Counted from the stretch's first letter, positions 1-64,000 are shown. The stretch is 64,000 nucleotides of DNA from a virus (IMGVR_UViG_3300044986_000731:1-64000), one strand, 5' to 3'. Program-made: numbers and translations. The notes: a model not told the origin generated them from the letters alone.

Positions 1-24
1 GAGTCTTGAGAGGAGACACATCCC

Positions 25-267
25 ATGACCGGCCCCTGCATCGTCACGACCTATCGAGGACCGACCGAGACCCGAGGCGCGAGGATCATCTCACGGTGCC
101 TCAACCTGCGATCGATGACCATCTCGTTCAACCACGAACTGTCGGCTACGGAGAATCACGCCCTCGCGGCGAGGGTGTTCGCGTCCCGGTACTGGGGCAG
201 CGAGGTGCGGCTGGCCTCGGGGGTACTGAGGATCGGCGTCGAGGCGCACATCGTCGTGCCGGCATAG
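25..267 (+). CDS. Small phage protein of unknown function with TRGARI motif
   Basis: Encodes 80 residues. The ATG is preceded by a clear ribosome site, GAGGAGA, about 9 bases upstream, which decides the frame against the longer overlapping reading frame that starts at base 6. The N-terminal third contains a T-R-G-A-R-I segment followed by a short basic stretch and, later, N-H-A-L-A-A-R. I recall similar short TRGARI proteins in many unrelated tailed phages, always without known function; that is memory, not a search. No signal peptide or membrane segment is visible. It is the last gene of a unit that continues to the left of the window, because a hairpin and a new promoter follow directly. 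Confidence 0.8.
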   Translation: MTGPCIVTTYRGPTETRGARIISRCLNLRSMTISFNHELSATENHALAARVFASRYWGSEVRLASGVLRIGVEAHIVVPA

Positions 268-268
268 G

Positions 269-292
269 CCCTGTTTCCCGGCCGAAACAGGG
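269..292 (+). terminator. Hairpin between first gene and promoter P1
   Basis: A perfect 9-bp stem, CCCTGTTTC pairing with GAAACAGGG, with a 6-base loop CCGGCC. It starts immediately after the stop codon of the preceding gene and ends three bases before the -35 box of the next promoter. There is no run of T after it, so it may be a weak or factor-assisted terminator or a protein-binding site. A smaller hairpin with the same GAAACAGG side occurs in front of promoter P2. Confidence 0.45.
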
Positions 293-295
293 TAC

Positions 296-324
296 TTGAC
301 ACGACGTCGCGGGTAGCCTAGATT
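296..324 (+). promoter_or_regulatory. Promoter P1 (TTGACA-17-TAGATT) with palindromic spacer
   Basis: Consensus -35 TTGACA, a 17-base spacer and -10 TAGATT. The spacer contains CGACGTCG, an 8-bp palindrome. The distance to the next ATG at 365 leaves a leader of about 35 bases with ribosome site AGGGAG. Promoters at 2802 and 6399 share the spacer core GACGTCGCG, which makes a common regulator likely (inference). Confidence 0.75.
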
Positions 325-364
325 TGTGTTAGTTCGAGACCATCAACCAAAGGGAGCCTGAGAC

Positions 365-850
365 ATGAGCAAGCCCACGAAGGTCGACGCCGACACTTGG
401 CAGTACGCCGGCTTCACGATCAACCGCTGCACCCATAGCCGCACGTTTCTCGCAACGCGGCCCGACGGCACGAAGACCTATGTCCGAGACCGGCTCCGCG
501 ACGTCGTGGTCGACATCGACTGCTGGCACTGGAAGCAGTGGGATGAGCGGGAGAGGGCGTCCTCAGCCGTCAATCCTGAGCCGGAGCCTGTACCCGCCCC
601 CGCCCCGACCCTCGCCGGCTTCCTGTCCGAGTGGGGCCTCGAACTCGTGTCTGATGCCAACGGCATCCAGCGGCACCGTCGCGACAATGTCGAGGTCTTC
701 ATCGACACCGTCTACGGCGGCGTCGAGATCGTCGTCTGGGAGCAGGACAGCGTCACCGAGAAGAGACGGCTCGTCCTGCCCGGCGGCAAGTGGCCCGTGC
801 ACGCTGCCGCCGAGGTTGTTCGCGCCGTGCTCCGCGAGCGGCATGCCTGA
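365..850 (+). CDS. Early protein of unknown function, 161 aa, two domains joined by a Pro-Glu linker
   Basis: First gene behind promoter P1; ribosome site AGGGAG before the ATG. Two short regions are joined by a proline-rich linker (PEPEPVPAPAP) at about residues 71-81. The N-terminal part is rich in Trp, Tyr and His and contains T-R-P-D-G-T-K; the C-terminal part is acidic and amphipathic. No catalytic motif, zinc site or membrane segment is evident. It heads a run of seven small genes up to 2791 that are probably co-transcribed. I do not recognise a family. Confidence 0.85.
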   Translation: MSKPTKVDADTWQYAGFTINRCTHSRTFLATRPDGTKTYVRDRLRDVVVDIDCWHWKQWDERERASSAVNPEPEPVPAPAPTLAGFLSEWGLELVSDANGIQRHRRDNVEVFIDTVYGGVEIVVWEQDSVTEKRRLVLPGGKWPVHAAAEVVRAVLRERHA

Positions 851-888
851 AGTCTGGATACATCACCCTCAAGAAAGAAAGGCAGAAG

Positions 889-1233
889 ATGACTGAGCAA
901 GAGTTCCTTCGGAATGCCAACGGACGCGCTCGACGGCGCCTGTTCGACGGCGGCGACTATCTCGCGTTTTGCGAGGCTCTCGACGAGGCGTCGGCGGCTG
1001 CCGCCCGTGGCGAGCCGTACTACTGGGAGACCAACGCCGGTGGCGTCGCCAACAGTTACGGCAGCGTCACCTCCTCGGCGAGGGCCGGCGTCTACACGAC
1101 GCCCGACGGCACCGTGATCACGGTCGTGGACCGCGCCACTGTCGGCGGTCGATCGGTCCCGTGCATCCGCCACGGCGGTGAGCGGGCCTACCACAAGTGG
1201 TTCAGAGAGAGCATCGCGCTCGCCAAGTCTTGA
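889..1233 (+). CDS. Small early protein of unknown function (114 aa)
   Basis: The ATG at 889 follows the purine-rich ribosome site AAGAAAGGCAG; the reading frame is open further upstream but that part lies over the preceding gene. The N-terminus is basic (N-G-R-A-R-R-R-L-F) and the remainder has a beta-rich look with a Y-T-T-P-D-G-T segment. No known motif. The junction with the previous gene carries AGTCTGGATAC right after the stop codon, a sequence that recurs at other junctions in the window. Confidence 0.8.
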   Translation: MTEQEFLRNANGRARRRLFDGGDYLAFCEALDEASAAAARGEPYYWETNAGGVANSYGSVTSSARAGVYTTPDGTVITVVDRATVGGRSVPCIRHGGERAYHKWFRESIALAKS

Positions 1234-1262
1234 AGTCTGGAAACCAGAAGGGAACCCCAACC

Positions 1263-1589
1263 ATGATCGCTGACGGCAAGTTTCACCGAGACGGCGACGG
1301 CGGATACGTCGCGTGCTTCAAGACGACGCTCGACGGCAAGCCTGCCGTCGTGACGTTCGTGACAGAGCAGGGCCTGCGGGGCAGTCGCAGGTACTGGTGG
1401 ACGACCGCCACGGTGGACGGCATCGCCGTGATCCACCGCGACGGTCACTACTGCGGCCTGCCATCAGTTGTCCGCAGTGGACCCACGAAGAGAACTGCTA
1501 CGGACGTCGCGTTTCTCGCCGAGCGAGGCTTCGAGCGGATCGCGCCGCCGGAGGGGTGGACCGGATGTTTCGCTCGACTTCAGTCCTGA
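1263..1589 (+). CDS. Small early protein of unknown function (108 aa)
   Basis: ATG preceded by AGAAGGGAACCCCAACC. The same leader (AGAAAGGAACCCCAACC) precedes the next gene, so the two intergenic stretches look duplicated. The sequence begins M-I-A-D-G-K-F-H-R-D-G-D-G-G-Y, a style seen in small beta-sheet phage proteins. Contains a W-W-T-T segment and single cysteines but no CxxC pair. Function unknown. Confidence 0.8.
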   Translation: MIADGKFHRDGDGGYVACFKTTLDGKPAVVTFVTEQGLRGSRRYWWTTATVDGIAVIHRDGHYCGLPSVVRSGPTKRTATDVAFLAERGFERIAPPEGWTGCFARLQS

Positions 1590-1608
1590 AAAGAAAGGAA
1601 CCCCAACC

Positions 1609-2010
1609 GTGAACACCTACGACCCACACGCCGCCCGCAGCCGACTGCCGACGTCTCTGACCGTCGGCTGTGACGGCAACCTGTATCGAGTGCCCGAGGG
1701 GCTTCGCGGAGACTGGCCGCTCGTCCGCTCGAACTACTGCCGCCACCACCGCGAGATCAGGACCGTCGCCGACCTCAAGGCCACGCTGCGAGCCGGCGAG
1801 TATGCGTGGCCGGGCGGCGGCGCCCTGTACTGCGTCACTGCCGACGGAGCCGTGCTCTCGTTCGCCGCCGTCCGGCAGGAATTCCGTCAGGTTGCGGAGG
1901 CCGTGCGAGACCGCGACACTCTGCGGGGTTGGTGCGTGATTGGGATCGAGAACGCGGCAGACGACGACGAGCCGACAGTGTGTGACCACACTGGCGTGGT
2001 GATCGAGTAA
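1609..2010 (+). CDS. Small early protein of unknown function (133 aa), GTG start
   Basis: GTG start chosen because it follows AAGAAAGGAACCCCAACC at the same distance as in the preceding gene; the frame is open upstream but overlaps that gene. The product is slightly acidic with cysteines at scattered positions and no paired zinc motif. It follows the preceding gene by 19 bases and is probably translated from the same message. No family recognised. Confidence 0.8.
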   Translation: MNTYDPHAARSRLPTSLTVGCDGNLYRVPEGLRGDWPLVRSNYCRHHREIRTVADLKATLRAGEYAWPGGGALYCVTADGAVLSFAAVRQEFRQVAEAVRDRDTLRGWCVIGIENAADDDEPTVCDHTGVVIE

Positions 2011-2028
2011 CGAGCAAGGAGACAACAC

Positions 2029-2226
2029 ATGATCATTCCAGTTCGGACATATCGGCTGCGTGGCGGGTATCGGCTCCTCGTGACCAAGACTCGCGACGTC
2101 TGGCAAGAGCGAGAGGGTCGTCACACGCTGCTCGCGACCGCGAGCGAGTGGTCGAGGCGGAACGGCGGCGACCTGAGACTCAGTCGCGGCAACGCATGCC
2201 GCGCTGCGAATTTCTGGGGCTTCTGA
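2029..2226 (+). CDS. Small basic protein of unknown function (65 aa)
   Basis: ATG preceded by the good ribosome site AAGGAGA. The product is strongly basic (many Arg) with the segment E-W-S-R-R-N-G-G-D-L near the middle, which could suit nucleic-acid binding, but no helix-turn-helix can be defined. It ends 12 bases before the next start, within the same early unit. Confidence 0.7.
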   Translation: MIIPVRTYRLRGGYRLLVTKTRDVWQEREGRHTLLATASEWSRRNGGDLRLSRGNACRAANFWGF

Positions 2227-2237
2227 GGAGACTACCC

Positions 2238-2498
2238 GTGGATACTGTCTTTACTCCCGAATCGCTGGAGCGGAGCGTGGCGAGAGGGGCCTTTGCGGTT
2301 GCCACGCTGGGTGATTTCCTGAAGATCGACGCCGACGAGGTGTTCGTCTTCCGATTTCCGGCCAGAGACTTGTGGAACCGCGAGAACGGTGACGGTGAGT
2401 TTCTTGAGGTTCTGGACGTGGCGATCGACCGATCGAGTGTCACGACCAGCCACGGAGACATCCCGACGACGTCGGAGACGACGATCTACTATCGATGA
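2238..2498 (+). CDS. Small acidic early protein (86 aa), GTG start
   Basis: GTG start behind GAGGAGACTACCC; the frame is open upstream but that part overlaps the preceding gene. Acidic product with D-A-D-E-V-F-V-F-R-F near residue 30 and several serine and threonine residues at the C-terminus. No cysteine or membrane segment. Unknown function; part of the early unit behind P1. Confidence 0.7.
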   Translation: MDTVFTPESLERSVARGAFAVATLGDFLKIDADEVFVFRFPARDLWNRENGDGEFLEVLDVAIDRSSVTTSHGDIPTTSETTIYYR

Positions 2499-2521
2499 CA
2501 ACCAAAACCAAAGGAGCGGCA

Positions 2522-2791
2522 ATGAAACTCAGACTCCAGTCCTACAAGCCCGAAGCCCGCGAGGGCACGTTGCCGATGAGCGTGCACGCACCGGGCTTGC
2601 TCCGCTGGGCCAAGGCCGGCTACGGCGCGAGCAAGGCCGGCGACCGCACGGTCGTCGCGATCATCGCCGAGTCGTTCGGCCTGCGTCGCGAGGTCGTGCT
2701 CGCGATCCTGACCGGCGAAGTCGACATGGTCGTCGAGGGCGACGACGTGGTCGTGGACTGGCCCGGGGATGACCCCCTGAAACCGGCCTGA
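2522..2791 (+). CDS. Small early protein of unknown function (89 aa)
   Basis: ATG preceded by AAAGGAGCGGCA. The region D-R-T-V-V-A-I-I-A-E-S-F-G-L-R-R-E-V-V-L could form two helices separated by a turn, but it does not match an HTH well enough to call. The C-terminus is acidic. Last gene of the first early unit: its stop is followed within a few bases by a small hairpin and promoter P2. Confidence 0.75.
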   Translation: MKLRLQSYKPEAREGTLPMSVHAPGLLRWAKAGYGASKAGDRTVVAIIAESFGLRREVVLAILTGEVDMVVEGDDVVVDWPGDDPLKPA

Positions 2792-2830
2792 AACAGGCCA
2801 CTGGACACAAGCCGCGACGTCGCGTATACT
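2785..2830 (+). promoter_or_regulatory. Promoter P2 (TGGACA-17-TATACT) with 12-bp palindromic operator and upstream hairpin
   Basis: A small hairpin, GGCCTG-AAA-CAGGCC (2785-2799), is followed directly by -35 TGGACA (2802-2807), a 17-base spacer and -10 TATACT (2825-2830). The last 12 spacer bases, CGCGACGTCGCG (2813-2824), are a perfect palindrome abutting the -10 box. Thirty bases (2799-2828) are repeated exactly at 6396-6425. A repressor or activator bound to the palindrome would directly block or reshape polymerase binding (inference). Confidence 0.8.
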
Positions 2831-2868
2831 CCTGTAGTCGAGATCACCCCAAACCAAAGAAACCTGAA

Positions 2869-3717
2869 ATGAGCCTCGCCAATTTCAACCCAGTCGCGAT
2901 CGACCACTCCTACCTCGACCGCCTCGCCGTGCGAGCGACCGCCGTGCGAGAGGTCGCGTACGCCGAGCATGCTGCCGTGTCCGCTGCCGGCTACACGGTG
3001 TACACGCTCAGGCCATACAGCCGGCGGGGCGAGACCGTTTACGTGCACCCGCAGAGCGGCCTGCCTCGCTACGGCAACAGGCTCGACTGGTCGGCCGTCG
3101 AGCCGCACGTCCTCACGATCGAGCGGGCACTCGCCGAGGGGCTGTGCAGCGAGGAGCACGTCGAGCGGCTCGACGCCGCGAAGGCCGCGCTCTCGCACGC
3201 GGTCGCTGCCTGCCGTGAGGTCGAGGACGAGTACCGCCGCCGGCCGTGGTCGCGGTACTGGCTCGTCACGTCCAGCGACGGGCACGTCCACCGGTCGACG
3301 TGCTGCTCGACGTGCAACAAGGGCAGGTCGGCGACTGGCTTCGCTCTGGTGCCGTACCTCAGCGGCTCGACCTCGGCCGACGCCGTGGCCGACCTCGGCC
3401 CTGCCCTGTGCAGCGTTTGCTTCCCCGAGGCCCCCGTCGAGTCTCGCGAGCAGTCGAGAGTCTCGGCAAGAGTTGCGCTCTCGCTCGCCGAGGAGGGCGT
3501 AGAGGCGTTTCAGCGAGCAAGGGCTGCTGCTGCTTCGCGACGCGCTGCACGGTGCCCCGGCACCGGCAAGCCCGGACTCGTACCGGTGGTCGCCGACGGC
3601 ACGCCGTCGCACACAGCCGCATACATCCGCAAGCGGACCGTGCAGTGTCCGCAGTGCAACGCGAGACTCGCGGCTCGCGGCCAGTCGAAGAACGTGCCGC
3701 CCCACAAACCCACTTGA
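2869..3717 (+). CDS. Cys-rich probable zinc-binding protein (282 aa)
   Basis: First gene behind P2. The N-terminal 110 residues are helical. Around residues 130-185 comes a patterned Cys/His region: W-S-R-Y-W-L-V-T-S-S-D-G-H-V-H-R-S, C-C-S-T-C, then L-S-G-S-T-S-A-D-A-V-A-D and C-S-V-C-F-P-E-A-P-V-E. I recall this pattern in actinobacteriophage and bacterial proteins (GHxHxSxxCSTC ... CxVCxPxAPVE), which look like zinc-binding modules of unknown function. The C-terminus has a second site, C-P-G-T-G-K-P-G ... C-P-Q-C-N, resembling a zinc ribbon. No enzyme motif. A regulatory or nucleic-acid-binding role is a guess. Confidence 0.85.
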   Translation: MSLANFNPVAIDHSYLDRLAVRATAVREVAYAEHAAVSAAGYTVYTLRPYSRRGETVYVHPQSGLPRYGNRLDWSAVEPHVLTIERALAEGLCSEEHVERLDAAKAALSHAVAACREVEDEYRRRPWSRYWLVTSSDGHVHRSTCCSTCNKGRSATGFALVPYLSGSTSADAVADLGPALCSVCFPEAPVESREQSRVSARVALSLAEEGVEAFQRARAAAASRRAARCPGTGKPGLVPVVADGTPSHTAAYIRKRTVQCPQCNARLAARGQSKNVPPHKPT

Positions 3718-3743
3718 CTCGATAACGGTTGATCGCGTCTATT
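3714..3743 (+). promoter_or_regulatory. Possible promoter overlapping the preceding stop codon (TTGACT-18-TCTATT)
   Basis: TTGACT (3714-3719) overlaps the TGA stop of the preceding gene; TCTATT (3738-3743) follows after 18 bases. The part next to the -10 reads GATCGCGTCTATT, faintly like the GTCGCGTATA of P2 and P3 but without the palindrome. It would serve the small zinc protein at 3767. Confidence 0.35.
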
Positions 3744-3766
3744 GTCTGCCCACCGGAACCCACACC

Positions 3767-3994
3767 ATGAAGACCTGCTCGATATGCCAGATGCCGATCG
3801 ACGTGATCGGCGGCGACTGGACCGACGGACACAACGCCGAGCCGGTGAACTCCGGCCGGTGCTGCTCGACCTGCAACGCCGTGGTCGTGATCCCGGCGAG
3901 GCTCAACCAGATGTACGGACACCGAAACGGCGCACCCTCGCCGCAGCGCGCTGCCAACCATCGGCCGCATGGGTCGCGCCGCCGGCGGACGTGA
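3767..3994 (+). CDS. Small zinc-finger-like protein with two CxxC pairs (75 aa)
   Basis: Starts M-K-T-C-S-I-C and has a second pair C-C-S-T-C-N after about 25 residues, followed by V-V-I-P-A-R-L. The layout CxxC - hydrophilic loop containing NAEPVNxGRCC - CxxCN - VIPARL is one I recall from short proteins of many phages and plasmids, presumed to bind one zinc ion. The Arg-rich tail after residue 55 may be non-conserved. The ATG lacks a strong ribosome site (ACCCACACC); the product may be made at low level. Confidence 0.8.
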   Translation: MKTCSICQMPIDVIGGDWTDGHNAEPVNSGRCCSTCNAVVVIPARLNQMYGHRNGAPSPQRAANHRPHGSRRRRT

Positions 3995-4091
3995 CATCAC
4001 CGGCAGTCGAGGCAGGGTTATTCCTTTGCCCTGTGACTCGACCGTCAGCGGCACGTCACGCCGCACCATACACCCAGAGGAGGATCGAGAG

Positions 4092-4844
4092 ATGTGGAGC
4101 GCTTTCTTCACCGTCAGTGCCGGCAAGGCTACCTATATGCTGTCTCCGATCGCGTTGGTCGGCGAGGGCATGGAGCGACACGCCGACGGGACCGTGTCTC
4201 GGAGGCTGTCCGTCGACCGCACGTTCAAACGTCGCGGTGAGGCTGTCGGATTTCTCGCCGAGAAGTGCGAGCGACTGTCGGCAGGCTGCGTGCTCGCCGC
4301 GAGGCAGGCCTCGGCGAGTGTCTATCTCGGCGGCGATGACGGGCAGCACGTCGTGCACGCCTACGTCGACGACCGCGATCTGACCTGCCAATGCCTGATT
4401 GACCGAGTCGCCACGTTCGCTGGGCCGACCGGTGAGTTGCTCGCGCGTCGCGAGAACGGCGTGGTCGACCGCGTCGGCCTGCGAACGGTCTACGGCTCGC
4501 GTCGTGAGGCTGCTGTCGCGGGGATTCGCCGCCTCACGGAGATACAGCAGACGGCTGTTGAGGCGGTCGAGTCTCTATCGCAACCACCATTCGGTCTCGG
4601 CAAGGTCGTCGGCACGCCGGGCGCGCTGCGAGCGGCATCTCAGGACGAGATCAGAGAGATGCTCCGTCGCCACGAGACTTGCGACTGGGGTGCGGTGTGC
4701 GACGAGGACTGGGACGAGAACGACCTCGCTGTCGAGTCCGGCGAGCGGCTCCTCTCGTCCTACGAATCGGACGGCGAGACGGTGTGGGTGATCACCGAGG
4801 CGGATCGAAGCGTGACCACGGTCCTTCTTCCCGAGGAGTACTGA
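4092..4844 (+). CDS. Plasmid/phage-type protein with a C-terminal WVITEADRS-TTVLLPEEY domain (250 aa)
   Basis: The ATG at 4092 follows GAGGAGGATCGAGAG; an in-frame start at 3969 would overlap the preceding gene and lacks a site. Residues 1-180 are of unknown type. The last 65 residues (from about R-E-M-L-R-R-H-E) run D-W-G-A-V-C-D-E-D, N-D-L-A-V-E-S-G-E-R-L-L-S-S-Y, then W-V-I-T-E-A-D-R-S and T-V-L-L-P-E-E-Y. I recall this C-terminal domain as a free-standing protein of about 100 residues on bacterial plasmids and prophages, often given unreliable restriction-related names. Here it is fused to an extra N-terminal region. Function unknown. Confidence 0.85.
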   Translation: MWSAFFTVSAGKATYMLSPIALVGEGMERHADGTVSRRLSVDRTFKRRGEAVGFLAEKCERLSAGCVLAARQASASVYLGGDDGQHVVHAYVDDRDLTCQCLIDRVATFAGPTGELLARRENGVVDRVGLRTVYGSRREAAVAGIRRLTEIQQTAVEAVESLSQPPFGLGKVVGTPGALRAASQDEIREMLRRHETCDWGAVCDEDWDENDLAVESGERLLSSYESDGETVWVITEADRSVTTVLLPEEY

Positions 4845-4845
4845 G

Positions 4846-5034
4846 ATGCTGGCATGGAGGTCAACCGTGACGTCGCTGCGGCAAGTCGCCGACTCGCTCC
4901 AGCGGTCGCTCGATGAGGCAAACGCCGAGAGGCGGCGGCTCGAAGCGACCAACGCAAAACTGATGACGTTGCTCCGCGCGATGCGGGACGTCAATGCAGA
5001 CCTCGACGAGAAACTTCTAAGGAGCGAGCGATGA
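4846..5034 (+). CDS. Short coiled-coil protein (62 aa)
   Basis: Begins one base after the preceding stop codon and ends by overlapping the next start by four bases, so it is translationally coupled on both sides. Almost the whole product has a heptad-like helical pattern (L-R-Q-V-A-D-S-L-Q-R-S-L-D-E-A-N), typical of a small coiled coil. No hydrophobic membrane segment. Function unknown. Confidence 0.7.
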   Translation: MLAWRSTVTSLRQVADSLQRSLDEANAERRRLEATNAKLMTLLRAMRDVNADLDEKLLRSER

Positions 5035-5474
5035 GCACCGAGAGGATCACAGTCGACGGAGAGTCTCACGTCATCGAGGCTCGCCAAGTGAACCTGATCT
5101 TCAACACCTCTCCATCGGAGGTGCACTACGAGGGTCGCGAGGTCTTCGATCCAGAGGCGTCTCTCGCGAGGTATCGAGCACTCACTGAGATCGATCCGCT
5201 CGTGGCGTCGCTGTGGCGAATCGTCATCTGCGACTTCGCAGGCGAGGTCACCAAGGAGTCGCTCGACCAGTGCCAGACGCCGTATCAGCAGGTGATCGGC
5301 CTGATCATGCTCACGGTCGAGGCGATCATAGCCAAGACTCGGTTCGTGTGGCGGCGACCCGAGTCGGGTCTCCATCCACGGCATCAGGTTGGACTCGCGG
5401 ACCTGATGCTCCTGTTCTCAGACCGCGAGCGGTTGATCGAGTTTGTCGCGTCACAGCACGGAGGTCAAAAATGA
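5031..5474 (+). CDS. Phage protein of unknown function (147 aa)
   Basis: ATG overlaps the preceding stop (ATGA) and is preceded by AAGGAGCG. Acidic N-terminus, a helical middle with D-P-L-V-A-S-L-W-R-I-V, and a C-terminal segment H-P-R-H-Q-V-G-L-A-D-L-M-L-L-F. No recognised motif. Coupled to the next gene by overlapping start and stop. Confidence 0.75.
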   Translation: MSTERITVDGESHVIEARQVNLIFNTSPSEVHYEGREVFDPEASLARYRALTEIDPLVASLWRIVICDFAGEVTKESLDQCQTPYQQVIGLIMLTVEAIIAKTRFVWRRPESGLHPRHQVGLADLMLLFSDRERLIEFVASQHGGQK

Positions 5475-6052
5475 GAGTCTTGATCCAGCGCGTCTACGAG
5501 TTTTGCCCGGAGACGAATCCGGAGATCGCGAAGGCAGTCGAGGTGTTTCGAGCGAACGGGTTTGAGGTGTTCGAGTCTGGTCGGCCGGAGAAGAAGCCTG
5601 AGCCTGAGCCTGAGCCTGAGCCGTCGGTGGACGAGCACGCATCTCGCCGTGCCTTGGTCACGCAGGCCGTAGCCAGCATGAGGTCTCGCGGTGGCCTTTC
5701 GAGCGCCGCTGCCTGCCGGCTCTTCGCCATCGACCAGACTCGGCTGGCGAAGTGGTCGCGGGGGCTTGGCCGTGTCGACGACACGACCCTCGCGAGGGTC
5801 AAGGCGGTCGAGGAGCGGCTCGCCGGCAAGTCGGCAGGCGAGATCGTGACGGTGGTCGAGGCCGTCTCGGCGCAGCAGGGAATCAGGGGTCGTCGGCAGA
5901 AACTGACCGAGACCGAGCGGGCCGAGGTCGCGCAGTTGCTTCGCGACGGGGTTCCTCCGAGGGAGATTGCCGCGACCTATCGCATGTCTCTGGGGTCGGT
6001 CGACAACTACCGTCGACGCGACGTTGGCAATGCCACGACGACGGAGGTATGA
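5471..6052 (+). CDS. HTH DNA-binding protein with Pro-Glu linker (193 aa)
   Basis: The ATG at 5471 overlaps the preceding stop codon. Residues 1-42 form a small N-terminal domain, followed by the linker KPEPEPEPEPS (DNA repeat of CTGAGC near 5600). The middle (about 55-110) could hold one helix-turn-helix. The C-terminal 55 residues contain a better one: L-T-E-T-E-R-A-E-V-A-Q-L-L-R-D-G then P-R-E-I-A-A-T-Y and S-L-G-S-V-D-N-Y, as in resolvase-type or antirepressor-like HTH proteins. It is therefore a candidate for the regulator that reads the palindromic promoters on either side (inference from position only). Confidence 0.8.
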   Translation: MRVLIQRVYEFCPETNPEIAKAVEVFRANGFEVFESGRPEKKPEPEPEPEPSVDEHASRRALVTQAVASMRSRGGLSSAAACRLFAIDQTRLAKWSRGLGRVDDTTLARVKAVEERLAGKSAGEIVTVVEAVSAQQGIRGRRQKLTETERAEVAQLLRDGVPPREIAATYRMSLGSVDNYRRRDVGNATTTEV

Positions 6053-6085
6053 TCGAGGTGTCCACTCGTCCCTCGGAGACAGATC

Positions 6086-6367
6086 ATGGCTCGCAAGCGC
6101 AAGCCCGCCGTCGCGGAGTCGGCGGATCATATCCCGAGCGGCGTCGAGGCAATCAGCACCCGTACAGCAGCCGAGATGCTGGGCTGCTGTACGGGGCACG
6201 TTCGGAAGTTAGTCGGTCGCGGTCGCCTCGGCGAGCGTGGCAGAGACTGGTTCCGCGTGTCGCCTCGATCGCTGCTCCTGTCTCTCAAGGCCGTGCAGCG
6301 GTACGCGAGGGATATCGAAGAGTCTCCGTACGGACGGCCTCGACTCGGGTTCTCGACCGACCGCTGA
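6086..6367 (+). CDS. Small HTH (excisionase/MerR-like) DNA-binding protein (93 aa)
   Basis: The ATG follows CGGAGACAGATC. Residues 23-70 match a winged-helix HTH of the excisionase or HTH_17 type: I-S-T-R-T-A-A-E-M-L-G-C-C-T-G-H-V-R-K-L then R-G-R-L-G and W-F-R-V-S-P-R-S-L. The N-terminus is a short basic tail. It lies just upstream of promoter P3 and could act there, or could direct recombination, but no integrase is present in this window. Confidence 0.85.
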   Translation: MARKRKPAVAESADHIPSGVEAISTRTAAEMLGCCTGHVRKLVGRGRLGERGRDWFRVSPRSLLLSLKAVQRYARDIEESPYGRPRLGFSTDR

Positions 6368-6398
6368 TTTCGCTGGTTTTGCGGCTCTTTTGTGGCAC

Positions 6399-6427
6399 TG
6401 GACACAAGCCGCGACGTCGCGTATAGT
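6399..6427 (+). promoter_or_regulatory. Promoter P3 (TGGACA-17-TATAGT), near-copy of P2
   Basis: -35 TGGACA (6399-6404), 17-base spacer containing CGCGACGTCGCG (6410-6421), -10 TATAGT (6422-6427). Bases 6396-6425 are identical to 2799-2828. It drives the cluster beginning at 6473. The upstream stretch, GGTTTTGCGGCTCTTTT, might act as a weak terminator for the previous unit. Confidence 0.8.
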
Positions 6428-6472
6428 TGAACGTCTGGGTACGAGCACTGACACGCAAGGGAGAAGCAACAA

Positions 6473-7087
6473 ATGGTCACGAGCACATACGAGCGTTCGC
6501 GAGAGGCGACCCTTCCGATCCGCCGTGGGATCACGGTGGTCTTTCCTGTTGGCTGGACCGACCCGCAGTGCGCGGCGTGGGTACTCGATCAGGGCCTGCC
6601 ACAGCCACAGCCACAGCCACAGCCACAGCCACAGCCACAGCCACAGCCGGGCGACGTCTGGTCGCAGAACGTCGCCGCGTGCCCCTCGCTGGCGAAGGTC
6701 GAGTCGTCACCTCGCGTGCCGGCATTTGTCCGCGACATCGCGGGCAAGGCGAAGCGTTACCTGCTCTCCGAGCGGCAGCGAGCAGCGGTGACCAGTGCAG
6801 TCGAGCAGGCGGAGTCGCCGAAGAAGCCGATCGAGACTGGTCGCCGGCTCGTCGAGGGCAAGGTCGTGAAACTCAAATGGGAGACGCGAAACTCTGGATA
6901 CGGGTACGGCGCGAGGACGACTCAATCGCTCAAGGCGCTCGTCCAGTGCGACGGTTATCGCCTGTACGGAACCGTGCCGTCGGCGATCGTGAACTCGATC
7001 AGCGTCGGCGACACGCTCCGGGTCGAGGCGGAGGTCGTCGAGAAGGAGCCGGGGTTCGGATTCTTCTCGCGGCCGAGGGTGAAGTGA
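6473..7087 (+). CDS. Protein with (PQ)n linker and a C-terminal OB-fold-like domain (204 aa)
   Basis: First gene behind P3; site AAGGGAG. Residues 1-42 are a small N-terminal region, then comes a pure Pro-Gln repeat. From residue 122 to the end there is a domain G-R-R-L-V-E-G-K-V-V-K-L-K, L-K-A-L-V-Q-C-D-G-Y-R-L-Y-G-T-V-P-S, V-G-D-T-L-R-V-E-A-E-V and F-G-F-F-S-R-P. I recall that GxVxSxK ... GTVP ... GDxVxFxAxV ... FGFFKRP layout from plasmid and phage proteins and read it as an OB-fold beta barrel that may bind nucleic acid. No catalytic residues. Confidence 0.8.
   Translation: MVTSTYERSREATLPIRRGITVVFPVGWTDPQCAAWVLDQGLPQPQPQPQPQPQPQPQPGDVWSQNVAACPSLAKVESSPRVPAFVRDIAGKAKRYLLSERQRAAVTSAVEQAESPKKPIETGRRLVEGKVVKLKWETRNSGYGYGARTTQSLKALVQCDGYRLYGTVPSAIVNSISVGDTLRVEAEVVEKEPGFGFFSRPRVK
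6601..6648 (+). repeat. (ACAGCC)8 hexanucleotide repeat coding for Pro-Gln
   Basis: Eight perfect copies of ACAGCC in frame within the gene at 6473, giving a Pro-Gln linker. Because the unit is six bases, copy-number change by slippage would alter linker length without a frameshift. Confidence 0.95.
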
Positions 7088-7123
7088 GCGAAAGTCTGGA
7101 CACAAGAAGAAAGGAGCGATTCG

Positions 7124-7456
7124 ATGGAGACGATCGACATCCACATCGACGAAGAGCGTTGCGAGCAGAGGGCGGTCCACGCGATCGGCACCGTGCTGCG
7201 AGACGCAGGTTGGCGTTACGAAACGGCGGTGATGCTCGCCACATCGGCTAAGAGACTCGCCGAGTTGGCGAGAGTGCTCGGTCAGGCGAAGGCGGAGTTC
7301 GGCGAGGCGGTTCAGGAGTTCGTGCGGAGGGTTGCCGCCAGCGGCGACGACCCTCGCGAGATCGACGGCGACGTGTATCAGGGCCTCGCGGAGGCGGTCT
7401 TCGCGAGGTGCGGTTCGAGGCTCGGAATCAAGATTCACAGAGAGGAATGCCAATGA
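7124..7456 (+). CDS. Helical phage protein of unknown function (110 aa)
   Basis: ATG preceded by AAGAAAGGAGCGATTCG. The product is mostly helical, acidic, with A-K-R-L-A-E-L-A-R-V-L-G-Q-A-K in the middle. No motif recognised. Its stop codon overlaps the next start. The region before it carries AGTCTGGACAC just after the previous stop. Confidence 0.75.
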   Translation: METIDIHIDEERCEQRAVHAIGTVLRDAGWRYETAVMLATSAKRLAELARVLGQAKAEFGEAVQEFVRRVAASGDDPREIDGDVYQGLAEAVFARCGSRLGIKIHREECQ

Positions 7457-7812
7457 ACGCGATCTACTCGATCCATCCGACGTGGCAGGACGGCGTGCTC
7501 GCATTCGACGACCCGGCTCGCGGGCTAGTTCGAGAGCCGTTCGTCGCGGGCGCTGATGAGGTGCTGCGATCGCTCGCCTCGCGAGTGAGCGATCGATGCC
7601 GAGAGGGGTTCACGCTGCTATTCAGCGACGGCCCGTTCCCCGGGTCGCAGATTCGTGTCGTGAGAAAAGAGGCCGACTACGGCGGCAACTGGTACGAGAG
7701 CGAGGACGGCAGCCTGCGTGGCTGGCTGTGCCCCGCGCTCTATCGGTACTACCCCGTCGCGCCGGACTCGCTGTATCTGGAGATTCGAGAGCCGAAGGGA
7801 GGTGCCGAATGA
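7453..7812 (+). CDS. Phage protein of unknown function, DUF6717-like (119 aa)
   Basis: ATG overlaps the stop of the previous gene. The C-terminal half has N-W-Y-E-S-E-D-G-S-L-R-G-W-L-C-P-A-L-Y-R and, near the end, S-L-Y-L-E-I. I recall a phage family (DUF6717, from memory) with a W-Y-x-G-W-L-C-P-A-L-F-x-Y-F signature at about this length; the match is suggestive only. Function unknown. Confidence 0.75.
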   Translation: MNAIYSIHPTWQDGVLAFDDPARGLVREPFVAGADEVLRSLASRVSDRCREGFTLLFSDGPFPGSQIRVVRKEADYGGNWYESEDGSLRGWLCPALYRYYPVAPDSLYLEIREPKGGAE

Positions 7813-8066
7813 ACCGAGTGACTCAGGAGATTTGCAACTCAGTGCGTGGATCGGATGCGGCGGAGCGGGCGAGGCTCGTGCGGGAGATTCCGCAGGAGCG
7901 TCGAGCCGAGTACCTGCGAGTCGCGTACCTGACGGTGATCGCGCCGTCCATGATGCAGGACTCAGTGCCGAGCGTCGCAGCGAACGTGGCCTACCACGCT
8001 CTTTGCGACCACGTCGATTGGCATGCGGTGGCTGAATTCATGTCGACGGTGCCGGAGGAAAACTGA
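7809..8066 (+). CDS. Small helical protein of unknown function (85 aa)
   Basis: ATG overlaps the preceding stop; site GGGAGGTGCC. Product is helical with A-E-Y-L-R-V-A-Y-L-T-V-I-A-P-S near the middle. No motif. Its last base is the A of the next ATG. Confidence 0.7.
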   Translation: MNRVTQEICNSVRGSDAAERARLVREIPQERRAEYLRVAYLTVIAPSMMQDSVPSVAANVAYHALCDHVDWHAVAEFMSTVPEEN

Positions 8067-8506
8067 TGCACACCGTGACGTACGAATGGCGAGTCAGCGA
8101 GCGTGTCGTGCTGAGGCCCGGCGACACGTTCCGCGCTCGCGGCGGGCCGTTTTGGAGGAGCGGCGGGCAGCGAGTCTCGCTCGCCGCTCCGGGGCCGTTC
8201 CGCTTCATCGAGGCTCACATCCACGCAGGCAAGTCCGGTCGCGTGTCGATCCTCGCGGTCGATCGCGACGGTCATCGGTGCGAACTCCGCGTCTCGGGGA
8301 CGCGGTGGACCCGCATCGACGAGTCCGTAGTCCCGAGGCTCTACACCATCACGGGGAAAAAGAGAGATGCGAAATCGCGCAAAACTACTGGCAAGGGGCG
8401 ACGCGGTGCTCCTCGAAGCCTCGGAACTAGAGACAAGTCCACCCGAGAATCTCAGCAGCACGGCGTCGCTGCGTCGGGCGGCGAGGAGATACACGACGGC
8501 TGCTGA
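8066..8506 (+). CDS. Small beta-rich phage protein (146 aa) with a disordered tail overlapping the next gene
   Basis: Residues 10-95 contain R-P-G-D-T-F-R-A-R-G-G-P-F-W-R, V-S-L-A-A-P-G-P-F-R-F and H-R-C-E-L-R-V-S-G, a pattern I recall in short phage proteins (VxxGDxFRxSGGPYW ... GxxF) of unknown function. From about residue 98 to the end the product is basic and low in complexity, and that part lies on top of the gene starting at 8367. The tail is therefore probably a by-product of the overlap. Confidence 0.75.
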   Translation: MHTVTYEWRVSERVVLRPGDTFRARGGPFWRSGGQRVSLAAPGPFRFIEAHIHAGKSGRVSILAVDRDGHRCELRVSGTRWTRIDESVVPRLYTITGKKRDAKSRKTTGKGRRGAPRSLGTRDKSTRESQQHGVAASGGEEIHDGC

Positions 8507-8657
8507 CGCCTACAAGCGCGCAGGTCTCGGCATCATGGCGAGACGGTGCTACGCCAGCGCGGCGAGGTGCTGGTCGGCGGTCGGCGAGCAGAATCTGCAC
8601 GAGACAGCGCACGCATGGGAGACGGCGATCCCCGTCTACTGGGAGGACGACCTGTGA
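8367..8657 (+). CDS. Small helical protein (96 aa) overlapping the previous gene
   Basis: ATG preceded by GGGGAAAAAGAGAG, inside the end of the preceding gene (140-base overlap, other frame). The product is helical, rich in Ala and Arg, with repeated aromatic positions (Y-T-T-A-A-D-A-Y-K-R-A-G, R-R-C-Y-A-S-A-A-R-C-W) suggestive of a TPR-like helical pair. Its end overlaps the helicase start by four bases (GTGA). Function unknown. Confidence 0.7.
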   Translation: MRNRAKLLARGDAVLLEASELETSPPENLSSTASLRRAARRYTTAADAYKRAGLGIMARRCYASAARCWSAVGEQNLHETAHAWETAIPVYWEDDL

Positions 8658-10030
8658 TCAAGCCGTTTCGTCACCAACTCGAAGAGGCCGACATGATCCG
8701 CCGCAGGCCAGCATGCCTGATCGCTGCGGACATGGGCACAGGCAAGAGTTACGCCACGCTGCTCGGCTTGCGAGAGCAGCGGTGCATCCTGATCGCGTGC
8801 CCAATCGCAGTCGGTGCGGCGTGGGTCAAGCAAATCGAGATGTTCGACGCAGACCGCACGGCCGTGCTGCTCGTGGACGGCACGACGGCAAGCCGAGCGG
8901 CGAGGCTCGCGAAGGTCGCCGGTGACCGGCCACTCGCCGTGATCGTGAACTACGACGCCGTGTCTCGCGCGGGGTCGGCGCTCGGGAAGGCGGTCGCGGC
9001 TCGCAAGTGGGATGCGATCGTGCTCGACGAGTCTCACCGCGTCAAAAGTCACACTGGAAAGGCGAGCAAGTATTTCTTCTCGCTCGCAAAGGCGAATCCG
9101 GGTGCGAAGCGAATATGCCTGAGCGGCACGCCGACGCCGCACAGCCCGCTGGACTGGTGGTCGCAGTTTCGCTTTCTCGACCCGGCCATCCTCGGCGAAA
9201 ACTTCACGGCTTTCCGTAACCGAGTGGCGATCATGCACCCGTGGGTGAAGGGCTGGGTCACCGGATTCCGGCCAGACGCACTCGCGGCTATGGCGACTCG
9301 CATTGATCCGCTGATCTATCGCGTCCGTGCCGATGACGTGCTCGACTTGCCGGATCAGATACACACGCAGGTTCCTGTGACGCTGCCGCCGAAGAGCCTC
9401 GCGTTCTATCGCGCGATAGAAGACGAGATGATCGCAATCGTCGAGACGGGCGAGGTGGTGTCGGCGCAGAATGCACTCGTGGTCGTGACGAGACTCCAGC
9501 AGGCGACGTCGGGGTTCGCGGTGTCAGAGCAGGGCGACGTCGTGCCCGTGTGTGAGACAAATGCGAAAGCGGCGGCTGTGCGAGACCTGATTGAAGACCT
9601 CGACGAGCCTGTGGTGGTCTTTGCAAAGTTCGTTCACGACCTCGACTGCATCGCAGCCGCTTGCAAGTCTTGCAATCGCAAGAGTCTGGAACTCAGCGGA
9701 CGAAAAAAGGAGTTAGCCGAGTGGCAGTCGGCGACAGGCAATGAGGTGATCGTCGTTCAGCAGCAGGCAGGCGGATGCGGAATCGATTTGACCCGATCGA
9801 GCGCCGGCATATACTTCTCGCTCTCGCACTCGCTCGGCGACTACTCGCAGTCGCTCGCTCGCCTGCGAAGGCCCGGTCAGACACGGACGGTCAGGTACTG
9901 GCACCTCGTCGCATCAGAGACGGTCGACGAGGCGATCTACGCCGCCATCGAGCGGAAAGCCGACATCACGGAAGCGGTCATCTCGCGGCTCACACGGAGG
10001 GTTACTGGCAATGCTCGTCGCCACAAATAG
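8654..10030 (+). CDS. SNF2-type DEAD/DEAH-box helicase/translocase (458 aa)
   Basis: ATP-dependent DNA translocase of superfamily 2. The GTG start overlaps the preceding stop; the frame is open upstream but over another gene. Motif I A-A-D-M-G-T-G-K-S (24-32), motif II D-E-S-H (125-128), motif III S-G-T-P-T-P (157-162), and motif VI S-L-A-R-L-R-R-P-G-Q (400-409) are all present, with the C-terminal RecA lobe beginning near V-V-F-A-K-F. The order and the arginine-rich R-L-R-R-P-G-Q motif are typical of SNF2-like phage helicases. It is compact, with no extra domain. It precedes the exonuclease and overlaps it by 20 bases, consistent with a role in replication or recombination. Confidence 0.93.
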   Translation: MIKPFRHQLEEADMIRRRPACLIAADMGTGKSYATLLGLREQRCILIACPIAVGAAWVKQIEMFDADRTAVLLVDGTTASRAARLAKVAGDRPLAVIVNYDAVSRAGSALGKAVAARKWDAIVLDESHRVKSHTGKASKYFFSLAKANPGAKRICLSGTPTPHSPLDWWSQFRFLDPAILGENFTAFRNRVAIMHPWVKGWVTGFRPDALAAMATRIDPLIYRVRADDVLDLPDQIHTQVPVTLPPKSLAFYRAIEDEMIAIVETGEVVSAQNALVVVTRLQQATSGFAVSEQGDVVPVCETNAKAAAVRDLIEDLDEPVVVFAKFVHDLDCIAAACKSCNRKSLELSGRKKELAEWQSATGNEVIVVQQQAGGCGIDLTRSSAGIYFSLSHSLGDYSQSLARLRRPGQTRTVRYWHLVASETVDEAIYAAIERKADITEAVISRLTRRVTGNARRHK

Positions 10031-10853
10031 TCTGGAAACGGTACTCACCACGGACGACATGACGAACGAGGCGTATCACGCCGAGCGAGATCACATCTCG
10101 CGTTCGACGGCGTTTCGCTTCGCTGGGCCGCACGGCGCCGTCGCTCAGAAGTTCCACGACGCCGGCGGCGTGATCTTCTCGGGCAACTCGTCCACGGACT
10201 TCGGCTCGGCAGTCGATCGAGCGGTCGGCGCCCTAATGTCTGGAATCGATTACCGCAGCCTCGTCACGGTGTGCCCGCCGGAGTGCCTGACGAGCAACGG
10301 CCAGCGCAGGGGGAAGGCGTACGAGCAGTGGAAGCAAAGCATCTCGGCTGATGCCATCGAGGTCAGTGCGAGTGACGCGACGAAGGTCGACGCGATGATC
10401 GCGTCTCTTCTGGAGCATGACCAAGCGAGATCGCTCATCGAGACCTGCGAAAGTTCGCAGCGGTCGGTGTTCTGGATCGACGACGACGGCCACAAGAGAA
10501 AGGCTCGCGCCGACGGCGTGTCGAAGTCGGGACAGTGGTGGGACTTGAAAACGACTTCTTCCGAGTGGGACGTGATCCGCCACTCGTTCCGCCGGTTCGG
10601 CTACCACTGGCAGGCGGCGTGGTACTCGGACGCGAGAGACGCCGCTGCCGGCGGGCCTCTCGGGTTCGCGTTCCCTTTCGTCGTGATCCAGACGTTCGCG
10701 CCGTTCTGCGTCTCCGTGATCGAGATCACGGAGGACAGCCTCGCGAGAGCACGCGAAGAGATTCGTGAGACGCTCTCGCTCATCAAGACTCGCCGGGAGA
10801 CCGGCGTGTATCTGCCCGCCTCGTATCACGAGACCGTGCGGATCGACGTGTGA
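10011..10853 (+). CDS. PD-(D/E)XK exonuclease, RecE/exonuclease VIII-like (280 aa)
   Basis: Probable 5'-3' dsDNA exonuclease for recombination. Opening signature Y-H-A-E-R-D-H-I-S-R-S-T near residues 22-33 is typical of the RecE-like (DUF3799) family. The metal-binding core is visible as A-D168-G ... D178-L-K180, with Q201 in Y-H-W-Q-A-A-W-Y as the downstream Q motif. Start overlaps the helicase gene by 20 bases. The next gene looks like an ssDNA-binding protein, so the pair may act like phage exonuclease/annealing systems, although no canonical annealase (Beta, RecT, Erf) is seen. Confidence 0.88.
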   Translation: MLVATNSLETVLTTDDMTNEAYHAERDHISRSTAFRFAGPHGAVAQKFHDAGGVIFSGNSSTDFGSAVDRAVGALMSGIDYRSLVTVCPPECLTSNGQRRGKAYEQWKQSISADAIEVSASDATKVDAMIASLLEHDQARSLIETCESSQRSVFWIDDDGHKRKARADGVSKSGQWWDLKTTSSEWDVIRHSFRRFGYHWQAAWYSDARDAAAGGPLGFAFPFVVIQTFAPFCVSVIEITEDSLARAREEIRETLSLIKTRRETGVYLPASYHETVRIDV

Positions 10854-10885
10854 CCCTTGTTTTCCTTTTCTACGGAGGTGTCGAT

Positions 10886-11641
10886 ATGACTGCGATTTCC
10901 ACGACGACCGGGCCGAGCATGGCTGATCTCGCGAGGGCGAACCTCGGCGAGGACGCCTCGCTGACGGCGAAAGACCTGACGCGGATCAAGATTCCTGCCG
11001 GCGGCTCCACGATCTGGACGTGGTCCGAGCAGGGCGAGGACCGCAGCGACAAGAGCCTCGTCGGCCGTCTCGTCGTCGTCTGCCGCGAGGAGCAGATTCT
11101 CTGGCCCTCGCTTCAGGCGACGACCGGAAGTCCTCCCCTAATGACCGCGCACGGGCAACTCGCCGTGCGGCAGGGCAGCGACTACGGCGACCTCGACGCC
11201 GAAGTCATCGAGGCGGCTCGTCGGGACGACGGTCTGTACGACACGGCGAAAATCCCGTACTTCTCGTGGGTGAACAACACCTGCCGCGCGAAGTCTCGTC
11301 GCGTCGTTGGTCTGCTGCGTGAGGGCGACGTCCTGCCGGTGTTCGTCTCGCTCCCGGGCACCTCGCTCCGCGCGATGAACACGCTGCTGCGTGAGATCAC
11401 GAAGCGTGGCCTGTACCACTGGCAGGCCACGGTGGAACTGGTGCTGGAGCGACGCAAGGGATCGCGGTCCGACTACAGCGTCCTCTCCGAGTCGCGGTGC
11501 CGCGTCGTCAGCGAAGACCGGTCGGCTGAGAGCGTGACCTTCAAGTCTCGCTACACCGACGTGTTCACCACGGTGGTCTGCCCACCGCTGGAGTCGCGAG
11601 TGCGTTCCGTCGCGGCGATCTCCAGCGACGTGCCGTTCTGA
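10886..11641 (+). CDS. Probable phage ssDNA-binding protein (251 aa)
   Basis: The ATG at 10886 has a strong site (GGAGGTGTCGAT); an upstream in-frame start lacks one. The product begins with S-M-A-D-L-A-R-A-N-L-G and K-D-L-T-R-I-K-I-P-A-G-G-S-T, then V-G-R-L-V-V-V-C-R-E-E, Y-F-S-W-V-N-N and V-F-V-S-L-P-G-T-S-L. I recall phage proteins with the same LxRIKIPxGG opening encoded beside exonucleases and helicases, and regarded as single-strand DNA-binding proteins. Direct evidence here is position plus resemblance. A strong terminator follows, ending this unit. Confidence 0.7.
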   Translation: MTAISTTTGPSMADLARANLGEDASLTAKDLTRIKIPAGGSTIWTWSEQGEDRSDKSLVGRLVVVCREEQILWPSLQATTGSPPLMTAHGQLAVRQGSDYGDLDAEVIEAARRDDGLYDTAKIPYFSWVNNTCRAKSRRVVGLLREGDVLPVFVSLPGTSLRAMNTLLREITKRGLYHWQATVELVLERRKGSRSDYSVLSESRCRVVSEDRSAESVTFKSRYTDVFTTVVCPPLESRVRSVAAISSDVPF

Positions 11642-11678
11642 GCCTGAGCCTGCCTCGCACGCAGCGAAAGGGCTTCAC

Positions 11679-11716
11679 AACCCCCGGCGGTGATCATGCC
11701 GCCGGGGGTTTTCTCT
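11679..11716 (+). terminator. Strong Rho-independent terminator
   Basis: Twelve-base perfect stem AACCCCCGGCGG / CCGCCGGGGGTT with an 8-base loop (TGATCATG), followed by TTCTCTCT. It lies 38 bases behind the stop of the ssDNA-binding gene and closes the early recombination unit. The primase gene starts 28 bases later, with no good promoter visible in the gap, so read-through may be needed to express it. Confidence 0.92.
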
Positions 11717-11743
11717 CTCACGACTGACACGGAGGCAGTCTGC

Positions 11744-13405
11744 ATGTCCAGCAGTGACTACGACGTTGACTCTCTTTTCAAGTCGGCCTCGTCGCTCGGC
11801 GCGAGAGGCTGGAAGATCGTCCGACTCTACGGTGTCACGTCGCAGGGAAAGTGCACCTGCGACAAGGGTTCGGCCTGCACAACACCGGGCAAGCACCCGT
11901 CGAGCGGCGTCGGCTGGCAACACCGAGCGACCGACTCGGAGGACGAGATCGAGAGATTCTTCACGGGGGACGGCAGGCAGAACGAACTCGAACGTGTGAA
12001 CATCGGCGTGCGTCTCGGGCCGACGAGCGGCATCGTAGACCTAGAGTATGACGACGAGCGAGGCGAGGAGGACATCCGCCGCTGGGGCCTCGACGCGATA
12101 GACACCCCCGCGTACACGTCGGGTCGCGGCATCCACCGCATCTTCCGCTGGGCGTCTTGGATGCCGACCGAGACTGCCGTCCTCAAGGCAGGCTCGATCG
12201 AGGTGAGGCTGGGCGGCGGAGACCGCGCTCTCCAGTCGGTGGTGCCACCGTCTCGTCATCACTCGGGAAGAAACTACGCATGGCTCCCCGGCCGCTCGCC
12301 CGATGACATCCCGCCGGCTGAGATACCGCAGGCGTTCCGCGACGAGTTACTGCGGCTCAACGCAGGCAAGGCCACGAGCGGTGCTATTGCGAGGGCAAAA
12401 AGGACGGTCGCCGCAGGACGAAAATGCGGAGTGGGCGAGCGGCATGACTTCCTCGTAGGCATGGCTTCTTACCACTCAGGCCGGTGCCACAAGTTCAATG
12501 ACGCCGAGTACACGATCGTGTATCACACTATGCTCGCGCTGAACGCATATCACTGCGATCCGCCGAAGGCCGACGACGAGGTCGCCACGATATCGAGATC
12601 GCAGTTCGAGCACTATCGGCTCAGGAAGGAAGCCCGGCGGCGAGGCAACACGTACGAGCGGTACGGGTTGGAGTACTCGCACGAAGATCGGTGCTGGACC
12701 CCGGGGTCGTGGCGGGCGACGATCGTCCGCAGCCAGCCGCCGATCTACAAACTGTACATTCCGAACGCCGACGCCCCGAGCGACCCACCTCACTGCGTGA
12801 GGCTCACCGTCGAGCAGTGGAACAACGCGAGAGACACGGCGTGCGCCGTCCAGAAGGTCGCGCCGAGAGTCACGCTCCTCGATCCATCGTCGGCGAGGTG
12901 GAACGCGACGTGGTCAGGCATGTCCGTGAAGGACGATCTCGGCAACTACACGGACATCCGAGGCATCGCGGCCATTCTCGCCGAGGAGGCCGACGAGGAG
13001 GCTGCTCCGAGCGAGTACTCCGTGATCGCGAGACATGCTGGCATATTGCTCGCGTATCTGAACGGGTTCGTCGCCGCAGAGAGCGAGAGCGAGGACGACA
13101 AGGCACCGAACTCGAACGGCGTGCCGAAATGGATTCGCGACGACGAGACAGGCGAGTGGGTGCTCTGGCTGCGGTGGCATGAGACTCTCGACCATGCCGA
13201 GCGTCGTCAGGGCAACTACCGGATCGGCGACGCCGAGCGTGCGATCCTCGCCGAGGAGATTCGCCGCCGAGCGGGACTCAAGGAAATCCCGAGCGGACGT
13301 CCGCCGAAAAACATCAAGCCTCGATCGCGGTACTGGCTGTTCTCTCGCGGCATCGTCGATGCGGTGCGGTCGATCGTCGGTGAGTCTGCGGAGGACGAGG
13401 CATGA
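11744..13405 (+). CDS. Prim-Pol (bifunctional primase-polymerase N-terminal type) protein (553 aa)
   Basis: ATG at 11744 with site CGGAGGC; the upstream extension would run through the terminator. Residues 15-190 fit the archaeo-eukaryotic Prim-Pol fold: G-W-K-I-V-R-L-Y, C-T-C-D-K-G-S-A-C-T-T-P-G-K-H-P, V-N-I-G-V-R-L-G, V-D99-L-E101-Y-D, and S-G-R-G-I-H-R-I-F. The C...C-xx-PGKHP loop and the acidic D-x-E pair are the family hallmarks. The region G-E-R-H-D-F-L-V-G-M-A-S-Y (about 235-300) matches the helical domain that often follows. The last 240 residues are not recognised and there is no Walker A motif, so the helicase partner must be separate; a UvrD-like gene follows with a 4-base overlap. 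Confidence 0.85.
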   Translation: MSSSDYDVDSLFKSASSLGARGWKIVRLYGVTSQGKCTCDKGSACTTPGKHPSSGVGWQHRATDSEDEIERFFTGDGRQNELERVNIGVRLGPTSGIVDLEYDDERGEEDIRRWGLDAIDTPAYTSGRGIHRIFRWASWMPTETAVLKAGSIEVRLGGGDRALQSVVPPSRHHSGRNYAWLPGRSPDDIPPAEIPQAFRDELLRLNAGKATSGAIARAKRTVAAGRKCGVGERHDFLVGMASYHSGRCHKFNDAEYTIVYHTMLALNAYHCDPPKADDEVATISRSQFEHYRLRKEARRRGNTYERYGLEYSHEDRCWTPGSWRATIVRSQPPIYKLYIPNADAPSDPPHCVRLTVEQWNNARDTACAVQKVAPRVTLLDPSSARWNATWSGMSVKDDLGNYTDIRGIAAILAEEADEEAAPSEYSVIARHAGILLAYLNGFVAAESESEDDKAPNSNGVPKWIRDDETGEWVLWLRWHETLDHAERRQGNYRIGDAERAILAEEIRRRAGLKEIPSGRPPKNIKPRSRYWLFSRGIVDAVRSIVGESAEDEA

Positions 13406-15078
13406 CGACGAAGCCGAAGGTCACACGCACGATCGGCGGTCCGGGCACCGGCAAGACACGGCTGATCCTCAGCCAACTCACGGCCGCGAGAGATGAGATG
13501 CGGCTCGCGACGGACGAGGTCGCCCTGTGCACGTTCTCGGTCGCAGGCCGTGCCGAGATCAGCGAGCGTGCGTCTCGCGAGTGGGGCGTCGGTGTAGAGA
13601 CGCTCACGCGAGACGGGTGGTTTCGTACGGCGCACTCGATTGCATACAAGCAGTGCGAGACTCGCAGAGGCCAGTTGATCAGCGAATCGGACACTGAGTG
13701 GCTCGCGGCTGCCGTCGGCGCGAAGATCGGCGTGGCGATGGACGAGCGAGGTGAGCGTCGGTACATGCAGGGCGCCGACGACACTCCCGTGACGCTCGCA
13801 CTCACGGCATGGGACGTCGCGAGAAACATGTGCGTGCCGCTTCGACGAGTCGTGTCACGGATCAACCTCCAGACACCGGGCTGCCAGATCGACGAGGACG
13901 GCGCGAAGCGAGTGATCGAGCGATACGAGTCCGCGAAGCGTCGCGAGGACCGGCTCGACTTCGTCGACCTCATCAGCGCATTCGCCGGCATCAGGCACAC
14001 GGTGGAAGGCTCGTCGCCGTGCGAGCCTGTGGGAGACGTCCCCGAGTCGATCCGTGTTTTGGCCGTCGACGAGGCGCAGGACTCTTCTCGTCTGGTCGAT
14101 GCCGTCTGCCGTAGACTGGCTTACGGAGGCAATGTCGAGCGAGTCTATATCACTGGCGACCCATTTCAATCGTGCCACGGATTTGCTGGCGGCGACTACC
14201 GGCTGTTTCTCGGCTGGGAAGTCGACGAAGAGTGCGTGATGCCGCAGAGTTACCGCTGCCCGCCCGAGGTCATGCGGCTGGGGGAATCATGCCTGCGACG
14301 CATGAGGCAGGGCTACCGCGACAGGAAGATCAACCCGGCGACGCACGTCGGACGGGTTCGCTCGTTTATGTCGGCCGAGGAGGCCATGCGGGGCATCAAC
14401 GCGGACACGTCTACGCTCGTGCTCGGCCGGTGCGTCCACTCACTGTCTGGATACCTGCACTATCTCGACTCGCACTCGCTCCCGTGGTCGTGGGCGTCTT
14501 CGAGTGCGTCGAGCGACGCAAACTCTGGATACCGTGCCCTGTACGACCTGTCTCGCGGGATGCCCGTGTCGGGCGACTCGTGGAGAGCCGCCATCGCGAT
14601 GCTGTCGGTGAGAAGCGAGGAGCACGGAGAGTTGCTCGCGAGGGGGGAGAAGGCCGCGTGGCAGGACGGCCGTCGCCGGCACATCGACGTCGCGAGGCCA
14701 TGCGAGGAGGACTACGGGCTGCTCGGAGTCCAGCCGGCGCTCCGATCGCTGATCGAGTCCGGGCGTTGGACTTTTGCCGTCGATCCACGACGCCGCGATC
14801 GCGCCGTGAAGTGGCTCGCGGTCGCGGAGAAGCACGGCCCGGACCTCGCAGGGAGTCCACGTATCCGCGTGTCGACCATACACGGCGCGAAGGGGCTGGA
14901 GGCCGACCTCGTGGTCATGTCGTCACGCACGAGCGCGGCTGTCGAGCGTGGCCGAGACCTTTTCGAGGAGTCGCACGATGAGGAGTGCCGTCTCGCCTAC
15001 GTAGGCGTGACGCGAGCGAGGTACGAGTTCCGGTACGCAGACGAGGGCGGCTCGCAGAGCATGCAGTTGCCCCTCTGA
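13402..15078 (+). CDS. UvrD/PcrA-like superfamily 1 helicase (558 aa)
   Basis: Motif I G-G-P-G-T-G-K-T (12-19), motif II D-E-A-Q-D (223-227), motif III I-T-G-D-P-F-Q-S, motif IV Q-S-Y-R-C-P, motif V V-S-T-I-H-G-A-K-G-L-E-A-D, and motif VI Y-V-G-V-T-R-A-R. All are in the correct order for a 3'-5' SF1A helicase. At 558 residues it is shorter than bacterial UvrD (about 720), as usual for phage forms. Start overlaps the primase stop. It may unwind for the Prim-Pol protein during replication (inference from neighbourhood). Confidence 0.93.
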   Translation: MTTKPKVTRTIGGPGTGKTRLILSQLTAARDEMRLATDEVALCTFSVAGRAEISERASREWGVGVETLTRDGWFRTAHSIAYKQCETRRGQLISESDTEWLAAAVGAKIGVAMDERGERRYMQGADDTPVTLALTAWDVARNMCVPLRRVVSRINLQTPGCQIDEDGAKRVIERYESAKRREDRLDFVDLISAFAGIRHTVEGSSPCEPVGDVPESIRVLAVDEAQDSSRLVDAVCRRLAYGGNVERVYITGDPFQSCHGFAGGDYRLFLGWEVDEECVMPQSYRCPPEVMRLGESCLRRMRQGYRDRKINPATHVGRVRSFMSAEEAMRGINADTSTLVLGRCVHSLSGYLHYLDSHSLPWSWASSSASSDANSGYRALYDLSRGMPVSGDSWRAAIAMLSVRSEEHGELLARGEKAAWQDGRRRHIDVARPCEEDYGLLGVQPALRSLIESGRWTFAVDPRRRDRAVKWLAVAEKHGPDLAGSPRIRVSTIHGAKGLEADLVVMSSRTSAAVERGRDLFEESHDEECRLAYVGVTRARYEFRYADEGGSQSMQLPL

Positions 15079-15092
15079 CATGGAGGTCAGGC

Positions 15093-15842
15093 ATGCGTGG
15101 CATCATGTTCGCGGTGGCTGCTGCTCTGTTCGCATTGATCGCCGAGGCGGGCACGATCCAGCCCGGCAGGAAGGACTCTGAGCACATCGAGTACGGGTCT
15201 CGGTTCCATTCCGTCGCGAGGATACGGTGCCGTGAGATCGAGAGCGGAGCGTGGCAGTCTGCGTCGTGCGTGCTCGTCTCGGAGCGTACGGCACTCACGG
15301 CCGCGCATGTGGTTGTTGGCACGGACCAATGGCAGGTGTCCACGCCTTCTGGCGAATGGGTCGCCGCGACGTGGGTGGTCATGCACCCGCAGTTCAACCG
15401 TGAGAAGCCCGGTTCGTTCGACGTCGCAGTCGTGCGTCTCAATGATGCGATCGAGATCGACTACTACCCAGCGATCTACGAGGGCGACGACGAGCAGGGG
15501 CAGGTGTGCAGTCTCGCCGGTTACGGGATCACGGGAAGCATGGTCACAGGACACACGATCTCGGACGGCATCCGTCGAGGTGGCTCGAACATCGTCGAGG
15601 AGATCGAGCACGGCGTGCTCGTGTGCACCGCAGGCGGGAGGCCGACGCAACTGGAGTTCTGCATCGCACCCGGAGACTCGGGCGGCGGGCTGTTTCTCGG
15701 GCGGTACCTCGCAGGCATCCATTCTTTCGTTTCGGCGACGGGAAGATTGCCAAAGTCGCGATACGGTGACGAGTCGGCTCACACTCGGCTGTCGCCCCCG
15801 GAGATGAGGTCATGGATCAGCGAGACAGCGTCGCGAAAGTAG
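15093..15842 (+). CDS. Secreted trypsin-like serine protease (249 aa)
   Basis: ATG at 15093 with site TGGAGGTC. Residues 1-20 form a signal peptide (R-G-I-M-F-A-V-A-A-A-L-F-A-L-I-A-E-A). The mature part has the S1 triad: His72 in T-A-A-H-V-V, Asp110 in F-D-V-A-V-V-R-L, Ser196 in P-G-D-S-G-G-G. Cysteines at several positions could form disulfides. Trypsin-like proteases with signal peptides are rare in phage genomes and common in bacteria, so it may be a captured host gene. It could act in the periplasm during lysis, in exclusion of competing phages, or on the host surface; the sequence does not decide. Confidence 0.9.
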   Translation: MRGIMFAVAAALFALIAEAGTIQPGRKDSEHIEYGSRFHSVARIRCREIESGAWQSASCVLVSERTALTAAHVVVGTDQWQVSTPSGEWVAATWVVMHPQFNREKPGSFDVAVVRLNDAIEIDYYPAIYEGDDEQGQVCSLAGYGITGSMVTGHTISDGIRRGGSNIVEEIEHGVLVCTAGGRPTQLEFCIAPGDSGGGLFLGRYLAGIHSFVSATGRLPKSRYGDESAHTRLSPPEMRSWISETASRK

Positions 15843-16324
15843 CGGGCCTGCTCTTCGACGTGTCCCCAGAGGACGACGCGCCGAAGAAGAAGTCGAAGAA
15901 GAAGAAGCCGGCCGAGGCCGTCGCAGTGGTTCGAGAAGCGAGGCCTGCGGACCTTCTGCCGAAGGCGATTGAGTTCGTCGCGACTGCCGTTGATGAGGCG
16001 AGGTGCCCTGCATGCGGGTGCTGCGGCGACATCGACGTCGCAGAGCGTGGCATGTGGCGGGTGATCTGCGGTTGGTCGTGCGGCCTCGCGTGGTGGCAGC
16101 CGGCCGTAGCAGGAGTCTTGGAGAGGATCGAGTCTCTGAAGATGGATGACCTACGGAAAGCAGACCCGGGCCACCATGTCGTGCGCAGTGGAAGATTCTG
16201 CAACAAGACTTTGCGAGAGTTGTGGGAGAGCGAGCACAGGTGGTACGTCGAGTGGGCAGCGACGAACGCGACGAGTGAGTTCGATCGAAACGCGGCACGA
16301 GATTTTTTGTCGCGTGTCGGTTGA
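15812..16324 (+). CDS. Cys-containing protein with an exonuclease X C-terminal-like GKTL motif (170 aa)
   Basis: Overlaps the protease gene by 31 bases in another frame. A lysine-rich stretch (residues 25-34) is followed by a small Cys region, A-R-C-P-A-C-G-C-C-G-D ... V-I-C-G-W-S-C, consistent with a zinc-binding fold. The last 60 residues read H-H-V-V-R-S-G-R-F ... K-T-L-R-E-L-W-E-S-E-H-R-W-Y-V-E-W-A, resembling the small C-terminal module of exodeoxyribonuclease X and DUF3820 proteins. The nuclease domain itself is absent. Possible DNA-binding accessory factor. Confidence 0.75.
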   Translation: MDQRDSVAKVAGLLFDVSPEDDAPKKKSKKKKPAEAVAVVREARPADLLPKAIEFVATAVDEARCPACGCCGDIDVAERGMWRVICGWSCGLAWWQPAVAGVLERIESLKMDDLRKADPGHHVVRSGRFCNKTLRELWESEHRWYVEWAATNATSEFDRNAARDFLSRVG

Positions 16325-16386
16325 CGATCGCTGTCTGGATACGCTACCCTGCCGCCTTCCAAGGATGGGACGCTCCGGCGGGCCAC

Positions 16387-16650
16387 ATGGACGGTGGCTC
16401 GCCGGAGTTGTTTTTCGCGAAGGGTGATCGCGTGATCGAAGGCGACCTTCAGCCGCAGTCGACGACCCAGCGAGTGGTGCCTGCGTTCTATGGCGGGCCG
16501 TGGGACGGACTCGTCGACGAGAAGCCGATTGACGTGAGCAACGTGCTCGGCACCGTCCGCGCGAGGCACGGAACCTATCAACTCAGCGGGTTTCGTCCGA
16601 CCAACAAGTACGACCGTGCGGTGTACGTGTGGGAGGCGAAGAATGGATAA
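16387..16650 (+). CDS. Small phage protein with YGGPWDG motif (87 aa)
   Basis: Contains P-A-F-Y-G-G-P-W-D-G-L-V and ends Y-V-W-E-A-K-N-G. A Y-x-G-G-P-x-D-G opening is common in short phage proteins of unknown function. The start is uncertain: TTG at 16321 overlaps the previous stop, ATG is at 16387, and GTG at 16432 has the best ribosome site (AGGG at 7 bases). I list the ATG. The stretch 16321-16350 also looks like a weak promoter (TTGACG-18-TACCCT). Confidence 0.65.
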   Translation: MDGGSPELFFAKGDRVIEGDLQPQSTTQRVVPAFYGGPWDGLVDEKPIDVSNVLGTVRARHGTYQLSGFRPTNKYDRAVYVWEAKNG

Positions 16651-16900
16651 CCCAATAGTCGAAGAACTCCGCGAAGCGAACCCCGACGCCCTACTCGCAG
16701 ATGGCCTCGAAGAAGCGCTGATCGGATACACGATCAACACGCATTTTCAGCATGTCGCCGTCTACTCGACTCGGAAGTGCGTCGAGATTCTCGTGGGTCG
16801 CGACGGCATGACGCACGAGGAAGCGGAGGAGTTTCTCGAATTCAACACGTACTGCGCGTACGTGGGGCCGCACGGGCCGCTCTATGTCTGGACACGCTAA
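16643..16900 (+). CDS. Conserved small phage protein (85 aa), paralogue of the gene at 23640
   Basis: Sequence runs E-A-N-P-D-A-L-L-A-D-G-L-E-E-A-L-I-G-Y, A-V-Y-S-T-R-K-C-V-E-I-L, M-T-H-E-E-A-E-E-F-L-E-F-N and ends Y-V-G-P-H-G-P-L-Y-V. I recall this ANPEALLxDGFxxALIGY ... AVYDxxxCxxIL ... EEAxEYxxFN family in a wide range of phages, function unknown. ATG overlaps the end of the previous gene. A diverged copy at 23640 keeps the same order of motifs. Confidence 0.85.
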   Translation: MDNPIVEELREANPDALLADGLEEALIGYTINTHFQHVAVYSTRKCVEILVGRDGMTHEEAEEFLEFNTYCAYVGPHGPLYVWTR

Positions 16901-16913
16901 TAGAGGGACGGAT

Positions 16914-17222
16914 ATGCACACGCCTGTGACGGTCGTGGATAGCAAGAAGCAGCGATGGTGGGATTGGCATCGGGCGAACCCGTCTGTCTACGAGTATTTC
17001 GAGCGGTTCACTTTCGAGGCGATTGAAAAGGGGCATCGAAAACTCAGCGCGTGGTTGATCGTCAATCGCATCCGATGGGAAACGACCGTCGTCACGAGCG
17101 GCGGCGACTTCAAGATCAGCAACGACTTCATTGCCTACTACGCCCGTCTGTTCATGCACCTCCATCCAGAACATCGTGGGTTCTTTCGGACGCGGCCAAT
17201 GAAAGGTGAGTCGCTGAAATGA
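16914..17222 (+). CDS. Conserved small phage protein next to the DNA methyltransferase (102 aa)
   Basis: ATG preceded by AGAGGGACGGAT. The pattern is W-W-D-W-H-R-A-N-P-S-V-Y-E-Y-F-E-R-F, G-H-R-K-L-S-A-W-L-I-V-N-R-I-R-W, D-F-K-I-S-N-D-F-I-A-Y-Y-A-R-L-F-M and P-E-H-R-G-F-F. I recall the same string of motifs in short proteins encoded beside phage DNA methyltransferases. It may work with the methyltransferase or bind DNA; that is inference. It overlaps the methyltransferase start (ATGA). Confidence 0.8.
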   Translation: MHTPVTVVDSKKQRWWDWHRANPSVYEYFERFTFEAIEKGHRKLSAWLIVNRIRWETTVVTSGGDFKISNDFIAYYARLFMHLHPEHRGFFRTRPMKGESLK

Positions 17223-17950
17223 GCCACACCATCCACACCGGCGACTGCCTCGAAGTCCTGTCGACGATCCCGGCAGCGAGCGTCGACCTCGTCGTAGCCG
17301 ATCCGCCGTACAACATCGGCATCGACTACGGCGAGGGGGCGAAGGCCGACCGTCGCGGCGACTACTGGCCGTGGTGTCGGCAGTGGATATGGCTCTGCGA
17401 TCGCGTGCTCAGGCCGCACGGGTCGCTCTGGATCATCAGCGGGCAGGAGCATGGCGCCGAGATCGACCTCTCGATCCAGTTGCAGGGACTCACGGTCCGC
17501 AACCGCATCACATGGCATGAGACGTTCGGCGTCTACTGCCACCGGAAATTCGGACGCACGAGCAGGCCGATCTACTACGCGGTGAAAGACCCGCATCACT
17601 TCACGTTCAACCGCGAGGCTGTGCTCGTGCCGTCCGCGAGACAGACGAAGTATCGAGATCGCCGTGCCGCTGCCGGCGGCAAAATCATGGGCGACGTCTG
17701 GGAGATACCTCGCGTGTGCGGCACGTTCGGCGAGCGAGTCGCCGGCGTACCGACGCAACTGCCGCTCTCGCTCGTCGAGCGGATCATTCGCGTGTCGAGC
17801 AACCCGGGCGACACCGTGCTCGATCCGTTCGCCGGCTCAGGCACGACGCTCGTTGCCGCTCAGAGCCTCGGCCGTGAGGCAATCGGCATCGAGAAGAGCG
17901 AGTCATACGCGGACATCGCGAGAGGTCGCCTGCTGGAGGCAGCGTCGTGA
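17219..17950 (+). CDS. DNA methyltransferase, beta class (N6-adenine or N4-cytosine), 243 aa
   Basis: Catalytic motif IV D-P-P-Y (28-31) comes before the SAM-binding motif I D-P-F-A-G-S-G-T-T (202-210), the order of beta-class amino-methyltransferases. P-L-S-L-V-E-R-I-I, just before motif I, is the usual motif X region. No target-recognition domain can be assigned and no restriction gene is adjacent, so it is an orphan methyltransferase that could protect phage DNA from host restriction. Start overlaps the previous stop. Confidence 0.93.
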   Translation: MSHTIHTGDCLEVLSTIPAASVDLVVADPPYNIGIDYGEGAKADRRGDYWPWCRQWIWLCDRVLRPHGSLWIISGQEHGAEIDLSIQLQGLTVRNRITWHETFGVYCHRKFGRTSRPIYYAVKDPHHFTFNREAVLVPSARQTKYRDRRAAAGGKIMGDVWEIPRVCGTFGERVAGVPTQLPLSLVERIIRVSSNPGDTVLDPFAGSGTTLVAAQSLGREAIGIEKSESYADIARGRLLEAAS

Positions 17951-18693
17951 ACCTCAAGACTCTCGCAGTGAAAACGAAGACCGCGTTTGAGGCTGCCGGC
18001 CTGCTCGCGGAAAAGGAGAACCCGTTCTCAACGAACAAGGTGACGCGGCACTCGATCAACTATCCGATCACCTCGACGTGCAAGCCCACAACCGTGTGCG
18101 GGAAGACGTGCTACTTCGGCGCAGGCCCGTCTACGTGGCCCGCGTCGCTCCAGAAGCAGGCCCGTCTGTACAACTCGACGGTCGACGACCCGGCGGGCAC
18201 TGCCGAGAGGATCGTGGAGTGGACCCGCAGGCTGCGGCTCTCGTTTGTTCGGTGGAACGGCGGAGGAGACCTCTTCGCCGAGAGCGTCGAGTGCATCAAC
18301 GCCGCAGCCGCCGCGATGCCGGACGTCCCGCAGTGGGTGGTGACGCGGCTGGCCGACCATGCGGTCAAGATTGAGCCTCGCGCGAACGTGTACGTGCACT
18401 TCTCGCTCGACCGATCATCGTGGGATCGAGTCGAGGGAATGTATGGATACGCAGGCCAGTGGTTCTGGTCGTATCAGTGCGATGCCGGAGAGCAGCCGCC
18501 GAAGAGTCTCGCGCCGGTTGTCTTCTATGACCACTACTCCCCCGATGCGGCGACGCCGCTGAACGAGGACGACTGTCCGCTGAATTGTGCGGACACGATC
18601 ACCGACGTGTGTGAGTCGTGCCGACGGTGTTTCGACGGCCGTGCGGTCGCGAGGGCGAAAGAACTGTCGATCGTGCTGAGGAGCAAGACATGA
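17947..18693 (+). CDS. Gp88-like Cys-rich protein (248 aa)
   Basis: GTG start overlapping the methyltransferase stop. Residues 30-60 read T-S-T-C-K-P-T-T-V-C-G-K-T-C-Y-F, with three cysteines spaced C-x5-C-x3-C; later come F-V-R-W-N-G-G-G-D-L-F, W-V-V-T-R-L-A-D-H-A, and C-terminal Cys clusters (C-P-L-N-C-A-D ... C-E-S-C-R-R-C-F). The C-x5-C-x3-C-Y plus R-W-x-x-x-G-D layout recalls mycobacteriophage Gp88-like proteins found in many phages. A metal or iron-sulfur centre is likely from the Cys pattern; the reaction is unknown. Confidence 0.75.
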   Translation: MNLKTLAVKTKTAFEAAGLLAEKENPFSTNKVTRHSINYPITSTCKPTTVCGKTCYFGAGPSTWPASLQKQARLYNSTVDDPAGTAERIVEWTRRLRLSFVRWNGGGDLFAESVECINAAAAAMPDVPQWVVTRLADHAVKIEPRANVYVHFSLDRSSWDRVEGMYGYAGQWFWSYQCDAGEQPPKSLAPVVFYDHYSPDAATPLNEDDCPLNCADTITDVCESCRRCFDGRAVARAKELSIVLRSKT

Positions 18694-19016
18694 AACGAGT
18701 GATCTTCCTGAGTGTGGTCTGCCTCGGTTGCGCGAAGCCGCCGCAGGAGGCCCCGAGGCTCGCGCCTTCGCCTACTCCCGCCGGCATCGTCGTCGAGGCT
18801 GATGCCGGGTACGAGGCCGGGTGGCAACGCGGGTACGAGGCGTATATCGAGCAGGTCGGCCTCCCGGGAACGCCGCATCCGACCGCCACGTACACGTCGC
18901 AACCGGCCGCGATGAACGCCGAGCAGTCGAAGGCCGCAGAAGCCGGCTACGTCGACGGCTACCACCGTGCATCCGAGTCGCTGGTCTGTCCATATGCAGG
19001 AGCAAAGCACCGATGA
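18690..19016 (+). CDS. Small lipoprotein (108 aa)
   Basis: The first 15 residues are M-K-R-V-I-F-L-S-V-V-C-L-G-C-A: a short hydrophobic signal with a lipobox ending in Cys14 (L-G-C). The mature part is hydrophilic with repeated G-Y-E-A-G-W and G-Y-V-D-G-Y motifs. Probably anchored in the cell envelope. Start overlaps the previous stop. Could be a superinfection-exclusion or spanin-like protein, but nothing in the sequence tells which. Confidence 0.75.
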   Translation: MKRVIFLSVVCLGCAKPPQEAPRLAPSPTPAGIVVEADAGYEAGWQRGYEAYIEQVGLPGTPHPTATYTSQPAAMNAEQSKAAEAGYVDGYHRASESLVCPYAGAKHR

Positions 19017-19327
19017 GCAAGAATTTTGACGAACTGACCACGCTGGTCGAGCAGTGGGCGAGCGATCGCGGGATCATCGCCTTCTCGTCCCCGTCCGCTC
19101 AACTGCTCAAGACCATGAGCGAGTTGGGAGAACTGGCCGACGCCACGATCAAACTCGACTCTCACGAGATCGTCGACGGAATTGGCGACGTGCTCGTGAC
19201 CCTGATCATCTACGCGAGGATGCAGGGCTTCACGCTCACGGAGTGCCTCGACGCGGCCTACGCCGAGATCAAGGACCGCCGGGGGCAACTCTCGGCGTCT
19301 GGCGTGTTCGTGAAGGAGCAGAGTTGA
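19013..19327 (+). CDS. MazG-like nucleotide pyrophosphohydrolase (104 aa)
   Basis: The all-alpha NTP-PPase core is visible: M-S-E-L-G-E-L-A-D-A (ExxE at about residues 37-40), a lysine after six residues, and I-V-D-G-I-G-D-V-L-V-T-L (metal-binding ExxD-like D55 and D59). Length matches single-domain phage MazG proteins. It would hydrolyse NTPs or dNTPs, or lower (p)ppGpp signalling during infection, as proposed for other phage MazGs. Site AGGAGCAAAGCACCG. Confidence 0.85.
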   Translation: MSKNFDELTTLVEQWASDRGIIAFSSPSAQLLKTMSELGELADATIKLDSHEIVDGIGDVLVTLIIYARMQGFTLTECLDAAYAEIKDRRGQLSASGVFVKEQS

Positions 19328-19530
19328 CCGAGGACATTGAGACGCTTCGCGATCAACTGAACGAGTCGGTGGCCGAGTGCCACAGGCTCAAGGTGCTGTG
19401 CGTGTCCTCTCAGTGGCTGACAGACGAGGAGGTCGCCGTGCTCGTTGAGATCAGGGACCGTCACGGCCTGCCCCCACGGCTCGCGGCCACGATCAACTCC
19501 ATCCTGACGCGACTGGGGAGTAACGGATGA
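19324..19530 (+). CDS. Short coiled-coil protein (68 aa), TTG start
   Basis: TTG start overlaps the MazG stop (TTGA) and is preceded by AAGGAGCAGAG. N-terminal half is a heptad helix (D-I-E-T-L-R-D-Q-L-N-E-S-V-A-E-C), C-terminal half has D-E-E-V-A-V-L-V-E-I-R-D and ends with I-N-S-I-L-T-R-L. Unknown function. Confidence 0.65.
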   Translation: MTEDIETLRDQLNESVAECHRLKVLCVSSQWLTDEEVAVLVEIRDRHGLPPRLAATINSILTRLGSNG

Positions 19531-19601
19531 AGTTCGCGTTATTCGAGTGCGTCGCGTTGTACGTGGCGCTGTGCGCGTTGCTGGTGCCGTGGTTTCTGTA
19601 A
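19527..19601 (+). CDS. Tiny membrane protein (24 aa)
   Basis: ATG overlaps the preceding stop (ATGA) with site TGGGGAGTAACGG. The 24 residues are almost one continuous hydrophobic helix (F-A-L-F-E-C-V-A-L-Y-V-A-L-C-A-L-L-V-P-W). Translational coupling and the membrane character support it as a real small protein, although its size makes this hard to prove. Confidence 0.55.
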   Translation: MKFALFECVALYVALCALLVPWFL

Positions 19602-19608
19602 GAAAATC

Positions 19609-20145
19609 ATGCACTTTTTTACTTCCGATTTGCACCTCGGCCACGGGAACATCATCCGCCATTGTTCTCGCGATTTCGGCACCGTGGCCGCGATGGATGC
19701 GGGAATCATCGCCGCGATCAACGCCATTGTGACGCACAGAGACATCCTATGGGTGCTCGGAGACTTCGCGTTTCGAGGCCGAGACCCGTGCCACTACAGG
19801 CAGCAAATCAACTGCCCGGACGTGCGGCTGATCCTCGGGAACCACGACCGGCGTGTCCGATCCATGAAGGCGGGATTTCGGCAGGTCAGCGATGTGGCTG
19901 AGATCAGCGTCGGCAGGCAGAGAATCTGGATGAGCCACTACGCCCACCGCTCGTGGCCTGCGTCACACCGAGGCTCGTGGCATCTCTACGGTCACTCGCA
20001 TGGATCGCTCGACGCCGAGGACCGCGAGAAGCAGACCAACTCGCTCGACGTTGGCGTGGACAACTTCTACCAGTGCGGACCGCCGCAGTGGTCTCCGTGG
20101 TCTCTGGACGACGTCTCGCGAGTCCTGCCGAGGGCTTCGCGATGA
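19609..20145 (+). CDS. Calcineurin-like metallophosphoesterase (178 aa)
   Basis: Five metal-binding blocks in order: S-D7-L-H9-L-G-H, G51-D52-F, G77-N78-H79-D80, S-H110-Y-A-H, and G128-H129-S-H131-G. The opening D-L-H-L-G-H-x-N-I-I is typical of the YfcE-like phage branch. Substrate cannot be told; cyclic nucleotides or phosphoprotein are possible. Length is normal for the family. Seven bases separate it from the tiny membrane gene. Confidence 0.92.
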   Translation: MHFFTSDLHLGHGNIIRHCSRDFGTVAAMDAGIIAAINAIVTHRDILWVLGDFAFRGRDPCHYRQQINCPDVRLILGNHDRRVRSMKAGFRQVSDVAEISVGRQRIWMSHYAHRSWPASHRGSWHLYGHSHGSLDAEDREKQTNSLDVGVDNFYQCGPPQWSPWSLDDVSRVLPRASR

Positions 20146-20372
20146 CATGCCCGATCTGCGACCAGAAGACGATCAACTGCGACTGCACGGATGCAGATCG
20201 TCGCAATGCGGAACTCGAAGAACTCGTCGAGGTGCTGAGGGCAGAGGTCGAGCGGCTCAAACTCACGTACTCAGAGCGAGAAGCGATTGCTGCGGCGATT
20301 GACGCCGAGCATCGGCGAGGTGCGTGGCGGTGGGCCGATTCGCTGCGTGGGCTGCTGGAGAGGACTCGATGA
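20142..20372 (+). CDS. Small zinc/coiled-coil protein ending in SLRGLLERT (76 aa)
   Basis: N-terminal C-P-I-C ... C-D-C gives a possible metal site, then a coiled-coil stretch (L-E-E-L-V-E-V-L-R-A-E-V-E-R-L-K). The end, R-E-A-I-A-A-A-I-D ... L-R-G-L-L-E-R-T, is shared with the protein at 22021 (T-L-R-G-L-L-E-R-T). I associate this short ending with planctomycete genomes. Start overlaps the phosphoesterase stop. Confidence 0.7.
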   Translation: MTCPICDQKTINCDCTDADRRNAELEELVEVLRAEVERLKLTYSEREAIAAAIDAEHRRGAWRWADSLRGLLERTR

Positions 20373-20884
20373 GCACGCTCGCCGTCTACACGGATCGTGG
20401 ACGCCAGTACTCCGACGAGGCGGACGCCGCGATGGAGGCCTACTGTGAGTTGCAGATGCTCAAGCCCGGAGACTCGATATGGGACGGATTCTCGTATGCC
20501 AAGACCGTCGAGCCGTGCCCGTTCGATTTCGTCATAATCAAGCACGGTCGCATTGCGGCGATCGTCGAGGTCAAGGCCCGCAACATGACGTCAGCGCAGT
20601 TGTTCAAGGAGTACGGCGGAGAGTGGCTCCTGTCGCTGCGGAAATACGCTGATCTCAGGACTGCATCCGAGATGCTCCGCGTTCCTGCCTACGGGCTGCT
20701 GTATCTCCTCGGGGACGGCACCCTGCTCCGCCAGCGGCTGTGCGGCCCGGATCAAGACTCGTGCCGCATGCGGGTCGAGACCTCGCCCACACAGGCGACG
20801 TGCAATGGCGGGACGAAGAGCATTGCCAATTGCTACATCTGCATGCAGACCGCGAAAGCGATCGAGATTCCGAGGGTGAAGTGA
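20369..20884 (+). CDS. PD-(D/E)XK-type nuclease-like protein with Cys-rich C-terminus (171 aa)
   Basis: Core F-D53-F-V-I-I-K-H-G-R-I-A-A-I-V-E67-V-K69-A fits D-x(n)-E-x-K of the PD-(D/E)XK superfamily, followed by the helix Y-A-D-L-R-T-A-S-E-M and a beta strand Y-G-L-L-Y-L-L. The C-terminus contains four cysteines (C-N-G-G ... C-Y-I-C-M) that may bind metal. Similar small enzymes serve as Holliday-junction or replication-fork nucleases, but specificity is unknown. Start overlaps the previous stop. Confidence 0.75.
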   Translation: MSTLAVYTDRGRQYSDEADAAMEAYCELQMLKPGDSIWDGFSYAKTVEPCPFDFVIIKHGRIAAIVEVKARNMTSAQLFKEYGGEWLLSLRKYADLRTASEMLRVPAYGLLYLLGDGTLLRQRLCGPDQDSCRMRVETSPTQATCNGGTKSIANCYICMQTAKAIEIPRVK

Positions 20885-21135
20885 TGCCAATTTCGCTGAC
20901 GATCGCCGCCCTCTGGTTGCTCGTGTTTGTAACGCTGCTCGCGGTGGTGTGGAGCAGGCCGATGCCTGTCGCTACCGAACCGCCAGACGACGCGGTCGCG
21001 ATAGGCGACGGCTACATGCGAGTGTGGGCCACTCCACGTCGCGTGCACGTTCGGTTTCGCAACACCGGAGTGACGGTTCTCTTCGACCGGAGAGCGTCAA
21101 AAGAGTTCGGAGAGTGGCTTGCTTCGTTGGAGTAG
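20884..21135 (+). CDS. Single-pass membrane protein (83 aa)
   Basis: Residues 4-23 form one strong transmembrane helix (S-L-T-I-A-A-L-W-L-L-V-F-V-T-L-L-A-V-V-W). The remaining 60 residues form a short beta-rich domain (Y-M-R-V-W-A-T-P-R-R-V-H-V-R-F). The A of its ATG is the last base of the previous stop codon. Function unknown. Confidence 0.7.
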   Translation: MPISLTIAALWLLVFVTLLAVVWSRPMPVATEPPDDAVAIGDGYMRVWATPRRVHVRFRNTGVTVLFDRRASKEFGEWLASLE

Positions 21136-21175
21136 CCAGCGAACGCCCGCGATCCCCAGCGGCGAGGAAAGGACG

Positions 21176-21670
21176 ATGACTGAACAGAAAGACAATGCCG
21201 GGCCGTCTGGTGCATCCGCTGGTTATGCCGCGCTGCTTCGCGACCCGCGATGGCAGCGGCGGCGGCTTCACATACTTCAGCGAGACGATTTCTGCTGCAC
21301 GGCCTGCGGCAACGGAGAATCGACGCTACATGTTCACCACAAGAGATACAGCGGAAAGCCTTGGGAGGCTGCGGACGACGATCTCCAAACACTGTGCGAA
21401 CAGTGCCACGCTGCGATTGGTCCGCACCCAAAGGGTGGCGTTTTCTACGAGTGGTGGATACTGGACGACGACAACAAAATGCTTTCAATCGCCTATGAGC
21501 ATTGCCCGCTATGCGGCGACGCCAAGGATGCCAGCCACAGCGGGATCGTGGCGTTTTCGTGCGGCCACAGTTTCTACTTGTCAGAACTACACGGCACTGG
21601 GATTGAGACGCAGTGGCAGGGAACTCACCGGGACGCCGAGTGCGGACCACCTGCTTTTGTCATGGCATAA
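21176..21670 (+). CDS. HNH endonuclease (164 aa), first of three genes with a shared leader
   Basis: HNH fold: C41-x2-C44, L-H52-V-H54-H55, then L-Q-T-L-C74-E-Q-C77-H78. The C-terminal 80 residues carry a second Cys pair (C-P-L-C-G-D). ATG preceded by CGAGGAAAGGACG. Residues 8-16 (A-G-P-S-G-A-S-A-G) form a disordered leader also found at the start of the next two genes, and the 40 non-coding bases in front can be aligned with those before them. The enzyme would cut dsDNA; a homing or packaging role cannot be distinguished. Confidence 0.88.
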   Translation: MTEQKDNAGPSGASAGYAALLRDPRWQRRRLHILQRDDFCCTACGNGESTLHVHHKRYSGKPWEAADDDLQTLCEQCHAAIGPHPKGGVFYEWWILDDDNKMLSIAYEHCPLCGDAKDASHSGIVAFSCGHSFYLSELHGTGIETQWQGTHRDAECGPPAFVMA

Positions 21671-21710
21671 CACGCGAGATCAACAGCCGCGAACGAAGGA
21701 GGCGGCAACC

Positions 21711-21983
21711 ATGAGCGACGAGAATGAGCGGTCTGTTGCATCGGCTGGTTCTGCGATCACCGCACGCGAACTGTTTGAGTCGCTCACCCATCGGCAGCGA
21801 GTGCTGTTGCTGGAATCGATAGGAAGCGTGCCGCGATGGGTGGTGTGCGGAAACGCGATCCAGAGGACGGCGGCGGCTCCCGTGGTGTTCGTCAGGGCGT
21901 ACCGATCGCATAGGCGTGGAGGGATGACGGTGCGACAGGCGGCGTACTGGGCATGGAGATGGGCGCAGGCGTTTTGCCTGTGA
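21711..21983 (+). CDS. Small protein with S-A-S-A-G leader (90 aa)
   Basis: ATG with strong site AAGGAGG. The leader R-S-V-A-S-A-G-S is followed by a helical domain, L-F-E-S-L-T-H-R-Q-R-V-L-L-L-E-S, and a basic Trp-rich end (A-A-Y-W-A-W-R-W-A-Q-A-F). No motif recognised. It stands alone with untranslated sequence on both sides, unlike the tightly packed genes around it. Confidence 0.7.
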   Translation: MSDENERSVASAGSAITARELFESLTHRQRVLLLESIGSVPRWVVCGNAIQRTAAAPVVFVRAYRSHRRGGMTVRQAAYWAWRWAQAFCL

Positions 21984-22020
21984 GGATTCGCAGAACGCGC
22001 AGGATCAGGACAGGCGAACG

Positions 22021-22341
22021 ATGAACACTGACGAACCAAAAAACGCGGCCGAGCCGTCTCCTGCATCGGCTGGTTCTGTGGCTGGCAAGCCTGTGGCGGC
22101 GTGGGCGGTGGTCTGCGGAGATTGCGTCGATTCGACGTTCACCGACCGAGACGAGGCAATTGAGTGGGCATGTGGGCTTATCCCACCGGCGCATATCGTC
22201 CCGCTCTATCGCAGGCATGACGCGATGAGCCTGACAGCCGATGAGCGGGTTTCGCTTCAGTGGGTCGTCGGAGACGCACTGTCCGTTGACGGGATTTCGA
22301 TTCAAGCAACGCTGCGGGGCTTGCTGGAGCGGACGAAGTGA
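22021..22341 (+). CDS. SAG-leader protein ending in TLRGLLERT (106 aa)
   Basis: Leader A-A-E-P-S-P-A-S-A-G-S-V-A, then A-A-W-A-V-V-C-G-D, V-P-L-Y-R-R and, after L-T-A-D-E-R-V-S-L, the ending T-L-R-G-L-L-E-R-T. I recall many planctomycete proteins with exactly this architecture (PASAGS leader, KPVAWAV, VVPLYR, LTxxER, LRGLLERT), all uncharacterised. This is the best hint to the host in the window. Site GGACAGGCGAACG. Confidence 0.75.
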   Translation: MNTDEPKNAAEPSPASAGSVAGKPVAAWAVVCGDCVDSTFTDRDEAIEWACGLIPPAHIVPLYRRHDAMSLTADERVSLQWVVGDALSVDGISIQATLRGLLERTK

Positions 22342-22389
22342 CGCAGAACCAGTGTTTATCGAGAACCGCCTAGTTGCGTTATCGCTGCA

Positions 22390-22602
22390 ATGCCCGCCAT
22401 CACCATAAAATTCATACTCCCCGACGAGCAGGCCGAGTTTGACGCCGCGCGCACGGGGGTGGAGTCTCGCCGAGTCCTGTGGCAGATCGATCAGCACTGC
22501 CGGTCGATCTGCAAGCACGGTGAGCCAACCGCAGAAGAGAGGCGGCTGGCCGAAGAGATACGGGAAATGATCCGCGACTCGTGCGAGAATCTACTGGACT
22601 AA
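22390..22602 (+). CDS. Small conserved phage protein (70 aa)
   Basis: Begins I-T-I-K-F-I-L-P-D-E-Q-A-E-F-D-A-A and continues with a helical, charged region. Short proteins opening with F-x-L-P-E-E-x-x-E-F-x-x-A are common in phages near small nucleases; function unknown. The previous 48 bases are non-coding. Its TAA overlaps the next ATG by one base. Confidence 0.75.
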   Translation: MPAITIKFILPDEQAEFDAARTGVESRRVLWQIDQHCRSICKHGEPTAEERRLAEEIREMIRDSCENLLD

Positions 22603-22835
22603 TGAGCGTATCGATCATCAGGCCGGGAACGAAGGTCACCATCGGCGGTCGCGAGTTTCCGATCTCAGCGACCGTCGTCGCGGTGTGCATGCGAGGCGAG
22701 GAATGTTCCCCTACTTACCAAGTCGCATACTGGGCAGGTGAGTTGCGGATGAAGGCATGGCTATCACCGTCTGAACTCACCACTCGCTCGCAAAAGTGTG
22801 CTAGGATTGGCTTTCTCGCGGAGGGGACGCCGTGA
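22602..22835 (+). CDS. Small protein of unknown function (77 aa)
   Basis: ATG overlaps the preceding TAA. Begins with a beta-rich segment, I-R-P-G-T-K-V-T-I-G-G-R-E-F-P, followed by Y-Q-V-A-Y-W-A-G, resembling a short SH3-like or KOW-like barrel. No enzyme motif. Ends ten bases before the next start. Confidence 0.7.
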   Translation: MSVSIIRPGTKVTIGGREFPISATVVAVCMRGEECSPTYQVAYWAGELRMKAWLSPSELTTRSQKCARIGFLAEGTP

Positions 22836-22844
22836 GAATGCGAG

Positions 22845-23270
22845 ATGCAATTATCGTCGTCGGTGATCGGCGAGATCGGCCGGCTCCTCGTATCGGCCGA
22901 ACTGCTGCGCCGCGGATACTCAGTCTCCCGTCCGGAGGCTGATGTCGGCCACGACATCGTCTCGATCTCTCCGAGCGGCGCCGCGTGGCGACTGCAAATC
23001 AAGGCACGTAGCGGCTATCCGCAGTTCGTCGTGCGGAGAGGCTCCCGGCGTAATCAGGCATACAGCCGCGAGGACGCTGACGGATTCGTATTCGCCGAGT
23101 TGACCAGTCATCGCTTCTGGATCATCCCGATCGACTGCGTCGGGGAGTCTCGCAGCGTTTCGATGAAGCGAAACTCGCCGTGGCTCTCGGCGTGGGGAAT
23201 CCTCGACAGCAGTCCGTGCCCGATCGCAGCCGCGATATCGCAACTCGGGAGGCTCGGAAATGCCACTTGA
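22845..23270 (+). CDS. PD-(D/E)XK endonuclease-like protein (141 aa)
   Basis: Motif order E10 in V-I-G-E-I-G-R-L-L, D37 in A-D-V-G-H-D-I-V, and Q51-I-K53 matches the PD-(D/E)XK family with E-x-G in the first helix (the PF11645-like group, which includes I-Ssp6803I-type nucleases). The region F-W-I-I-P-I-D-C is the usual downstream strand. The start at 22845 is preceded by GAGGGG at some distance; a GTG at 22832 is the alternative. Confidence 0.8.
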   Translation: MQLSSSVIGEIGRLLVSAELLRRGYSVSRPEADVGHDIVSISPSGAAWRLQIKARSGYPQFVVRRGSRRNQAYSREDADGFVFAELTSHRFWIIPIDCVGESRSVSMKRNSPWLSAWGILDSSPCPIAAAISQLGRLGNAT

Positions 23271-23643
23271 GTCAGCGATCACGCGATCGATCCAGCGGTA
23301 CGCGCACGGCCACGGGTGGTGGACGCTGAAAATTCACGGCGGTCCGTTTCAGACCGCCGGAATCCCCGACCTGCTCTGCGTGAAGTACGGTCGGGCAGTT
23401 TTTCTCGAAGTGAAGCAGCCGGGCAAGTCTGCGACAAAACTCCAAGACCACCGCATCGGCGAGATCAGGTCGGTCGGCGGCGCAGTTGCCGAAGTCGTCA
23501 AAAGTCTGGATGAGGCTCGGGAGGTGCTCGATGGGGTCGATCACAAGCAAGCAGCCGCCGCAACCTCCGCGACGGAGATGGGTGTGGCGTCTCGTGGAGC
23601 GAGAGGACGGGACAACGACACGAAGACTGGTGCAGGTCGATGA
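23260..23643 (+). CDS. VRR-NUC domain nuclease (127 aa)
   Basis: Signature K-I-H-G-G-P-F-Q-T-A-G-I-P-D37-L-L, F-L-E50-V-K52-Q-P-G-K, T-K-L-Q and I-R-S-V-G-G-A-V-A matches the stand-alone phage VRR-NUC fold (PF08774), a structure-specific PD-(D/E)XK nuclease. The domain is complete by residue 88; the remaining 39 residues are low in complexity and overlap a small frame at 23531. Start overlaps the previous gene by 11 bases. Confidence 0.9.
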   Translation: MPLESAITRSIQRYAHGHGWWTLKIHGGPFQTAGIPDLLCVKYGRAVFLEVKQPGKSATKLQDHRIGEIRSVGGAVAEVVKSLDEAREVLDGVDHKQAAAATSATEMGVASRGARGRDNDTKTGAGR

Positions 23644-23737
23644 TCTCAGCGAACTCGTACCCAAGCGAAGAGCCGAGCGTGGTGTACGCGACGCTGATGG
23701 AGGTGAACCCCGAGGCGAAGGTCGCGGTCGGGTTTGA
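23531..23737 (+). CDS. Possible overlapping small protein RRRWVWRLV...VDDLSEL (68 aa)
   Basis: In a different frame from both neighbours and overlapping the tail of the VRR-NUC gene and the start of the next gene. The product contains R-R-R-W-V-W-R-L-V-E-R-E-D-G-T-T-T-R-R and V-D-D-L-S-E-L, a pattern I recall from genuine small phage proteins. Its site is weak. Either this frame or the tail of the nuclease is fortuitous here; I list it at low confidence. Confidence 0.4.
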   Translation: MGSITSKQPPQPPRRRWVWRLVEREDGTTTRRLVQVDDLSELVPKRRAERGVRDADGGEPRGEGRGRV

Positions 23738-23921
23738 GCGGGCGTACCTTGGATGCACGGTCGGGACTCGCCCCGTCGCCGTCTACGAGTACGAGACTTG
23801 CATCGAGATCATCCGCAGCAAGGGCGACATCAGCGAAGAAGACGCCGTGCTCTACTTCTACTACCACACAGTGTCCCAGTGCACATGCGAAGACTCGCCA
23901 CACTTCGTGAGGGTGACGTGA
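23640..23921 (+). CDS. Conserved small phage protein (93 aa), paralogue of the gene at 16643
   Basis: Shares with the protein at 16643 the order V-N-P-E-A-K-V-A-V-G-F-E-R-A-Y-L-G, V-A-V-Y-E-Y-E-T-C-I-E-I-I, S-E-E-D-A-V-L-Y-F-Y-Y-H and a short C-terminus. The ATG at 23640 overlaps the nuclease stop (ATGA). A GTG at 23679 would give an N-terminus closer to that of the paralogue, so the first 13 residues are uncertain. Function unknown. Confidence 0.8.
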   Translation: MISANSYPSEEPSVVYATLMEVNPEAKVAVGFERAYLGCTVGTRPVAVYEYETCIEIIRSKGDISEEDAVLYFYYHTVSQCTCEDSPHFVRVT

Positions 23922-24031
23922 TGCAGATCGAATGGAAGGCTCCTGCGACGACTCAGCCGCAGGTCATCAGAGTGAAGGTGGGCAAGCCCGAGACGACCGT
24001 GATCAAGGTGGTGACCGTTGACACCAAGTAG
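23921..24031 (+). CDS. Very small protein (36 aa)
   Basis: ATG shares its A with the preceding stop codon (TGATG). Composed mostly of beta-prone residues in alternating pattern (Q-V-I-R-V-K-V-G-K-P-E-T-T-V-I-K-V-V-T-V). No motif. Coupled start and clean codon use favour translation, but size limits certainty. Confidence 0.5.
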   Translation: MQIEWKAPATTQPQVIRVKVGKPETTVIKVVTVDTK

Positions 24032-24440
24032 TCTGGAAGCGATAACTTCCGCCGTTGGTTCGTTGTCGGACTACGACGCAACCGAGATCGCGACGCACCT
24101 GACGCGAGCCGGCAGCGAGTTCCAGTCCGAGGTCCGCGACCGCAGCGGATCGACGACGGCGATCGCGATCATGCGAGAGCCTCCGTACCGGATCGTGTCA
24201 TGGACGGCGACACATCGATGGCAGGGACTGCAAACGATCGAGGGCTTCACGCGAGCAACCCATCGTCGTCGTGGGCTGTTTCGTTGTGGCGTCTCGCTGC
24301 TCGTCTCTTGCGGTGCGCTCACTCCGGCAGAGCCGGTGGCCGTCTTCAACCCAGCCTGCATCTCGATCGCGCGGTTCGCCGGCTTTCGAGACGTCCGACT
24401 ATACGAGCGCCGCGACGGCGAGTGGCGGCGGAACTCGTAG
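24018..24440 (+). CDS. GNAT-like protein (140 aa), TTG start
   Basis: The chosen TTG has AAGGTGGTG 5-13 bases upstream. The middle reads I-V-S-W-T-A-T-H-R-W-Q-G-L-Q-T-I-E-G-F-T-R, then T-H-R-R-R-G-L-F-R-C-G-V, then V-A-V-F-N-P-A-C-I-S-I-A-R-F-A-G-F, which follows the GNAT order: beta strand, R/Q-x-x-G-x acyl-CoA loop (T-H-R-R-R-G-L-F), and the C-terminal strand-helix ending in G-F. The CoA loop is degenerate, so activity is doubtful. The same bases also fit a promoter (TTGACA-17-GATAAC at 24018-24046), in which case the true start lies downstream. Confidence 0.6.
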   Translation: MTPSSLEAITSAVGSLSDYDATEIATHLTRAGSEFQSEVRDRSGSTTAIAIMREPPYRIVSWTATHRWQGLQTIEGFTRATHRRRGLFRCGVSLLVSCGALTPAEPVAVFNPACISIARFAGFRDVRLYERRDGEWRRNS

Positions 24441-24460
24441 GCAAGCCCCTCCGGTGGTCA

Positions 24461-24504
24461 CCCTCGGCGGCGTGCGGAATCCCCGTCCCGCACGTCGCCG
24501 AGGG
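24461..24504 (+). terminator. Long 17-bp hairpin between the GNAT-like and HTH genes
   Basis: The arm 24461-24477 (CCCTCGGCGGCGTGCGG) pairs with 24488-24504 (CCGCACGTCGCCGAGGG) with a single G-T mismatch and a 10-base loop. It is the longest stem in the first 40 kb. There is no T-run after it, so it may be a Rho-assisted terminator, an RNase processing site, or an operator for the HTH protein encoded next. Confidence 0.6.
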
Positions 24505-24543
24505 GCCATTGGATGCGGGAGACCACGGAGGAGGAGACGACGA

Positions 24544-24816
24544 ATGATCTCGTTGAAGGAGTTGCGGACGGTGTGGGGCACGGCGACAGTCACCCAGATC
24601 GCACGCCTGTACAAGATCAAGCCCAGCACGGTGAGGAGACTGGCCGACTCGATCAATCTGATCGAGGAAGGCCCGGACGACGACGATCCTCGCCCGGAAG
24701 AGATCGCCGAGAGAGCAGAGAGCGTACGCAGTACGTGGACTCCAGAGGAGGAGTCACGGCGGGTTGTCGGCGGAAGAGCGAGGCGAGAATGGACACCACC
24801 GTCGATACGCTGCTGA
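24544..24816 (+). CDS. Small HTH protein with a TWTPEEESRR tail (90 aa)
   Basis: Strong site GGAGGAGGAGACGACGA. Residues 1-38 hold a helix-turn-helix: V-W-G-T-A-T-V-T-Q-I-A-R-L-Y then K-P-S-T-V-R-R-L-A-D. The C-terminal part, S-T-W-T-P-E-E-E-S-R-R-V-V-G-G-R-A-R-R-E-W-T-P-P, shares the W-[ST]-x-E-E-x-x-x-R-x-V-G pattern with the HTH protein at 27445. The two flank the glycosyltransferase cluster and could regulate it. Confidence 0.8.
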   Translation: MISLKELRTVWGTATVTQIARLYKIKPSTVRRLADSINLIEEGPDDDDPRPEEIAERAESVRSTWTPEEESRRVVGGRARREWTPPSIRC

Positions 24817-25352
24817 CTGGCCTGTTCGACGCTCTTGGCTCCGATAAAGGGTCGCAAGGGCACGCACACCAGTACTCGCAGGACTACGCGAGGCTCGTCG
24901 GCCGCGACATCGAGCGGCTCGTCGAGATCGGCATCGGCACGCACCTGAACTTCAACGGCTCGTGCGGCTCGATCAGGGCGTGGCTGGAGTGGCTCCCGAA
25001 CACCGAGATCGTCGGGTTCGACCTCCTGCCGCCGACCGTCGCGATCGAGAATCCGCGATTTCGTTTCGTGCAGGGCGATCAGGGGTCGCGGGACAGCCTC
25101 TCGCGTCTCGCCGCCGTGGTGTCGCCGGCGGACGTGATCATCGACGACGGCTCGCACCTGTCGGAGCACCAGAGACTCACGCTCGAAGTCTTGTGGGACT
25201 CACTGCGTCCCGGCGGCATATACGTGATTGAAGACGCGCACTTCCGCTGGGGGTCGCCTCCGCACCCGATCGACTACCTGCCGCAGGACGCAAGATTCGA
25301 GCGGTTCATCGGGCAGCACAGCGGGGGCATCGTGTTGCGGAGGCCTGTGTGA
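24789..25352 (+). CDS. Class I SAM-dependent methyltransferase (187 aa)
   Basis: Overlaps the HTH gene by 28 bases. Motif I is R-L-V-E-I-G-I-G-T, followed by W-L-P-N-T-E-I-V-G-F-D-L (motif II acid), D-V-I-I-D-D-G-S-H (motif IV) and L-R-P-G-G-I-Y-V-I-E-D (motif V-VI). The S-D-K-G-S and D-D-G-S-H-L-S-E-H motifs are those of the macrocin O-methyltransferase/cephalosporin hydroxylase-like group, so a sugar or small-molecule O-methyl transfer is probable. Three glycosyltransferases follow directly, which suggests methylation of a glycan. Confidence 0.88.
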   Translation: MDTTVDTLLTGLFDALGSDKGSQGHAHQYSQDYARLVGRDIERLVEIGIGTHLNFNGSCGSIRAWLEWLPNTEIVGFDLLPPTVAIENPRFRFVQGDQGSRDSLSRLAAVVSPADVIIDDGSHLSEHQRLTLEVLWDSLRPGGIYVIEDAHFRWGSPPHPIDYLPQDARFERFIGQHSGGIVLRRPV

Positions 25353-25924
25353 CGACGCGGGCTGTGATCAGCATGGCGACAGGCGGGCGTTGGCAGAAGA
25401 TCGCCGACGTGACGTGGCCTGCCATGAGACGCTACTCGCATTCAATCGGAGCGATCTGGTGCGGCTACATGGCAGGGTGGCCCACGAGCCGGCCTGATCC
25501 GTGGAGGAAACTCTGCTGCATTGCCGACACGCTCGCGTACGCGGATGAAGTCCTCTGGCTCGACGCGGACGTGGTGGTGTGCGGCTCGCCGCCGAACATC
25601 TTCGAGGAGTTCGATCCCGAGTGCGATCAGGCAATGGCGATGCACCCGAATCCAGAGCACCACAACACGGGTGTGTGGCTGTTGCGACGGTCGATGCTGC
25701 CACACCTCGTGTCGGCGGCGATGCAGGACGAGTTCGTGCATCACCGCTGGTGGGAGCAGGCTGCGATTCATCGGGTCATGGAGTCCATGAGCATCGAGAC
25801 GCAGACGCTGCCCGAGCGGTGGAACTGCTGGAGCGGCTCTCCGGCTGACATCGAGCCGTGCTTCCGGCATGCGTGCGGGATGCCCGATCAACTCGCCGCC
25901 GTCACGGAGTGGGCCTCCCGATGA
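25349..25924 (+). CDS. Glycosyltransferase, GT-A type with DxD (191 aa)
   Basis: GTG start overlapping the previous stop. W-R-K-L-C-C-I-A-D-T-L-A-Y-A-D-E-V-L-W-L-D72-A-D74-V-V-V carries the metal-binding DxD. The later N-T-G-V-W-L-L-R-R and H-R-W-W-E-Q-A-A-I-H motifs recall the GMA12/MNN10 (GT34-like) galactosyl or mannosyl transferases. Donor and acceptor are unknown. Part of a coupled run of one methyltransferase and three glycosyltransferases. Confidence 0.85.
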   Translation: MTTRAVISMATGGRWQKIADVTWPAMRRYSHSIGAIWCGYMAGWPTSRPDPWRKLCCIADTLAYADEVLWLDADVVVCGSPPNIFEEFDPECDQAMAMHPNPEHHNTGVWLLRRSMLPHLVSAAMQDEFVHHRWWEQAAIHRVMESMSIETQTLPERWNCWSGSPADIEPCFRHACGMPDQLAAVTEWASR

Positions 25925-26592
25925 TCCTGCTTTCGCAGTGGTACGAGCCGGAGGACGCCGACAGACTCAGCGAACTGCGGCACGCGAGGAAGTTCAACGA
26001 GAGTTCTCCGCTCTTCGACGAGTGCGTCTATCTGGATGGCACGAAGTCTCGGAGGACGTTTCGAGACCTCTTTGATCTGGCCGCGACGCACTACCGCGAC
26101 TCCGTGTGTGTCATCGCGAACGCTGACATCACGTTCGAGGACGGGTGCGAGATGCTCCCCGACATTGCAGACGCAGGGAGACTCATCGCGTTGACGCGGT
26201 GGGAGGACGAGTGCAGTCCGAGGCTGCTCGGGCACCTGCTCGACGAGTCTCGGGCGTTCTTTTCTGGCACGCAAGACTCGTGGGTATTCGTCGGCGACAG
26301 ACTCCCGCACCTCAACGAAATCATCACTTTTGGACACACCGGATGCGACCAAAGGATCGTCGGCTGGGCAGCAAAGAACGGTGTCGAGGTCATCGACCCG
26401 GCCATCGACATCAGGTCTCGCCATCATCATTGGGAGCGGTCGCGACCGCATCGAGAGGCGTGCTTCGGCACGTACGGATACCCGCACCTGACGGGGCTGT
26501 CCTACACAGGACTAGTGCTGCTGCATGAGTGGATGTCCGACGTGCCGACGTACATCGGCGAAATCAAGGACACGAAGAAATGCCCACGGTGA
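25921..26592 (+). CDS. Glycosyltransferase-like protein (223 aa)
   Basis: Start overlaps the previous stop (ATGA). C-V-I-A-N-A-D69-I-T-F-E-D-G resembles the NxD variant of the DxD metal motif, with H-T-G-C-D-Q-R-I-V-G-W later and a His-rich segment (S-R-H-H-H-W-E-R) near the acceptor side. Fold by analogy GT-A. Length fits single-domain phage glycosyltransferases. Confidence 0.75.
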   Translation: MILLSQWYEPEDADRLSELRHARKFNESSPLFDECVYLDGTKSRRTFRDLFDLAATHYRDSVCVIANADITFEDGCEMLPDIADAGRLIALTRWEDECSPRLLGHLLDESRAFFSGTQDSWVFVGDRLPHLNEIITFGHTGCDQRIVGWAAKNGVEVIDPAIDIRSRHHHWERSRPHREACFGTYGYPHLTGLSYTGLVLLHEWMSDVPTYIGEIKDTKKCPR

Positions 26593-27467
26593 CATTCGAC
26601 GACGTCGTGTCGCACGACCCGGACACGCTCCTGCCGCCCGACGAGGAGTTCGCGGCCGAGTACGACTCACGAGTGGCAGCCGGCGAGGAGGCCGCGTCGA
26701 AACTCGATGTGTGCTTCACAGCGATCTGCCGCAACGCGATGCCGTGGTTGCCGTTGACGCTCGACCGCGTGGCGAAGACCGCGAGCAAGTTTCGCTCGGC
26801 CAAGGTCTTCGTGTTCGAGAACGACTCGCAAGATGGCACAGACGAGTTCCTGCGGCAGGCCGCAGCGGAGAACGACTGGCTCGAAGTCAAGTCGACGAAG
26901 AACGGGCGACCGCATCTGAACTACACCAAGTCATCCGAGCGGACAGTCGCGCTTGCTGAGTATCGCAATGCGTGCCGCGAGTGGGTCGCCGAGCACTGCG
27001 GCAGCACGGACATCACCGTGGTCTTCGACACGGACCCGTGGGGCGGGTGGTCGATCAGCGGCGTGATGAACACGATCGGCCATCTCGTCGACCCCGCGTA
27101 CGAGTCCGCAGCCGGCATGGCGGCGTACTCGTGGTGTGAATGGGAGAGGCCGCACTGGTACCGGCGAGATGCTTGCCACTACGACGCCTTCGCCTGTCGG
27201 TGGACGTGGTGGCGAGAGCATCTCGACATGCGGTGGTTCCACATGTGGCACCCTCCAGTGGGGTCGCCGCCGGTGCGGGTGAATTCTGCTTTCGGACAAC
27301 TGGGGGTGTATCGCACGAGGAACTACGTCCTCGGGCGGTACGAGGGCGGTGACTGCGAGCACGTCTCGCATTGGAAAACATGCGGCGGGGGCTGCTTCCT
27401 GAATCCATCCCAGAGGGTGGTTTCGTTCTGGGTGCCCCGGTCCGATGAAGAAAAACAACCAGCCTGA
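26580..27467 (+). CDS. Glycosyltransferase-like protein, CAP59/GT69-like (295 aa)
   Basis: ATG at 26580 overlaps the previous gene by 13 bases. Residues 44-90 read C-F-T-A-I-C-R-N-A-M-P-W-L-P, V-F-V-F-E80-N-D-S-Q-D-G-T, then T-V-V-F-D140-T-D142-P-W-G-G-W-S: nucleotide-sugar binding N-D-S-x-D-G-T and a DxD. This order matches CAP59-type (GT69-like) transferases. The C-terminal 60 residues contain conserved Cys and His (C-E-H-V-S-H-W-K-T-C-G-G-G-C). Confidence 0.82.
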   Translation: MPTVTFDDVVSHDPDTLLPPDEEFAAEYDSRVAAGEEAASKLDVCFTAICRNAMPWLPLTLDRVAKTASKFRSAKVFVFENDSQDGTDEFLRQAAAENDWLEVKSTKNGRPHLNYTKSSERTVALAEYRNACREWVAEHCGSTDITVVFDTDPWGGWSISGVMNTIGHLVDPAYESAAGMAAYSWCEWERPHWYRRDACHYDAFACRWTWWREHLDMRWFHMWHPPVGSPPVRVNSAFGQLGVYRTRNYVLGRYEGGDCEHVSHWKTCGGGCFLNPSQRVVSFWVPRSDEEKQPA

Positions 27468-27837
27468 CGTCTGCACGGCCACATTTTCTCAGATGTGGCT
27501 CGCCGGGACTCCGACCCGGATCATCGCCGAGACGCTGAAGATCAGCGCAGATCGCTGCGATGTCACAAGGAAAACCCTCGGGCTTCCTCCGCGTGAGTCT
27601 TGGCACGGCTCGAAAACAGGCCACCGCAAGGCCTACCTGCCGACGCCGGAGGAAATACGGGAAAAGTGCCTTGAGTTTCAGCGGGGCTGGAGCGACGAAG
27701 AACGGGAGAAGCGTCGGGTCGGCGCGAAGGTGCAGGAATACGAGATGCCGATCATCTCGGAATCCTCGTTTCGAGTGTCGTCATTTTCTGACGACGCCCC
27801 CTCGATCGAAGACCTCGCCGACACTTCGGGTGGATAA
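27445..27837 (+). CDS. Small HTH protein sharing a tail motif with the gene at 24544 (130 aa)
   Basis: Starts inside the end of the previous gene (23-base overlap). Residues 12-45, F-S-Q-M-W-L-A-G-T-P-T-R-I-I-A-E-T-L-K then A-D-R-C-D-V-T-R-K, form a probable helix-turn-helix. R-G-W-S-D-E-E-R-E-K-R-R-V-G matches the W-[ST]-x-E-E-x-x-x-R-x-V-G segment of the protein at 24544. The C-terminus is acidic and serine-rich. A regulatory role is likely; target unknown. Confidence 0.75.
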   Translation: MKKNNQPDVCTATFSQMWLAGTPTRIIAETLKISADRCDVTRKTLGLPPRESWHGSKTGHRKAYLPTPEEIREKCLEFQRGWSDEEREKRRVGAKVQEYEMPIISESSFRVSSFSDDAPSIEDLADTSGG

Positions 27838-27883
27838 GTCGCGGTCTTTACTATGGATGTAGCACTCAAGGAGGAGCGCATCC

Positions 27884-28159
27884 GTGGACGACGACAAGAC
27901 TTTCCTTCCCAAGGTCTCGATCTGGGAAAAAATCCGCCTGCTGCAAGAGTGGTCGCCTGCCGCGACCTACCTACAGGCGTTTCTGGCGACCGACGACCCA
28001 CACCGACGCACGATCATCGTGTCGGATGCGTGCGAGTGGCTCGCCTCGAAGACCGACACGACGCTCGACGACGAGTTCGTGCGGCATATCGCCGCCGTCC
28101 TCCGGTCGAACGAGGGCACGGCTCTCGTCAAGTGGCTCGCGGAGAGGGTGAACGCATGA
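27884..28159 (+). CDS. Small protein of unknown function (91 aa), GTG start
   Basis: GTG start with site AAGGAGGAGCGCATCC. Helical and acidic, with S-I-W-E-K-I-R-L-L-Q-E-W-S near the start. No membrane segment or motif. It heads a run of coupled genes up to 30648 that looks like an envelope or lysis cassette. Confidence 0.75.
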   Translation: MDDDKTFLPKVSIWEKIRLLQEWSPAATYLQAFLATDDPHRRTIIVSDACEWLASKTDTTLDDEFVRHIAAVLRSNEGTALVKWLAERVNA

Positions 28160-28389
28160 CCGAGCACGCACTGCGTCTCGTGGCCGGGACCGTCGGGGCC
28201 GTGATCGTGGCGTGGCCGAATGTCGCGTCGGCAGCGACGTGGCTCACGTCGAAGAAGACGGTCACGCCGCAGGACGACGCCGTGGCGGTCGTGGGAATCG
28301 CGAGGCGTTTGCAGGCAGCCGGCAACAAGAGCGGAGTCTCGCTGTGCCAGCAACTGCTCGCGGTCTTGCTGGAGGCCGACAAGCGATGA
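28156..28389 (+). CDS. Small membrane-associated protein (77 aa)
   Basis: Start overlaps the previous stop. Residues 6-28 (A-L-R-L-V-A-G-T-V-G-A-V-I-V-A-W-P-N-V-A) form one moderately hydrophobic helix, with a second weak one near V-A-V-V-G-I-A-R-R-L. May be a signal-anchored or holin-like protein; evidence is only hydrophobicity and position. Confidence 0.65.
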   Translation: MTEHALRLVAGTVGAVIVAWPNVASAATWLTSKKTVTPQDDAVAVVGIARRLQAAGNKSGVSLCQQLLAVLLEADKR

Positions 28390-28850
28390 AGTGGGTGCGA
28401 CTCGCCGTGGCCGGGCTTCTCATCGCGTACGCGAGCGGTGTGGTTCGCGTGCCGAAGCCGCAGGAGCCTGTTGTTCAGCCGCTGACGGAGATGCAGATGT
28501 CCGCGAAGACTCTCCGAGACATCATGTCCACGGTGCCCATGACCGACAGGCTCTGGGTGAAGACGATCTATACGAGCGCCGCGAAGGTCACCCGCGCTGA
28601 CGGCGAGGAGGAGTCCCCGGAGATTCAGACGACTGAGTCTCTGCGAGACGTGCATATCGCGATCCTGAAGTTCGTGTGGAAGCACCTCGCCGGCAACGAG
28701 CCGGGCAAATACGCAGGGCTTGCCGACGCCGTGTCGACCGTGATCACGCATGCCGTCGGCACGGACAACAGGCCTCTCACGCCAGAACTGCGAGAGAAGG
28801 CTGCTGAGGCGTTTGACGCGATCGCATGGGCAGGACTCGGGGAGGGCTGA
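28386..28850 (+). CDS. Probable exported protein (154 aa)
   Basis: N-terminus M-K-W-V-R-L-A-V-A-G-L-L-I-A-Y-A-S-G is a signal peptide or membrane anchor. The mature part is helical, with T-E-M-Q-M-S-A-K-T-L-R-D-I-M and D-R-L-W-V-K-T-I-Y-T-S-A-A-K-V-T-R-A-D. No catalytic motif. Start overlaps the previous stop, so it is co-expressed with the preceding membrane protein and the peptidase that follows. Confidence 0.7.
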   Translation: MKWVRLAVAGLLIAYASGVVRVPKPQEPVVQPLTEMQMSAKTLRDIMSTVPMTDRLWVKTIYTSAAKVTRADGEEESPEIQTTESLRDVHIAILKFVWKHLAGNEPGKYAGLADAVSTVITHAVGTDNRPLTPELREKAAEAFDAIAWAGLGEG

Positions 28851-28855
28851 CCCCG

Positions 28856-29770
28856 ATGACTAAAAGACCCCAAGGCTGGGTGCCGAACCCTGCCGAGACG
28901 GAGCGGTTCGTCTCGCGGCTGCGATATCCGACGATGTCCGACGCGATGCCTGTCGGCAACACAGGGCAGGACGTGCTGCTCTATGTTCCCCTGCTCAAGG
29001 TCTGTCCGACGTACAGCCGCGTTGCTCAGGGTATTGGGTCGTGTGTCGGGCATGGTTACGCCGGATGCGGGGACGCCTTAGCCTCGACGGAAATTGTCAT
29101 CCACGGAGACCCGGAGGACTGGCGAGGTCGCATCCTCGAAGCGTCGATCTACGCATTCTCCCGCGTGGAGGCGAGAGGGCGGACACGCGCGGGTTTGTCC
29201 GACGGCTCTTTCGGCGCCGCTGCATGCAAGGCCGTGATGCACTGGGGACTGCTCCATTACGACGTTGACTACGACGGCAATAAGTTCACCGCGTACTCGG
29301 CCGAACGAGAGAAGTCGTGGGGTGACACGGGAGTTCCAGACGAGTACGAGAAGTACTCGAAGCACCGTCTCATTCGCGAGACCACACTTGTACGAAATTT
29401 CAGCGAATATGCGCGGGCGTTAGGGTCGGGCTATCCGGTGTCAATTTGCAGCAACGTGGGCTTCACGTTTACCCGAGACTCAGAGGGCTTCTGTCGTCCT
29501 CGCGGGAACTGGAGTCATTGCATGGCCGGGATCGGCGTGAGGCATGGCAATAGGCCCGGCGGATTGATCTGGAATTCATGGGGTCCATCGTCGAACTCGG
29601 GGCCTCACTATCCAGAGAACATGCCGTCGCCCTTTCGCGGATCGACCTTCTGGGTCGACGCTTCCGTTCTGGATCGCATGCTCGGGCAGGGCGATAGTTT
29701 CTCCCTGTCGAGTTACGACGGATTCCCGGCGCGAAAACTTCCTTCCGACTGGACAGGGGGCGTGCTGTGA
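28856..29770 (+). CDS. Papain-like (C1) cysteine peptidase (304 aa)
   Basis: The three papain landmarks are in order: Q58-G-I-G-S-C63-V-G-H-G (oxyanion Gln and catalytic Cys), N-W-S-H221-C-M-A-G-I-G (catalytic His), and I-W-N240-S-W-G (catalytic Asn). No signal peptide and no propeptide inhibitor domain are visible. ATG has site CGGGGAGGGCTGACCCCG. Phage C1 peptidases are known as virion or lysis-associated proteins. Its place between an exported protein, a lipoprotein and holin-like proteins suggests cleavage of a host envelope protein or peptidoglycan cross-links (inference). Confidence 0.88.
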   Translation: MTKRPQGWVPNPAETERFVSRLRYPTMSDAMPVGNTGQDVLLYVPLLKVCPTYSRVAQGIGSCVGHGYAGCGDALASTEIVIHGDPEDWRGRILEASIYAFSRVEARGRTRAGLSDGSFGAAACKAVMHWGLLHYDVDYDGNKFTAYSAEREKSWGDTGVPDEYEKYSKHRLIRETTLVRNFSEYARALGSGYPVSICSNVGFTFTRDSEGFCRPRGNWSHCMAGIGVRHGNRPGGLIWNSWGPSSNSGPHYPENMPSPFRGSTFWVDASVLDRMLGQGDSFSLSSYDGFPARKLPSDWTGGVL

Positions 29771-30060
29771 GGCTGATCGCCATCGCTCTGATCGTGTTGT
29801 GCTGCGGATGCCAGACACGCGAGGCCGTGACGCAGGCGGAACTCGCGGAGTGCTTCGCCGAGGCAGCCTACGCAGCCGTGTGTGCGAGGAAGACTCCGCC
29901 GGCTCCGCCGTCGCCAGATCAGTGCTGCTCGAAGTGCGGCAAAGATGGTCTGCCGCCCGGCAAAGTTCGCTCTGGAGATGGTCTGGCGATCGTTTCGTGC
30001 CCGTGCCCGGACACATGCAAATGCAAGGTGCCGCGTGAGCAGCCTCGACGAACTCGCTGA
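29767..30060 (+). CDS. Cys-rich lipoprotein (97 aa), GTG start
   Basis: GTG overlaps the previous stop. M-R-L-I-A-I-A-L-I-V-L-C-C-G-C is a signal peptide with lipobox (C-G-C15). The mature part has a proline hinge (T-P-P-A-P-P-S-P) and a clustered metal-like site: C-C-S-K-C-G-K ... C-P-C-P-D-T-C-K-C-K. Size and hinge resemble o-spanin (Rz1-like) lipoproteins, but the Cys cluster is unusual for those. Its end overlaps the next gene by 26 bases. Confidence 0.75.
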   Translation: MRLIAIALIVLCCGCQTREAVTQAELAECFAEAAYAAVCARKTPPAPPSPDQCCSKCGKDGLPPGKVRSGDGLAIVSCPCPDTCKCKVPREQPRRTR

Positions 30061-30403
30061 TGACATCTGGCGAGACCTGCCGTTCTTCCGCCGGCAGTTG
30101 CTCGGCCGGGAGCGCGTCAAAGACATGGTGCTGATCGCCGTCGAGCAGTGTCCGCTCGACCTGTGCGGGCACGTCCAGCCCGGCTCCACCGAGAGCGAGG
30201 TACTGGTCGCAGCGTGGTCGCAGGACGTGAAGCGATCGTATTGCCTTCTCTACACCGGAGACGAGGCGAAGTTCGGGCCTCTGTTCTGGATTCTTCTGTC
30301 TCCAGTCCTGCACTACGTGATCCAAAAGATTCTCGACTGGTACTTCGAGTCGCGGTCGAACCGTGCCCTGCTCCGACGTTGGCGAAAGGAACTAACCCAG
30401 TGA
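30035..30403 (+). CDS. Membrane protein (122 aa), GTG start
   Basis: Starts within the end of the lipoprotein gene. The N-terminal 80 residues are soluble; residues 86-110 (G-P-L-F-W-I-L-L-S-P-V-L-H-Y-V-I-Q-K-I-L) form one transmembrane helix followed by a basic tail (R-A-L-L-R-R-W-R-K). Probably an inner-membrane protein of the same cassette; i-spanin-like or holin-accessory roles are possible but not shown. Confidence 0.7.
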   Translation: MSSLDELADDIWRDLPFFRRQLLGRERVKDMVLIAVEQCPLDLCGHVQPGSTESEVLVAAWSQDVKRSYCLLYTGDEAKFGPLFWILLSPVLHYVIQKILDWYFESRSNRALLRRWRKELTQ

Positions 30404-30648
30404 GCGCATCGGACGTGTCAGAGGCAGTCAAGACGATCCTCGAACGGTGGGGACTGCCCACGCTGTTCTGCCTAGTCCTCATGTTCGTGATCAGGAACGA
30501 CCTGATCATTCCGCTCGTCGAGCAGCATGGAGCGTTTCTCCGTGCCATCTCCGACTCGCAGAAGGAGATCGCCGAAGCCGTGAAGGATCAGACAAGACTC
30601 CTCTACGCGCTTCAGCCGCAACTCGCGAAGGAAGGAGCGAAAGAGTAG
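30400..30648 (+). CDS. Holin-like single-pass membrane protein (82 aa)
   Basis: GTG overlaps the previous stop. Residues 17-38 (W-G-L-P-T-L-F-C-L-V-L-M-F-V-I-R-N-D-L-I-I) form one membrane helix, followed by an amphipathic helix (Q-H-G-A-F-L-R-A-I-S-D-S-Q-K-E-I-A-E) and an acidic-basic tail. This layout resembles single-span holins such as BhlA-type proteins. Best holin candidate of this cassette. Confidence 0.6.
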   Translation: MSASDVSEAVKTILERWGLPTLFCLVLMFVIRNDLIIPLVEQHGAFLRAISDSQKEIAEAVKDQTRLLYALQPQLAKEGAKE

Positions 30649-30969
30649 GTGGGCACTTACAACCAACTGCCGGGGCTTCTGAATCTCTCGCTGCGTCGCG
30701 GGGACTCGTTCGGCACCACAGTCGACTTCGACGTGAGTCTCGCGAGTCACACCGTGGCTTCGTACCTGTCGTCGCCGATCACCGGCCAGACGACCGGGAC
30801 CATGACGGCGTCGATCACGAATGCAACTGCGGGCGTCGTCGCGATCTCGATGACAGACCTTCAGACGTCTTCGCTGCGAGTCGGTACGCATGGGTGGCGT
30901 CTGGAGTGGACAGCCCCCGGCGGCGTGAAGCGGACAGTCCTGTCGGGTCATATGGAGGTGACCAGATGA
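30649..30969 (+). CDS. Small tail/baseplate-associated protein (106 aa), first receptor-binding module
   Basis: GTG directly after the preceding stop codon. N-terminal segment L-R-R-G-D-S-F-G-T-T-V-D-F-D and C-terminal L-Q-T-S-S-L-R-V-G-T-H-G-W-R-L-E-W, G-G-V-K-R-T-V-L-S-G-H. The protein at 36180 has the same plan (L-Q-T-Q-S-L-S-L ... Y-R-W-F-M-R-W ... R-T-V-L-S-G-T). A BppU-like beta sandwich that links fibres to the tail is plausible. Each copy stands immediately in front of a fibre gene. Confidence 0.72.
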   Translation: MGTYNQLPGLLNLSLRRGDSFGTTVDFDVSLASHTVASYLSSPITGQTTGTMTASITNATAGVVAISMTDLQTSSLRVGTHGWRLEWTAPGGVKRTVLSGHMEVTR

Positions 30970-31337
30970 GCGGCGTAAGCGCGACCGTTACGGGAGGCTC
31001 TGTCTCGGCTTCTGTCTCTGGAGGAAGAGTCGTCGCGAGCGTAGCCCTTCCTCCTGCGAGTGGGCACTCCGTGAGTGGAGGTACCGTCTCAGTTGGCGTG
31101 CCGAACTCGTTGGCAAACGTCTCGGTGTCGGGAGGGAGCATTGCGGCTGAAATCTTCGCCGGAACCGGGCCGCAGGGACCGGCCGGGCCTGTGGGGCCTG
31201 CTGGAGGAGTGTCGTACCTCGCGGAACTACTCGACGTGCAGATCACGTCAGCGTCAAACGGCGACGTTCTTCGTTGGAACGGCATTGCGTGGACGGACTA
31301 TGCAGAATCAGGACTCACAGACGGCGGCGCATTCTAA
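30966..31337 (+). CDS. Small fibre protein with collagen-like segment (123 aa)
   Basis: Start overlaps the previous stop. A glycine/serine beta-repeat region (V-S-G-G-R-V-V-A, V-S-G-G-T-V-S-V, V-S-G-G-S-I-A-A) leads into a collagen-like stretch G-P-Q-G-P-A-G-P-V-G-P-A-G-G and ends L-R-W-N-G-I-A-W-T-D-Y. Trimeric fibre fragments with this design are common in phage tails. It could be the N-terminal part of the distal fibre assembly. Confidence 0.75.
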   Translation: MSGVSATVTGGSVSASVSGGRVVASVALPPASGHSVSGGTVSVGVPNSLANVSVSGGSIAAEIFAGTGPQGPAGPVGPAGGVSYLAELLDVQITSASNGDVLRWNGIAWTDYAESGLTDGGAF

Positions 31338-31355
31338 AAGCAAGAGAGGTGTAAC

Positions 31356-32789
31356 TTGGCGAATGTAATCAGGATAAAGAGGCGATCGGCGTCCGGCGGT
31401 GCAGGGTCGCCCGCGAGTCTTGCCAATGGAGAGTTGGCTTACAACGAATCTTCAGATATTTGCTACTACGGCTCAGGCACGGGAGGACAGAACGGATCGG
31501 CGACTACGATCGTCGCGATCGCAGGGCCGGGTGCGTATCTGGGGCTTTCGAGCGGCCTGACTCAGACTGCGGCCGGCACGTACACGTACACGGGAAGCGT
31601 GACGTTCTCCAGCACGGTTGCGTTGGGTGCATCGGCGACAGCCACGACCCCGGCGACGAGCGACAACTCGACCTCGGTCGCGACGACCGCCTTCGTCAAG
31701 GCTCAGAACTACATCACCGGCAACCAGTCGATCACGATCTCCGGAGACGTGACAGGCACGGGCGCCACGTCGATCACGGCCACGATCTCGAACGACGCCG
31801 TGACGAACGCGAAACTCGCCAACATGGCGACCGGGACGATCAAGGGCCGAGTATCGTCTGGGACCGGAGACCCCGAGGACTTGTCGGCCTCGTCGGTCAA
31901 GAGCATTCTCGCCATCGTCAAGGCCGACATCTCGGACTTCGACACCGGAGTGCAGGCGAATCGGCTCGACCAGTTGTCGTCGCCGACTGCGTCCGTGTCG
32001 ATGAACTCGCAGCGGGTCACGAACGTCGCTGCGCCGGTCGACGCAGGCGACGCGGCGAATAAGGGATACGTCGATGCAGCGAGGAGCGGACTCGACGTCA
32101 AGCAGTCGGTGCGTGTCGCCACCACGGCGAACGTCGACCTGTCGAGCGAACTGGAGAATGGAGACGTCGTCGACGGCGTCACGCTCGCGACGGGAGACCG
32201 GGTGCTCGTCCGAAGCCAGACGACCGGCTCGCAAAACGGCATCTACGTTGTGCAGGCCACGGGCGCTGCGGTCCGGGCGGCAGACTTCGACTCTGCGGAC
32301 GAAGTCACGCCGGGTGCGTTCGTGTTCGTCGAGGAGGGATCGCTCGCCGACTCGGGGTGGGTGCTGACGAACGACGGAACGATCACGCTCGGCTCCACGG
32401 CACTGACGTTCGCCCAGTTCTCAGGGGCCGGGCAGGTTGTGGCCGGGGACGGCCTGACGAAGACAGCGAACACCCTGAATGTCGTCGGGACGGCCGACAG
32501 GATCACGGCGAACGCGGACTCGATCGATATCGCGTCGACATACGCCGGGCAGTCGTCGATTACGACGCTGGGTACTGTCACCACGGGCGTCTGGTCAGCG
32601 ACGACGATCGGTGTCGGAAAGGGTGGGACCGGGATTACCTCCACGCCGAAGGGAAGCGTGCTTGTAGCCAATACTTTGGATACACTCACTGCCCTCGACG
32701 GCGGAGGATCGTCCGACGGGATTCTCGCCTACACGGCGTCGAGTGACACGATTGCGTGGGCAACGTCTATCGACGGCGGAGTCTTCTAA
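31356..32789 (+). CDS. Tail fibre protein (477 aa), TTG start
   Basis: TTG start with site AGAGAGGTG. N-terminus I-R-I-K-R-R-S-A-S-G-G-A-G-S-P-A-S-L-A-N-G-E-L-A-Y-N-E is a typical fibre adapter (IKRS...LANGELAYN). The body is Thr/Ser/Gly/Asp-rich beta structure, including D-A-A-N-K-G-Y-V-D and L-A-T-G-D-R-V-L-V-R and ending with G-V-W-S-A-T-T-I-G-V-G-K-G-G-T-G, a known fibre shaft motif. No peptidase-like chaperone domain is present at the C-terminus. Confidence 0.85.
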   Translation: MANVIRIKRRSASGGAGSPASLANGELAYNESSDICYYGSGTGGQNGSATTIVAIAGPGAYLGLSSGLTQTAAGTYTYTGSVTFSSTVALGASATATTPATSDNSTSVATTAFVKAQNYITGNQSITISGDVTGTGATSITATISNDAVTNAKLANMATGTIKGRVSSGTGDPEDLSASSVKSILAIVKADISDFDTGVQANRLDQLSSPTASVSMNSQRVTNVAAPVDAGDAANKGYVDAARSGLDVKQSVRVATTANVDLSSELENGDVVDGVTLATGDRVLVRSQTTGSQNGIYVVQATGAAVRAADFDSADEVTPGAFVFVEEGSLADSGWVLTNDGTITLGSTALTFAQFSGAGQVVAGDGLTKTANTLNVVGTADRITANADSIDIASTYAGQSSITTLGTVTTGVWSATTIGVGKGGTGITSTPKGSVLVANTLDTLTALDGGGSSDGILAYTASSDTIAWATSIDGGVF

Positions 32790-32792
32790 GAC

Positions 32793-35288
32793 ATGCCGCA
32801 ATTCCCGGTGCAGATCAAGCGGAGCGGAACGGCGTCCTCTGCGCCGACCTCGCTCTTACATGGCGAGTTGGCGATCAACTACAACGTCGCCGACGGCAAA
32901 CTGTTCTGGAAGGACTCGTCGGACGTCATCCAGTCGTTCACCTTCCAGAGTTACGCGCTCGCGTCGCACTCTCACGATTCGTCCGGCATCACATCGACTG
33001 GCGTGACGAACGGCCACGTCCTGACGGCCAATGGAAGCGGAGGCGCGTCGTGGCAGGCACCGGCTGGCGGGGCGCCGTCAGGCGCTGCCGGCGGAGACCT
33101 GACGGGCACCTACCCTAACCCGCAGATCGCTGCGGGGGCGATTGTCACTGCGGACCTAGCCAATTCTGCGGTCACATACGCCAAAATCCAGAATGTCTCA
33201 GCGACAGACAGGCTGCTCGGGCGATCGTCAGCGGGGGCTGGCGTAATCGAAGAGGTGACCTGCACGAGTTTCGCGAGAAGTATTTTGGATGACGCTTCGG
33301 CGGCTGATGTCAGAACCACCATCTCGGTGCTTGCGACAAGCGGCGGCACGTTCACAGGGCCAGTAGAAATATCTACGGGCGCCACGAACAACAACTACAA
33401 CGAAGGGCTGAGACTGACTGCCGCCAACAACGGATGGACCGGAATTACCTTTGCCGGCACAGGACTTAGCGGCGCGCCTACCAATGGATGGTTTGCGGCG
33501 AGAAACCCGTCCAATCAATTTATTATCTCACCAGCAGACAGTAACTCCACAACCGGACTGACGCTCAACTCTGGTGGAAATGCGGCATGGCGAAACAACA
33601 TCATGCTGCACGCAGGCAACTACAACTCCTACTCGCCGACGCTGACGGGAGGCGGGGCGAGTGGTACGTGGGCCATCTCCATCAGCGGCAGCGCCGCTCA
33701 ACTCGGTGGCGTGACGGCTGCGAACTACTTCCGCGTGGACGGAAGTTACCCTAACGCCGACATGAACGTGCCGGTCGAGGGTTACTGGCACGTCGCGTCT
33801 AATGCGGCCAATCTTCCTGACGGGGCGCAGTACGGACATCGCTGGGACTACGACCACGCTGGTGACGGCGTGTGGGTCGCGCAGTTCTACACGCCCACGT
33901 CAGGCGACGCCGGGATGTGGTTCCGCCAGCGTCGCGGCGGGACGTGGCAGACGTGGCGGAAGTTTCTCGATTCGACCACCTACAACTCGTACTCGCCGAC
34001 GTTGACGGGCGGCGGTGCCAGTGGTACGTGGACTATCAACGTGACGGGAACCGCCGCCACAGCGACTCGCTCGACAATCCAAGACACGCGAGCGGCGCAG
34101 AGGACGCCCAACGACTACGACGATTTTCAAGCCAGTTACGAGTTCACGAATCAGTTCACCGGCCTGCCCGATTGGCACACTGCATTCACGATGCAAGGCT
34201 GGCACAACGGATACGCCTCATGGCAAATCATTGGCCCCGCGTCCACGACGGCGCACGAGAACTTTTACCTGCGCAGCGGGATCAACACCACATGGAACTC
34301 CGTTCGCGCGATCCTTCATAGCGGGAACTACAACTCCTACTCGCCGACCCTCACGGGCGGCGGCGCGAGTGGTACGTGGGGGGTCAACGTCACCGGGACC
34401 GCAGCGAGCGAGACGCTGGCTACAGTGACTGGGCGAGGGGCGAGCACCTCGACGAACATCACGACGACGGGCGCGATGTTCGCGAGCAACTGGTACCGCT
34501 CGTATGGAGCGACCGGGTGGTACAACGAGTCGTATGGCGGCGGCATCTGGATGAGTGATTCCACGTATGTCCGCGTCTACAACAACAAGGTTTTCTACGC
34601 AGACAATTTTATTTGGTCTGGAACTGACGTTCGCGCCCCGATCTTCTACGACTCGCAAAACACCGCATTCTATTGCGATCCCAACGGCACGAGCCGTATG
34701 TCGGGGATGAACATCGATAGTGTAGTAGTTCTCGGAGCGGACCTGTACGTAGGTGGGATAGGCATTGGGGGGACCACGTACAGTACTATCTCCATGAATG
34801 ACGCGGATGAGGGCGCGCGGCAAATCCACTGCAACTCAAATCGAATTGGATTCCTCACGCAAGCAGGCGGGTGGGGAGCGTGGTGCAACGACGACGGCAG
34901 TTGGGAGAGCGTGGGCCGTGTCACCGCAACGGAATTCTATGAGTCAGGCTTTGCGGGGAGGATTTTTGGCGCTAAGGCGTGGTGCATTCATTTTGGGAAT
35001 ACTAGTCCGACCTTGTTGGCGAACAGCAGCGGCAATGTCTCAAGCATTACATACCGCAATACTGGCAGATATCGAGTCAACTTTTTGACGGGAATCCTTC
35101 CGACGGGTGCGGTTATGCTTGGAACAGCGTATGATGTTGTTAGTCCGGGCGACAGTGCATCGGCAACAATGGTGAGAATAGGCCAGCGATACATCAGCAG
35201 CAGCCGATTGACCGGCATCGACTACGCGGTGTCAGTCGGCGGTGCGTATTCAGGCGCGCTAGATGTCGCTCTTATCGTTGTAGGGTAG
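32793..35288 (+). CDS. Tail fibre protein (831 aa) with NYNSYSPTLTGGG repeats
   Basis: N-terminus I-K-R-S-G-T-A-S-S-A-P-T-S-L-L-H-G-E-L-A-I-N-Y-N matches the adapter of the preceding fibre gene. A H-S-H motif occurs near residue 55. Three copies of Y-N-S-Y-S-P-T-L-T-G-G-G-A-S-G-T-W separate beta domains containing D-G-A-Q-Y-G-H-R-W-D-Y and W-F-R-Q-R-R-G-G-T-W-Q-T-W, as in T4-like gp37/gp12 shaft-tip domains. The C-terminal 130 residues have lower GC and different codon use, which fits exchange of the receptor-binding tip. Confidence 0.87.
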   Translation: MPQFPVQIKRSGTASSAPTSLLHGELAINYNVADGKLFWKDSSDVIQSFTFQSYALASHSHDSSGITSTGVTNGHVLTANGSGGASWQAPAGGAPSGAAGGDLTGTYPNPQIAAGAIVTADLANSAVTYAKIQNVSATDRLLGRSSAGAGVIEEVTCTSFARSILDDASAADVRTTISVLATSGGTFTGPVEISTGATNNNYNEGLRLTAANNGWTGITFAGTGLSGAPTNGWFAARNPSNQFIISPADSNSTTGLTLNSGGNAAWRNNIMLHAGNYNSYSPTLTGGGASGTWAISISGSAAQLGGVTAANYFRVDGSYPNADMNVPVEGYWHVASNAANLPDGAQYGHRWDYDHAGDGVWVAQFYTPTSGDAGMWFRQRRGGTWQTWRKFLDSTTYNSYSPTLTGGGASGTWTINVTGTAATATRSTIQDTRAAQRTPNDYDDFQASYEFTNQFTGLPDWHTAFTMQGWHNGYASWQIIGPASTTAHENFYLRSGINTTWNSVRAILHSGNYNSYSPTLTGGGASGTWGVNVTGTAASETLATVTGRGASTSTNITTTGAMFASNWYRSYGATGWYNESYGGGIWMSDSTYVRVYNNKVFYADNFIWSGTDVRAPIFYDSQNTAFYCDPNGTSRMSGMNIDSVVVLGADLYVGGIGIGGTTYSTISMNDADEGARQIHCNSNRIGFLTQAGGWGAWCNDDGSWESVGRVTATEFYESGFAGRIFGAKAWCIHFGNTSPTLLANSSGNVSSITYRNTGRYRVNFLTGILPTGAVMLGTAYDVVSPGDSASATMVRIGQRYISSSRLTGIDYAVSVGGAYSGALDVALIVVG
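33621..34379 (+). repeat. Three 51-bp direct repeats in the fibre gene
   Basis: Copies at 33621-33671, 33981-34031 and 34329-34379, each beginning TACAACTC and ending GTGGTACGTGG, with scattered silent differences. They encode the Y-N-S-Y-S-P-T-L-T-G-G-G-A-S-G-T-W linker. Such repeats permit domain deletion or duplication by recombination. Confidence 0.9.
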
Positions 35289-35293
35289 TTGCA

Positions 35294-35611
35294 ATGGCAG
35301 CAGTTATCGTCCACCCAGCGCCCGCTCCAGAACCCGGCGTGTGGGTCATTATCCCGGCAACCGACTGCCCCCTCTCCATCGAGGAGATCGCAAGGAAAGA
35401 CGTTCCCGCCGGGCTTCCGTACGTTTTCGTGGACACATCTGAACTGCCCGACCCGGCGTATCGGGAGGCGTGGGATTGCGACTTCTCCGAGCCGGATGGA
35501 TTCGGCATCGGCCACGAGGCGTGGTTTGCAGAGCAGGAGGCCAAGCGTGTCGAAAATGAGCATCAACCCGACGGTGGCGGCGGCGATAGACCAGCAGAAC
35601 CACCGGCTTGA
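35294..35611 (+). CDS. Fibre-associated small protein (105 aa), possible assembly factor
   Basis: Starts five bases after the fibre stop. Contains P-E-P-G-V-W-V-I-I-P-A, V-D-T-S-E-L-P-D and Y-R-E-A-W-D-C-D-F-S-E-P-D-G-F-G-I, a pattern (FREAWxxDFSxPDG) I recall in short proteins next to phage fibres. Probably a fibre assembly or attachment factor. The acidic, Gly-rich C-terminus overlaps the next gene. Confidence 0.7.
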   Translation: MAAVIVHPAPAPEPGVWVIIPATDCPLSIEEIARKDVPAGLPYVFVDTSELPDPAYREAWDCDFSEPDGFGIGHEAWFAEQEAKRVENEHQPDGGGGDRPAEPPA

Positions 35612-35897
35612 AGTCGAGTCTTGGTTTGCGGACAGACTCGCGGAAGGCTACGACGTTTCGGAACACGGGTTCCGTCTCGGCCTCAAGCAAGAGGACGTGA
35701 CGCTGCTCACCGGCGCGTTCGTCCTTGCGAAAGAGGCGGCGGCGATTGGCATGCCGGTGCCTCCGATCATCGACGCAGAAGGCAGGCCGCACACGCTCAC
35801 GATCGAGCAACTTACTGCCGTCATGCTGGGATACGGGCATCATAGGGCGTCGCTGTCTGCCGAGTACGCATCGAGGCTCGACGAGGCGAGGCAGTGA
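35547..35897 (+). CDS. Small helical protein after the fibre genes (116 aa), GTG start
   Basis: GTG at 35547 chosen because AGGAGG lies six bases upstream; an in-frame ATG at 35556 is too far from it. The product is helical (Q-Q-N-H-R-L-E-V-E-S-W-F-A-D-R-L) with D-A-E-G-R-P-H-T-L-T-I-E-Q near the C-terminus. It overlaps the previous gene by 65 bases. No family recognised. Confidence 0.65.
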   Translation: MSKMSINPTVAAAIDQQNHRLEVESWFADRLAEGYDVSEHGFRLGLKQEDVTLLTGAFVLAKEAAAIGMPVPPIIDAEGRPHTLTIEQLTAVMLGYGHHRASLSAEYASRLDEARQ

Positions 35898-36127
35898 TGG
35901 AGTCGCTCGCTCTGCTCGCCGCTGCGATCACAGCCACTGTGCTGCTTCTAGGCGCGATCGCATCCCTCCTGTCTGCCATCGGATGGAGGACTGCCGGCGC
36001 GATCGTCGGTGTGCTCGCGATGGTCGCAGCCGGCTCGCTCGGGTGGCGAGTTCCGCAGGCGTGGGCGATCTGGCTGCCGCCCCTGATTGCCGGTGCGTGG
36101 TCTTTCTGGCGGGGCCGCGACACTTAG
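35897..36127 (+). CDS. Two-helix membrane protein, second holin candidate (76 aa)
   Basis: Two hydrophobic helices (L-A-L-L-A-A-A-I-T-A-T-V-L-L-L-G-A-I-A-S and A-G-A-I-V-G-V-L-A-M-V-A-A-G-S-L-G-W) plus a third shorter one (W-A-I-W-L-P-P-L-I-A-G-A-W-S). Size and topology are those of class I or II holins. GTG at 35894 or ATG at 35897 could start; both overlap the previous stop. It lies far from the peptidase, so which of the two membrane genes is the holin remains open. Confidence 0.65.
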   Translation: MESLALLAAAITATVLLLGAIASLLSAIGWRTAGAIVGVLAMVAAGSLGWRVPQAWAIWLPPLIAGAWSFWRGRDT

Positions 36128-36179
36128 GGTCGATGTTTCACGTCCGGTAACCTGATGGTGGTTCCCCGGAGGTGAGACA

Positions 36180-36530
36180 TTGGCGACCTACTCGGTCCTA
36201 CCAGACACACTCGACGTAGTCTTCGTGCAGGGCGATGAACTCAGCCTGCTCTTAGACTTCGACCAAGACCTTTCCGGGTATGTTTTCGAGACCCGGATTA
36301 TCGAAGTTCTGGGCGTCTCGGGCGGAAACGTGACGTCATATAACAACGTCATGGTCTTCACGCAGACCATCGTGTCGCTCCCAGACGGACGCATCAATCT
36401 TTCGCTCACAGAGTTGCAGACGCAGTCCCTTAGCCTGACAGGCAACTATCGCTGGTTCATGCGATGGGTCGCGCCGGGGTTCATTACGCGGACTGTCCTG
36501 AGCGGAACCATCTCAGTGAGGAGTCCGTGA
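36180..36530 (+). CDS. Small tail/baseplate-associated protein, second module copy (116 aa), TTG start
   Basis: TTG start with strong site GGAGGTGAGACA. Shares with the protein at 30649 the C-terminal order L-S-L-T-E-L-Q-T-Q-S-L, Y-R-W-F-M-R-W-V-A-P-G and T-R-T-V-L-S-G-T, and a N-terminal D-E-L-S-L-L-L-D-F-D corresponding to G-D-S-F-G-T-T-V-D-F-D. Codon use is less GC-biased than in the first copy, so it is probably not a recent duplicate but an independently acquired relative. Confidence 0.72.
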   Translation: MATYSVLPDTLDVVFVQGDELSLLLDFDQDLSGYVFETRIIEVLGVSGGNVTSYNNVMVFTQTIVSLPDGRINLSLTELQTQSLSLTGNYRWFMRWVAPGFITRTVLSGTISVRSP

Positions 36531-36531
36531 C

Positions 36532-38412
36532 ATGCCCGTGAGCGTCACAGCCGCGCCGTTGATCAACGTCTCTATCTCTGGAGGCATCGGGCCGGCAATT
36601 ATCGTCGACGGCTCCGCGACGAGCGTCGTGGGCGTCATCGGCGTCAACCCATTCATCGCCGGTCCGAACATCTCTCTGGCGACGTCGAGCCTCGGGATCA
36701 CGATCTCGGCAGCGAATCCACCTGTTTCGAGCGTGCAGTCGAGGACAGGCACGGTCGTCATCACGCTCGCGGACCTCACCGGGGCTGCGGCAGTCCACAC
36801 ACACGGGACTGCGAGCATCACAGGCCTGACCGCCGCGATCGTCGCGAACTCGCCGGTCTCCAGCGTGCAGTCGAGGACCGGAGACGTCGTCCTCACCCTT
36901 GCAGACCTCACGGGGGCTGCGGCAGTCCACACGCACGCGACGAGCGATGTGGTTGGTTTGACCACGGCGATCTCGGCGAACTCCCCCGTGTCCAGCGTTC
37001 AGTCGAGGACAGGGGCAGTGGTGCTGACCCTTGCCGACCTCACCGGCGCAGCGGCAGTCCACACACACTCGACGAGCGACGTGGTGGGGCTGACCACGGC
37101 GATCTCGGCGAACTCGCCCGTGTCCAGTGTTCAGTCGAGGACAGGGGCTGTGGTTTTGTCGCTCGCCGACTTTACTGGCGCTGCGGCCATTCACACGCAC
37201 TCCACGAACGATGTTGTCGGGCTGACCACCATCCCGAGCGTCGTCTCGGTGAACGGCATCACGGGCAAGCCCACGATCGTGGCCGGAAATGGCGTGACGG
37301 TCAGCACGTCAGGGTCGAACATCACGATCGAGTCTGGCAGTGGGCTGCCGTCGCAGGGAGGAAACGCCGACAGAGTCTTGGCGACCGACGGCACGTCGGC
37401 AGTCTGGGCCACGAGGTACAGCATCGTCGACCCGGTGATCGTGCAGGGAGATGGAGTCACGATCACACGGGACACGACGAGCGGAAGCATCACGATCGAG
37501 GCTGCCGGCGGGACGTCAGGTGTCACACTCGGCAGTGGCACGCCTCAGCCTCTCGGAGTGGCTGCCTCCGGGTCTAGTTCTCTTGCGTCACGGCAAGACC
37601 ACGTCCATCAACTGCCGACGATCGCCGACATCACGGCGGCGGCTGCCTCGCACACCCACCTCGCTGCGAGCGTGACTGATCTGACCACGGTCGCCAATGT
37701 CGTCTCTGTCAATGGGCAGACTGGCGTCGTGACAGTGACTGGCGGCTCGGGGTCTACGGCGGCTTCTGTATCGACCAAGACTCCAACCTTGAACCCGTCC
37801 AACGACTACGACGCAGGCACCACCGACGTCGTGCGAGTCGACCCGACGACGAGCATCACGCTCACAGGCCTCGCTGGAGGGGCGTCTGGCGTGGTGAAAC
37901 TGCTCGTCAACGTGAGCACGAACGACGTGCTGCTCTCGTCGTCGAACACGAACAGCAGTTCCACGAATCGGTTCTTGTTCACGGGCACAGAGCGAGTGCT
38001 CGGAGAGAATGACTCGGCGTCGACGTTCTACGATGCGACCAGTTCGAGGTGGAGGCTCGTCGGGCACGAGCCGGCCGGTCCTCCGCTGCTCTGGACCGGG
38101 GTCACGATCAACACAAACCTCAACAACTACTCGATGGGCACGGCGACAGTGCTGCTCGCGTATGTCGTTGGGTCGAGGCAGATCACGGGCTTTTCGGGCG
38201 GTGCCGAGAACAGGGCCATTCGAGTCGTGAATGCCTCGACGAACTCACTAACGCTCGTGCACAACAGCAATTCCAGCGACCTCAGCAACAGGCTCCTGAT
38301 CGACACGGGCACTGATCGCACCCTCGACGAGAACGATCAGGCGGAACTCCTCTACGACCCGATCACGATGCGGTGGAGGGTGACGCCGTGCTGCGGCCAG
38401 CCCAGCAGTTGA
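36532..38412 (+). CDS. Tail fibre protein (626 aa) with four HTH-containing shaft repeats
   Basis: N-terminus V-S-V-T-A-A-P-L-I-N-V-S-I-S-G-G, then four 44-residue repeats, each S-P-V-S-S-V-Q-S-R-T-G followed by L-A-D-L-T-G-A-A-A-V-H-T-H. The repeated H-T-H triads are like the HxH motifs that bind iron inside the T4 gp37 needle. Two further H-V-H/H-T-H sites occur near residues 355 and 375. The C-terminal third is Asn/Ser/Thr-rich and may form the receptor-binding tip. Confidence 0.87.
   Translation: MPVSVTAAPLINVSISGGIGPAIIVDGSATSVVGVIGVNPFIAGPNISLATSSLGITISAANPPVSSVQSRTGTVVITLADLTGAAAVHTHGTASITGLTAAIVANSPVSSVQSRTGDVVLTLADLTGAAAVHTHATSDVVGLTTAISANSPVSSVQSRTGAVVLTLADLTGAAAVHTHSTSDVVGLTTAISANSPVSSVQSRTGAVVLSLADFTGAAAIHTHSTNDVVGLTTIPSVVSVNGITGKPTIVAGNGVTVSTSGSNITIESGSGLPSQGGNADRVLATDGTSAVWATRYSIVDPVIVQGDGVTITRDTTSGSITIEAAGGTSGVTLGSGTPQPLGVAASGSSSLASRQDHVHQLPTIADITAAAASHTHLAASVTDLTTVANVVSVNGQTGVVTVTGGSGSTAASVSTKTPTLNPSNDYDAGTTDVVRVDPTTSITLTGLAGGASGVVKLLVNVSTNDVLLSSSNTNSSSTNRFLFTGTERVLGENDSASTFYDATSSRWRLVGHEPAGPPLLWTGVTINTNLNNYSMGTATVLLAYVVGSRQITGFSGGAENRAIRVVNASTNSLTLVHNSNSSDLSNRLLIDTGTDRTLDENDQAELLYDPITMRWRVTPCCGQPSS
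36721..37248 (+). repeat. Four 132-bp tandem repeats in the fibre gene
   Basis: The unit boundary near CAGTCGAGGAC recurs at exact 132-base spacing (about 36735, 36867, 36999 and 37131). Units 2-4 are closest in sequence; unit 1 is more diverged. Each encodes one shaft repeat with an H-T-H metal site. Confidence 0.92.
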
Positions 38413-39512
38413 TTGGTTCGCGAATCGTCTCCGTGTGCTCCCGCCTCGCGAGGGCACCTCTCTCTGGGAAGACGCTCTCGGCGAGGCAGCGTGTCGTCGA
38501 CTCGCTCGGATGCGACGAGCGGCTGCCGCAATGGATCGCAGAGGAGGCCGAGAAGCGTGGATACTCGCTGTCAGACGACGCGATCTCTCGGATTATCGCC
38601 ATTGCCAGCCGCCGCCGAGGTGGTGGCTACTGGAAGTCGAAGCGGCAAGACCTCTCGGTCGTGATGTGCCACTACAACCCAGCAAGATGGGAGACGACTC
38701 CGAGACTGCTCTACGAGACATGCGAATCGGTCGTCGAGGCAGGCATCTCGCCTCTGGTCTTGCAGGTCACATTGCCCGGGCAGTCGCCCGCTGCCGTGCC
38801 TGATGGCGTTCAGAGCGTCTATTTCGAGAGCGATTCTGTGCTCTTCCTCAAAGAGAATCTCTGGAACATCGCCTACAGAATGACGACGACCCCGAAGGTA
38901 CTTTTCCTCGACGGGGACGTGCTCTTCACTCGCAGGGACTTGTTTGACGCTGTGAGCGAGAGCCTCGACGAGAAAGACGTGATCCAGCCGTATGCGATCG
39001 CAACGTGGCTCGATCGCGATGGCAAGATCGACCTCGTCCGCGAGCCTTCGGTTCAGGCAATCGAGCGTGGCGAGCAGCCGCTCCTCGGAAGGTACCACCC
39101 GGGCTTCGCGTGGGCGATGACTCGCGAGTTCTTCGATCGCTGCGGGGGGTTCTATGAGCGGCACCCGATGGGCGGCGGAGACGCTGCTTTCGTGTTCGCG
39201 ATGACTCCCGGCGTGCCGAAATTACCGAAGAGCGACTCGCACGCATTCGCAGAGACGCAGTCGTACAAGTCATATCGCGAGAAGATGCTCTCGCTGAAGC
39301 CGGCCGTCGGCTACATCGCAGGGACTGTGTATCACAAGTGGCACGGGACTCGCGAAAATAGAAAATACGAGGAGCGATACAAGTACATGCCGAGGATGGT
39401 CAACGGCGAGTATCCTCTCGCGAACCGCGAGGACGGGCTTCTCGTCTGGGAGTCGCGAGAGCACAGCGACCTCGCGTTTCGGTACTTCGTTGGACGTCAG
39501 GAGGACGGATGA
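38388..39512 (+). CDS. Glycosyltransferase with DGD motif (374 aa), GTG start
   Basis: GTG at 38388 lies seven bases behind GGAGGG; the frame extends a little upstream over the fibre gene. Residues 88-98 (L-S-V-V-M-C-H-Y-N-P-A) open the nucleotide-binding fold, V-L-F-L-D175-G-D177-V-L-F is the metal motif, and M-G-G-G-D-A-A-F-V-F near residue 268 is the catalytic-side motif of galactosyltransferase-like GT-A enzymes. The first 80 residues are an extra helical region. Following the fibre gene directly, it may glycosylate tail fibres or the host surface (inference). Confidence 0.85.
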   Translation: MLRPAQQLIGSRIVSVCSRLARAPLSGKTLSARQRVVDSLGCDERLPQWIAEEAEKRGYSLSDDAISRIIAIASRRRGGGYWKSKRQDLSVVMCHYNPARWETTPRLLYETCESVVEAGISPLVLQVTLPGQSPAAVPDGVQSVYFESDSVLFLKENLWNIAYRMTTTPKVLFLDGDVLFTRRDLFDAVSESLDEKDVIQPYAIATWLDRDGKIDLVREPSVQAIERGEQPLLGRYHPGFAWAMTREFFDRCGGFYERHPMGGGDAAFVFAMTPGVPKLPKSDSHAFAETQSYKSYREKMLSLKPAVGYIAGTVYHKWHGTRENRKYEERYKYMPRMVNGEYPLANREDGLLVWESREHSDLAFRYFVGRQEDG

Positions 39513-40060
39513 GCACGTACACGGCGGACTGGTTTTCGTACTCGATTCCTGTCTGGAAGAACGTCGTCGTCCCGAATCTGCGTCAGGGAGCCGGAAGAAA
39601 GTTTCTTGAACTTGGCTCATACGAGGGGCGATCGGCCGAGTGGCTGCTCGACAACGTCATGTCGCCGGGGGACGAACTGACGTGCGTTGATATCTGGAGA
39701 TCAGACGACGCTGAGAAAAGATTCGACGAAAACGTCGGCGACCGAGTCAAGAAAGTGAAGCGAGACGGAACGCAGGCACTGCTCTCTCTCGTGCAGATGG
39801 GCGAGAAGTTCGACTGCATCTATATCGACGGCGACCACAACGGCCGGGTCGTCCTCGAAAACGCCGTGATCGCGTGGATGCTGCTGCCAATTGGCGGAGT
39901 CATGGTGTTCGACGACTATCGCTATGCCGTGCCCATGCAGTACTCGATGGGTTCGATCGACACTCGGTTTGGGATCGATGCGTTCCTCGACTGCTACACG
40001 CTGAAAATTCGCGTGCTGCATAAGACCGCGCAGGTTGTCATCGTGAGGTGTGAGCAATGA
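39509..40060 (+). CDS. Class I SAM-dependent methyltransferase (183 aa)
   Basis: Motif I F-L-E-L-G-S-Y-E-G-R-S, motif II acid in L-T-C-V-D-I-W, D-C-I-Y-I-D-G-D-H (motif IV) and I-G-G-V-M-V-F-D-D-Y (motif V). The I-D-G-D-H and F-D-D motifs are those of the FkbM/macrocin-like or class I O-methyltransferase group. Start overlaps the previous stop; with the glycosyltransferase it forms a second GT-MT pair. Confidence 0.87.
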   Translation: MSTYTADWFSYSIPVWKNVVVPNLRQGAGRKFLELGSYEGRSAEWLLDNVMSPGDELTCVDIWRSDDAEKRFDENVGDRVKKVKRDGTQALLSLVQMGEKFDCIYIDGDHNGRVVLENAVIAWMLLPIGGVMVFDDYRYAVPMQYSMGSIDTRFGIDAFLDCYTLKIRVLHKTAQVVIVRCEQ

Positions 40061-40401
40061 TGAAAATGCTGCTGCTTCGCCCGTCGCAGGGTGTGCCGAA
40101 GGCACCTGACAGGATTCAGCCCATCACGGCGAGCGGGTGGTCTGGGCTTGCCGTGGAGTACGATCCTCTGACTGGTCCGGCGACGAGCGACGTGACGTTC
40201 ACCGTTGGGGTCGCCGGGACGTTTCGTCTTGCCGGGTACACGCAGACAGGGTGGACGGTCAGGAAGAACGGAACCGTGCTCCACTCCGAGGCTGATTCTT
40301 TCCCATACGGGACTGTCGCGGTCGCGGTCGGAGACCTGATCAGACTGACATCGTCGAGCGGCAACTTCGCAGCCGGCTACATCGAGGTCTGGATCGAGTG
40401 A
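40057..40401 (+). CDS. Small beta-rich protein of unknown function (114 aa)
   Basis: Start overlaps the previous stop. Residues 40-114 have a jelly-roll-like alternating pattern: V-T-F-T-V-G-V-A-G-T-F-R-L-A-G-Y, W-T-V-R-K-N-G-T-V-L-H-S and V-A-V-G-D-L-I-R-L-T-S-S-S-G, as in C1q/TNF-like or carbohydrate-binding virion decoration domains. Probably structural. Confidence 0.7.
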   Translation: MMKMLLLRPSQGVPKAPDRIQPITASGWSGLAVEYDPLTGPATSDVTFTVGVAGTFRLAGYTQTGWTVRKNGTVLHSEADSFPYGTVAVAVGDLIRLTSSSGNFAAGYIEVWIE

Positions 40402-40718
40402 TGCCGAAGAGACTCGAATTCCATCGCGCGAAGAAACCCCGCTACCGCGAAGGACGCCCCTCGTCGTTCGCCCGGGGCTATGGAGGCCCCGAGTGGTCGA
40501 GCCTCCGCCGGCAGGTGCTCATCAGGGACGCATGGCAATGCAGGCAGTGTGGGAAGATTTGCGAAGATGGGGGAGATGCACAGGTTGACCACATTTTGGC
40601 AAAACGGGCAGGTGGGGCAGACTCGCTAGACAACCTCCAGACGCTGTGCAGGCGGTGCCACGGAAAGAAGACGAAATGCGATCTGAGGGGCCTAGCAGGC
40701 CCTGAGAAGGCCACTTAG
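40401..40718 (+). CDS. HNH endonuclease beside the terminase (105 aa)
   Basis: C47-x2-C50 ... V-D63-H64-I-L, D-N78-L-Q-T-L-C83-R-R-C86-H87-G-K-K: the complete HNH signature of the small phage enzymes that assist terminase in cos-type packaging (HK97 gp74-like). It is encoded just before the non-coding region and the terminase genes. The placement supports a cos mechanism but does not prove it. Confidence 0.92.
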   Translation: MPKRLEFHRAKKPRYREGRPSSFARGYGGPEWSSLRRQVLIRDAWQCRQCGKICEDGGDAQVDHILAKRAGGADSLDNLQTLCRRCHGKKTKCDLRGLAGPEKAT

Positions 40719-40768
40719 GGTCTGGTGGCTATCCTGACACCCCTGAGACCATCGGGCTTTATAGGCCC

Positions 40769-41100
40769 GGGACCAGCCCTCTCTCGTTTTTCGAGAACCT
40801 CTGGTCCCCTCTAAGTCCCTGTCAGCATTGGACTTACGACGACTGGGACCAAAAAATCGATTTTTTCGGGCGCGTACGCACACGGAAAAAAGTCGTGGTC
40901 CCTTGGTCCCCGGTCCCAGCAGCGCGTAAGTGCTTGATTTACAAGGACTTAGGTGGGGACCACCCAAAAAAGTTGACTGGTCCCTTTCATAAGGATGACA
41001 GATATCTTCCATAAGTGATTCTGGGGTCTGGAATCGAGGTCAGGAGGGGGTCGTTTTCGCGTGTGCACACGCACGCGAGCGCGAGACTTCGCGTGGTCCC
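40769..41100 (+). repeat. Nine GGGACC/GGTCCC elements
   Basis: GGGACC at 40769, 40845 and 40956; GGTCCC at 40803, 40897, 40905, 40912, 40979 and 41095. Several pair as hairpins: 40769-40776 (GGGACCAG) with 40801-40808 (CTGGTCCC); GGGACCA at 40956 with TGGTCCC at 40978. Between the first pair is a second hairpin, TCTCG-TTTTT-CGAGA. Such density in about 330 bases cannot be explained by composition alone. Confidence 0.88.
40851..40866 (+). repeat. 16-bp perfect AT palindrome AAAAAATCGATTTTTT
   Basis: A bent, easily melted A/T palindrome in a GC-rich context, directly after a GGGACC element. A second perfect palindrome of opposite character, GCGTGTGCACACGC, lies at 41059-41072. Candidates for protein binding or strand opening. 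Confidence 0.85.
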
Positions 41101-41261
41101 TCTCACGAATCCTCTGTTTTTCCCGGGAAATACAAATCGCTTAGTACGCGGGCGTGATCACATACACACACACGCGCGCCTGCGAGGGGGTGGAGGAGGC
41201 AGGAGCGCGGGCAGGAGGCAGGCACCTGAGTGATCGCAGGGTCTCCTGTGATCGCGCGGCA

Positions 41262-41304
41262 GCGCGGCAGGAACAAAATCTTCCTGCCGCGCTTCCTGCC
41301 GCGC
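41262..41304 (+). repeat. 12-bp perfect hairpin GCGCGGCAGGAA / TTCCTGCCGCGC plus extra copy
   Basis: Left arm 41262-41273, loop CAAAATC, right arm 41281-41292, and a second copy of the right arm at 41293-41304, so alternative hairpins can form. Related GCGCGGCAG and CTGCCGCGC elements recur near 41345 and 41403, on both sides of T-rich tracts. Confidence 0.85.
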
Positions 41305-41502
41305 ATAAAACCCCGGAAAATGCGACACTTTCTCACGCGCGCGGCAGCGCGGCAGCAAAAACCAGATTTTTTCTTCGCGCGTGTCGCGAATTTTTTTCTT
41401 CCTGCCGCGCCTCGCCCAGACACACAAAGCATCACGCGAGAAGCGATCGCGAAGGCGAGGCGACCTCGCAGAGCCTTTAGGTTTCGCGCGATCAAACTCA
41501 CT

Positions 41503-41622
41503 CGTTTGCAGAACCTCCAAGGTTTTGCAAAGCCCTCGCGAGTCTCGTTTGCAGAACCTCCAAGGTTTTGCAAAACCTCGCGTTTGCAGAACCTCCAAGG
41601 TTTTGCAAAGCCCTCGCGAGTC
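41503..41622 (+). repeat. Three iteron-like 27-bp palindromes
   Basis: Copies start near 41505, 41548 and 41583. Each reads TTTGCAGAACCT, CCA, AGGTTTTGCAAA: the two arms are inverted repeats with one mismatch. Copies 1 and 3 are followed by GCCCTCGCGAGTC, itself containing CTCGCGAG. The copies are 43 and 35 bases apart. Layout is that of iterons or of a terminase/replication initiator binding array, about 150 bases before the small terminase start. Confidence 0.92.
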
Positions 41623-41775
41623 GCGAACTTTACGTGCGAAAGCCCTCTCGCGAGAATGAATGAGCGGGCCTACTCCCGGGGAGTGTCGCGTTTGTGCGCG
41701 AACGCAAACGCAAGCCCGAGCGTGCGTCGTTCCGTGAGCGCCCGCAGAATTTTGGACCGGGGTTTTCCGGCAAAA

Positions 41776-42240
41776 ATGGGCAGAACTCCCGCCCCGACCT
41801 CGCTCAAGGTTCTCCGGGGCAATCCGGGTCAGCGACCGCTGAACGCCGAGGAGCCAATTCCGCCCCCGGCCGACCCGAACCCACCCTCGAACCTCGCCGG
41901 CGTCGCTCTTGAGAAGTGGGACGAGATGGTCGACCTGCTCTCGAAGATGGGCGTGTTCACTGCCGCCGATCGGCAGCCGCTCCAGCGGTACTGCCTCATG
42001 TACGAGCAGTGGCTCGCGCTCGAAGCGCACTGCCGTGAGCATGGTTGGACTCAGGTGACGCAGTCTGGCTACAGCCAGATCACCGCCGAGGCCACGCTCA
42101 TCAAATCTCTTCGGGCCGACATGCTCGCGATCGAGCGACAGTTCGGCATGACACCCGCCGCACGTTCCTCGATCAAGGCTCCCGGTGCCTCTGCCCCCGA
42201 AAATCCTCTTGCCGCGTATATCTCGCGACGAGGCGGTTGA
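41776..42240 (+). CDS. terS: Terminase small subunit, P27 family (154 aa)
   Basis: ATG at 41776; the open frame upstream is non-coding sequence. Family pattern: K-V-L-R-G-N-P-G-Q-R-P-L-N-A-E-E-P, W-D-E-M-V-D-L-L-S-K-M-G-V-F-T-A-A-D, L-Q-R-Y-C-L-M-Y-E-Q-W, E-H-G-W-T, and Q-F-G-M-T-P-A-A-R-S. It recognises the packaging site on phage DNA and regulates the large subunit. The site just upstream is weak (GGTTTTCCGGCAAAA). Confidence 0.93.
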   Translation: MGRTPAPTSLKVLRGNPGQRPLNAEEPIPPPADPNPPSNLAGVALEKWDEMVDLLSKMGVFTAADRQPLQRYCLMYEQWLALEAHCREHGWTQVTQSGYSQITAEATLIKSLRADMLAIERQFGMTPAARSSIKAPGASAPENPLAAYISRRGG

Positions 42241-43804
42241 ACAAGGCGAGCCGTTCTACTTCGACGAGGACAAGGCCGCACACGCGGTCGGGTTCTTCGA
42301 GAAGTTCTTGATCCACTCGAAGGGTCGCTTCGCCGGCAAGCCCTTCACGCTCTTGCCGTGGCAGAGGCACGACGTCATCGAGGAACTCTTCGGCTGGATG
42401 AGGGTCGACAACGACCGGAGGAAGTACAGGGTCGGGTACATCGAGGTTCCCAAAAAAAACGGAAAATCGACCCTCCTCTCCGGCATTGGACTCTACATGC
42501 TGATTGCTGACGGCGAGCCGTCGGCCGAGTGCTTCGGGGCGGCGAATTCCCGCGATCAGGCTGGCATCGTCTACAAGCAGATGAAAGAGTTGGTGCAGGC
42601 CAGCCCCTACCTCTCGTCGATGCTGGAGATCGTCGACTCTCGCAAGACCATCGCGTGCGTCCCGACGAACTCTTTCTGGCGTGTGATCTCGTCTGACGCC
42701 GGCCGTCAGGAAGGTCTGAATATTCACTCGCTCTGTTATGACGAAATCCATCAGAGCCGCGACCGGGCGCTATGGGATGCGGTTCGCTACGGTTCTATCT
42801 CCAGAGATCAGGGCCTCGTTCTGGCGATTACCACGGCCGGCGTCGACCGGGACTCGATCGGCTACGAGTTGCACTCGCAGGCGATCAAGGTCATGGAAGA
42901 CCCCTCGTACGATCACCAGTTCTTCGCCTACGTGCGTGCTGCGTCTCAGGACGACGACTACCGCAGCCCGGCCGTCTGGAAGGCCGCAAATCCTTCGTTC
43001 GGCGTCACGATGGACGAGGAGACGTTCAAGGCAGACGTGCTCGAAGCCGAGAGGTCCGGCGGCTCGAAACTCGCCGGCTTCCTGCGATACAGGCTCAATA
43101 TCTGGGTGCACGGCGAGAACAAGTTCGTGAACCTGACCCAGTGGGACAAGTGCAAGGGCCGGTCCGGCCACCTCGACAAGTCCCGTGTCTGGTACTGCGG
43201 ACTCGACCTCGCTCAGACGTGGGACGTGAACGCATTCGTCGCCGTCTCGAAGGCTCACGACGACGTCTACGACTGCCTGTTCAAGTTCTGGATTCCAGCC
43301 GATAACGCTCATCAACGCCGCGAGGAAGTGCCGTACGTGCTCTGGGCGAAAGACGAGTCGACCGGACTCGTGATGACGCCCGGGGACACCTGCGACTACG
43401 AATTCATCAAGCGAGACATACTCGCGTTCGCCAAGGAGCGTCAGGTCGCGAAGGTTCTCTGCGACCCGCACAACGCCCACTACCTCACGCAACAACTTCA
43501 GGCCGAGGGCCTGACAGTGCTAGGCTTTTCACAGTCGTTCGCCTCGATGAACTCGTCGACGCGAATGCTGGAGACATTGATCAGTCAAGGTCGTCTGAGG
43601 ACTCAGGACAACCCTGTCATCAACTGGATGGCCGGCAATGCGGTGACGAAGACCTCGGCCGAGGGGTACATCAAGATCGTGAAGCCCGCATCTACCAGCC
43701 CGGCGAGAGTCGACGGAATGGTCGCGCTCGTGATGGCACTCGCTGGCGCCAGTGACGCCGAGGCTGCCGCCAAGACTCCAGAGCCGGAGATTCTCGTCCT
43801 ATGA
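42185..43804 (+). CDS. terL: Terminase large subunit (539 aa), GTG start
   Basis: GTG start, 56-base overlap with terS. ATPase: Walker A V-P-K-K-N-G-K94-S (88-95), Walker B C-Y-D186-E187-I-H. Nuclease (RNase H-like): G-L-D341-L-A-Q-T-W-D347, D-P-H-N-A-H, and the C-terminal V-D-G-M-V-A-L-V-M-A. Matches the HK97/Terminase_1 group. Cuts concatemeric DNA and drives it through the portal. Length is normal. Confidence 0.96.
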   Translation: MPLPPKILLPRISRDEAVEQGEPFYFDEDKAAHAVGFFEKFLIHSKGRFAGKPFTLLPWQRHDVIEELFGWMRVDNDRRKYRVGYIEVPKKNGKSTLLSGIGLYMLIADGEPSAECFGAANSRDQAGIVYKQMKELVQASPYLSSMLEIVDSRKTIACVPTNSFWRVISSDAGRQEGLNIHSLCYDEIHQSRDRALWDAVRYGSISRDQGLVLAITTAGVDRDSIGYELHSQAIKVMEDPSYDHQFFAYVRAASQDDDYRSPAVWKAANPSFGVTMDEETFKADVLEAERSGGSKLAGFLRYRLNIWVHGENKFVNLTQWDKCKGRSGHLDKSRVWYCGLDLAQTWDVNAFVAVSKAHDDVYDCLFKFWIPADNAHQRREEVPYVLWAKDESTGLVMTPGDTCDYEFIKRDILAFAKERQVAKVLCDPHNAHYLTQQLQAEGLTVLGFSQSFASMNSSTRMLETLISQGRLRTQDNPVINWMAGNAVTKTSAEGYIKIVKPASTSPARVDGMVALVMALAGASDAEAAAKTPEPEILVL

Positions 43805-46800
43805 GCGAAGAGCGAGTTCTCTCTGACGTAGTCTGGACACCGGAACGCGGCTCTGCCGACCAGCCCGAAGTGCGGTCGATGTATTGGAACAACCTGCTCT
43901 TCGGCGACGACGGCTTCAACGGCCGGACCCAGACATCTGCGGATATCAGGATCACGCCCGACACGGCCCTTCAGAGCACTGTCGTGCTCGCTGCGTGTCG
44001 CATCCTCGCCGAGTCGATCGCGAGCATGCCTCTCCACGTCTACCGCAGGACGAAGGACGGCTACCGCGAGATCGCGAGCGACGTGCCGCTCTACAAGGTT
44101 CTCTCGTTTGCGCCCAACGAGTGGCAGACGAAGTTCGAGTTCTTCGAGCAGATGGTGATGAACCTCACCCTGTGGGGTAACTCATACAGCCGCATTCGCT
44201 CGGGCAGGTACGGAGCCGTCTCGGCTCTCGACAACTTCCACCCGTCGAACATGGAAGTTGAGCGTCTTGAGAACGGCCGACTGCGGTACTCGTACATGAA
44301 CCCTGAGACCGGGCGAGTCGAGAGGTACTCGCAAGACGACATCATGCACGTCCGGTGGACGCCCGAGCCGAACGGCATCAAGGGCATGGTGCCTGTCGAG
44401 ATCGCGAGAGAAGCGATCGCGCTGGCTCGTGCGTGCGAGATTCACGCCGGCCGGTTCTGGGCGAACTCAGCACGCCCGGGGATCGTGCTCCAGACGGACA
44501 GTTCTCTCTCGCCGGAGGCTGCCGAGAGGCTCCGCGACAACTGGGAGCGGATTCATAGGGGAGTCGATCGAGCGAGCCGCACAGCGATCCTCACGAATGG
44601 ACTCCGCGTCGAGCAGGTCGGATTCAACGCCGAGCAGTCCCAGTACGAGTCGACACGCCGCTTTCAGAGTGAGGAGATCGCGAGAGTCTACAGGTTGCCG
44701 CTCTCGCTCATTCAGGGCCAGTCCTCCGGAAGCATCGAGGAGAACGGTCAAGAGTTCGTCACCTACACGCTCGTGCCGTGGCTCCGACGCATCGAGTCGG
44801 CCATCTCGCGAAGCCTGATCTACAACGACGACGTGTTCTTCGCGGAGTTCGACACGAAGGGCCTGATGCGGGGCAACTCAAACGCCCGCGCGGGCTTCTA
44901 TTCGACGATGATCAACCTCGGCTTGATGACTCACAACGAATGCCGTCGCGCCGAGAACCTTCCACCCATCGGAGAGATCGGCGACCACCACCTCGTCGCG
45001 ATGAATCTCCAGCCGCTCGAAGCGGCGACGAAGCCGAAGGAGCCGCCGCCGGGGATGCCGGGGATGCCGGGGCCACCGCCGGAGGCTGCCGGAGGCGTGC
45101 CGAGCCTGCCCGGGGTCAAGACTGGCAAGACTCCGACCGAGTCCGAGCAGGGCGAGGCCTCCGAGAAGAAGCCGGACGAGCCGCTCGTCGAGTACGCCGA
45201 GGGCAAGTTCGGCCGGGTCAAGCACGTCATGGAGGAAGGCACGCTCGACCTGAAGTCCGGCGAGAAGATCGAGGTCGAGCCGGGCAAGCCCGTGGCTCTC
45301 GTCGTCGACGAGGAGACCGGAGAAGAGGTCGGCGTCGAGGCGTCAAAACTCAAGCCAGTCGAGGAGAAGCCGGCCGTCGAGGAGAAGCGAGGCCTCACGC
45401 CACAGAGCGAGGCCCTGTACAAGTCGCAGGAAGAGATCGCGAGGAAGCACGGTCGGTGGAAGCAGGCCGACGCACACTACGTGCCACGCTCGCCGTTTGC
45501 CACCAAGGGCATGGTGTGCCGCAACTGCGTCTACTACGAGGACGGCGGCGCGTGCGAGATCGTCAAGGGTGGCATCAACCCGGACGGCATCTGCAAACTC
45601 TGGGTGATCCCGAGCGAGAAACTCGTCGAGACGCGATCGCCGGAGGAGGAGGCCCGCTCCGCCGACTGCGGTCGAGACGAGGGCGGCAGGTTCGGCTCTG
45701 GAAACAAATGCCAAGAGGACGGCAGCGGAGGTGGAGGCTCCGGGGGAGGAATGTCGTCGCCGGCCGGCGGCGAGCCAGACAAGGTGTACGGGAGCGTATC
45801 CCCGGACGTGAAACTTCCGCCGCCTGTCCGCACGATCGACGCCGAGGCGTTGCTCGAACAAATCTCGAAGAACCCGAACGGATTCACGCTCGACCCGTAC
45901 TCGGCTGAGTCTCCGTCCGACGGAATCATGGTGAGCGAGTTCAAAAACGACTCGCGTCGCTCGGTGAAACTCAGTGCCAAGGACATCGTCACTAAGGAAG
46001 GGCGAGACTCGTTCGCAAACTGGCTGAAGTCAAACTCGGACGTGCTTCAGGGCTTCGAGGGCGAGCGGTTCGTCGGAGGGTGGAGAGCGGGCGACGACTT
46101 CTACATCGACATCAGCACTCGGTTCTCGCCGGAAGAGGCGGAGCGAGCACTGGAGGTCGGACGCGACTCGGGCCAGTTGGCTGTGTTCAACTTGGGCACG
46201 CTCAAGGAAACGTGGGTGCAGTACGACTCGGGCGACGACAGGAAGCCTCCTGAGTGGGACCGGGCGTTCGCACGCGCGAGGAAGGACGCTCAGGTCGATC
46301 AGGTCTACGGCGACGCTCCCGATCTTCAGGATGAGGACATCGCTGCCGACCTCTCGAAGCACGGCAAAAAGACCGTTCGGGCGTATAATCTCGCCGAGGA
46401 GACAGAGAATGGAACAGCCGCAGCGGTTCGACGTGCCGGCGAAGAAGAAGAGCCTGTTGGAGACGTACCGCGCGATGCGGACGTACTTCGAGAAGGTCGC
46501 GGAGAGCCAAGGCAAGACTCTCGATCCGTCGTGGTACGAGGACGGGCCGGACCAGATGCCGCAACTGTACGAGGATCAGACGCCGCAAGACGGCTGATCG
46601 AGAACGCCGAGGCCGCATACCGAGCGGCGTTCGGCAGCACGCCCTTCCCTCGCGTGGAGTTCCGCGACATCGGCGACGCATACGCCTACTACTCGCCAGA
46701 AGACGACACGCTCTACGTGTCACCTGACGCAGGCGAGCCAGACGACTCAGACGGCTGGACGTCGAGCGGCAACCCCCTGCTCCACGAGGCATGCCACCGC

Positions 46801-47007
46801 ATCCACCGCACATCCGACGCCGACTCTTATCGAGACTCCGAGAGCGTCACGTTCACGCCCGAGCAGCGTGAACTGATCGAGGCCGAGGTCTCTCGGTACG
46901 CGGCAGTCAACGCCCGCGAGTTCATCGCGGAATACATCGCAGGACAGTTGTCTGGAAAGATTTACTCTCCTGATATCACAGCGATCGCAAGGTCGATCTG
47001 GCGATGA
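43801..47007 (+). CDS. Portal protein fused to Cys-box, unknown and HExxH domains (1068 aa)
   Basis: Residues 1-420 are an HK97-type portal: A-L-Q-S-T-V-V-L-A-A-C-R-I-L-A-E-S-I-A, N-S-Y-S-R-I-R, S-G-S-I-E-E-N-G-Q-E-F. A Pro/Glu-rich linker (420-560) leads to C-R-N-C-V-Y-Y ... C-E-I-V-K-G-G-I-N-P-D-G-I-C-K-L-W, a four-Cys metal-like domain known in phage structural proteins. Then comes cysteine box 1 (Cys623, Cys637) and a domain with Y-I-D-I-S-T-R-F-S (650-860). Residues 870-932 look like shadow translation of a nested gene. The last domain has H995-E-A-C-H999 and R-E-F-I-A-E1044-Y, a gluzincin-like metalloprotease core. Typical portals are 400-500 residues, so this is more than double. Confidence 0.9.
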   Translation: MSEERVLSDVVWTPERGSADQPEVRSMYWNNLLFGDDGFNGRTQTSADIRITPDTALQSTVVLAACRILAESIASMPLHVYRRTKDGYREIASDVPLYKVLSFAPNEWQTKFEFFEQMVMNLTLWGNSYSRIRSGRYGAVSALDNFHPSNMEVERLENGRLRYSYMNPETGRVERYSQDDIMHVRWTPEPNGIKGMVPVEIAREAIALARACEIHAGRFWANSARPGIVLQTDSSLSPEAAERLRDNWERIHRGVDRASRTAILTNGLRVEQVGFNAEQSQYESTRRFQSEEIARVYRLPLSLIQGQSSGSIEENGQEFVTYTLVPWLRRIESAISRSLIYNDDVFFAEFDTKGLMRGNSNARAGFYSTMINLGLMTHNECRRAENLPPIGEIGDHHLVAMNLQPLEAATKPKEPPPGMPGMPGPPPEAAGGVPSLPGVKTGKTPTESEQGEASEKKPDEPLVEYAEGKFGRVKHVMEEGTLDLKSGEKIEVEPGKPVALVVDEETGEEVGVEASKLKPVEEKPAVEEKRGLTPQSEALYKSQEEIARKHGRWKQADAHYVPRSPFATKGMVCRNCVYYEDGGACEIVKGGINPDGICKLWVIPSEKLVETRSPEEEARSADCGRDEGGRFGSGNKCQEDGSGGGGSGGGMSSPAGGEPDKVYGSVSPDVKLPPPVRTIDAEALLEQISKNPNGFTLDPYSAESPSDGIMVSEFKNDSRRSVKLSAKDIVTKEGRDSFANWLKSNSDVLQGFEGERFVGGWRAGDDFYIDISTRFSPEEAERALEVGRDSGQLAVFNLGTLKETWVQYDSGDDRKPPEWDRAFARARKDAQVDQVYGDAPDLQDEDIAADLSKHGKKTVRAYNLAEETENGTAAAVRRAGEEEEPVGDVPRDADVLREGRGEPRQDSRSVVVRGRAGPDAATVRGSDAARRLIENAEAAYRAAFGSTPFPRVEFRDIGDAYAYYSPEDDTLYVSPDAGEPDDSDGWTSSGNPLLHEACHRIHRTSDADSYRDSESVTFTPEQRELIEAEVSRYAAVNAREFIAEYIAGQLSGKIYSPDITAIARSIWR
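46409..46597 (+). CDS. Nested 62-aa gene in the +1 frame inside the portal reading frame
   Basis: ATG with site GAGGAGACAGAGA. The product begins M-E-Q-P-Q-R-F-D-V-P-A-K-K-K-S-L, continues with a helix Y-R-A-M-R-T-Y-F-E-K-V-A-E and ends with an acidic, Pro/Gln-rich tail. Codon third positions are mostly G or C in this frame, whereas the portal frame across the same bases reads as low-complexity Arg/Val/Glu. So this frame, not the portal frame, appears to be the one under selection between 46400 and 46600. Confidence 0.6.
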   Translation: MEQPQRFDVPAKKKSLLETYRAMRTYFEKVAESQGKTLDPSWYEDGPDQMPQLYEDQTPQDG

Positions 47008-50000
47008 TTTTCCTAGAGAAGAAATACTCGGCTGCCGAGTATCGCAGTCTCGTCGAGGCTCGCGGAGACGGGCAGTGCACGGACAGTGATCGCCAAGAAG
47101 GCGGCAGGTTCGGCGATGGGAACGACTGCCAGAAGGAAGGAAGCGGTAGCGGCGATAGTTCCCAGACGAAAACGAAGTCCAAGGCGAAGTCCGGAGGCTC
47201 TGATGTCAAGGAGCCTCTCTCGTGGAGTCGCGGAAAGCCTCACATAACTCCGTTCGAGTCGGTTTCAAGCAACAACCCGACCCGGAGGTCTGAGGACGGA
47301 AAGAAGATTGAGTCCACGTCCATCGAAGGCGCCGTTGTCACTCAGGCAATCGCCGGAAAAGACGAGGTCGACCCAATATCTGTGGGCCGACACCTGCTTT
47401 CGGTTCAGGCAGAGCATCGCGGAAGGCCGATCGACACAACTGAAGAACTTCAGGGCGATGATTTCGAGTACATGGTCTCTGGTGTCGCTGCTCAGGTCGA
47501 AGCGGCTATGGCGAGAGGAGTGAGACCTAACTTTTACAGCCCGCAAGATCGCAAGGCCCAGATGGACGAGTACGCGAAGATTCAGCCTCTCATGCGAGGC
47601 GGAAGAACAGCGTCTGGATTTTGCATCGGCGTGGAAGGCCCGAACGGAGAGTGCGATCCGGGGAGTGATATATCTCCACAGGCTGAGTTCCTTTTCAGGG
47701 CCGCACAGGCTCTCACATCGCCAGAAGCAAACCCGTTCGAGAACATGCTCCGGGCGGACAAGGTATTGACTGCTTTCTTTGAGCAGCCGGACCCGGATAA
47801 AGCGAAACTTGGACTCGGACTGAGTATGCCCGGAGCCGGTGCCGGCGAGGCGATCAAAAACTTCTCTCGACTGCAAAAGATCATCGACAGGGTAGGGCTT
47901 GATGAGGCAAGGCGGCTTTTCTCCGAGCCGCCTCTCAGGGCCGGAGACTTCGAGAGATACTTTCTGGACAGGATACCGGGGACTGAGGGGGATCGTTACA
48001 AGGCAAACGACTACGCCGTCGACGAGGTCGTTCCTCTGTTCAGCATCTTTGGCCCGAAGGTTGGGCCTTTCTTCGCGAACAACACAGGAGACCTCGATGC
48101 GCTAACTGCGGACATCTGGTTCACTCGAACATGGGGAAGACTCTCCGGCGAGTTGATCGAGCAGACAAAGCCGTCGCTGGCAAAGACTCACGCTTCAAAA
48201 CTCATGTCGATGACGTCAGAAGTTCCAAGAAAGGAACTCTCCGCAATAGGCGTGGACGGCAGGCAGTTCAGGACTGCCATCTCAGGAATGAAAAAGAGCG
48301 GCGTCATTCCGCAGACTGTGATTTCTTGGGCAGAGAAAAGAATCAAGCAGTACTCAAAGGACGGGTTCCCGAGTCCGGAGAAAAAAACAGGAACGCAGGA
48401 GCGGTACGAACTCGACAGGCTTGCTATAGCAATCTCCAAAAATCAAACGAGAGTTCTCAAGACCCCAACAACAACCGTCATGCGGTCAAACATGATCCGC
48501 GTGATGAAGGAGGCGTCCGCTCGCACGGGAGTCCCCGTCGCGTACATGCAGGACATCCTGTGGCAAGACGAACAGGACGCTTGGGGGTCGCTCGGCTCTC
48601 GCACGACGACAACGCCGGGCGAACCGTCGCTTTACTCGGATGTGATCCGCAAGATCGTCGAGAACCCCCAGTACCGCGAAAAGCGACGAGCAAACAAGCG
48701 ATCGACTGACGACGTCGGCGAGCCGCAGGAGTACGAGTACCTCACTGACCAGAAGGGTGGACTGGAGCAGTCGCTGTACGAGGCGTTTATTCAGAACTTG
48801 AGCGACGACGAGTTCGCAGACCTCGCCATCGACCTGCTTACTCGCAATGCCGAGAAGAACGACGAGCAGAGAAACTTCGCAGCCCTCGACGTCGAGCAAC
48901 GCGCCGGCCTCGACTGCGGTCGGCAAGAAGGCGGCAGGTTCGGCCCGAAGAACATGTGCGCCGCAGATGACGGCGGCGCGAACGTGACTGGTGGCGGAGC
49001 GACAGCAACAGCACCGACAGCACCGAGCACGAGATGGCAGTCCAGCAATCGCGGCATCGTCAAGTGGTCTGGCAGCAGCCTCGCGAAGGACAGCCCGATT
49101 AGCGGAGGCGAGAAACTCCGCTCTGTCGAGATCAGGAGGCCGAAGGAACTCGCCAAGGCGATGGGTGACGTCCTTCCTGAGTCAGCGACGCTAGACGACG
49201 TCGTGACGATCGGCGGTGGTGCCGTGCGAGGGTCTGACCTGATGGTCACTGGCGTCGGAGACACGATCTCCACGCAGATGACTACGCCCGTCGATCCTTC
49301 GGAGCCTGAAGGCTGGAGGGTGTACTCCGACGTGCACATGTCAGGCGCAGACGGCGTGATCACCGCCGTCGATTACGGACTCCTCGAAATCTATCCGCCC
49401 GGAGCAGACGGCGATGATCCGTTCTATGACCCGCCGTCGCCGGACGACGCGGTCGTCAGTCGCATCACATCCATGATGATGGAGAGAATGACCGACTCGC
49501 TGATGACAGCAGAGAGGCTCGGTGCAGAGCAAGCAACGACGACGGCCATCGGGGATGGGCACTCTGACGCCCAGTGGAAGGGGTACCGACTCTGGCCGCA
49601 GTTCGGGTTCGACGGCCCGATCACTCCACGCACGGTGAGCATGATCGAGGACGAGCCGGACCTGACGTTCCTCTCGGACGAAGCCAGAGACAAGTGGGAC
49701 GCTGGCGAGCAACTCACAGTGCAGGACATCATCGCAACGCGAGAGGGCCGGCTCTGGTGGGACGAGAATGGATCGTCCACCGATATGTCATTCGACTTCA
49801 GCGACAAGTCATCGAAGGGCTACCGGCAGTTCGAGCGGATGAAGCGGCTCCTGCCGAAACTTCGCGAGCGAAACAAGAGCCGGAGTTGGATCGAGGCGTC
49901 CGAGTCTCGCAACTGCGCGAGAGAGGCGACCGGGCAGTTCGCCGACGGCAACGAATGCCAAGAGAAGGGCACCGGGACTGCCGAGTCGCAAGACTCGTGG

Positions 50001-53000
50001 CGGGAAGATGGCGGCACCGTCCTGTGGGACAGCGAGCGGCCTCCTGTTCGAGGCGAACTCGCCTCGCTGGAGGTGCAGGGCGGAAGAGACGTGGCGAAGG
50101 CGATGGAGTCGGTCGGCGTCGACTCTCTCGATAAGGTCGTCTCGCTCGGAGGCGGCACGGCGAGAGGCGCCGAGGTCCGCGTCTCTGCGTACGGCACGCA
50201 CACCGTAGCCGTGTCCACGCGAATTCCAATCGACCCGCAGGCCCCGCAGAGCGACGACCCGTACGAAGGTGCGGTGACATCCAGCGTGATGATCTCTCGC
50301 GGAAGGGACGGCAAGTCCACCCTGCACTACGGCAGCCTCTACACACCCATGTCGGTGTCGTCGGCCTCCGCCACGAAAGAGGACCGGCTTCGCATCGCGA
50401 GCCTGCTCAAGGAGCACTTCCTCGAATCGCTCTCGACCGCCGAGGCCGTTGGCATCTCGTCTGCGGACATGGCAGCAGCCGGAGACGCCGAGGACAAGTA
50501 TTTGCAGGGCTACCGGCTCTGGCCTCAGTTCGGCTTCGACGGCGAGGTGCCGAATCTCTCGGAGGTGCCAGACGAGATCGTGCTCAGGGCAGCAGGCATC
50601 GACATCCCACCCGCAGGCTCAACTCGAATCCCTCATGCGACCGTGATCCGCAGCCTCCGCAGCCGCGTCAGGAGCCTCACGGTGCAGCAACTCATCTCAG
50701 TCCGCGAGGGCGATCGCTGGTGGGACGAGAACGGCACTGACGTCTCGCTCTCGCTCGATCTCACGGACAAGACCTCGCTGGGATACAAGCGATATCAGGA
50801 AGCAAAGAAGTCCCTCGCCCGCCTGAAGGAACGCAACAAGTCTCGCGATTGGCTCGATTGGCTCGACGATTTGGAGTCGCGAGACGCCGACTGCGGACGC
50901 GACGAGAGCGGGCGTTTCGGCACCGGCAACGACTGCGGCGCCGGCGACGGGCAGCCGTCGGCCAAGGAGGACTCCAAGGCCAGAGACGCACGAATCAAGC
51001 AGGCGTCAAAATCTCTTCCACAATCAATAGCAGCGACTGACGCAAAGTCTCTCGGACTCGCCGCTCACAAGCAGTTCTCTCCAGTTGGTGTATCGAAAAA
51101 TTCAGACAATCTGCCGATCAAATCCGACGACGAACTTCGACGCGCGCTGCGCGGAATGACCGGACCGAAAGGAAGCCAAGTCCCGCAGCGCGACCTCGTC
51201 GGCGCGCATAGAAGGCTCGACAAGGGGCACCCAGTTGATCTCCGCATTGACATCAATGCGTTCGAGGATTTTGACACTTATGCCGTGACTGTGCACGAGC
51301 ACGCAGGAGGCAAGGGGGTCGGAAAGCCAATTGGGTTTGACTCGCTCGTGCGGCTGGGAGGTCGGGTTTCGTTCTCGTCTGACGAAAACGTAGCAACAAA
51401 AATCGCAATGGGCATCGGGAAGACGCCGATTGCGACTGTCAAGGGAATGTTCGACCCTTCTCGCGACATACCGAGCGACATCGATTCGTGGACTCCCGTC
51501 GGATTTGATCCAAAGAAGGCCGCGTACTTCTACGACAAGAGGACAGGAGACGAAGTCACAGGCGGAACAGACGCCGTGAGTGTTGGCAACTCGGTATTCG
51601 TCAGAGTCCCAGAGTACGCGAACCCTCCACGCAACGCCGCCCGTCAGTACCGCAACGCGGGCTTCTGGGGCCTCGAATCTCGCGACGCCGACTGCGGACG
51701 CGACGAAGGCGGGCGTTTCGGCTCCGGCAACAAGTGCCAAGAAGACGGCGAAGGCCCGGCCGCTGAGAAAGTGACGTGGTCTGCCGGCAGCGGCGAGCCG
51801 CCGTTCGAGGGCGCTGAGAAAGCAGCGAGCGTCTCGGTGAGCGGCAACAAAGAAGTGACCGATAGTCTGGATACGCTCGGAGTCGACAAGTCCAGCATCG
51901 TCGACCTCGCCGGTGCGGCCGGCGGATCAGTGTTCATTCGCCCGGCCCCGGACCTCACCACGAAACTCCCCGGAGGCGTGCTTCCGGTCCTGATCAGTTG
52001 GGACCGTCCGTTCGGGGGCGTGGACTACGGCATCGAGGGATCGTCTGCCGTCGGTAAGAACGACAAAGGCGAGTCGATCCTGTACCACTCCACGGTGACC
52101 GTCGATCCACGCGCGAAGGACACGCCGGCGAAGAGGCACGCAGCCGCGACCGCCTTCTACTCGATGATGAGCGAGAGCGTGCAGGCCGCGAGAAAGGCCG
52201 GCATCTCCGAGGTGCGATTCAATGCGTCCGGAAGCAAGGTCGACAAGTCGTGGAAGGGTTACACGATATGGCCCCGCATGGGCTTCGACGCACCGCTCCC
52301 CGCCGACCTCAAGGCGAAACTACCCGAGACTCTCTCGCACGCGAAGAGCCTCCTCGACCTCCACGCCACGCGAGAGGGCACGCAGTGGTGGAGCGAGAAC
52401 GGACGCGAGGTCGACGTGAGTTTCCGGCTCGACGACCCTTCGTCGCCGCAGGCCCGGATCATGTCGCGATTCATCAAGCGATTCTCGACCAACCGCCGAG
52501 ACATGCCTCTCGGCGCCGGCGACGGCTGGCTCTCTCCGGCCGACCTCGCGAGGTTCGATGAGTTGTGGGAAGAGATATGGGACGAGGGTGATCTCGACGA
52601 GTACGAATTCGCCGAGTCTCGCTCGGCTGATTGCGGGCGAGACGTGGGCGGTAGGTTTGACCAAGGGAATCAGTGCCAAAGAGGGGCAGGGAAAGTGGCA
52701 TCCCTCGCCCGGTCTGGTGCGAGCCACGAGGAACTGGTGTCTGCAATCTCTGAAGCCATCGGAACAAAGCGAGGTTGGTTCAGTGGCCCAGAGAAAGGCG
52801 AGTCGTCTCCGTCCGAGGTATGCGCTGCTCTCGGTCTCAACGTGGAGAACGACTGGATCGTAGATCAGCAGCACGAAGAGGCGTCGCAGTCCGATAGAGA
52901 GGCAATTGCAAGAACGATCGCTGAGTGCTACTCGGCTGTCCAGTCCTCTCCATCGCTGAAGGACGTCTCGTTTCACATTCAGACGGCAAGTTCGATGGCT

Positions 53001-53510
53001 AAATGGTCTGGCTTGCCTGCATCTGATTACGAGGGAACTCAGGGCACATACTTCCCCGGAGACGATGCGGTTCATGTCGTAGCCGGAACAATGCCTCAGT
53101 ATGTGACGCCTGAGTATCTTTACGAGACAGAGTACTCCTCCACTCCATCTCCCGCTCACACGCTCGTGCACGAAGTCGCGCATAAGGAGCACTACGAGAA
53201 CGCCAGCCGCGAACTTGGAATGCCGAGGCAAGCCAACGCAACCGACGCGCAGTCGCTGCGATGGGCGAAAAAAGTCGAGTCCGCGATTGAGCAAAACTTA
53301 GAGCGCGAAGGAGAAAAAGACCCCGCATGGGCTGAGAGGGTTACGTCGAAGGTTCCGACCTTGGGGTTTTATGCGACAACCGACCCGTTTGAGTTTGTGG
53401 CCGAGTACTCGACGGCGGTGAAACTGGGTTACAAGAAAAACGATGCCGACCTCGACAGAATGTGCAAGGCACTTCTAGCACCAGTTCCCAGAAAGGAGAA
53501 GCGAGCATGA
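47004..53510 (+). CDS. Giant modular virion polyprotein (2168 aa) with six cysteine boxes and a C-terminal HExxH domain
   Basis: ATG overlaps the portal stop. Modules in order: box 25-42; domain 1 (about 45-636) with F-G-P-K-V-G-P-F-F-A-N-N-T-G-D-L and V-P-V-A-Y-M-Q-D-I-L-W, like a phage domain I have seen in other giant virion proteins; box 638-652; paralogous domain A (670-968, G-Y-R-L-W-P-Q-F-G-F-D-G at 860); box 971-985; domain B (990-1293, motif at 1169); box 1297-1311; domain 4 (1320-1558) with A-Y-F-Y-D-K-R-T-G-D-E-V, recalling large polyvalent protein domains; box 1564-1578; domain C (1582-1872, motif at 1752); box 1877-1891; and a zincin domain with H2056-E-V-A-H2060 and E2134. Probably packaged in the capsid and ejected, or cut into parts by the prohead protease. 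Confidence 0.88.
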   Translation: MIFLEKKYSAAEYRSLVEARGDGQCTDSDRQEGGRFGDGNDCQKEGSGSGDSSQTKTKSKAKSGGSDVKEPLSWSRGKPHITPFESVSSNNPTRRSEDGKKIESTSIEGAVVTQAIAGKDEVDPISVGRHLLSVQAEHRGRPIDTTEELQGDDFEYMVSGVAAQVEAAMARGVRPNFYSPQDRKAQMDEYAKIQPLMRGGRTASGFCIGVEGPNGECDPGSDISPQAEFLFRAAQALTSPEANPFENMLRADKVLTAFFEQPDPDKAKLGLGLSMPGAGAGEAIKNFSRLQKIIDRVGLDEARRLFSEPPLRAGDFERYFLDRIPGTEGDRYKANDYAVDEVVPLFSIFGPKVGPFFANNTGDLDALTADIWFTRTWGRLSGELIEQTKPSLAKTHASKLMSMTSEVPRKELSAIGVDGRQFRTAISGMKKSGVIPQTVISWAEKRIKQYSKDGFPSPEKKTGTQERYELDRLAIAISKNQTRVLKTPTTTVMRSNMIRVMKEASARTGVPVAYMQDILWQDEQDAWGSLGSRTTTTPGEPSLYSDVIRKIVENPQYREKRRANKRSTDDVGEPQEYEYLTDQKGGLEQSLYEAFIQNLSDDEFADLAIDLLTRNAEKNDEQRNFAALDVEQRAGLDCGRQEGGRFGPKNMCAADDGGANVTGGGATATAPTAPSTRWQSSNRGIVKWSGSSLAKDSPISGGEKLRSVEIRRPKELAKAMGDVLPESATLDDVVTIGGGAVRGSDLMVTGVGDTISTQMTTPVDPSEPEGWRVYSDVHMSGADGVITAVDYGLLEIYPPGADGDDPFYDPPSPDDAVVSRITSMMMERMTDSLMTAERLGAEQATTTAIGDGHSDAQWKGYRLWPQFGFDGPITPRTVSMIEDEPDLTFLSDEARDKWDAGEQLTVQDIIATREGRLWWDENGSSTDMSFDFSDKSSKGYRQFERMKRLLPKLRERNKSRSWIEASESRNCAREATGQFADGNECQEKGTGTAESQDSWREDGGTVLWDSERPPVRGELASLEVQGGRDVAKAMESVGVDSLDKVVSLGGGTARGAEVRVSAYGTHTVAVSTRIPIDPQAPQSDDPYEGAVTSSVMISRGRDGKSTLHYGSLYTPMSVSSASATKEDRLRIASLLKEHFLESLSTAEAVGISSADMAAAGDAEDKYLQGYRLWPQFGFDGEVPNLSEVPDEIVLRAAGIDIPPAGSTRIPHATVIRSLRSRVRSLTVQQLISVREGDRWWDENGTDVSLSLDLTDKTSLGYKRYQEAKKSLARLKERNKSRDWLDWLDDLESRDADCGRDESGRFGTGNDCGAGDGQPSAKEDSKARDARIKQASKSLPQSIAATDAKSLGLAAHKQFSPVGVSKNSDNLPIKSDDELRRALRGMTGPKGSQVPQRDLVGAHRRLDKGHPVDLRIDINAFEDFDTYAVTVHEHAGGKGVGKPIGFDSLVRLGGRVSFSSDENVATKIAMGIGKTPIATVKGMFDPSRDIPSDIDSWTPVGFDPKKAAYFYDKRTGDEVTGGTDAVSVGNSVFVRVPEYANPPRNAARQYRNAGFWGLESRDADCGRDEGGRFGSGNKCQEDGEGPAAEKVTWSAGSGEPPFEGAEKAASVSVSGNKEVTDSLDTLGVDKSSIVDLAGAAGGSVFIRPAPDLTTKLPGGVLPVLISWDRPFGGVDYGIEGSSAVGKNDKGESILYHSTVTVDPRAKDTPAKRHAAATAFYSMMSESVQAARKAGISEVRFNASGSKVDKSWKGYTIWPRMGFDAPLPADLKAKLPETLSHAKSLLDLHATREGTQWWSENGREVDVSFRLDDPSSPQARIMSRFIKRFSTNRRDMPLGAGDGWLSPADLARFDELWEEIWDEGDLDEYEFAESRSADCGRDVGGRFDQGNQCQRGAGKVASLARSGASHEELVSAISEAIGTKRGWFSGPEKGESSPSEVCAALGLNVENDWIVDQQHEEASQSDREAIARTIAECYSAVQSSPSLKDVSFHIQTASSMAKWSGLPASDYEGTQGTYFPGDDAVHVVAGTMPQYVTPEYLYETEYSSTPSPAHTLVHEVAHKEHYENASRELGMPRQANATDAQSLRWAKKVESAIEQNLEREGEKDPAWAERVTSKVPTLGFYATTDPFEFVAEYSTAVKLGYKKNDADLDRMCKALLAPVPRKEKRA

Positions 53511-53641
53511 CTCAGGTCGTGAAGACAGACAAGAACGAGAGCACTGAAAGCATTCGCAAGAGGCTTGAGAAGATCGGCGACCGGAAGGTTCCTGAGTTCT
53601 GGAAGAAGATGTTCACTGGAAAAAACGATGGCAAAGCCTGA
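53507..53641 (+). CDS. Short basic protein between polyprotein and prohead protease (44 aa)
   Basis: ATG overlaps the preceding stop (ATGA) with site AAAGGAGAAGCGAGC. Charged helix: S-I-R-K-R-L-E-K-I-G-D-R-K-V-P-E-F-W-K-K-M-F. It overlaps the next gene by 14 bases. Coupling on both sides and the strong site support it as real. Function unknown. Confidence 0.6.
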   Translation: MTQVVKTDKNESTESIRKRLEKIGDRKVPEFWKKMFTGKNDGKA

Positions 53642-55694
53642 AAAATACGCGCACATCGACTTCAAGCCTCCCAACGGCGTTCGCCGCGAGGCCGAGTACG
53701 GATTGAAACTCCGCCGCGAGCACGGACGCGGAGGCACGGCCGTGGGCATCGCCCGCGCGAGAGACTTGTCGAACGGAGTTGAAGTCTCGCCGAGCACGGT
53801 GCGGCGGATGAAGGCGTTCTTCGATAGGCATGCGTCGGATGCGAAGGCGCCCGGTTTCAATCGCGGTGACGAGCAGTATCCCTCAAACGGGCTGATAGCC
53901 AACAAATTGTGGGGTGGCCCGAGTGGCTACTCGTGGTCAAAGAAGGTAGTCGCACAAATGGAAGCGGCCGACCGCAAGGCCGGAGACAGCCGCTCGCTCC
54001 GCCCGTACGGCTCGACGCACGGCATGAAACCGCGAGTCAAGGTCGTTTACGGTGCCCCCGGCTCTGGCAAGAGCGATTACGTGTGGGCGAAGAAACGCGA
54101 TGACGATGTCGTCTTCGACTTCGATCGGATCATGTCTGCAATCTCCGGCCTGCCGTATCGCCAGCACAACAAGAGACTGATCTCTTACTGCACAGACATT
54201 CGAGCGCTTATCCTGAAAAAAGCGTTGTACGGAAACGATAATACGACGTGGATCATCACGACTCGTGTGAACGATGACTTGGCTGATTCGCTCGGAGACA
54301 TACCGGTCGAGTACATCGAGATGGAGGCGACGAAGGACGAGTGCCTGAAGCGGGTCAACGAGTCACCCGAGTGGCAACCAGTCATCGAGGAGATCAAACA
54401 GGTGATCGACGAATACTTTTCCGATCGCGAAGAGCAGCGTTCCGCAGACACCCGCGCGGGCGTCGAGCGCCGGTACCTCGGCAACTTCTCGCAGACAGAG
54501 AAGGCCGACCCGGGCATGCTGCGAGTCGAGCGTCGCGCTGATCCGTCGACTGGAAAGCCACGGACGTACCTTGTCGGCTATGCGGCCGTGTTTCACAAGG
54601 ACAGTTTGATGCTGGGTGATTTCATCGAGCGCATTCACCCGGACGCATTCCAGATTGTGAAGGACCGTCAGGACGAGGACGGAAAGCCTCTGGAAACGCG
54701 ATGCCTTTTCAACCACAGCGCCGATCACCTCCTCGGCAGGTTCCCGACGACGATGCGAATGACGGTCGACGACAAGGGACTGCGGTACGAGTGCCTGCTG
54801 CCAGAGTCTCGCGCGGACGTTGCAGAGTTGGTGGAAAGAGGCGACCTCAAGGGTTCAAGTTTCAGTTTCGTCGTGCACCCGGACGGTGGAGAGGAATGGA
54901 AGACCGAGGACGGGCAGTCAATTAGAGTCGTAAAAAAAATAAAGGCGCTCCTCGATTGTGGCCCAGTCACCTACCCGGCGTATGGCGATGCCAGCGTTGC
55001 AGTCGCGAAGAGAAGTTACGAGACGCACGTCATTGAGCGACGCAGTGACGTGAAAATGGCAGGAGCCAAGAAGACGAAGCGTCCTCGCCGGCCTGACGTG
55101 TCCTCTTCGGTCGACAGCCTGAAGGCTTTCCTCGCAGAGCGGCGAAGCGGCGAGTGCGGCCGTGACGAGTCAGGCCGGTTCGGCTCGGGCAACAAGTGCC
55201 AAGACGACGGCGGAGGAGACGAAGACTCTGATCCGCCTGCCGAGCAGCCCGCATCCGACAGCGGCAAGGGCGTCGCTGAGTTGTCTCCGAAGCCGAAGTC
55301 ATCTCGCCCCAACTACATGGAAGTCTCCGGTCCGATGACCAAGGCCAAGGCAAAGGCCGCTCAGAAATTCATCGACGACGCGCGTCAGGGGCAACTCGAA
55401 CGCGGCGGCAAGGACGGAGGTCAGTCCGACGACGGAGGTGGTGTGCAGACGTGGAGCAAGGGCGACTCGTATCCGTGGACGACGAAGCAGGTCGGCACCG
55501 ACTCTGGGTACCTGCAAGCACAGCACCCAGACGGATCGAAGACTCAGAAGTACACGTTCGAGCGTGGCGACACAAAGCCAGCACTGGACGCGCTAAACGC
55601 CGAACTGAAGAAGAAGGGCAAGAAGCCGGACACCCGTAGTCTGGTTACGCACACTATCGCAGAGACCATGAAGTTCTTGCGGGAGCGACGCTGA
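53628..55694 (+). CDS. HK97-type prohead protease fused to a DNA-binding-like domain, a P-loop ATPase domain and a cysteine box (688 aa)
   Basis: ATG at 53628 chosen because M-A-K-P-E-K-Y-A-H-I-D-F matches the usual start of the N-terminal domain. Residues 5-120: I-D-F-K-P-P-N-G-V-R ... G-R-G-G-T-A-V-G-I-A-R-A-R-D-L-S, a domain common in phage proteins. Residues 135-265: P-loop G142-A-P-G-S-G-K-S149 with F-D-F-D-R-I-M, like zeta-toxin or AAA_33 kinases. Residues 290-480: prohead serine protease (S78/U35), with H363 in L-F-N-H-S-A-D and S410-S411 in G-S-S-F-S-F. Box at Cys510-Cys524, then a Lys/Gly-rich C-terminal domain. It cuts the capsid delta domain during maturation. Usual length is 200-250 residues. 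Confidence 0.9.
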   Translation: MAKPEKYAHIDFKPPNGVRREAEYGLKLRREHGRGGTAVGIARARDLSNGVEVSPSTVRRMKAFFDRHASDAKAPGFNRGDEQYPSNGLIANKLWGGPSGYSWSKKVVAQMEAADRKAGDSRSLRPYGSTHGMKPRVKVVYGAPGSGKSDYVWAKKRDDDVVFDFDRIMSAISGLPYRQHNKRLISYCTDIRALILKKALYGNDNTTWIITTRVNDDLADSLGDIPVEYIEMEATKDECLKRVNESPEWQPVIEEIKQVIDEYFSDREEQRSADTRAGVERRYLGNFSQTEKADPGMLRVERRADPSTGKPRTYLVGYAAVFHKDSLMLGDFIERIHPDAFQIVKDRQDEDGKPLETRCLFNHSADHLLGRFPTTMRMTVDDKGLRYECLLPESRADVAELVERGDLKGSSFSFVVHPDGGEEWKTEDGQSIRVVKKIKALLDCGPVTYPAYGDASVAVAKRSYETHVIERRSDVKMAGAKKTKRPRRPDVSSSVDSLKAFLAERRSGECGRDESGRFGSGNKCQDDGGGDEDSDPPAEQPASDSGKGVAELSPKPKSSRPNYMEVSGPMTKAKAKAAQKFIDDARQGQLERGGKDGGQSDDGGGVQTWSKGDSYPWTTKQVGTDSGYLQAQHPDGSKTQKYTFERGDTKPALDALNAELKKKGKKPDTRSLVTHTIAETMKFLRERR

Positions 55695-58084
55695 TGCCGA
55701 GTCTTTCGACACAGGCCCGTATCGCGAGCCTGACGGCGTTTGCCGAGGCCCGAGCAGGCGACTGCGGGCGGGACAGCGGGCGGTTCGCGAAGGGGAATAA
55801 CTGCCAGTCATCGGCTGCTTCGCCGCCACGGCCGAAGACTCTTGAGCAGGAGCGGATCGACGCTGCGAGAGACGAGGGCGAGGAGCCTGAGCAGGCCACG
55901 AAGGCTGACGTCACTGAAGACGTGAAGACGTACATCCGACTGTCCGGCTACGGCTGGGCTGAGTTCGTGCGCAAGTCTCAGTCGCACAGCCCCGACACGA
56001 TTCGCAATGCGAGGCACGCGAAGAACAAGGCCGTGCAAATCTACCGCGAAGAGGGCGCCGCCGGTTTCGGGCGATACCTCGAAGAGATCGGCCTGCGAAG
56101 TCTAAGCCCGACCGAGGCTCGCCGCATCAGGCCGATCAGGCAACGCCCGTCCCTGCCGGGACAGATGCGGCTGCCTCTCTCCGGTGACAACTGCGAGCGA
56201 AATCCGGGGGGCACGTTCGCGAAGGGCAATACGTGCCAAGAAGGCGCCGGCCTGTCGCGAGATGAGCAGGAGAATACTGGGAGGCTTTACGACAGACTGT
56301 CCTCGACTGAAGAGCCATTTATTACGCTGGGGCCGAGCGAGGCTGCCAAGACTCCGGGGTTTGAAAAAGCCCATCAGGTGAGCGTAAGTAGCCCGAACGA
56401 CGTATCGCGGATACTTCGCGAGAACAGCGTAAACACAAAGCAACTCGCCGCGCTTGGTGTCGCCACTGAGCCGGGCGCGAAAGTTACAGTGTCGGGATAC
56501 GGAAACAGGCTTGTCGTTAGGTCAAATATCCCGGTCCCTATTTCAGCCGAAGAACTAGTCGCAGCCGGGGCTGTCAGCCCCGGACAATCCGCGCAGGAAA
56601 AGGCAGCAGAAGTAATCGCAGATACAGGCGCCCACATCAGCATTGACATGACGCTTGGTGGCGTCGACAGCCAAATTCATTACGGACTCTTTCAGGTCAG
56701 CCACAGTATTCAAAACGCTATCGCCATGCACGCATCTGTTCAGGAGTCGCCAGACGGCCCTTGGACTGACGAGCAAAAGGCTCTTGCGGAACTGGGAAAT
56801 AAAGCCAACCGTTTTTTCGGCGGCGCAATCATAGACCTCATGGGCCAGTCTCTTTTTGAGGCTGAAAAAGCGGGAATTCATACGGCCGAGACAAGCGCCG
56901 TTGGTCGTGGACGAGGGGGCGGTCAAGGAGCAGGTCGGGCCGACTCATTTACTTTCAAAGGGTACTCGCTGTGGCCGAGGTTCGGGTTCGACGGCGAGAT
57001 TCCTTCTTCTACTCAGATTCAGATCGACCCGATTCTGCGGGAAATTTTCGCGGAGGGGCCTGACTCTCCGAGGCGTCGCGTTCTCACTGAGGATGGCTGG
57101 GAAAAATGGCAGAGCGGCTCGATGCGTATTCAAGACCTCGTCGAGACTCCGCAGGGCGAACGGATGTGGCGAGACTACGGATCGTCAGCCCACATGTCTA
57201 TCGACTTTCGCGACAAGGAGTCGAAGGGATACAAGAAATTCACAGAGGCAAAGGAAACGGCTTCTCGCGCGAAGCGGCGGCGAGAAAGACGCGACTTGTC
57301 TCAGTGGCTCTGGGACACTGACTTCCGCTTCGATCCCGAGATTTTCTTCGTCGAACGACGAATGACTCGGTTTCTCGAATCGCGAAACTGCGGCACCGGA
57401 GCCGGCGGCTTCCAGAAGGGCAACACCTGCGGAGGCGTCGCTGCCGACGTCGCCGCATCGGCAGCCGAGGGTGCAGTCACAGGCGCTGCCGTGGCTGCCG
57501 GCAAGACGGCGTTCTTCCCGCCGACCGTTGCGACGGGAGCCGCCGTCGGCGCTGCATACGGCGTGATCGGTGGTCTCTACGACGCAGCGATGTCCCCTAC
57601 GCGGGCTGGCAAAGCCATCGCGGCTGTCGGCAGCACGGACGAGAAGGTCGCGACTCTCGTGAAAGGCCTCGGAGGCTCACCGAAGTCTGTGGCGAAGTCG
57701 AAAGACGGCAAGAGGCTGACGCTCGATATCAAGGGCAGCAAGGGCGAGTCAAAGTTCCGGGTCGAGATCGAGAAGGACTCGATCACCATCACGCCGTCGA
57801 AAGAAAAACTGAGCGACGACGAGGTCGAGACGATCAAGCAGGTGGCGGCTGATCACTCCGGCAGAGAGGTGAGGGTCATCGTCGACAAGGTGCCTGTCTC
57901 GACCATGAGCAAACTGGCGAAGGCCGGGTTCCGAATCGGCGTGACGGTGACTGGCGCAATGGCCGCAGGCCTGCTGGTCCCCATGATTCCGTCGGTGGCC
58001 GGCACCGCAATCGAGAAGGTGGGCGGTCTCGACATCGAGAAGTCCGGAGTGCTGAAGCCGATCGACAAGGTGTTCGGTCTGTAA
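55694..58084 (+). CDS. Cysteine-box virion protein with paralogous domain D and membrane-like segments (796 aa)
   Basis: ATG shares its A with the preceding stop. Box at 24-37, a small helical domain (50-160), box 167-181, the fourth copy of the paralogous domain (185-555; G-Y-S-L-W-P-R-F-G-F-D-G at 423), and box 566-579. After that comes a Gly/Ala-rich hydrophobic region (585-630, V-T-G-A-A-V-A-A-G ... G-A-A-Y-G-V-I-G-G-L-Y), a charged beta domain, and a final hydrophobic helix (G-V-T-V-T-G-A-M-A-A-G-L-L-V-P-M-I). The C-terminal part could enter or cross the host membrane during DNA ejection, as inner-capsid or pilot proteins do (inference). Confidence 0.85.
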   Translation: MPSLSTQARIASLTAFAEARAGDCGRDSGRFAKGNNCQSSAASPPRPKTLEQERIDAARDEGEEPEQATKADVTEDVKTYIRLSGYGWAEFVRKSQSHSPDTIRNARHAKNKAVQIYREEGAAGFGRYLEEIGLRSLSPTEARRIRPIRQRPSLPGQMRLPLSGDNCERNPGGTFAKGNTCQEGAGLSRDEQENTGRLYDRLSSTEEPFITLGPSEAAKTPGFEKAHQVSVSSPNDVSRILRENSVNTKQLAALGVATEPGAKVTVSGYGNRLVVRSNIPVPISAEELVAAGAVSPGQSAQEKAAEVIADTGAHISIDMTLGGVDSQIHYGLFQVSHSIQNAIAMHASVQESPDGPWTDEQKALAELGNKANRFFGGAIIDLMGQSLFEAEKAGIHTAETSAVGRGRGGGQGAGRADSFTFKGYSLWPRFGFDGEIPSSTQIQIDPILREIFAEGPDSPRRRVLTEDGWEKWQSGSMRIQDLVETPQGERMWRDYGSSAHMSIDFRDKESKGYKKFTEAKETASRAKRRRERRDLSQWLWDTDFRFDPEIFFVERRMTRFLESRNCGTGAGGFQKGNTCGGVAADVAASAAEGAVTGAAVAAGKTAFFPPTVATGAAVGAAYGVIGGLYDAAMSPTRAGKAIAAVGSTDEKVATLVKGLGGSPKSVAKSKDGKRLTLDIKGSKGESKFRVEIEKDSITITPSKEKLSDDEVETIKQVAADHSGREVRVIVDKVPVSTMSKLAKAGFRIGVTVTGAMAAGLLVPMIPSVAGTAIEKVGGLDIEKSGVLKPIDKVFGL

Positions 58085-58099
58085 TCACGGAGGCACATC

Positions 58100-58273
58100 G
58101 TGCAATCAGGCGACAGGTGTCGCATCTGCGGCAAGGGCCGCATGACCACTCGCACCAGCAAGCCCGCTGGCGACAACCAAGTGCGATACCTGCGATGCGG
58201 GTGCTGCGGCGCTCAGGCGCGGTCAGTTGTCCCCGTCGACCGAGCGTGGCGTCGCGCGGAAAAAGTTGTGTGA
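58100..58273 (+). CDS. Small zinc-ribbon protein (57 aa), GTG start
   Basis: GTG start with site CACGGAGG. C7-R-I-C10 and C33-G-C35-C36 give a four-Cys metal site of about 25 residues, typical of a short zinc ribbon, with basic residues between (G-R-M-T-T-R-T-S-K). Its stop codon lies in the loop of the terminator that follows. Might regulate late transcription or be a nucleic-acid-binding structural protein. Confidence 0.75.
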   Translation: MQSGDRCRICGKGRMTTRTSKPAGDNQVRYLRCGCCGAQARSVVPVDRAWRRAEKVV

Positions 58274-58287
58274 AACAACTTTTTTTT
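58260..58287 (+). terminator. Rho-independent terminator before the capsid gene
   Basis: Ten-base perfect stem AAAAAGTTGT / ACAACTTTTT, 5-base loop GTGAA, then further T residues (eight in a row overall). The stem is A/T-rich, which makes it weaker than the one at 11679. The A-tract on the left makes it usable in both directions. It separates the protease-polyprotein unit from the capsid gene. Confidence 0.85.
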
Positions 58288-58299
58288 GCTTTCGCCTTC

Positions 58300-58359
58300 T
58301 TGGGGGCGTGTGTGCGAGAGATGTAGTGTGAGGAAAGCCCGCCACAGGGGCGCTCACAC
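58300..58359 (+). promoter_or_regulatory. Possible capsid promoter and structured leader
   Basis: TTGGGG (58300-58305), 16 bases, TGTAGT (58322-58327) is a poor but possible promoter in the right place, behind a terminator. The following leader can fold: GTGTGAG (58326-58332) with CTCACAC (58353-58359) and an inner GCCC/GGGC pair (58337-58351). The leader hairpin could stabilise the abundant capsid mRNA. Confidence 0.4.
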
Positions 58360-58382
58360 ACACCCGCAGGGACATACCAGTC

Positions 58383-59894
58383 ATGGACTCGTCTGCCAAG
58401 GTCAAGTCGCTCCTCGATGAACTCGCCGCCGTTCTCGCTGAGATGGGCGCGATGCAGGACGAGGAGGCCCCCGCCGAGCGCATGTACGGCGAGGACGAGC
58501 CGAAGGAAGACGAGAAGCGGGAGATGCCCGAGGGCGAGGGCGAGGACGAGGACGAGGACGAGGTCGAGGAGAACGGCTACGCCCCGAAGGACGTCGAGGA
58601 CACCGAGGCCACTCCTGCCGAGGGCGACGACGAGAAGGAGCGGAAACTCCGCTGCCTCTGCTCCCGCGCGGAGAAACTCCGCAAGAGGATCACCTTCTAC
58701 GAAGGCATCCAGAAGAAAGAACTCGAACTGCGATCGGTGCTCGATAAGGCGACCCCGGCCGAGGTCGCTGGTTACCCCACTCGGGAGAAGCGGAACGTGC
58801 ACATCTACCACAACCTGCCGGGCGCCGGCCGTCTGAAGAACTTCAAGGGCGCGAACGCCGAGGAGCGGGCTTACCGCGCCGGCCAGTACTTCCGCGCCAC
58901 GCTGCTCGGCGACAAGAACGCCGCTCGGTGGTGTTCTGACCACGGCGTCGAGTCTCGTGCACAGTCCGAAGGCGTGAACTCGAAGGGCGGTGTGTTTTTG
59001 CAGGAGGAGGTTCTCAACGAGGTGATCGTCCTCACCGAGGAGTATGGGGCCTTCCCTGCGAACGCTCGAAACATCCAGATGAAGTCGGACACCCTCGTGG
59101 TGCCTCGACGGACTGGCGGTCTCAGCGCGTATTTCGTCGGGGAGAATTCGAGTATCCCCGATTCCGACGCTAGTTGGGATCGCGTGCAGATCGTAGCCAA
59201 GAAGGCTGCGGTCTCGAACCGCCTCAGCACCGAGGTGATGGACGACTCTGCGATTTCTCTCGGTGACTATTTGGTAGGCGAAATTTCGAGAAGCCTCAGC
59301 GAACTCGTGGACACCGTCGGGTTCGTGGGGACAGGGAGCGGTGACCACGGTGGAATCGTCGGAGCATGCACCAAGATCGTCGACGGCACGCATGACGCCA
59401 GCGTCGTGACCGCCGCCGCCGGCAACACCGGTGCCCTGACCCTCGACATCGACGACCTGATCGCTTGTGCAGGTCGACTCCCGCTCTTTGCGAGGGCGAA
59501 TGCCAAGTGGTATTGCAGTCCCGCAGTTTTCGCGGCCTCCGTGCAGCGGCTCGGCCTCGTGAACAACGTCGGACTCTCGGGTGGCAACACGGCTGCGAAC
59601 CTCGCTTCGCCCGCCGAACTTCGCCTGCTCGGTGCCCCGGTGGTGTTCGTCCACACGATGAGCAACGTGATCGGCGCCGACCCCGGCGTGGTCAAGTTTC
59701 TCTACGGTGACCTCTCCATGTCGTCGATGTACGCGACTCGTCGCGGCCTGACCGTGAAGAAGTCGGACGAGCGGTACATCGAGCAGGATCAGTCGTTGAT
59801 CGTCTGTTCAATGAGGTTTGACTGCGTTACGCATGACTGCGGCGACCAAGTCAAGGCCGGACCGATCGTGGCTCTCAAGACTGCGGCTTCGTGA
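58383..59894 (+). CDS. Major capsid protein, HK97 fold, with acidic N-terminal delta domain (503 aa)
   Basis: Residues 1-190 form the scaffolding-like delta domain: coiled coil (V-K-S-L-L-D-E-L-A-A-V-L-A-E-M-G), a very acidic stretch (E-G-E-D-E-D-E-D-E-V-E-E) and a second helix with R-A-E-K-L-R-K-R-I. V189-E-S-R192-A-Q-S-E precedes N-S-K-G-G-V-F-L-Q-E-E-V, the usual beginning of the mature HK97-type subunit (K-G-G-x-L-x-x-x-E). The remaining 311 residues include V-V-P-R-R-T-G-G-L-S-A-Y-F-V-G-E, and L-R-L-L-G-A-P-V-V-F. Site GCAGGGACATACCAGTC. Confidence 0.94.
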   Translation: MDSSAKVKSLLDELAAVLAEMGAMQDEEAPAERMYGEDEPKEDEKREMPEGEGEDEDEDEVEENGYAPKDVEDTEATPAEGDDEKERKLRCLCSRAEKLRKRITFYEGIQKKELELRSVLDKATPAEVAGYPTREKRNVHIYHNLPGAGRLKNFKGANAEERAYRAGQYFRATLLGDKNAARWCSDHGVESRAQSEGVNSKGGVFLQEEVLNEVIVLTEEYGAFPANARNIQMKSDTLVVPRRTGGLSAYFVGENSSIPDSDASWDRVQIVAKKAAVSNRLSTEVMDDSAISLGDYLVGEISRSLSELVDTVGFVGTGSGDHGGIVGACTKIVDGTHDASVVTAAAGNTGALTLDIDDLIACAGRLPLFARANAKWYCSPAVFAASVQRLGLVNNVGLSGGNTAANLASPAELRLLGAPVVFVHTMSNVIGADPGVVKFLYGDLSMSSMYATRRGLTVKKSDERYIEQDQSLIVCSMRFDCVTHDCGDQVKAGPIVALKTAAS

Positions 59895-59919
59895 TAACTC
59901 TCTCTCGGAGACTCTGAAC

Positions 59920-60345
59920 GTGAATCATCTGGAAGGCACCAAGACCGTCGCGAAGATCGCAACCGTGGCCGCTGACGGCGGCGCGTTCTCCCACGAGATC
60001 GACACGCTGTACAGCGACTACGTCTCGATCGACGTCGTTTACTCGACGTTGACCGCGACTGCTGCGGCGTACTCGACGAGCCTGAAACTCCAGCAGAGCG
60101 ACACGGCAGGGAGCGGCCAGACCGACATCGGCGGCGTGTTCACCGTGACGCCTGTTGCTGGCGTGACGACCGGCAACCACATCTGCCGGTTCAACGTCGA
60201 CATGCGTGGCAAGAAGCGATACCTGACGGTCGTCGCCAACCCGGCGAAGCCCGCCACGGTCGCCAGCGTCGCGCGTCTCGACAAGATCGAGGACATGCCG
60301 ACGACTGCGGCCAAGGCCGGCGTGAGCAATTACGTCAGCGGCTGA
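59920..60345 (+). CDS. Capsid-associated (decoration or stabilisation) protein (141 aa), GTG start
   Basis: GTG start with site CGGAGACTCTGAAC; the frame extends upstream into the capsid gene without a site. The product is a Thr/Val/Ala-rich beta protein: V-S-I-D-V-V-Y-S-T-L-T-A-T, S-L-K-L-Q-Q-S-D-T-A-G-S-G and F-N-V-D-M-R-G-K-K-R-Y-L-T-V. Immediate position behind the major capsid gene, size and beta character fit a decoration or head-stabilising protein. Confidence 0.72.
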   Translation: MNHLEGTKTVAKIATVAADGGAFSHEIDTLYSDYVSIDVVYSTLTATAAAYSTSLKLQQSDTAGSGQTDIGGVFTVTPVAGVTTGNHICRFNVDMRGKKRYLTVVANPAKPATVASVARLDKIEDMPTTAAKAGVSNYVSG

Positions 60346-60447
60346 TCGCAGCACGCGAGACTCTAGGTCGAGCCAAGGACGGCTGGGCCACGGAGGGTCA
60401 CAGCGGGCAGGGAAGCCCGAGCCGCCACCACGAGGCTCTGGGTACCT

Positions 60448-61239
60448 ATGCGCATCGTAGTCGGAAACGTCGAGCACGATATCAAGATCGCGGCCGTACT
60501 CTCGGCGCCGCGACTTGGTTTCATGGACAACTACTACTGCTCCGTGCAGGCGTTCACTCAGTTCCAGATTCCTATCACCAAAGGGACTGGCGCGTTCTGG
60601 GACCAGACCATGTCGCGGCTCCTCGACGAAGCGTCGAAGCCCGAGCACGGCAATACGTTCGTGATCACGATGGATTACGACAGCGTGTTCGAGCCGGAGT
60701 GCGTCTCTCGCCTCGTTTCGACGGCCCTGATCTCTGGATACGATGCCGTGGCGCCGCTCCAGACGAAGCGAGACGACCAGAAACTCATGTTCACGCCTGC
60801 CGGCATGGCGGGGCACACAGGCGAAGTCACGCTGCCGCTCGACTGGTGGGAGAAGCCCGCGCAGCCAGCCGACACAGCGCACTTCGGTTTGACGGTGCTG
60901 CGTTGCGAGGCGATTCGCCGAATGCCGAAGCCGTGGTTCCTCGGCACGCCAAACTCTCGCGGAGACTGGGGTGACGTCGGGGAGGGCGAGACTGCCCGCA
61001 CCGACCCGGACATCCACTACTGGAGGCAGTGGCGGGCGTGCGGCAATACGCTCGCGATCAGCCCACAAGTCTCGATCGGCCACGCCGAACTCGTGATCAC
61101 ATGGCCGGATCAGCGTCTGAAGGCCATCCACCAGTACCCGACGCATTTTTGGCACGCTGGAGGCCGTCGACCGGCCGAGGCGTGGGGTTCCCCAGAGCAC
61201 GCAGTTGCGTCGTCGAACAGACAGCAGGGAGGTAACTGA
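60448..61239 (+). CDS. Glycosyltransferase-like protein in the capsid operon (263 aa)
   Basis: F-V-I-T-M-D-Y-D-S-V-F at about residues 71-81 is a DxD-type metal motif on a GT-A fold; earlier S-A-P-R-L-G-F and later H-F-G-L-T-V-L-R-C-E-A, D-P-D-I-H-Y-W fit the acceptor side. Preceded by a 102-base gap with no recognised signal. A glycosyltransferase between the capsid and connector genes is unusual and suggests capsid glycosylation or a late host-surface change. Confidence 0.75.
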   Translation: MRIVVGNVEHDIKIAAVLSAPRLGFMDNYYCSVQAFTQFQIPITKGTGAFWDQTMSRLLDEASKPEHGNTFVITMDYDSVFEPECVSRLVSTALISGYDAVAPLQTKRDDQKLMFTPAGMAGHTGEVTLPLDWWEKPAQPADTAHFGLTVLRCEAIRRMPKPWFLGTPNSRGDWGDVGEGETARTDPDIHYWRQWRACGNTLAISPQVSIGHAELVITWPDQRLKAIHQYPTHFWHAGGRRPAEAWGSPEHAVASSNRQQGGN

Positions 61240-61481
61240 TGGAAGTGCGAATGCTCCGAGACTGGTCGTATCACAAGCAGGGCGAGATCGTTGAGGTGTG
61301 GGAGCCGACGGCTCGAAACTGGATGCTCAATGGCATCGCGGAAGAGGTCGTCGTTCGCCCGCCAGCCCCAGAGCCGACCCCCGAGGTGCGTGACGTCGCC
61401 CCCGAGCCTGTCGTCGAGTCGGCAGAGGCACCTGAGCCGGACGACGTCGAGCGGGCTGATCGTCGCCCGAAGCGGCGATGA
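61239..61481 (+). CDS. Small acidic protein before the head-tail connector (80 aa)
   Basis: ATG shares its A with the preceding stop. N-terminal 35 residues are compact (M-L-R-D-W-S-Y-H-K-Q-G-E-I-V-E-V), like small DUF7210-type proteins next to connectors. The rest is a Pro/Glu-rich tail ending in a basic R-R-P-K-R-R. Overlaps the connector start by four bases. Confidence 0.7.
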   Translation: MEVRMLRDWSYHKQGEIVEVWEPTARNWMLNGIAEEVVVRPPAPEPTPEVRDVAPEPVVESAEAPEPDDVERADRRPKRR

Positions 61482-62104
61482 ACTCGTACTTCGTCTCCGG
61501 GGCCGGTCCGTTTCGGTACCGGTCGCTGACCGTAGCCACGCCACCGGTGATCTACCCGGTGTCTCTGGCTGCGGCAAAGGCCCACCTGCGAGTCGACGAG
61601 GACTTCCTCGACGACGACGCCTATATCCAGACCCTGATCGCAGCCGCGACTGACCACGTTGAGGGCGTGTCTGATCGCACGCTGATCAGGCGTCAGTACC
61701 GCATGCGGTTCGATCTCTTCCCGGCATGGGACATCCCGCTGCCAAGGCCACCGATCGCGACCGGCCCGATCGAGGTCTCGTACATCCCGTCGGACGGCGT
61801 TTACTCGCCTGTCTCGCACACGAACTTTCGCGAGGACCGAGACGCGACGCCGGCGGTCATCAGACCTCAGTGGAACGGCACATGGCCGACCGCTCGCGGT
61901 GCCGAGAACGACGTGACGGTGACCTATTGGGCGGGCTACGGCGAGGACACGACTTCGTGCCCGACGCCGGCTAGGCACTGCATCTTGATGATCGCGTCGC
62001 ACTGGTACTCGACGAGAGAGTCGGTGATCCAAGGCGGCATGAACCCGGTTCCGATGTCAGTCGAGGTGCTCCTCGGCTCGATCAACTGGGGGCAGTACCG
62101 CTGA
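61478..62104 (+). CDS. Head-tail connector, HK97 gp6-like (208 aa)
   Basis: The helical start V-S-L-A-A-A-K-A-H-L-R-V-D-E-D-F-L-D-D-D-A-Y-I-Q-T-L-I-A-A-A is the signature of gp6-like adaptors that form the ring below the portal. The C-terminal A-R-H-C-I-L-M-I-A-S-H-W-Y-S-T-R-E-S-V completes it. An additional 60-residue beta insertion is present, as in longer family members. Start overlaps the previous stop. Confidence 0.88.
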   Translation: MNSYFVSGAGPFRYRSLTVATPPVIYPVSLAAAKAHLRVDEDFLDDDAYIQTLIAAATDHVEGVSDRTLIRRQYRMRFDLFPAWDIPLPRPPIATGPIEVSYIPSDGVYSPVSHTNFREDRDATPAVIRPQWNGTWPTARGAENDVTVTYWAGYGEDTTSCPTPARHCILMIASHWYSTRESVIQGGMNPVPMSVEVLLGSINWGQYR

Positions 62105-62445
62105 TGGAAAGGCCACTGCGAGCCGGAGACTTGCGAGAGTCGGTGGTAGTCGAGCAGCCGACGGAGACGACGAACGACTACGGCGAGACCACGGCATCAT
62201 GGTCAACGAAGGCCCGGCGGCGGGCGGCGATTCGCGGGCTTCGCGTTGACGAACTGATGATGGCTCAGGGCATGTATACGGTTGCGACGCACGAGGTCGA
62301 GTTCCGTTACGTCGACGGCCTGACGAATGACATGCGGCTGATTTGGACGAGCCGCACACCGTCGCGAACGCTCGACATTGTCTCGATCACGGAAGTGAAC
62401 AATCGCGAGTACCACAGGCTCGTTGTCAAGGAGCAGGTGGGATGA
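62104..62445 (+). CDS. Head-tail adaptor (head closure) protein, SPP1 gp16/HK97 gp7-like (113 aa)
   Basis: A-G-D-L-R-E-S-V-V-V-E-Q-P-T-E-T-T-N-D-Y-G-E-T, then A-S-W-S-T-K-A-R-R-R-A-A-I and V-E-F-R-Y-V-D-G-L-T, R-L-I-W-T: the beta-barrel head closure family (Phage_H_T_join). It stops DNA leaking from the portal and joins the tail. Typical length. Shares one base with the previous stop. Confidence 0.9.
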   Translation: MERPLRAGDLRESVVVEQPTETTNDYGETTASWSTKARRRAAIRGLRVDELMMAQGMYTVATHEVEFRYVDGLTNDMRLIWTSRTPSRTLDIVSITEVNNREYHRLVVKEQVG

Positions 62446-62858
62446 CGCAGTCGTTTGTACTGGAAGGCAGCGAGGCCCTTTTTGAGGCACTGCGTGAGAT
62501 TCCAGAGAAACTTCCTGTCAGCAGCGAGACCGAGCGGACCGCCGCGATTCTTGCGGACAGGGTCAAGGAAAGCACTCCGCCCGGCTACAACAAGAAACTC
62601 GACCAGTCCGTCCTGTATGTCGCCGAATCTCCAGACGAGTACCTGATCGGCTACGAACGCGGAGTAGAGACGGCAGGAGGCCCGGACCTCGACAGCGTCA
62701 CTCGCCCCCGCACCAGAGGCAGGAGCGTTCTGAGTCGCCCACGGCGTGAATGGGTCGACACCGACAGGCTCGCGTCCGTGCTGGAGCAGACGTTCGAGGA
62801 TTACGCCAAGGAAACCGTGAGGAGCCTCGCCGATGGCGTCGCCCGAGGTCTGGCTTAG
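62442..62858 (+). CDS. HK97 gp10-like minor tail/adaptor protein (138 aa)
   Basis: ATG at 62442 overlaps the preceding stop; the frame upstream is a shadow. L-F-E-A-L-R-E-I-P-E-K-L, A-A-I-L-A-D-R-V-K-E-S-T-P and R-E-W-V-D-T-D-R-L-A-S-V-L-E-Q correspond to the helices of gp10-like proteins that prepare the tail attachment site. Order connector, closure, gp10-like, terminator is the standard siphovirus order. Confidence 0.85.
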   Translation: MTQSFVLEGSEALFEALREIPEKLPVSSETERTAAILADRVKESTPPGYNKKLDQSVLYVAESPDEYLIGYERGVETAGGPDLDSVTRPRTRGRSVLSRPRREWVDTDRLASVLEQTFEDYAKETVRSLADGVARGLA

Positions 62859-63240
62859 AAGCCGCATCGACGCTGCCACGACGGCCGGCGTCCATCCGCT
62901 CCTCGCCCCGCAAAACACGGCATTCCCAGTGGTCGTCTACCGACGCACGGGAACCCGCCGTGAGCGGGACATGATTGGAAACGTCGGTCGCCCGGTGGCG
63001 ACGTTTTCCGTGTCGATGGTTGCCGAAACGTACACAGAGGTAAAGGACATAGCCGACTCTGTTCGTCTTTCGGTCGACAACTTTACGGGCACCCACCCGG
63101 GCGTGACAATTGTAAATACATCGCTTGTTTCCGAATCGGACAACATGGAGCGTCCGAACGAGGGGCAGGCGAAGCCACTGTACAGGGTCGATCAGGTCTA
63201 CGAGGTGCGGTTTCACGAGAGCGTCCAAGGAGGGGCGTGA
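62833..63240 (+). CDS. Tail terminator/completion protein (135 aa)
   Basis: Overlaps the previous gene by 26 bases. A-S-P-E-V-W-L-R-S-R-I-D-A-A-T and T-A-F-P-V-V-V-Y-R-R-T-G-T-R-R, V-A-T-F-S-V-S-M-V-A-E-T-Y are in the order of DUF3168-like tail terminators (HK97 gp10/lambda U type): helix, then a strand pair ending in R-V-D-Q-V-Y-E-V-R-F. It caps the tail tube and fixes tail length with the tape measure. Confidence 0.82.
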   Translation: MASPEVWLRSRIDAATTAGVHPLLAPQNTAFPVVVYRRTGTRRERDMIGNVGRPVATFSVSMVAETYTEVKDIADSVRLSVDNFTGTHPGVTIVNTSLVSESDNMERPNEGQAKPLYRVDQVYEVRFHESVQGGA

Positions 63241-63243
63241 CAC

Positions 63244-63615
63244 ATGGCTTACGAGTCTTCACAGGGAATCTCGTTCGTTTTTTCGGGGGACGAGTTCGCG
63301 CTCACCTCAATCAGCGTCAGCAAGGGCGCTGCCGAAGTCGACACGAGCGACCTGAAGTTGGCGTACGGCTCCGAGCGCAAGTATCGCATCTCGCCGCTTC
63401 GCGACGGCGCGGAACTTCAGGTCGAGTTCTTCGGCATGAAACTCCCGCAGCAGACGGCGACCGGTGCGATTACGTGGTCGGTCGACGGCAGCGGAAGCAA
63501 TGCGGCCTTCACGACCGGACTCCCGACGGTGGCTCTGTGCACGTCGGCGTCCGTGCAGGCTGCGGCCGGCGAACTCATCAGGGGTTCGGCGACCTTCCGT
63601 CTGACGGCCGGCTAG
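63244..63615 (+). CDS. Major tail tube protein (123 aa)
   Basis: Compact beta protein: G-I-S-F-V-F-S-G-D-E-F-A-L-T-S-I-S-V-S-K-G-A, V-D-T-S-D-L and R-G-S-A-T-F-R-L-T-A-G, the pattern of phage tube proteins (VDTSDL ... sATfrlTG). Begins four bases after the terminator stop with site CCAAGGAGGGGCGTGAC. A related protein follows, so the pair may be the main tube subunit and a variant. Confidence 0.8.
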   Translation: MAYESSQGISFVFSGDEFALTSISVSKGAAEVDTSDLKLAYGSERKYRISPLRDGAELQVEFFGMKLPQQTATGAITWSVDGSGSNAAFTTGLPTVALCTSASVQAAAGELIRGSATFRLTAG

Positions 63616-63618
63616 TCC

Positions 63619-64000
63619 ATGTCGAGGATCACGTCTCAGGGCACGATAGTGGTCTGGGCGGGGGTCACGCTGGAAGCGACATCGGTCACGTACTCTGCGA
63701 GTGCAGGAGACGAGATCGAGATTACGTCGCTTGCGTCCAGTGTGATCACTGATCCGAACAACTCGTATCGGAAGTACGTGCGTCGTGAGTACGATACGTG
63801 CTTCGCCGGCGAGGCTGCGGAAGTAACAGTAGAGTTCTTCGCGAAATCGGGCGCTAATTTGACTGCTCTTGTCGGACACAAGAGGCCTCTGTCTGTTACA
63901 ATGCCCGGAGGAGAGTTCGGAGAGACAGTTACGACCATTTCAAACGGCGGACTGGCCGACGTCAATCGAGCACATTCGTTCGGAATGGACGCGATCCTTT
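63619..64000 (+). CDS. Second tail tube-like protein, incomplete at the window end
   Basis: ATG two bases after the preceding stop region; the frame is still open at base 64000 (127 codons). I-V-V-W-A-G-V-T-L-E-A-T-S-V-T-Y-S-A-S-A-G-D-E-I-E-I-T-S-L-A has the same strand-turn-D-x-T-S-L plan as the previous protein, with A-A-E-V-T-V-E-F-F corresponding to its Q-V-E-F-F. Possibly a paralogue or a tail-tip variant. The GC content of third positions drops here compared with the preceding genes. Confidence 0.7.
   Translation, partial: MSRITSQGTIVVWAGVTLEATSVTYSASAGDEIEITSLASSVITDPNNSYRKYVRREYDTCFAGEAAEVTVEFFAKSGANLTALVGHKRPLSVTMPGGEFGETVTTISNGGLADVNRAHSFGMDAIL

What the first reader, a model, noticed from the sequence alone, without database searches (positions are those of the whole stretch)
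296..6427. Three co-regulated early promoters with a palindrome in the spacer
P1 (296), P2 (2802) and P3 (6399) share -35 T[TG]GACA, exact 17-base spacing and the core GACGTCGCG; P2 and P3 are identical over 30 bases. The 12-bp palindrome CGCGACGTCGCG between the boxes is where a regulator would compete with polymerase. Candidate regulators are the HTH proteins at 5471 and 6086, encoded between P2 and P3.
Basis: partly seen in the sequence, partly recalled or inferred. Interest (0 to 1): 0.6.

Follow-up and report, generated by a model that had tools for sequence, protein, structure and literature searches.

The report
Phage early promoters with embedded operator
This uncultured, probably temperate phage carries six near-identical bacterial-type promoters that each hide the same short DNA palindrome, and its relatives keep the layout with their own palindrome beside the same small DNA-binding gene, which looks like an undescribed master repressor with its operators.

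Summary
The record (90,351 b, ends overlapping by 176 b) holds six such promoters, not three: 84236, 86516, 88677, 296, 2802 and 6399, all on + within about 12.3 kb. All six sigma70-like N17 promoters scoring 10/12 or more carry GACGTCGCG in the spacer (200 shuffles: none). The palindrome sits in two registers, against the -35 or against the -10.

Fourteen related phage records show the same architecture with other spacer motifs (CACCG-N4-CGGTG, ACCGACGTCGGT, GGCCTACGTAGGCC and others), in up to 13 promoters per phage. The dyad exceeds letter shuffles in five of six groups. A ~90-aa HTH_17/excisionase-like protein (window 6086-6367) occurs in 13 of those 14. It is followed at 32-65 b by an operator promoter, whatever gene comes next, and often preceded by a degenerate copy. 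The 5471 protein has homologues in only two.

Best reading: the 6086 protein is an autoregulated repressor that binds the spacer and blocks RNA polymerase across an early regulon. Most near-complete relatives encode an integrase and none searched has an S24/CI-type repressor, so it may be the lysogeny repressor. Binding, repression and early timing are inferred, not shown.

The parts
296..324 (+). P1: TTGACA-N17-TAGATT; palindrome copy CACGACGTCGCG (300-311) abuts the -35. Sister copies in the same register lie outside the window at record 86516 and 88677
2802..2830 (+). P2: TGGACA-N17-TATACT; perfect palindrome CGCGACGTCGCG (2813-2824) abuts the -10. Sister copy in the same register outside the window at record 84236
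6399..6427 (+). P3: TGGACA-N17-TATAGT; perfect palindrome CGCGACGTCGCG (6410-6421) abuts the -10; starts 32 b after the stop codon of the 6086 gene
6086..6367 (+). 93-aa HTH_17/excisionase-like winged-helix protein, proposed repressor of the set
   Evidence: homologues in 13 relatives, always followed by an operator promoter; fold; family
6024..6053 (+). TTGGCA-N18-TATGAT upstream of the 6086 gene with a degenerate operator (CCACGACGACGGAG) in the spacer: possible autoregulatory promoter
   Evidence: like-placed degenerate copies in G011, G020, G040, G042, G045, G047
5471..6052 (+).
   Evidence: homologues only in G023 and G029; Pfam HTH_23
365..850 (+). first gene behind P1, function unknown
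2869..3717 (+). first gene behind P2, PHROG 2433 (unknown function)
6473..7087 (+). first gene behind P3, unknown function; SNF2-type helicase and PDDEXK-like genes follow at 8654-10853

Best explanation
The six promoters form one regulon of a probably temperate dsDNA phage. Host sigma70-type RNA polymerase reads them on entry (inferred). The palindrome in each spacer is the operator of a phage-encoded repressor, by gene linkage and conservation the 93-aa winged-helix HTH_17 protein at 6086-6367. Bound as a symmetric pair over the -35/-10 spacer, it keeps RNA polymerase off all six promoters at once. It probably limits its own expression through a degenerate operator upstream of its gene (6024), and its gene sits directly before a full operator promoter (6399). 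Protein and operator diverge between phage groups, as expected of an immunity or early shut-off repressor. Shown by computation: the promoter set, the dyads, the two registers, recurrence in relatives with changed operators, the gene linkage, the integrase, and no S24/CI-type repressor in seven records searched. Inferred: binding, dimerisation, repression, autoregulation, early timing, a role in lysogeny.
For: Six of six N17 promoters carry the motif, none in shuffles. Same architecture with other dyads in 14 related records; dyads exceed letter shuffles in 5 of 6 groups. 6086 homologues in 13 of them; an operator promoter follows the HTH stop within 32-65 b in 13 of 14 records including this one by strict scoring, and in the fourteenth (G023) a weaker-scoring one; product of per-group background rates 1.5e-6. 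The gene behind that promoter differs between groups, so the promoter goes with the HTH gene. More distant records without the HTH (G043, G044, G048) show no such promoter set. Spacers are 16-17 b, optimal for sigma70, and the palindrome shifts 7 bp between registers, which fits steric block better than activation. Integrase in 8 of 10 records; no Peptidase_S24 in 7.
Against: No binding or expression data. Linkage may partly reflect common descent rather than function, and the per-group rates are not strictly independent. In the G031/G035/G036/G037 group the dyad is weak (81 of 2000 shuffles reach it). HTH_17 proteins often bind direct repeats (BldC, Xis; own knowledge), not dyads. G046 has palindromic promoters but a tandem HTH_17 gene instead of this family (43, 54, 76). 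The 6086 gene lies inside the early region, not beside the integrase.
Confidence: 0.66

Rival explanations
1. The operators are real but the regulator is another phage protein: the 158-aa HTH_17 protein beside the integrase (record 80904-81380), the 5471 protein, or one without a recognised domain.
For: The 80904 protein is conserved in G003, G008, G011 and G020 at 47-78%, and lies near the integrase in opposite orientation, a usual place for a phage regulator. The 5471 protein lies between P2 and P3.
Against: The promoter after the 80904 gene is conserved but has no palindrome; its sequence is kept better than the 6086 protein while operators change. The 5471 protein is absent from 11 of 13 relatives carrying the 6086 family, as far as their early regions are held.
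Confidence: 0.15
2. A host transcription factor binds the palindrome and the phages have copied its site to borrow host control.
For: The centre ACGT recurs in several groups, as it would if hosts shared a factor; no host is known, so it cannot be excluded.
Against: Operator sequence changes from phage group to phage group while tied to a phage HTH gene. The exact G000 operator promoters occur in no other viral contig.
Confidence: 0.1
3. The protein is a MerR-like activator that works from the spacer.
For: HTH_17 and MerR proteins share the winged-helix fold, and MerR dyads lie between -35 and -10 (mechanism from own knowledge).
Against: MerR promoters have over-long 19-20 b spacers; here they are 16-17 b with good boxes. 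Two registers 7 bp apart break any fixed geometry.
Confidence: 0.05
4. The copies are only recent duplications of one promoter cassette; the palindrome has no function of its own.
For: 296 and 88677 share most of about 70 b around the promoter; P2 and P3 share 30 b. Some copies carry an upstream stem-loop (75), recalling the mobile regulatory cassettes of T4-type phages (Arbiol et al. 2010, known to me and cited in PMC4177764).
Against: The palindrome is kept while register, boxes and flanks change, and is replaced by other dyads in relatives. Upstream stem-loops are not general.
Confidence: 0.04

Closest known systems
SPbeta master repressor MrpR and the SPBRE repeated element (PMC10516654)
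   Same: One phage repressor with a short repeated element in many phage promoter regions; first recognised in silico as a repeated element.
   Different: MrpR is a tyrosine-recombinase-derived protein with a 15-bp motif; here a ~90-aa HTH_17 protein with a dyad inside the -35/-10 spacer.
Cluster A mycobacteriophage repressor and operators/stoperators (PMC6550527, PMC9283540)
   Same: Many sites per genome in one orientation; repressor and site specificity differ between relatives.
   Different: Those sites are asymmetric and mostly outside promoters, stopping elongation; here the sites are dyads inside promoters, and the protein class differs.
Excisionase-family regulators (TIGR01764, PHROG 66; Pukovnik Xis 4j2n, RdfS 8dgl)
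   Same: Closest protein family by profile and fold; phage excisionases that also act on transcription are known (own knowledge).
   Different: Scores below family cut-offs; the gene is far from the integrase (about 16 kb across the record ends) and tied to promoters.
MerR-family spacer-binding activators
   Same: Winged-helix protein and a dyad between -35 and -10.
   Different: Spacer 16-17 b, not 19-20 b; no effector domain.

Membership tests
Multi-operator phage repressor regulon (works like SPBRE/stoperator systems) | same short element in several promoters of one phage | tested here: met
   six copies in the record; up to 13 in relatives
Multi-operator phage repressor regulon (works like SPBRE/stoperator systems) | phage protein shown to bind the element and repress | not testable with these tools
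   needs gel shift and reporters
Cluster A stoperator system | asymmetric sites, most outside promoters | tested here: not met
   sites are dyads and only counted where promoters lie
MerR-type spacer activation | 19-20 b spacer between the boxes | tested here: not met
   spacers 16-17 b
CI/LexA-type repressor | Peptidase_S24 and/or HTH_3 domain | tested here: not met
   no S24 in 7 records, no HTH_3 above cut-off; one sub-cut-off hit in G029 in its 5471 homologue
Pfam HTH_17 (PF12728) | score above the gathering cut-off | tested here: not met
   best hit for the 6086 family but 17.6-25.3 bits against 27
Excisionase family TIGR01764 | score above the curated cut-off | tested here: not met
   11 of 12 members match at E<=0.01; the window protein has 18.1 bits against 28.8; cut-off not seen for the others
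Winged-helix (MerR/Xis-like) fold | HTH plus beta-hairpin wing | tested here: inconclusive
   predicted at mean pLDDT 76.7; neighbours are Xis, RdfS, BldC, MerR-type, all at E>0.1
Temperate phage | site-specific integrase | tested here: met
   PF00589 at record 79648-80523 minus, 8 of 10 records

The most novel reading that the evidence does not exclude
A previously undescribed class of phage master repressor: ~90-aa excisionase-like winged-helix proteins in a widespread uncultured temperate phage lineage, each paired with its own operator dyad embedded in the spacer of up to about 13 early promoters, a natural series of diverged repressor/operator specificities.
Probability: 0.5. Interest if true: 0.65.

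Novelty: new variant of a known kind. Interest (0 to 1): 0.55.

Why it matters
It gives an anonymous metagenomic phage group a readable regulatory logic: a named candidate repressor, its operators, and a natural series of diverged repressor/operator pairs that can be tested with reporters. An excisionase-like protein as the master repressor in phages without a CI-type repressor would widen the known repertoire and make immunity specificity in uncultured phages testable from sequence.

Tried and rejected
Palindrome alone as enriched: at up to 2 mismatches it is not; only its combination with promoters is. Exact G000 operator promoters in other viral contigs: none. Host or prophage in genome contigs: helicase none, TerL only a 26% match in Marinilabilia. 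DUF7192 protein as bait: none. HTH alignment as bait: only G023; the helicase alignment worked. A general upstream stem-loop cassette: only part of the sites. Phage RNA polymerase PF00940: no hit, but the control was silent too, so uninformative. Direct-repeat reading of the G031/G035-type sites (e.g. ACTCC-TGGC-ATCCC): seen by eye, not tested. Homologue of the 6086 family in named phages: none, searched with the G011 member.

Full report
1. Observation. The three promoters are exactly as described. Reading on in the same record shows three more: 84236 (TTGACACTAGCCGCGACGTCGCGTATTCT), 86516 (TTGACGCGACGTCGCGGCTACGCTAGAAT) and 88677 (TTGACACGACGTCGCGGGTAGCGTAGATT). The record's ends overlap by 176 b with 2 mismatches, so the six lie in one stretch of about 12.3 kb, all reading the same way. 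Each precedes one or more small genes; P3 lies ahead of a stretch with an SNF2-type helicase and a DUF3799 PDDEXK-like protein. In 200 dinucleotide shuffles of the record, promoters of this quality appear 0.065 times on average and never with the motif; the record has 6 of 6. The palindrome by itself is not unusual for this GC-rich DNA.

2. Anatomy. In three promoters (296, 86516, 88677) the palindrome abuts the -35; in the other three it abuts the -10. The centres are 7 bp apart, so the palindrome is conserved as a unit of its own. A 7-bp shift turns the site to another face of the helix, which argues against an activator touching polymerase in a fixed geometry and for a simple block (inference). 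The sequence lies upstream of the expected start site, so it is not an RNA structure.

3. Relatives. The terminase large subunit and helicase searches led to a group of uncultured phages. Where the early region is held, the arrangement recurs with different spacer motifs. G011, G020, G040, G045 and G047 have CACCG-N4-CGGTG, and G042 a close variant; G029 and G023 have ACCGACGTCGGT or a close variant; G039 has GGCCTACGTAGGCC and degenerate variants; G046 has TTCCGATATCGGTA; G031, G035, G036 and G037 have a weakly symmetric motif such as CTCCGGACGTCTGC. G011 and G020 carry about 12 and 13 such promoters, including weak copies. Spacer dyads exceed letter-shuffled spacers in five of six groups. 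Sites within one phage are related by descent, so these figures are descriptive. The more distant G043, G044 and G048 show no such set.

4. The regulator. A profile of the 6086 protein finds one strong homologue of about 82-99 aa in 13 relatives (G011, G020, G023, G029, G031, G035, G036, G037, G039, G040, G042, G045, G047) and not in G043, G044, G048 or, beyond a weak hit to a tandem HTH_17 gene, G046. G011 has a second, weaker copy at 56229. In 13 of 14 records, this one included, an operator promoter begins 32-65 b after the HTH stop codon by strict scoring, and in G023 a weaker-scoring one does. The gene behind that promoter differs between groups: an AAA ATPase in G020/G040, other genes in G011, G031, G035, G039 and G042/G047, and a 6473-type gene in G000 and G023/G029. 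In G000, G011, G020, G040, G042, G045 and G047 a degenerate operator promoter also precedes the HTH gene, which suggests autoregulation. The 5471 protein has homologues in G023 and G029 only. The 80904 protein near the integrase is conserved, but the promoter that follows it has no such operator. The predicted fold is a winged helix (mean pLDDT 76.7), with Xis, RdfS, BldC and MerR-type proteins as fold neighbours at weak E-values and excisionase families as sequence neighbours below cut-off.

5. Lifestyle. A tyrosine recombinase lies on the opposite strand upstream of the early region in G000, and one is found in 8 of 10 records searched. There is no Peptidase_S24, and no HTH_3 above cut-off, in seven records. 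This makes a lysogeny role plausible; an early shut-off role is equally open. No host was found.

6. Comparison. In function it resembles the SPbeta MrpR/SPBRE regulon (PMC10516654) and the cluster A mycobacteriophage repressor/stoperator system, where repressor and site specificities differ between relatives (PMC6550527). It is a member of neither: protein class and site form differ. MerR-type activation is disfavoured by 16-17 b spacers. The helix of the HTH varies with the operator group (GH/SH with CG-N4-CG or close variants; RQ or SN with other inner pairs), a correlation from six groups only.

7. Verdict. Real and more extensive than reported: a phage regulon with spacer operators, most likely controlled by the 6086 protein. 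Binding and repression remain to be shown.

Noticed in passing
851, 1234, 7093, 24030 in the window; record 81828, 85604, 89729; G011 67821, G020 77723: The 8-mer AGTCTGGA occurs 14 times on + and never on - in G000, often right after stop codons; relatives have AGTCTGGATACNATAACC or GTCTGGATAAT. Possibly a second promoter class.
   Followed up: partly
record 81377 (G000); G003 83-, G008 4107-, L172 10229-, L173 11436, L167 1116-: A conserved promoter without palindrome, TTGACC-N16-TACAAT or TACACT, lies at the end of the 80904-type HTH gene in several relatives.
   Followed up: no
upstream of operator promoters in G011, G020, G031, G035, G036, G039: The element TGTCATAG recurs 5-25 b before the -35 of many operator promoters; it is not seen in G000.
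   Followed up: no
325-365 in the window; leaders after record 86516 and 88677: Leaders share GTTCGAGNNCAYYAACCAAAGG; some leaders in relatives end in a similar ACCACNAACCA.
   Followed up: no
window 1-176 versus record 90176-90351: The record's ends overlap by 176 b with 2 mismatches, so the linear record is probably a circle or a permuted genome cut in the early region.
   Followed up: partly
L103 1190-1720 (G046): A relative with the palindromic promoter set TTCCGATATCGGTA has a 135-aa tandem HTH_17 gene instead of the ~90-aa one, also just ahead of an operator promoter.
   Followed up: partly
record 82127-84010 and 87855-88304: GDP-mannose dehydratase-type gene with a neighbouring epimerase-like gene, and a pyrimidine dimer DNA glycosylase, beside or inside the early region.
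   Followed up: no
record 85671-87429: Two tandem DUF7192 genes, 33% identical, the second behind the operator promoter at 86516.
   Followed up: no
6599-6650 and 5596-5622: In-frame repeats: (CAGCCA)n coding PQPQPQ in the 6473 protein and (GAGCCT)n coding EPEPEP in the 5471 protein, the latter also in the G023 homologue.
   Followed up: no
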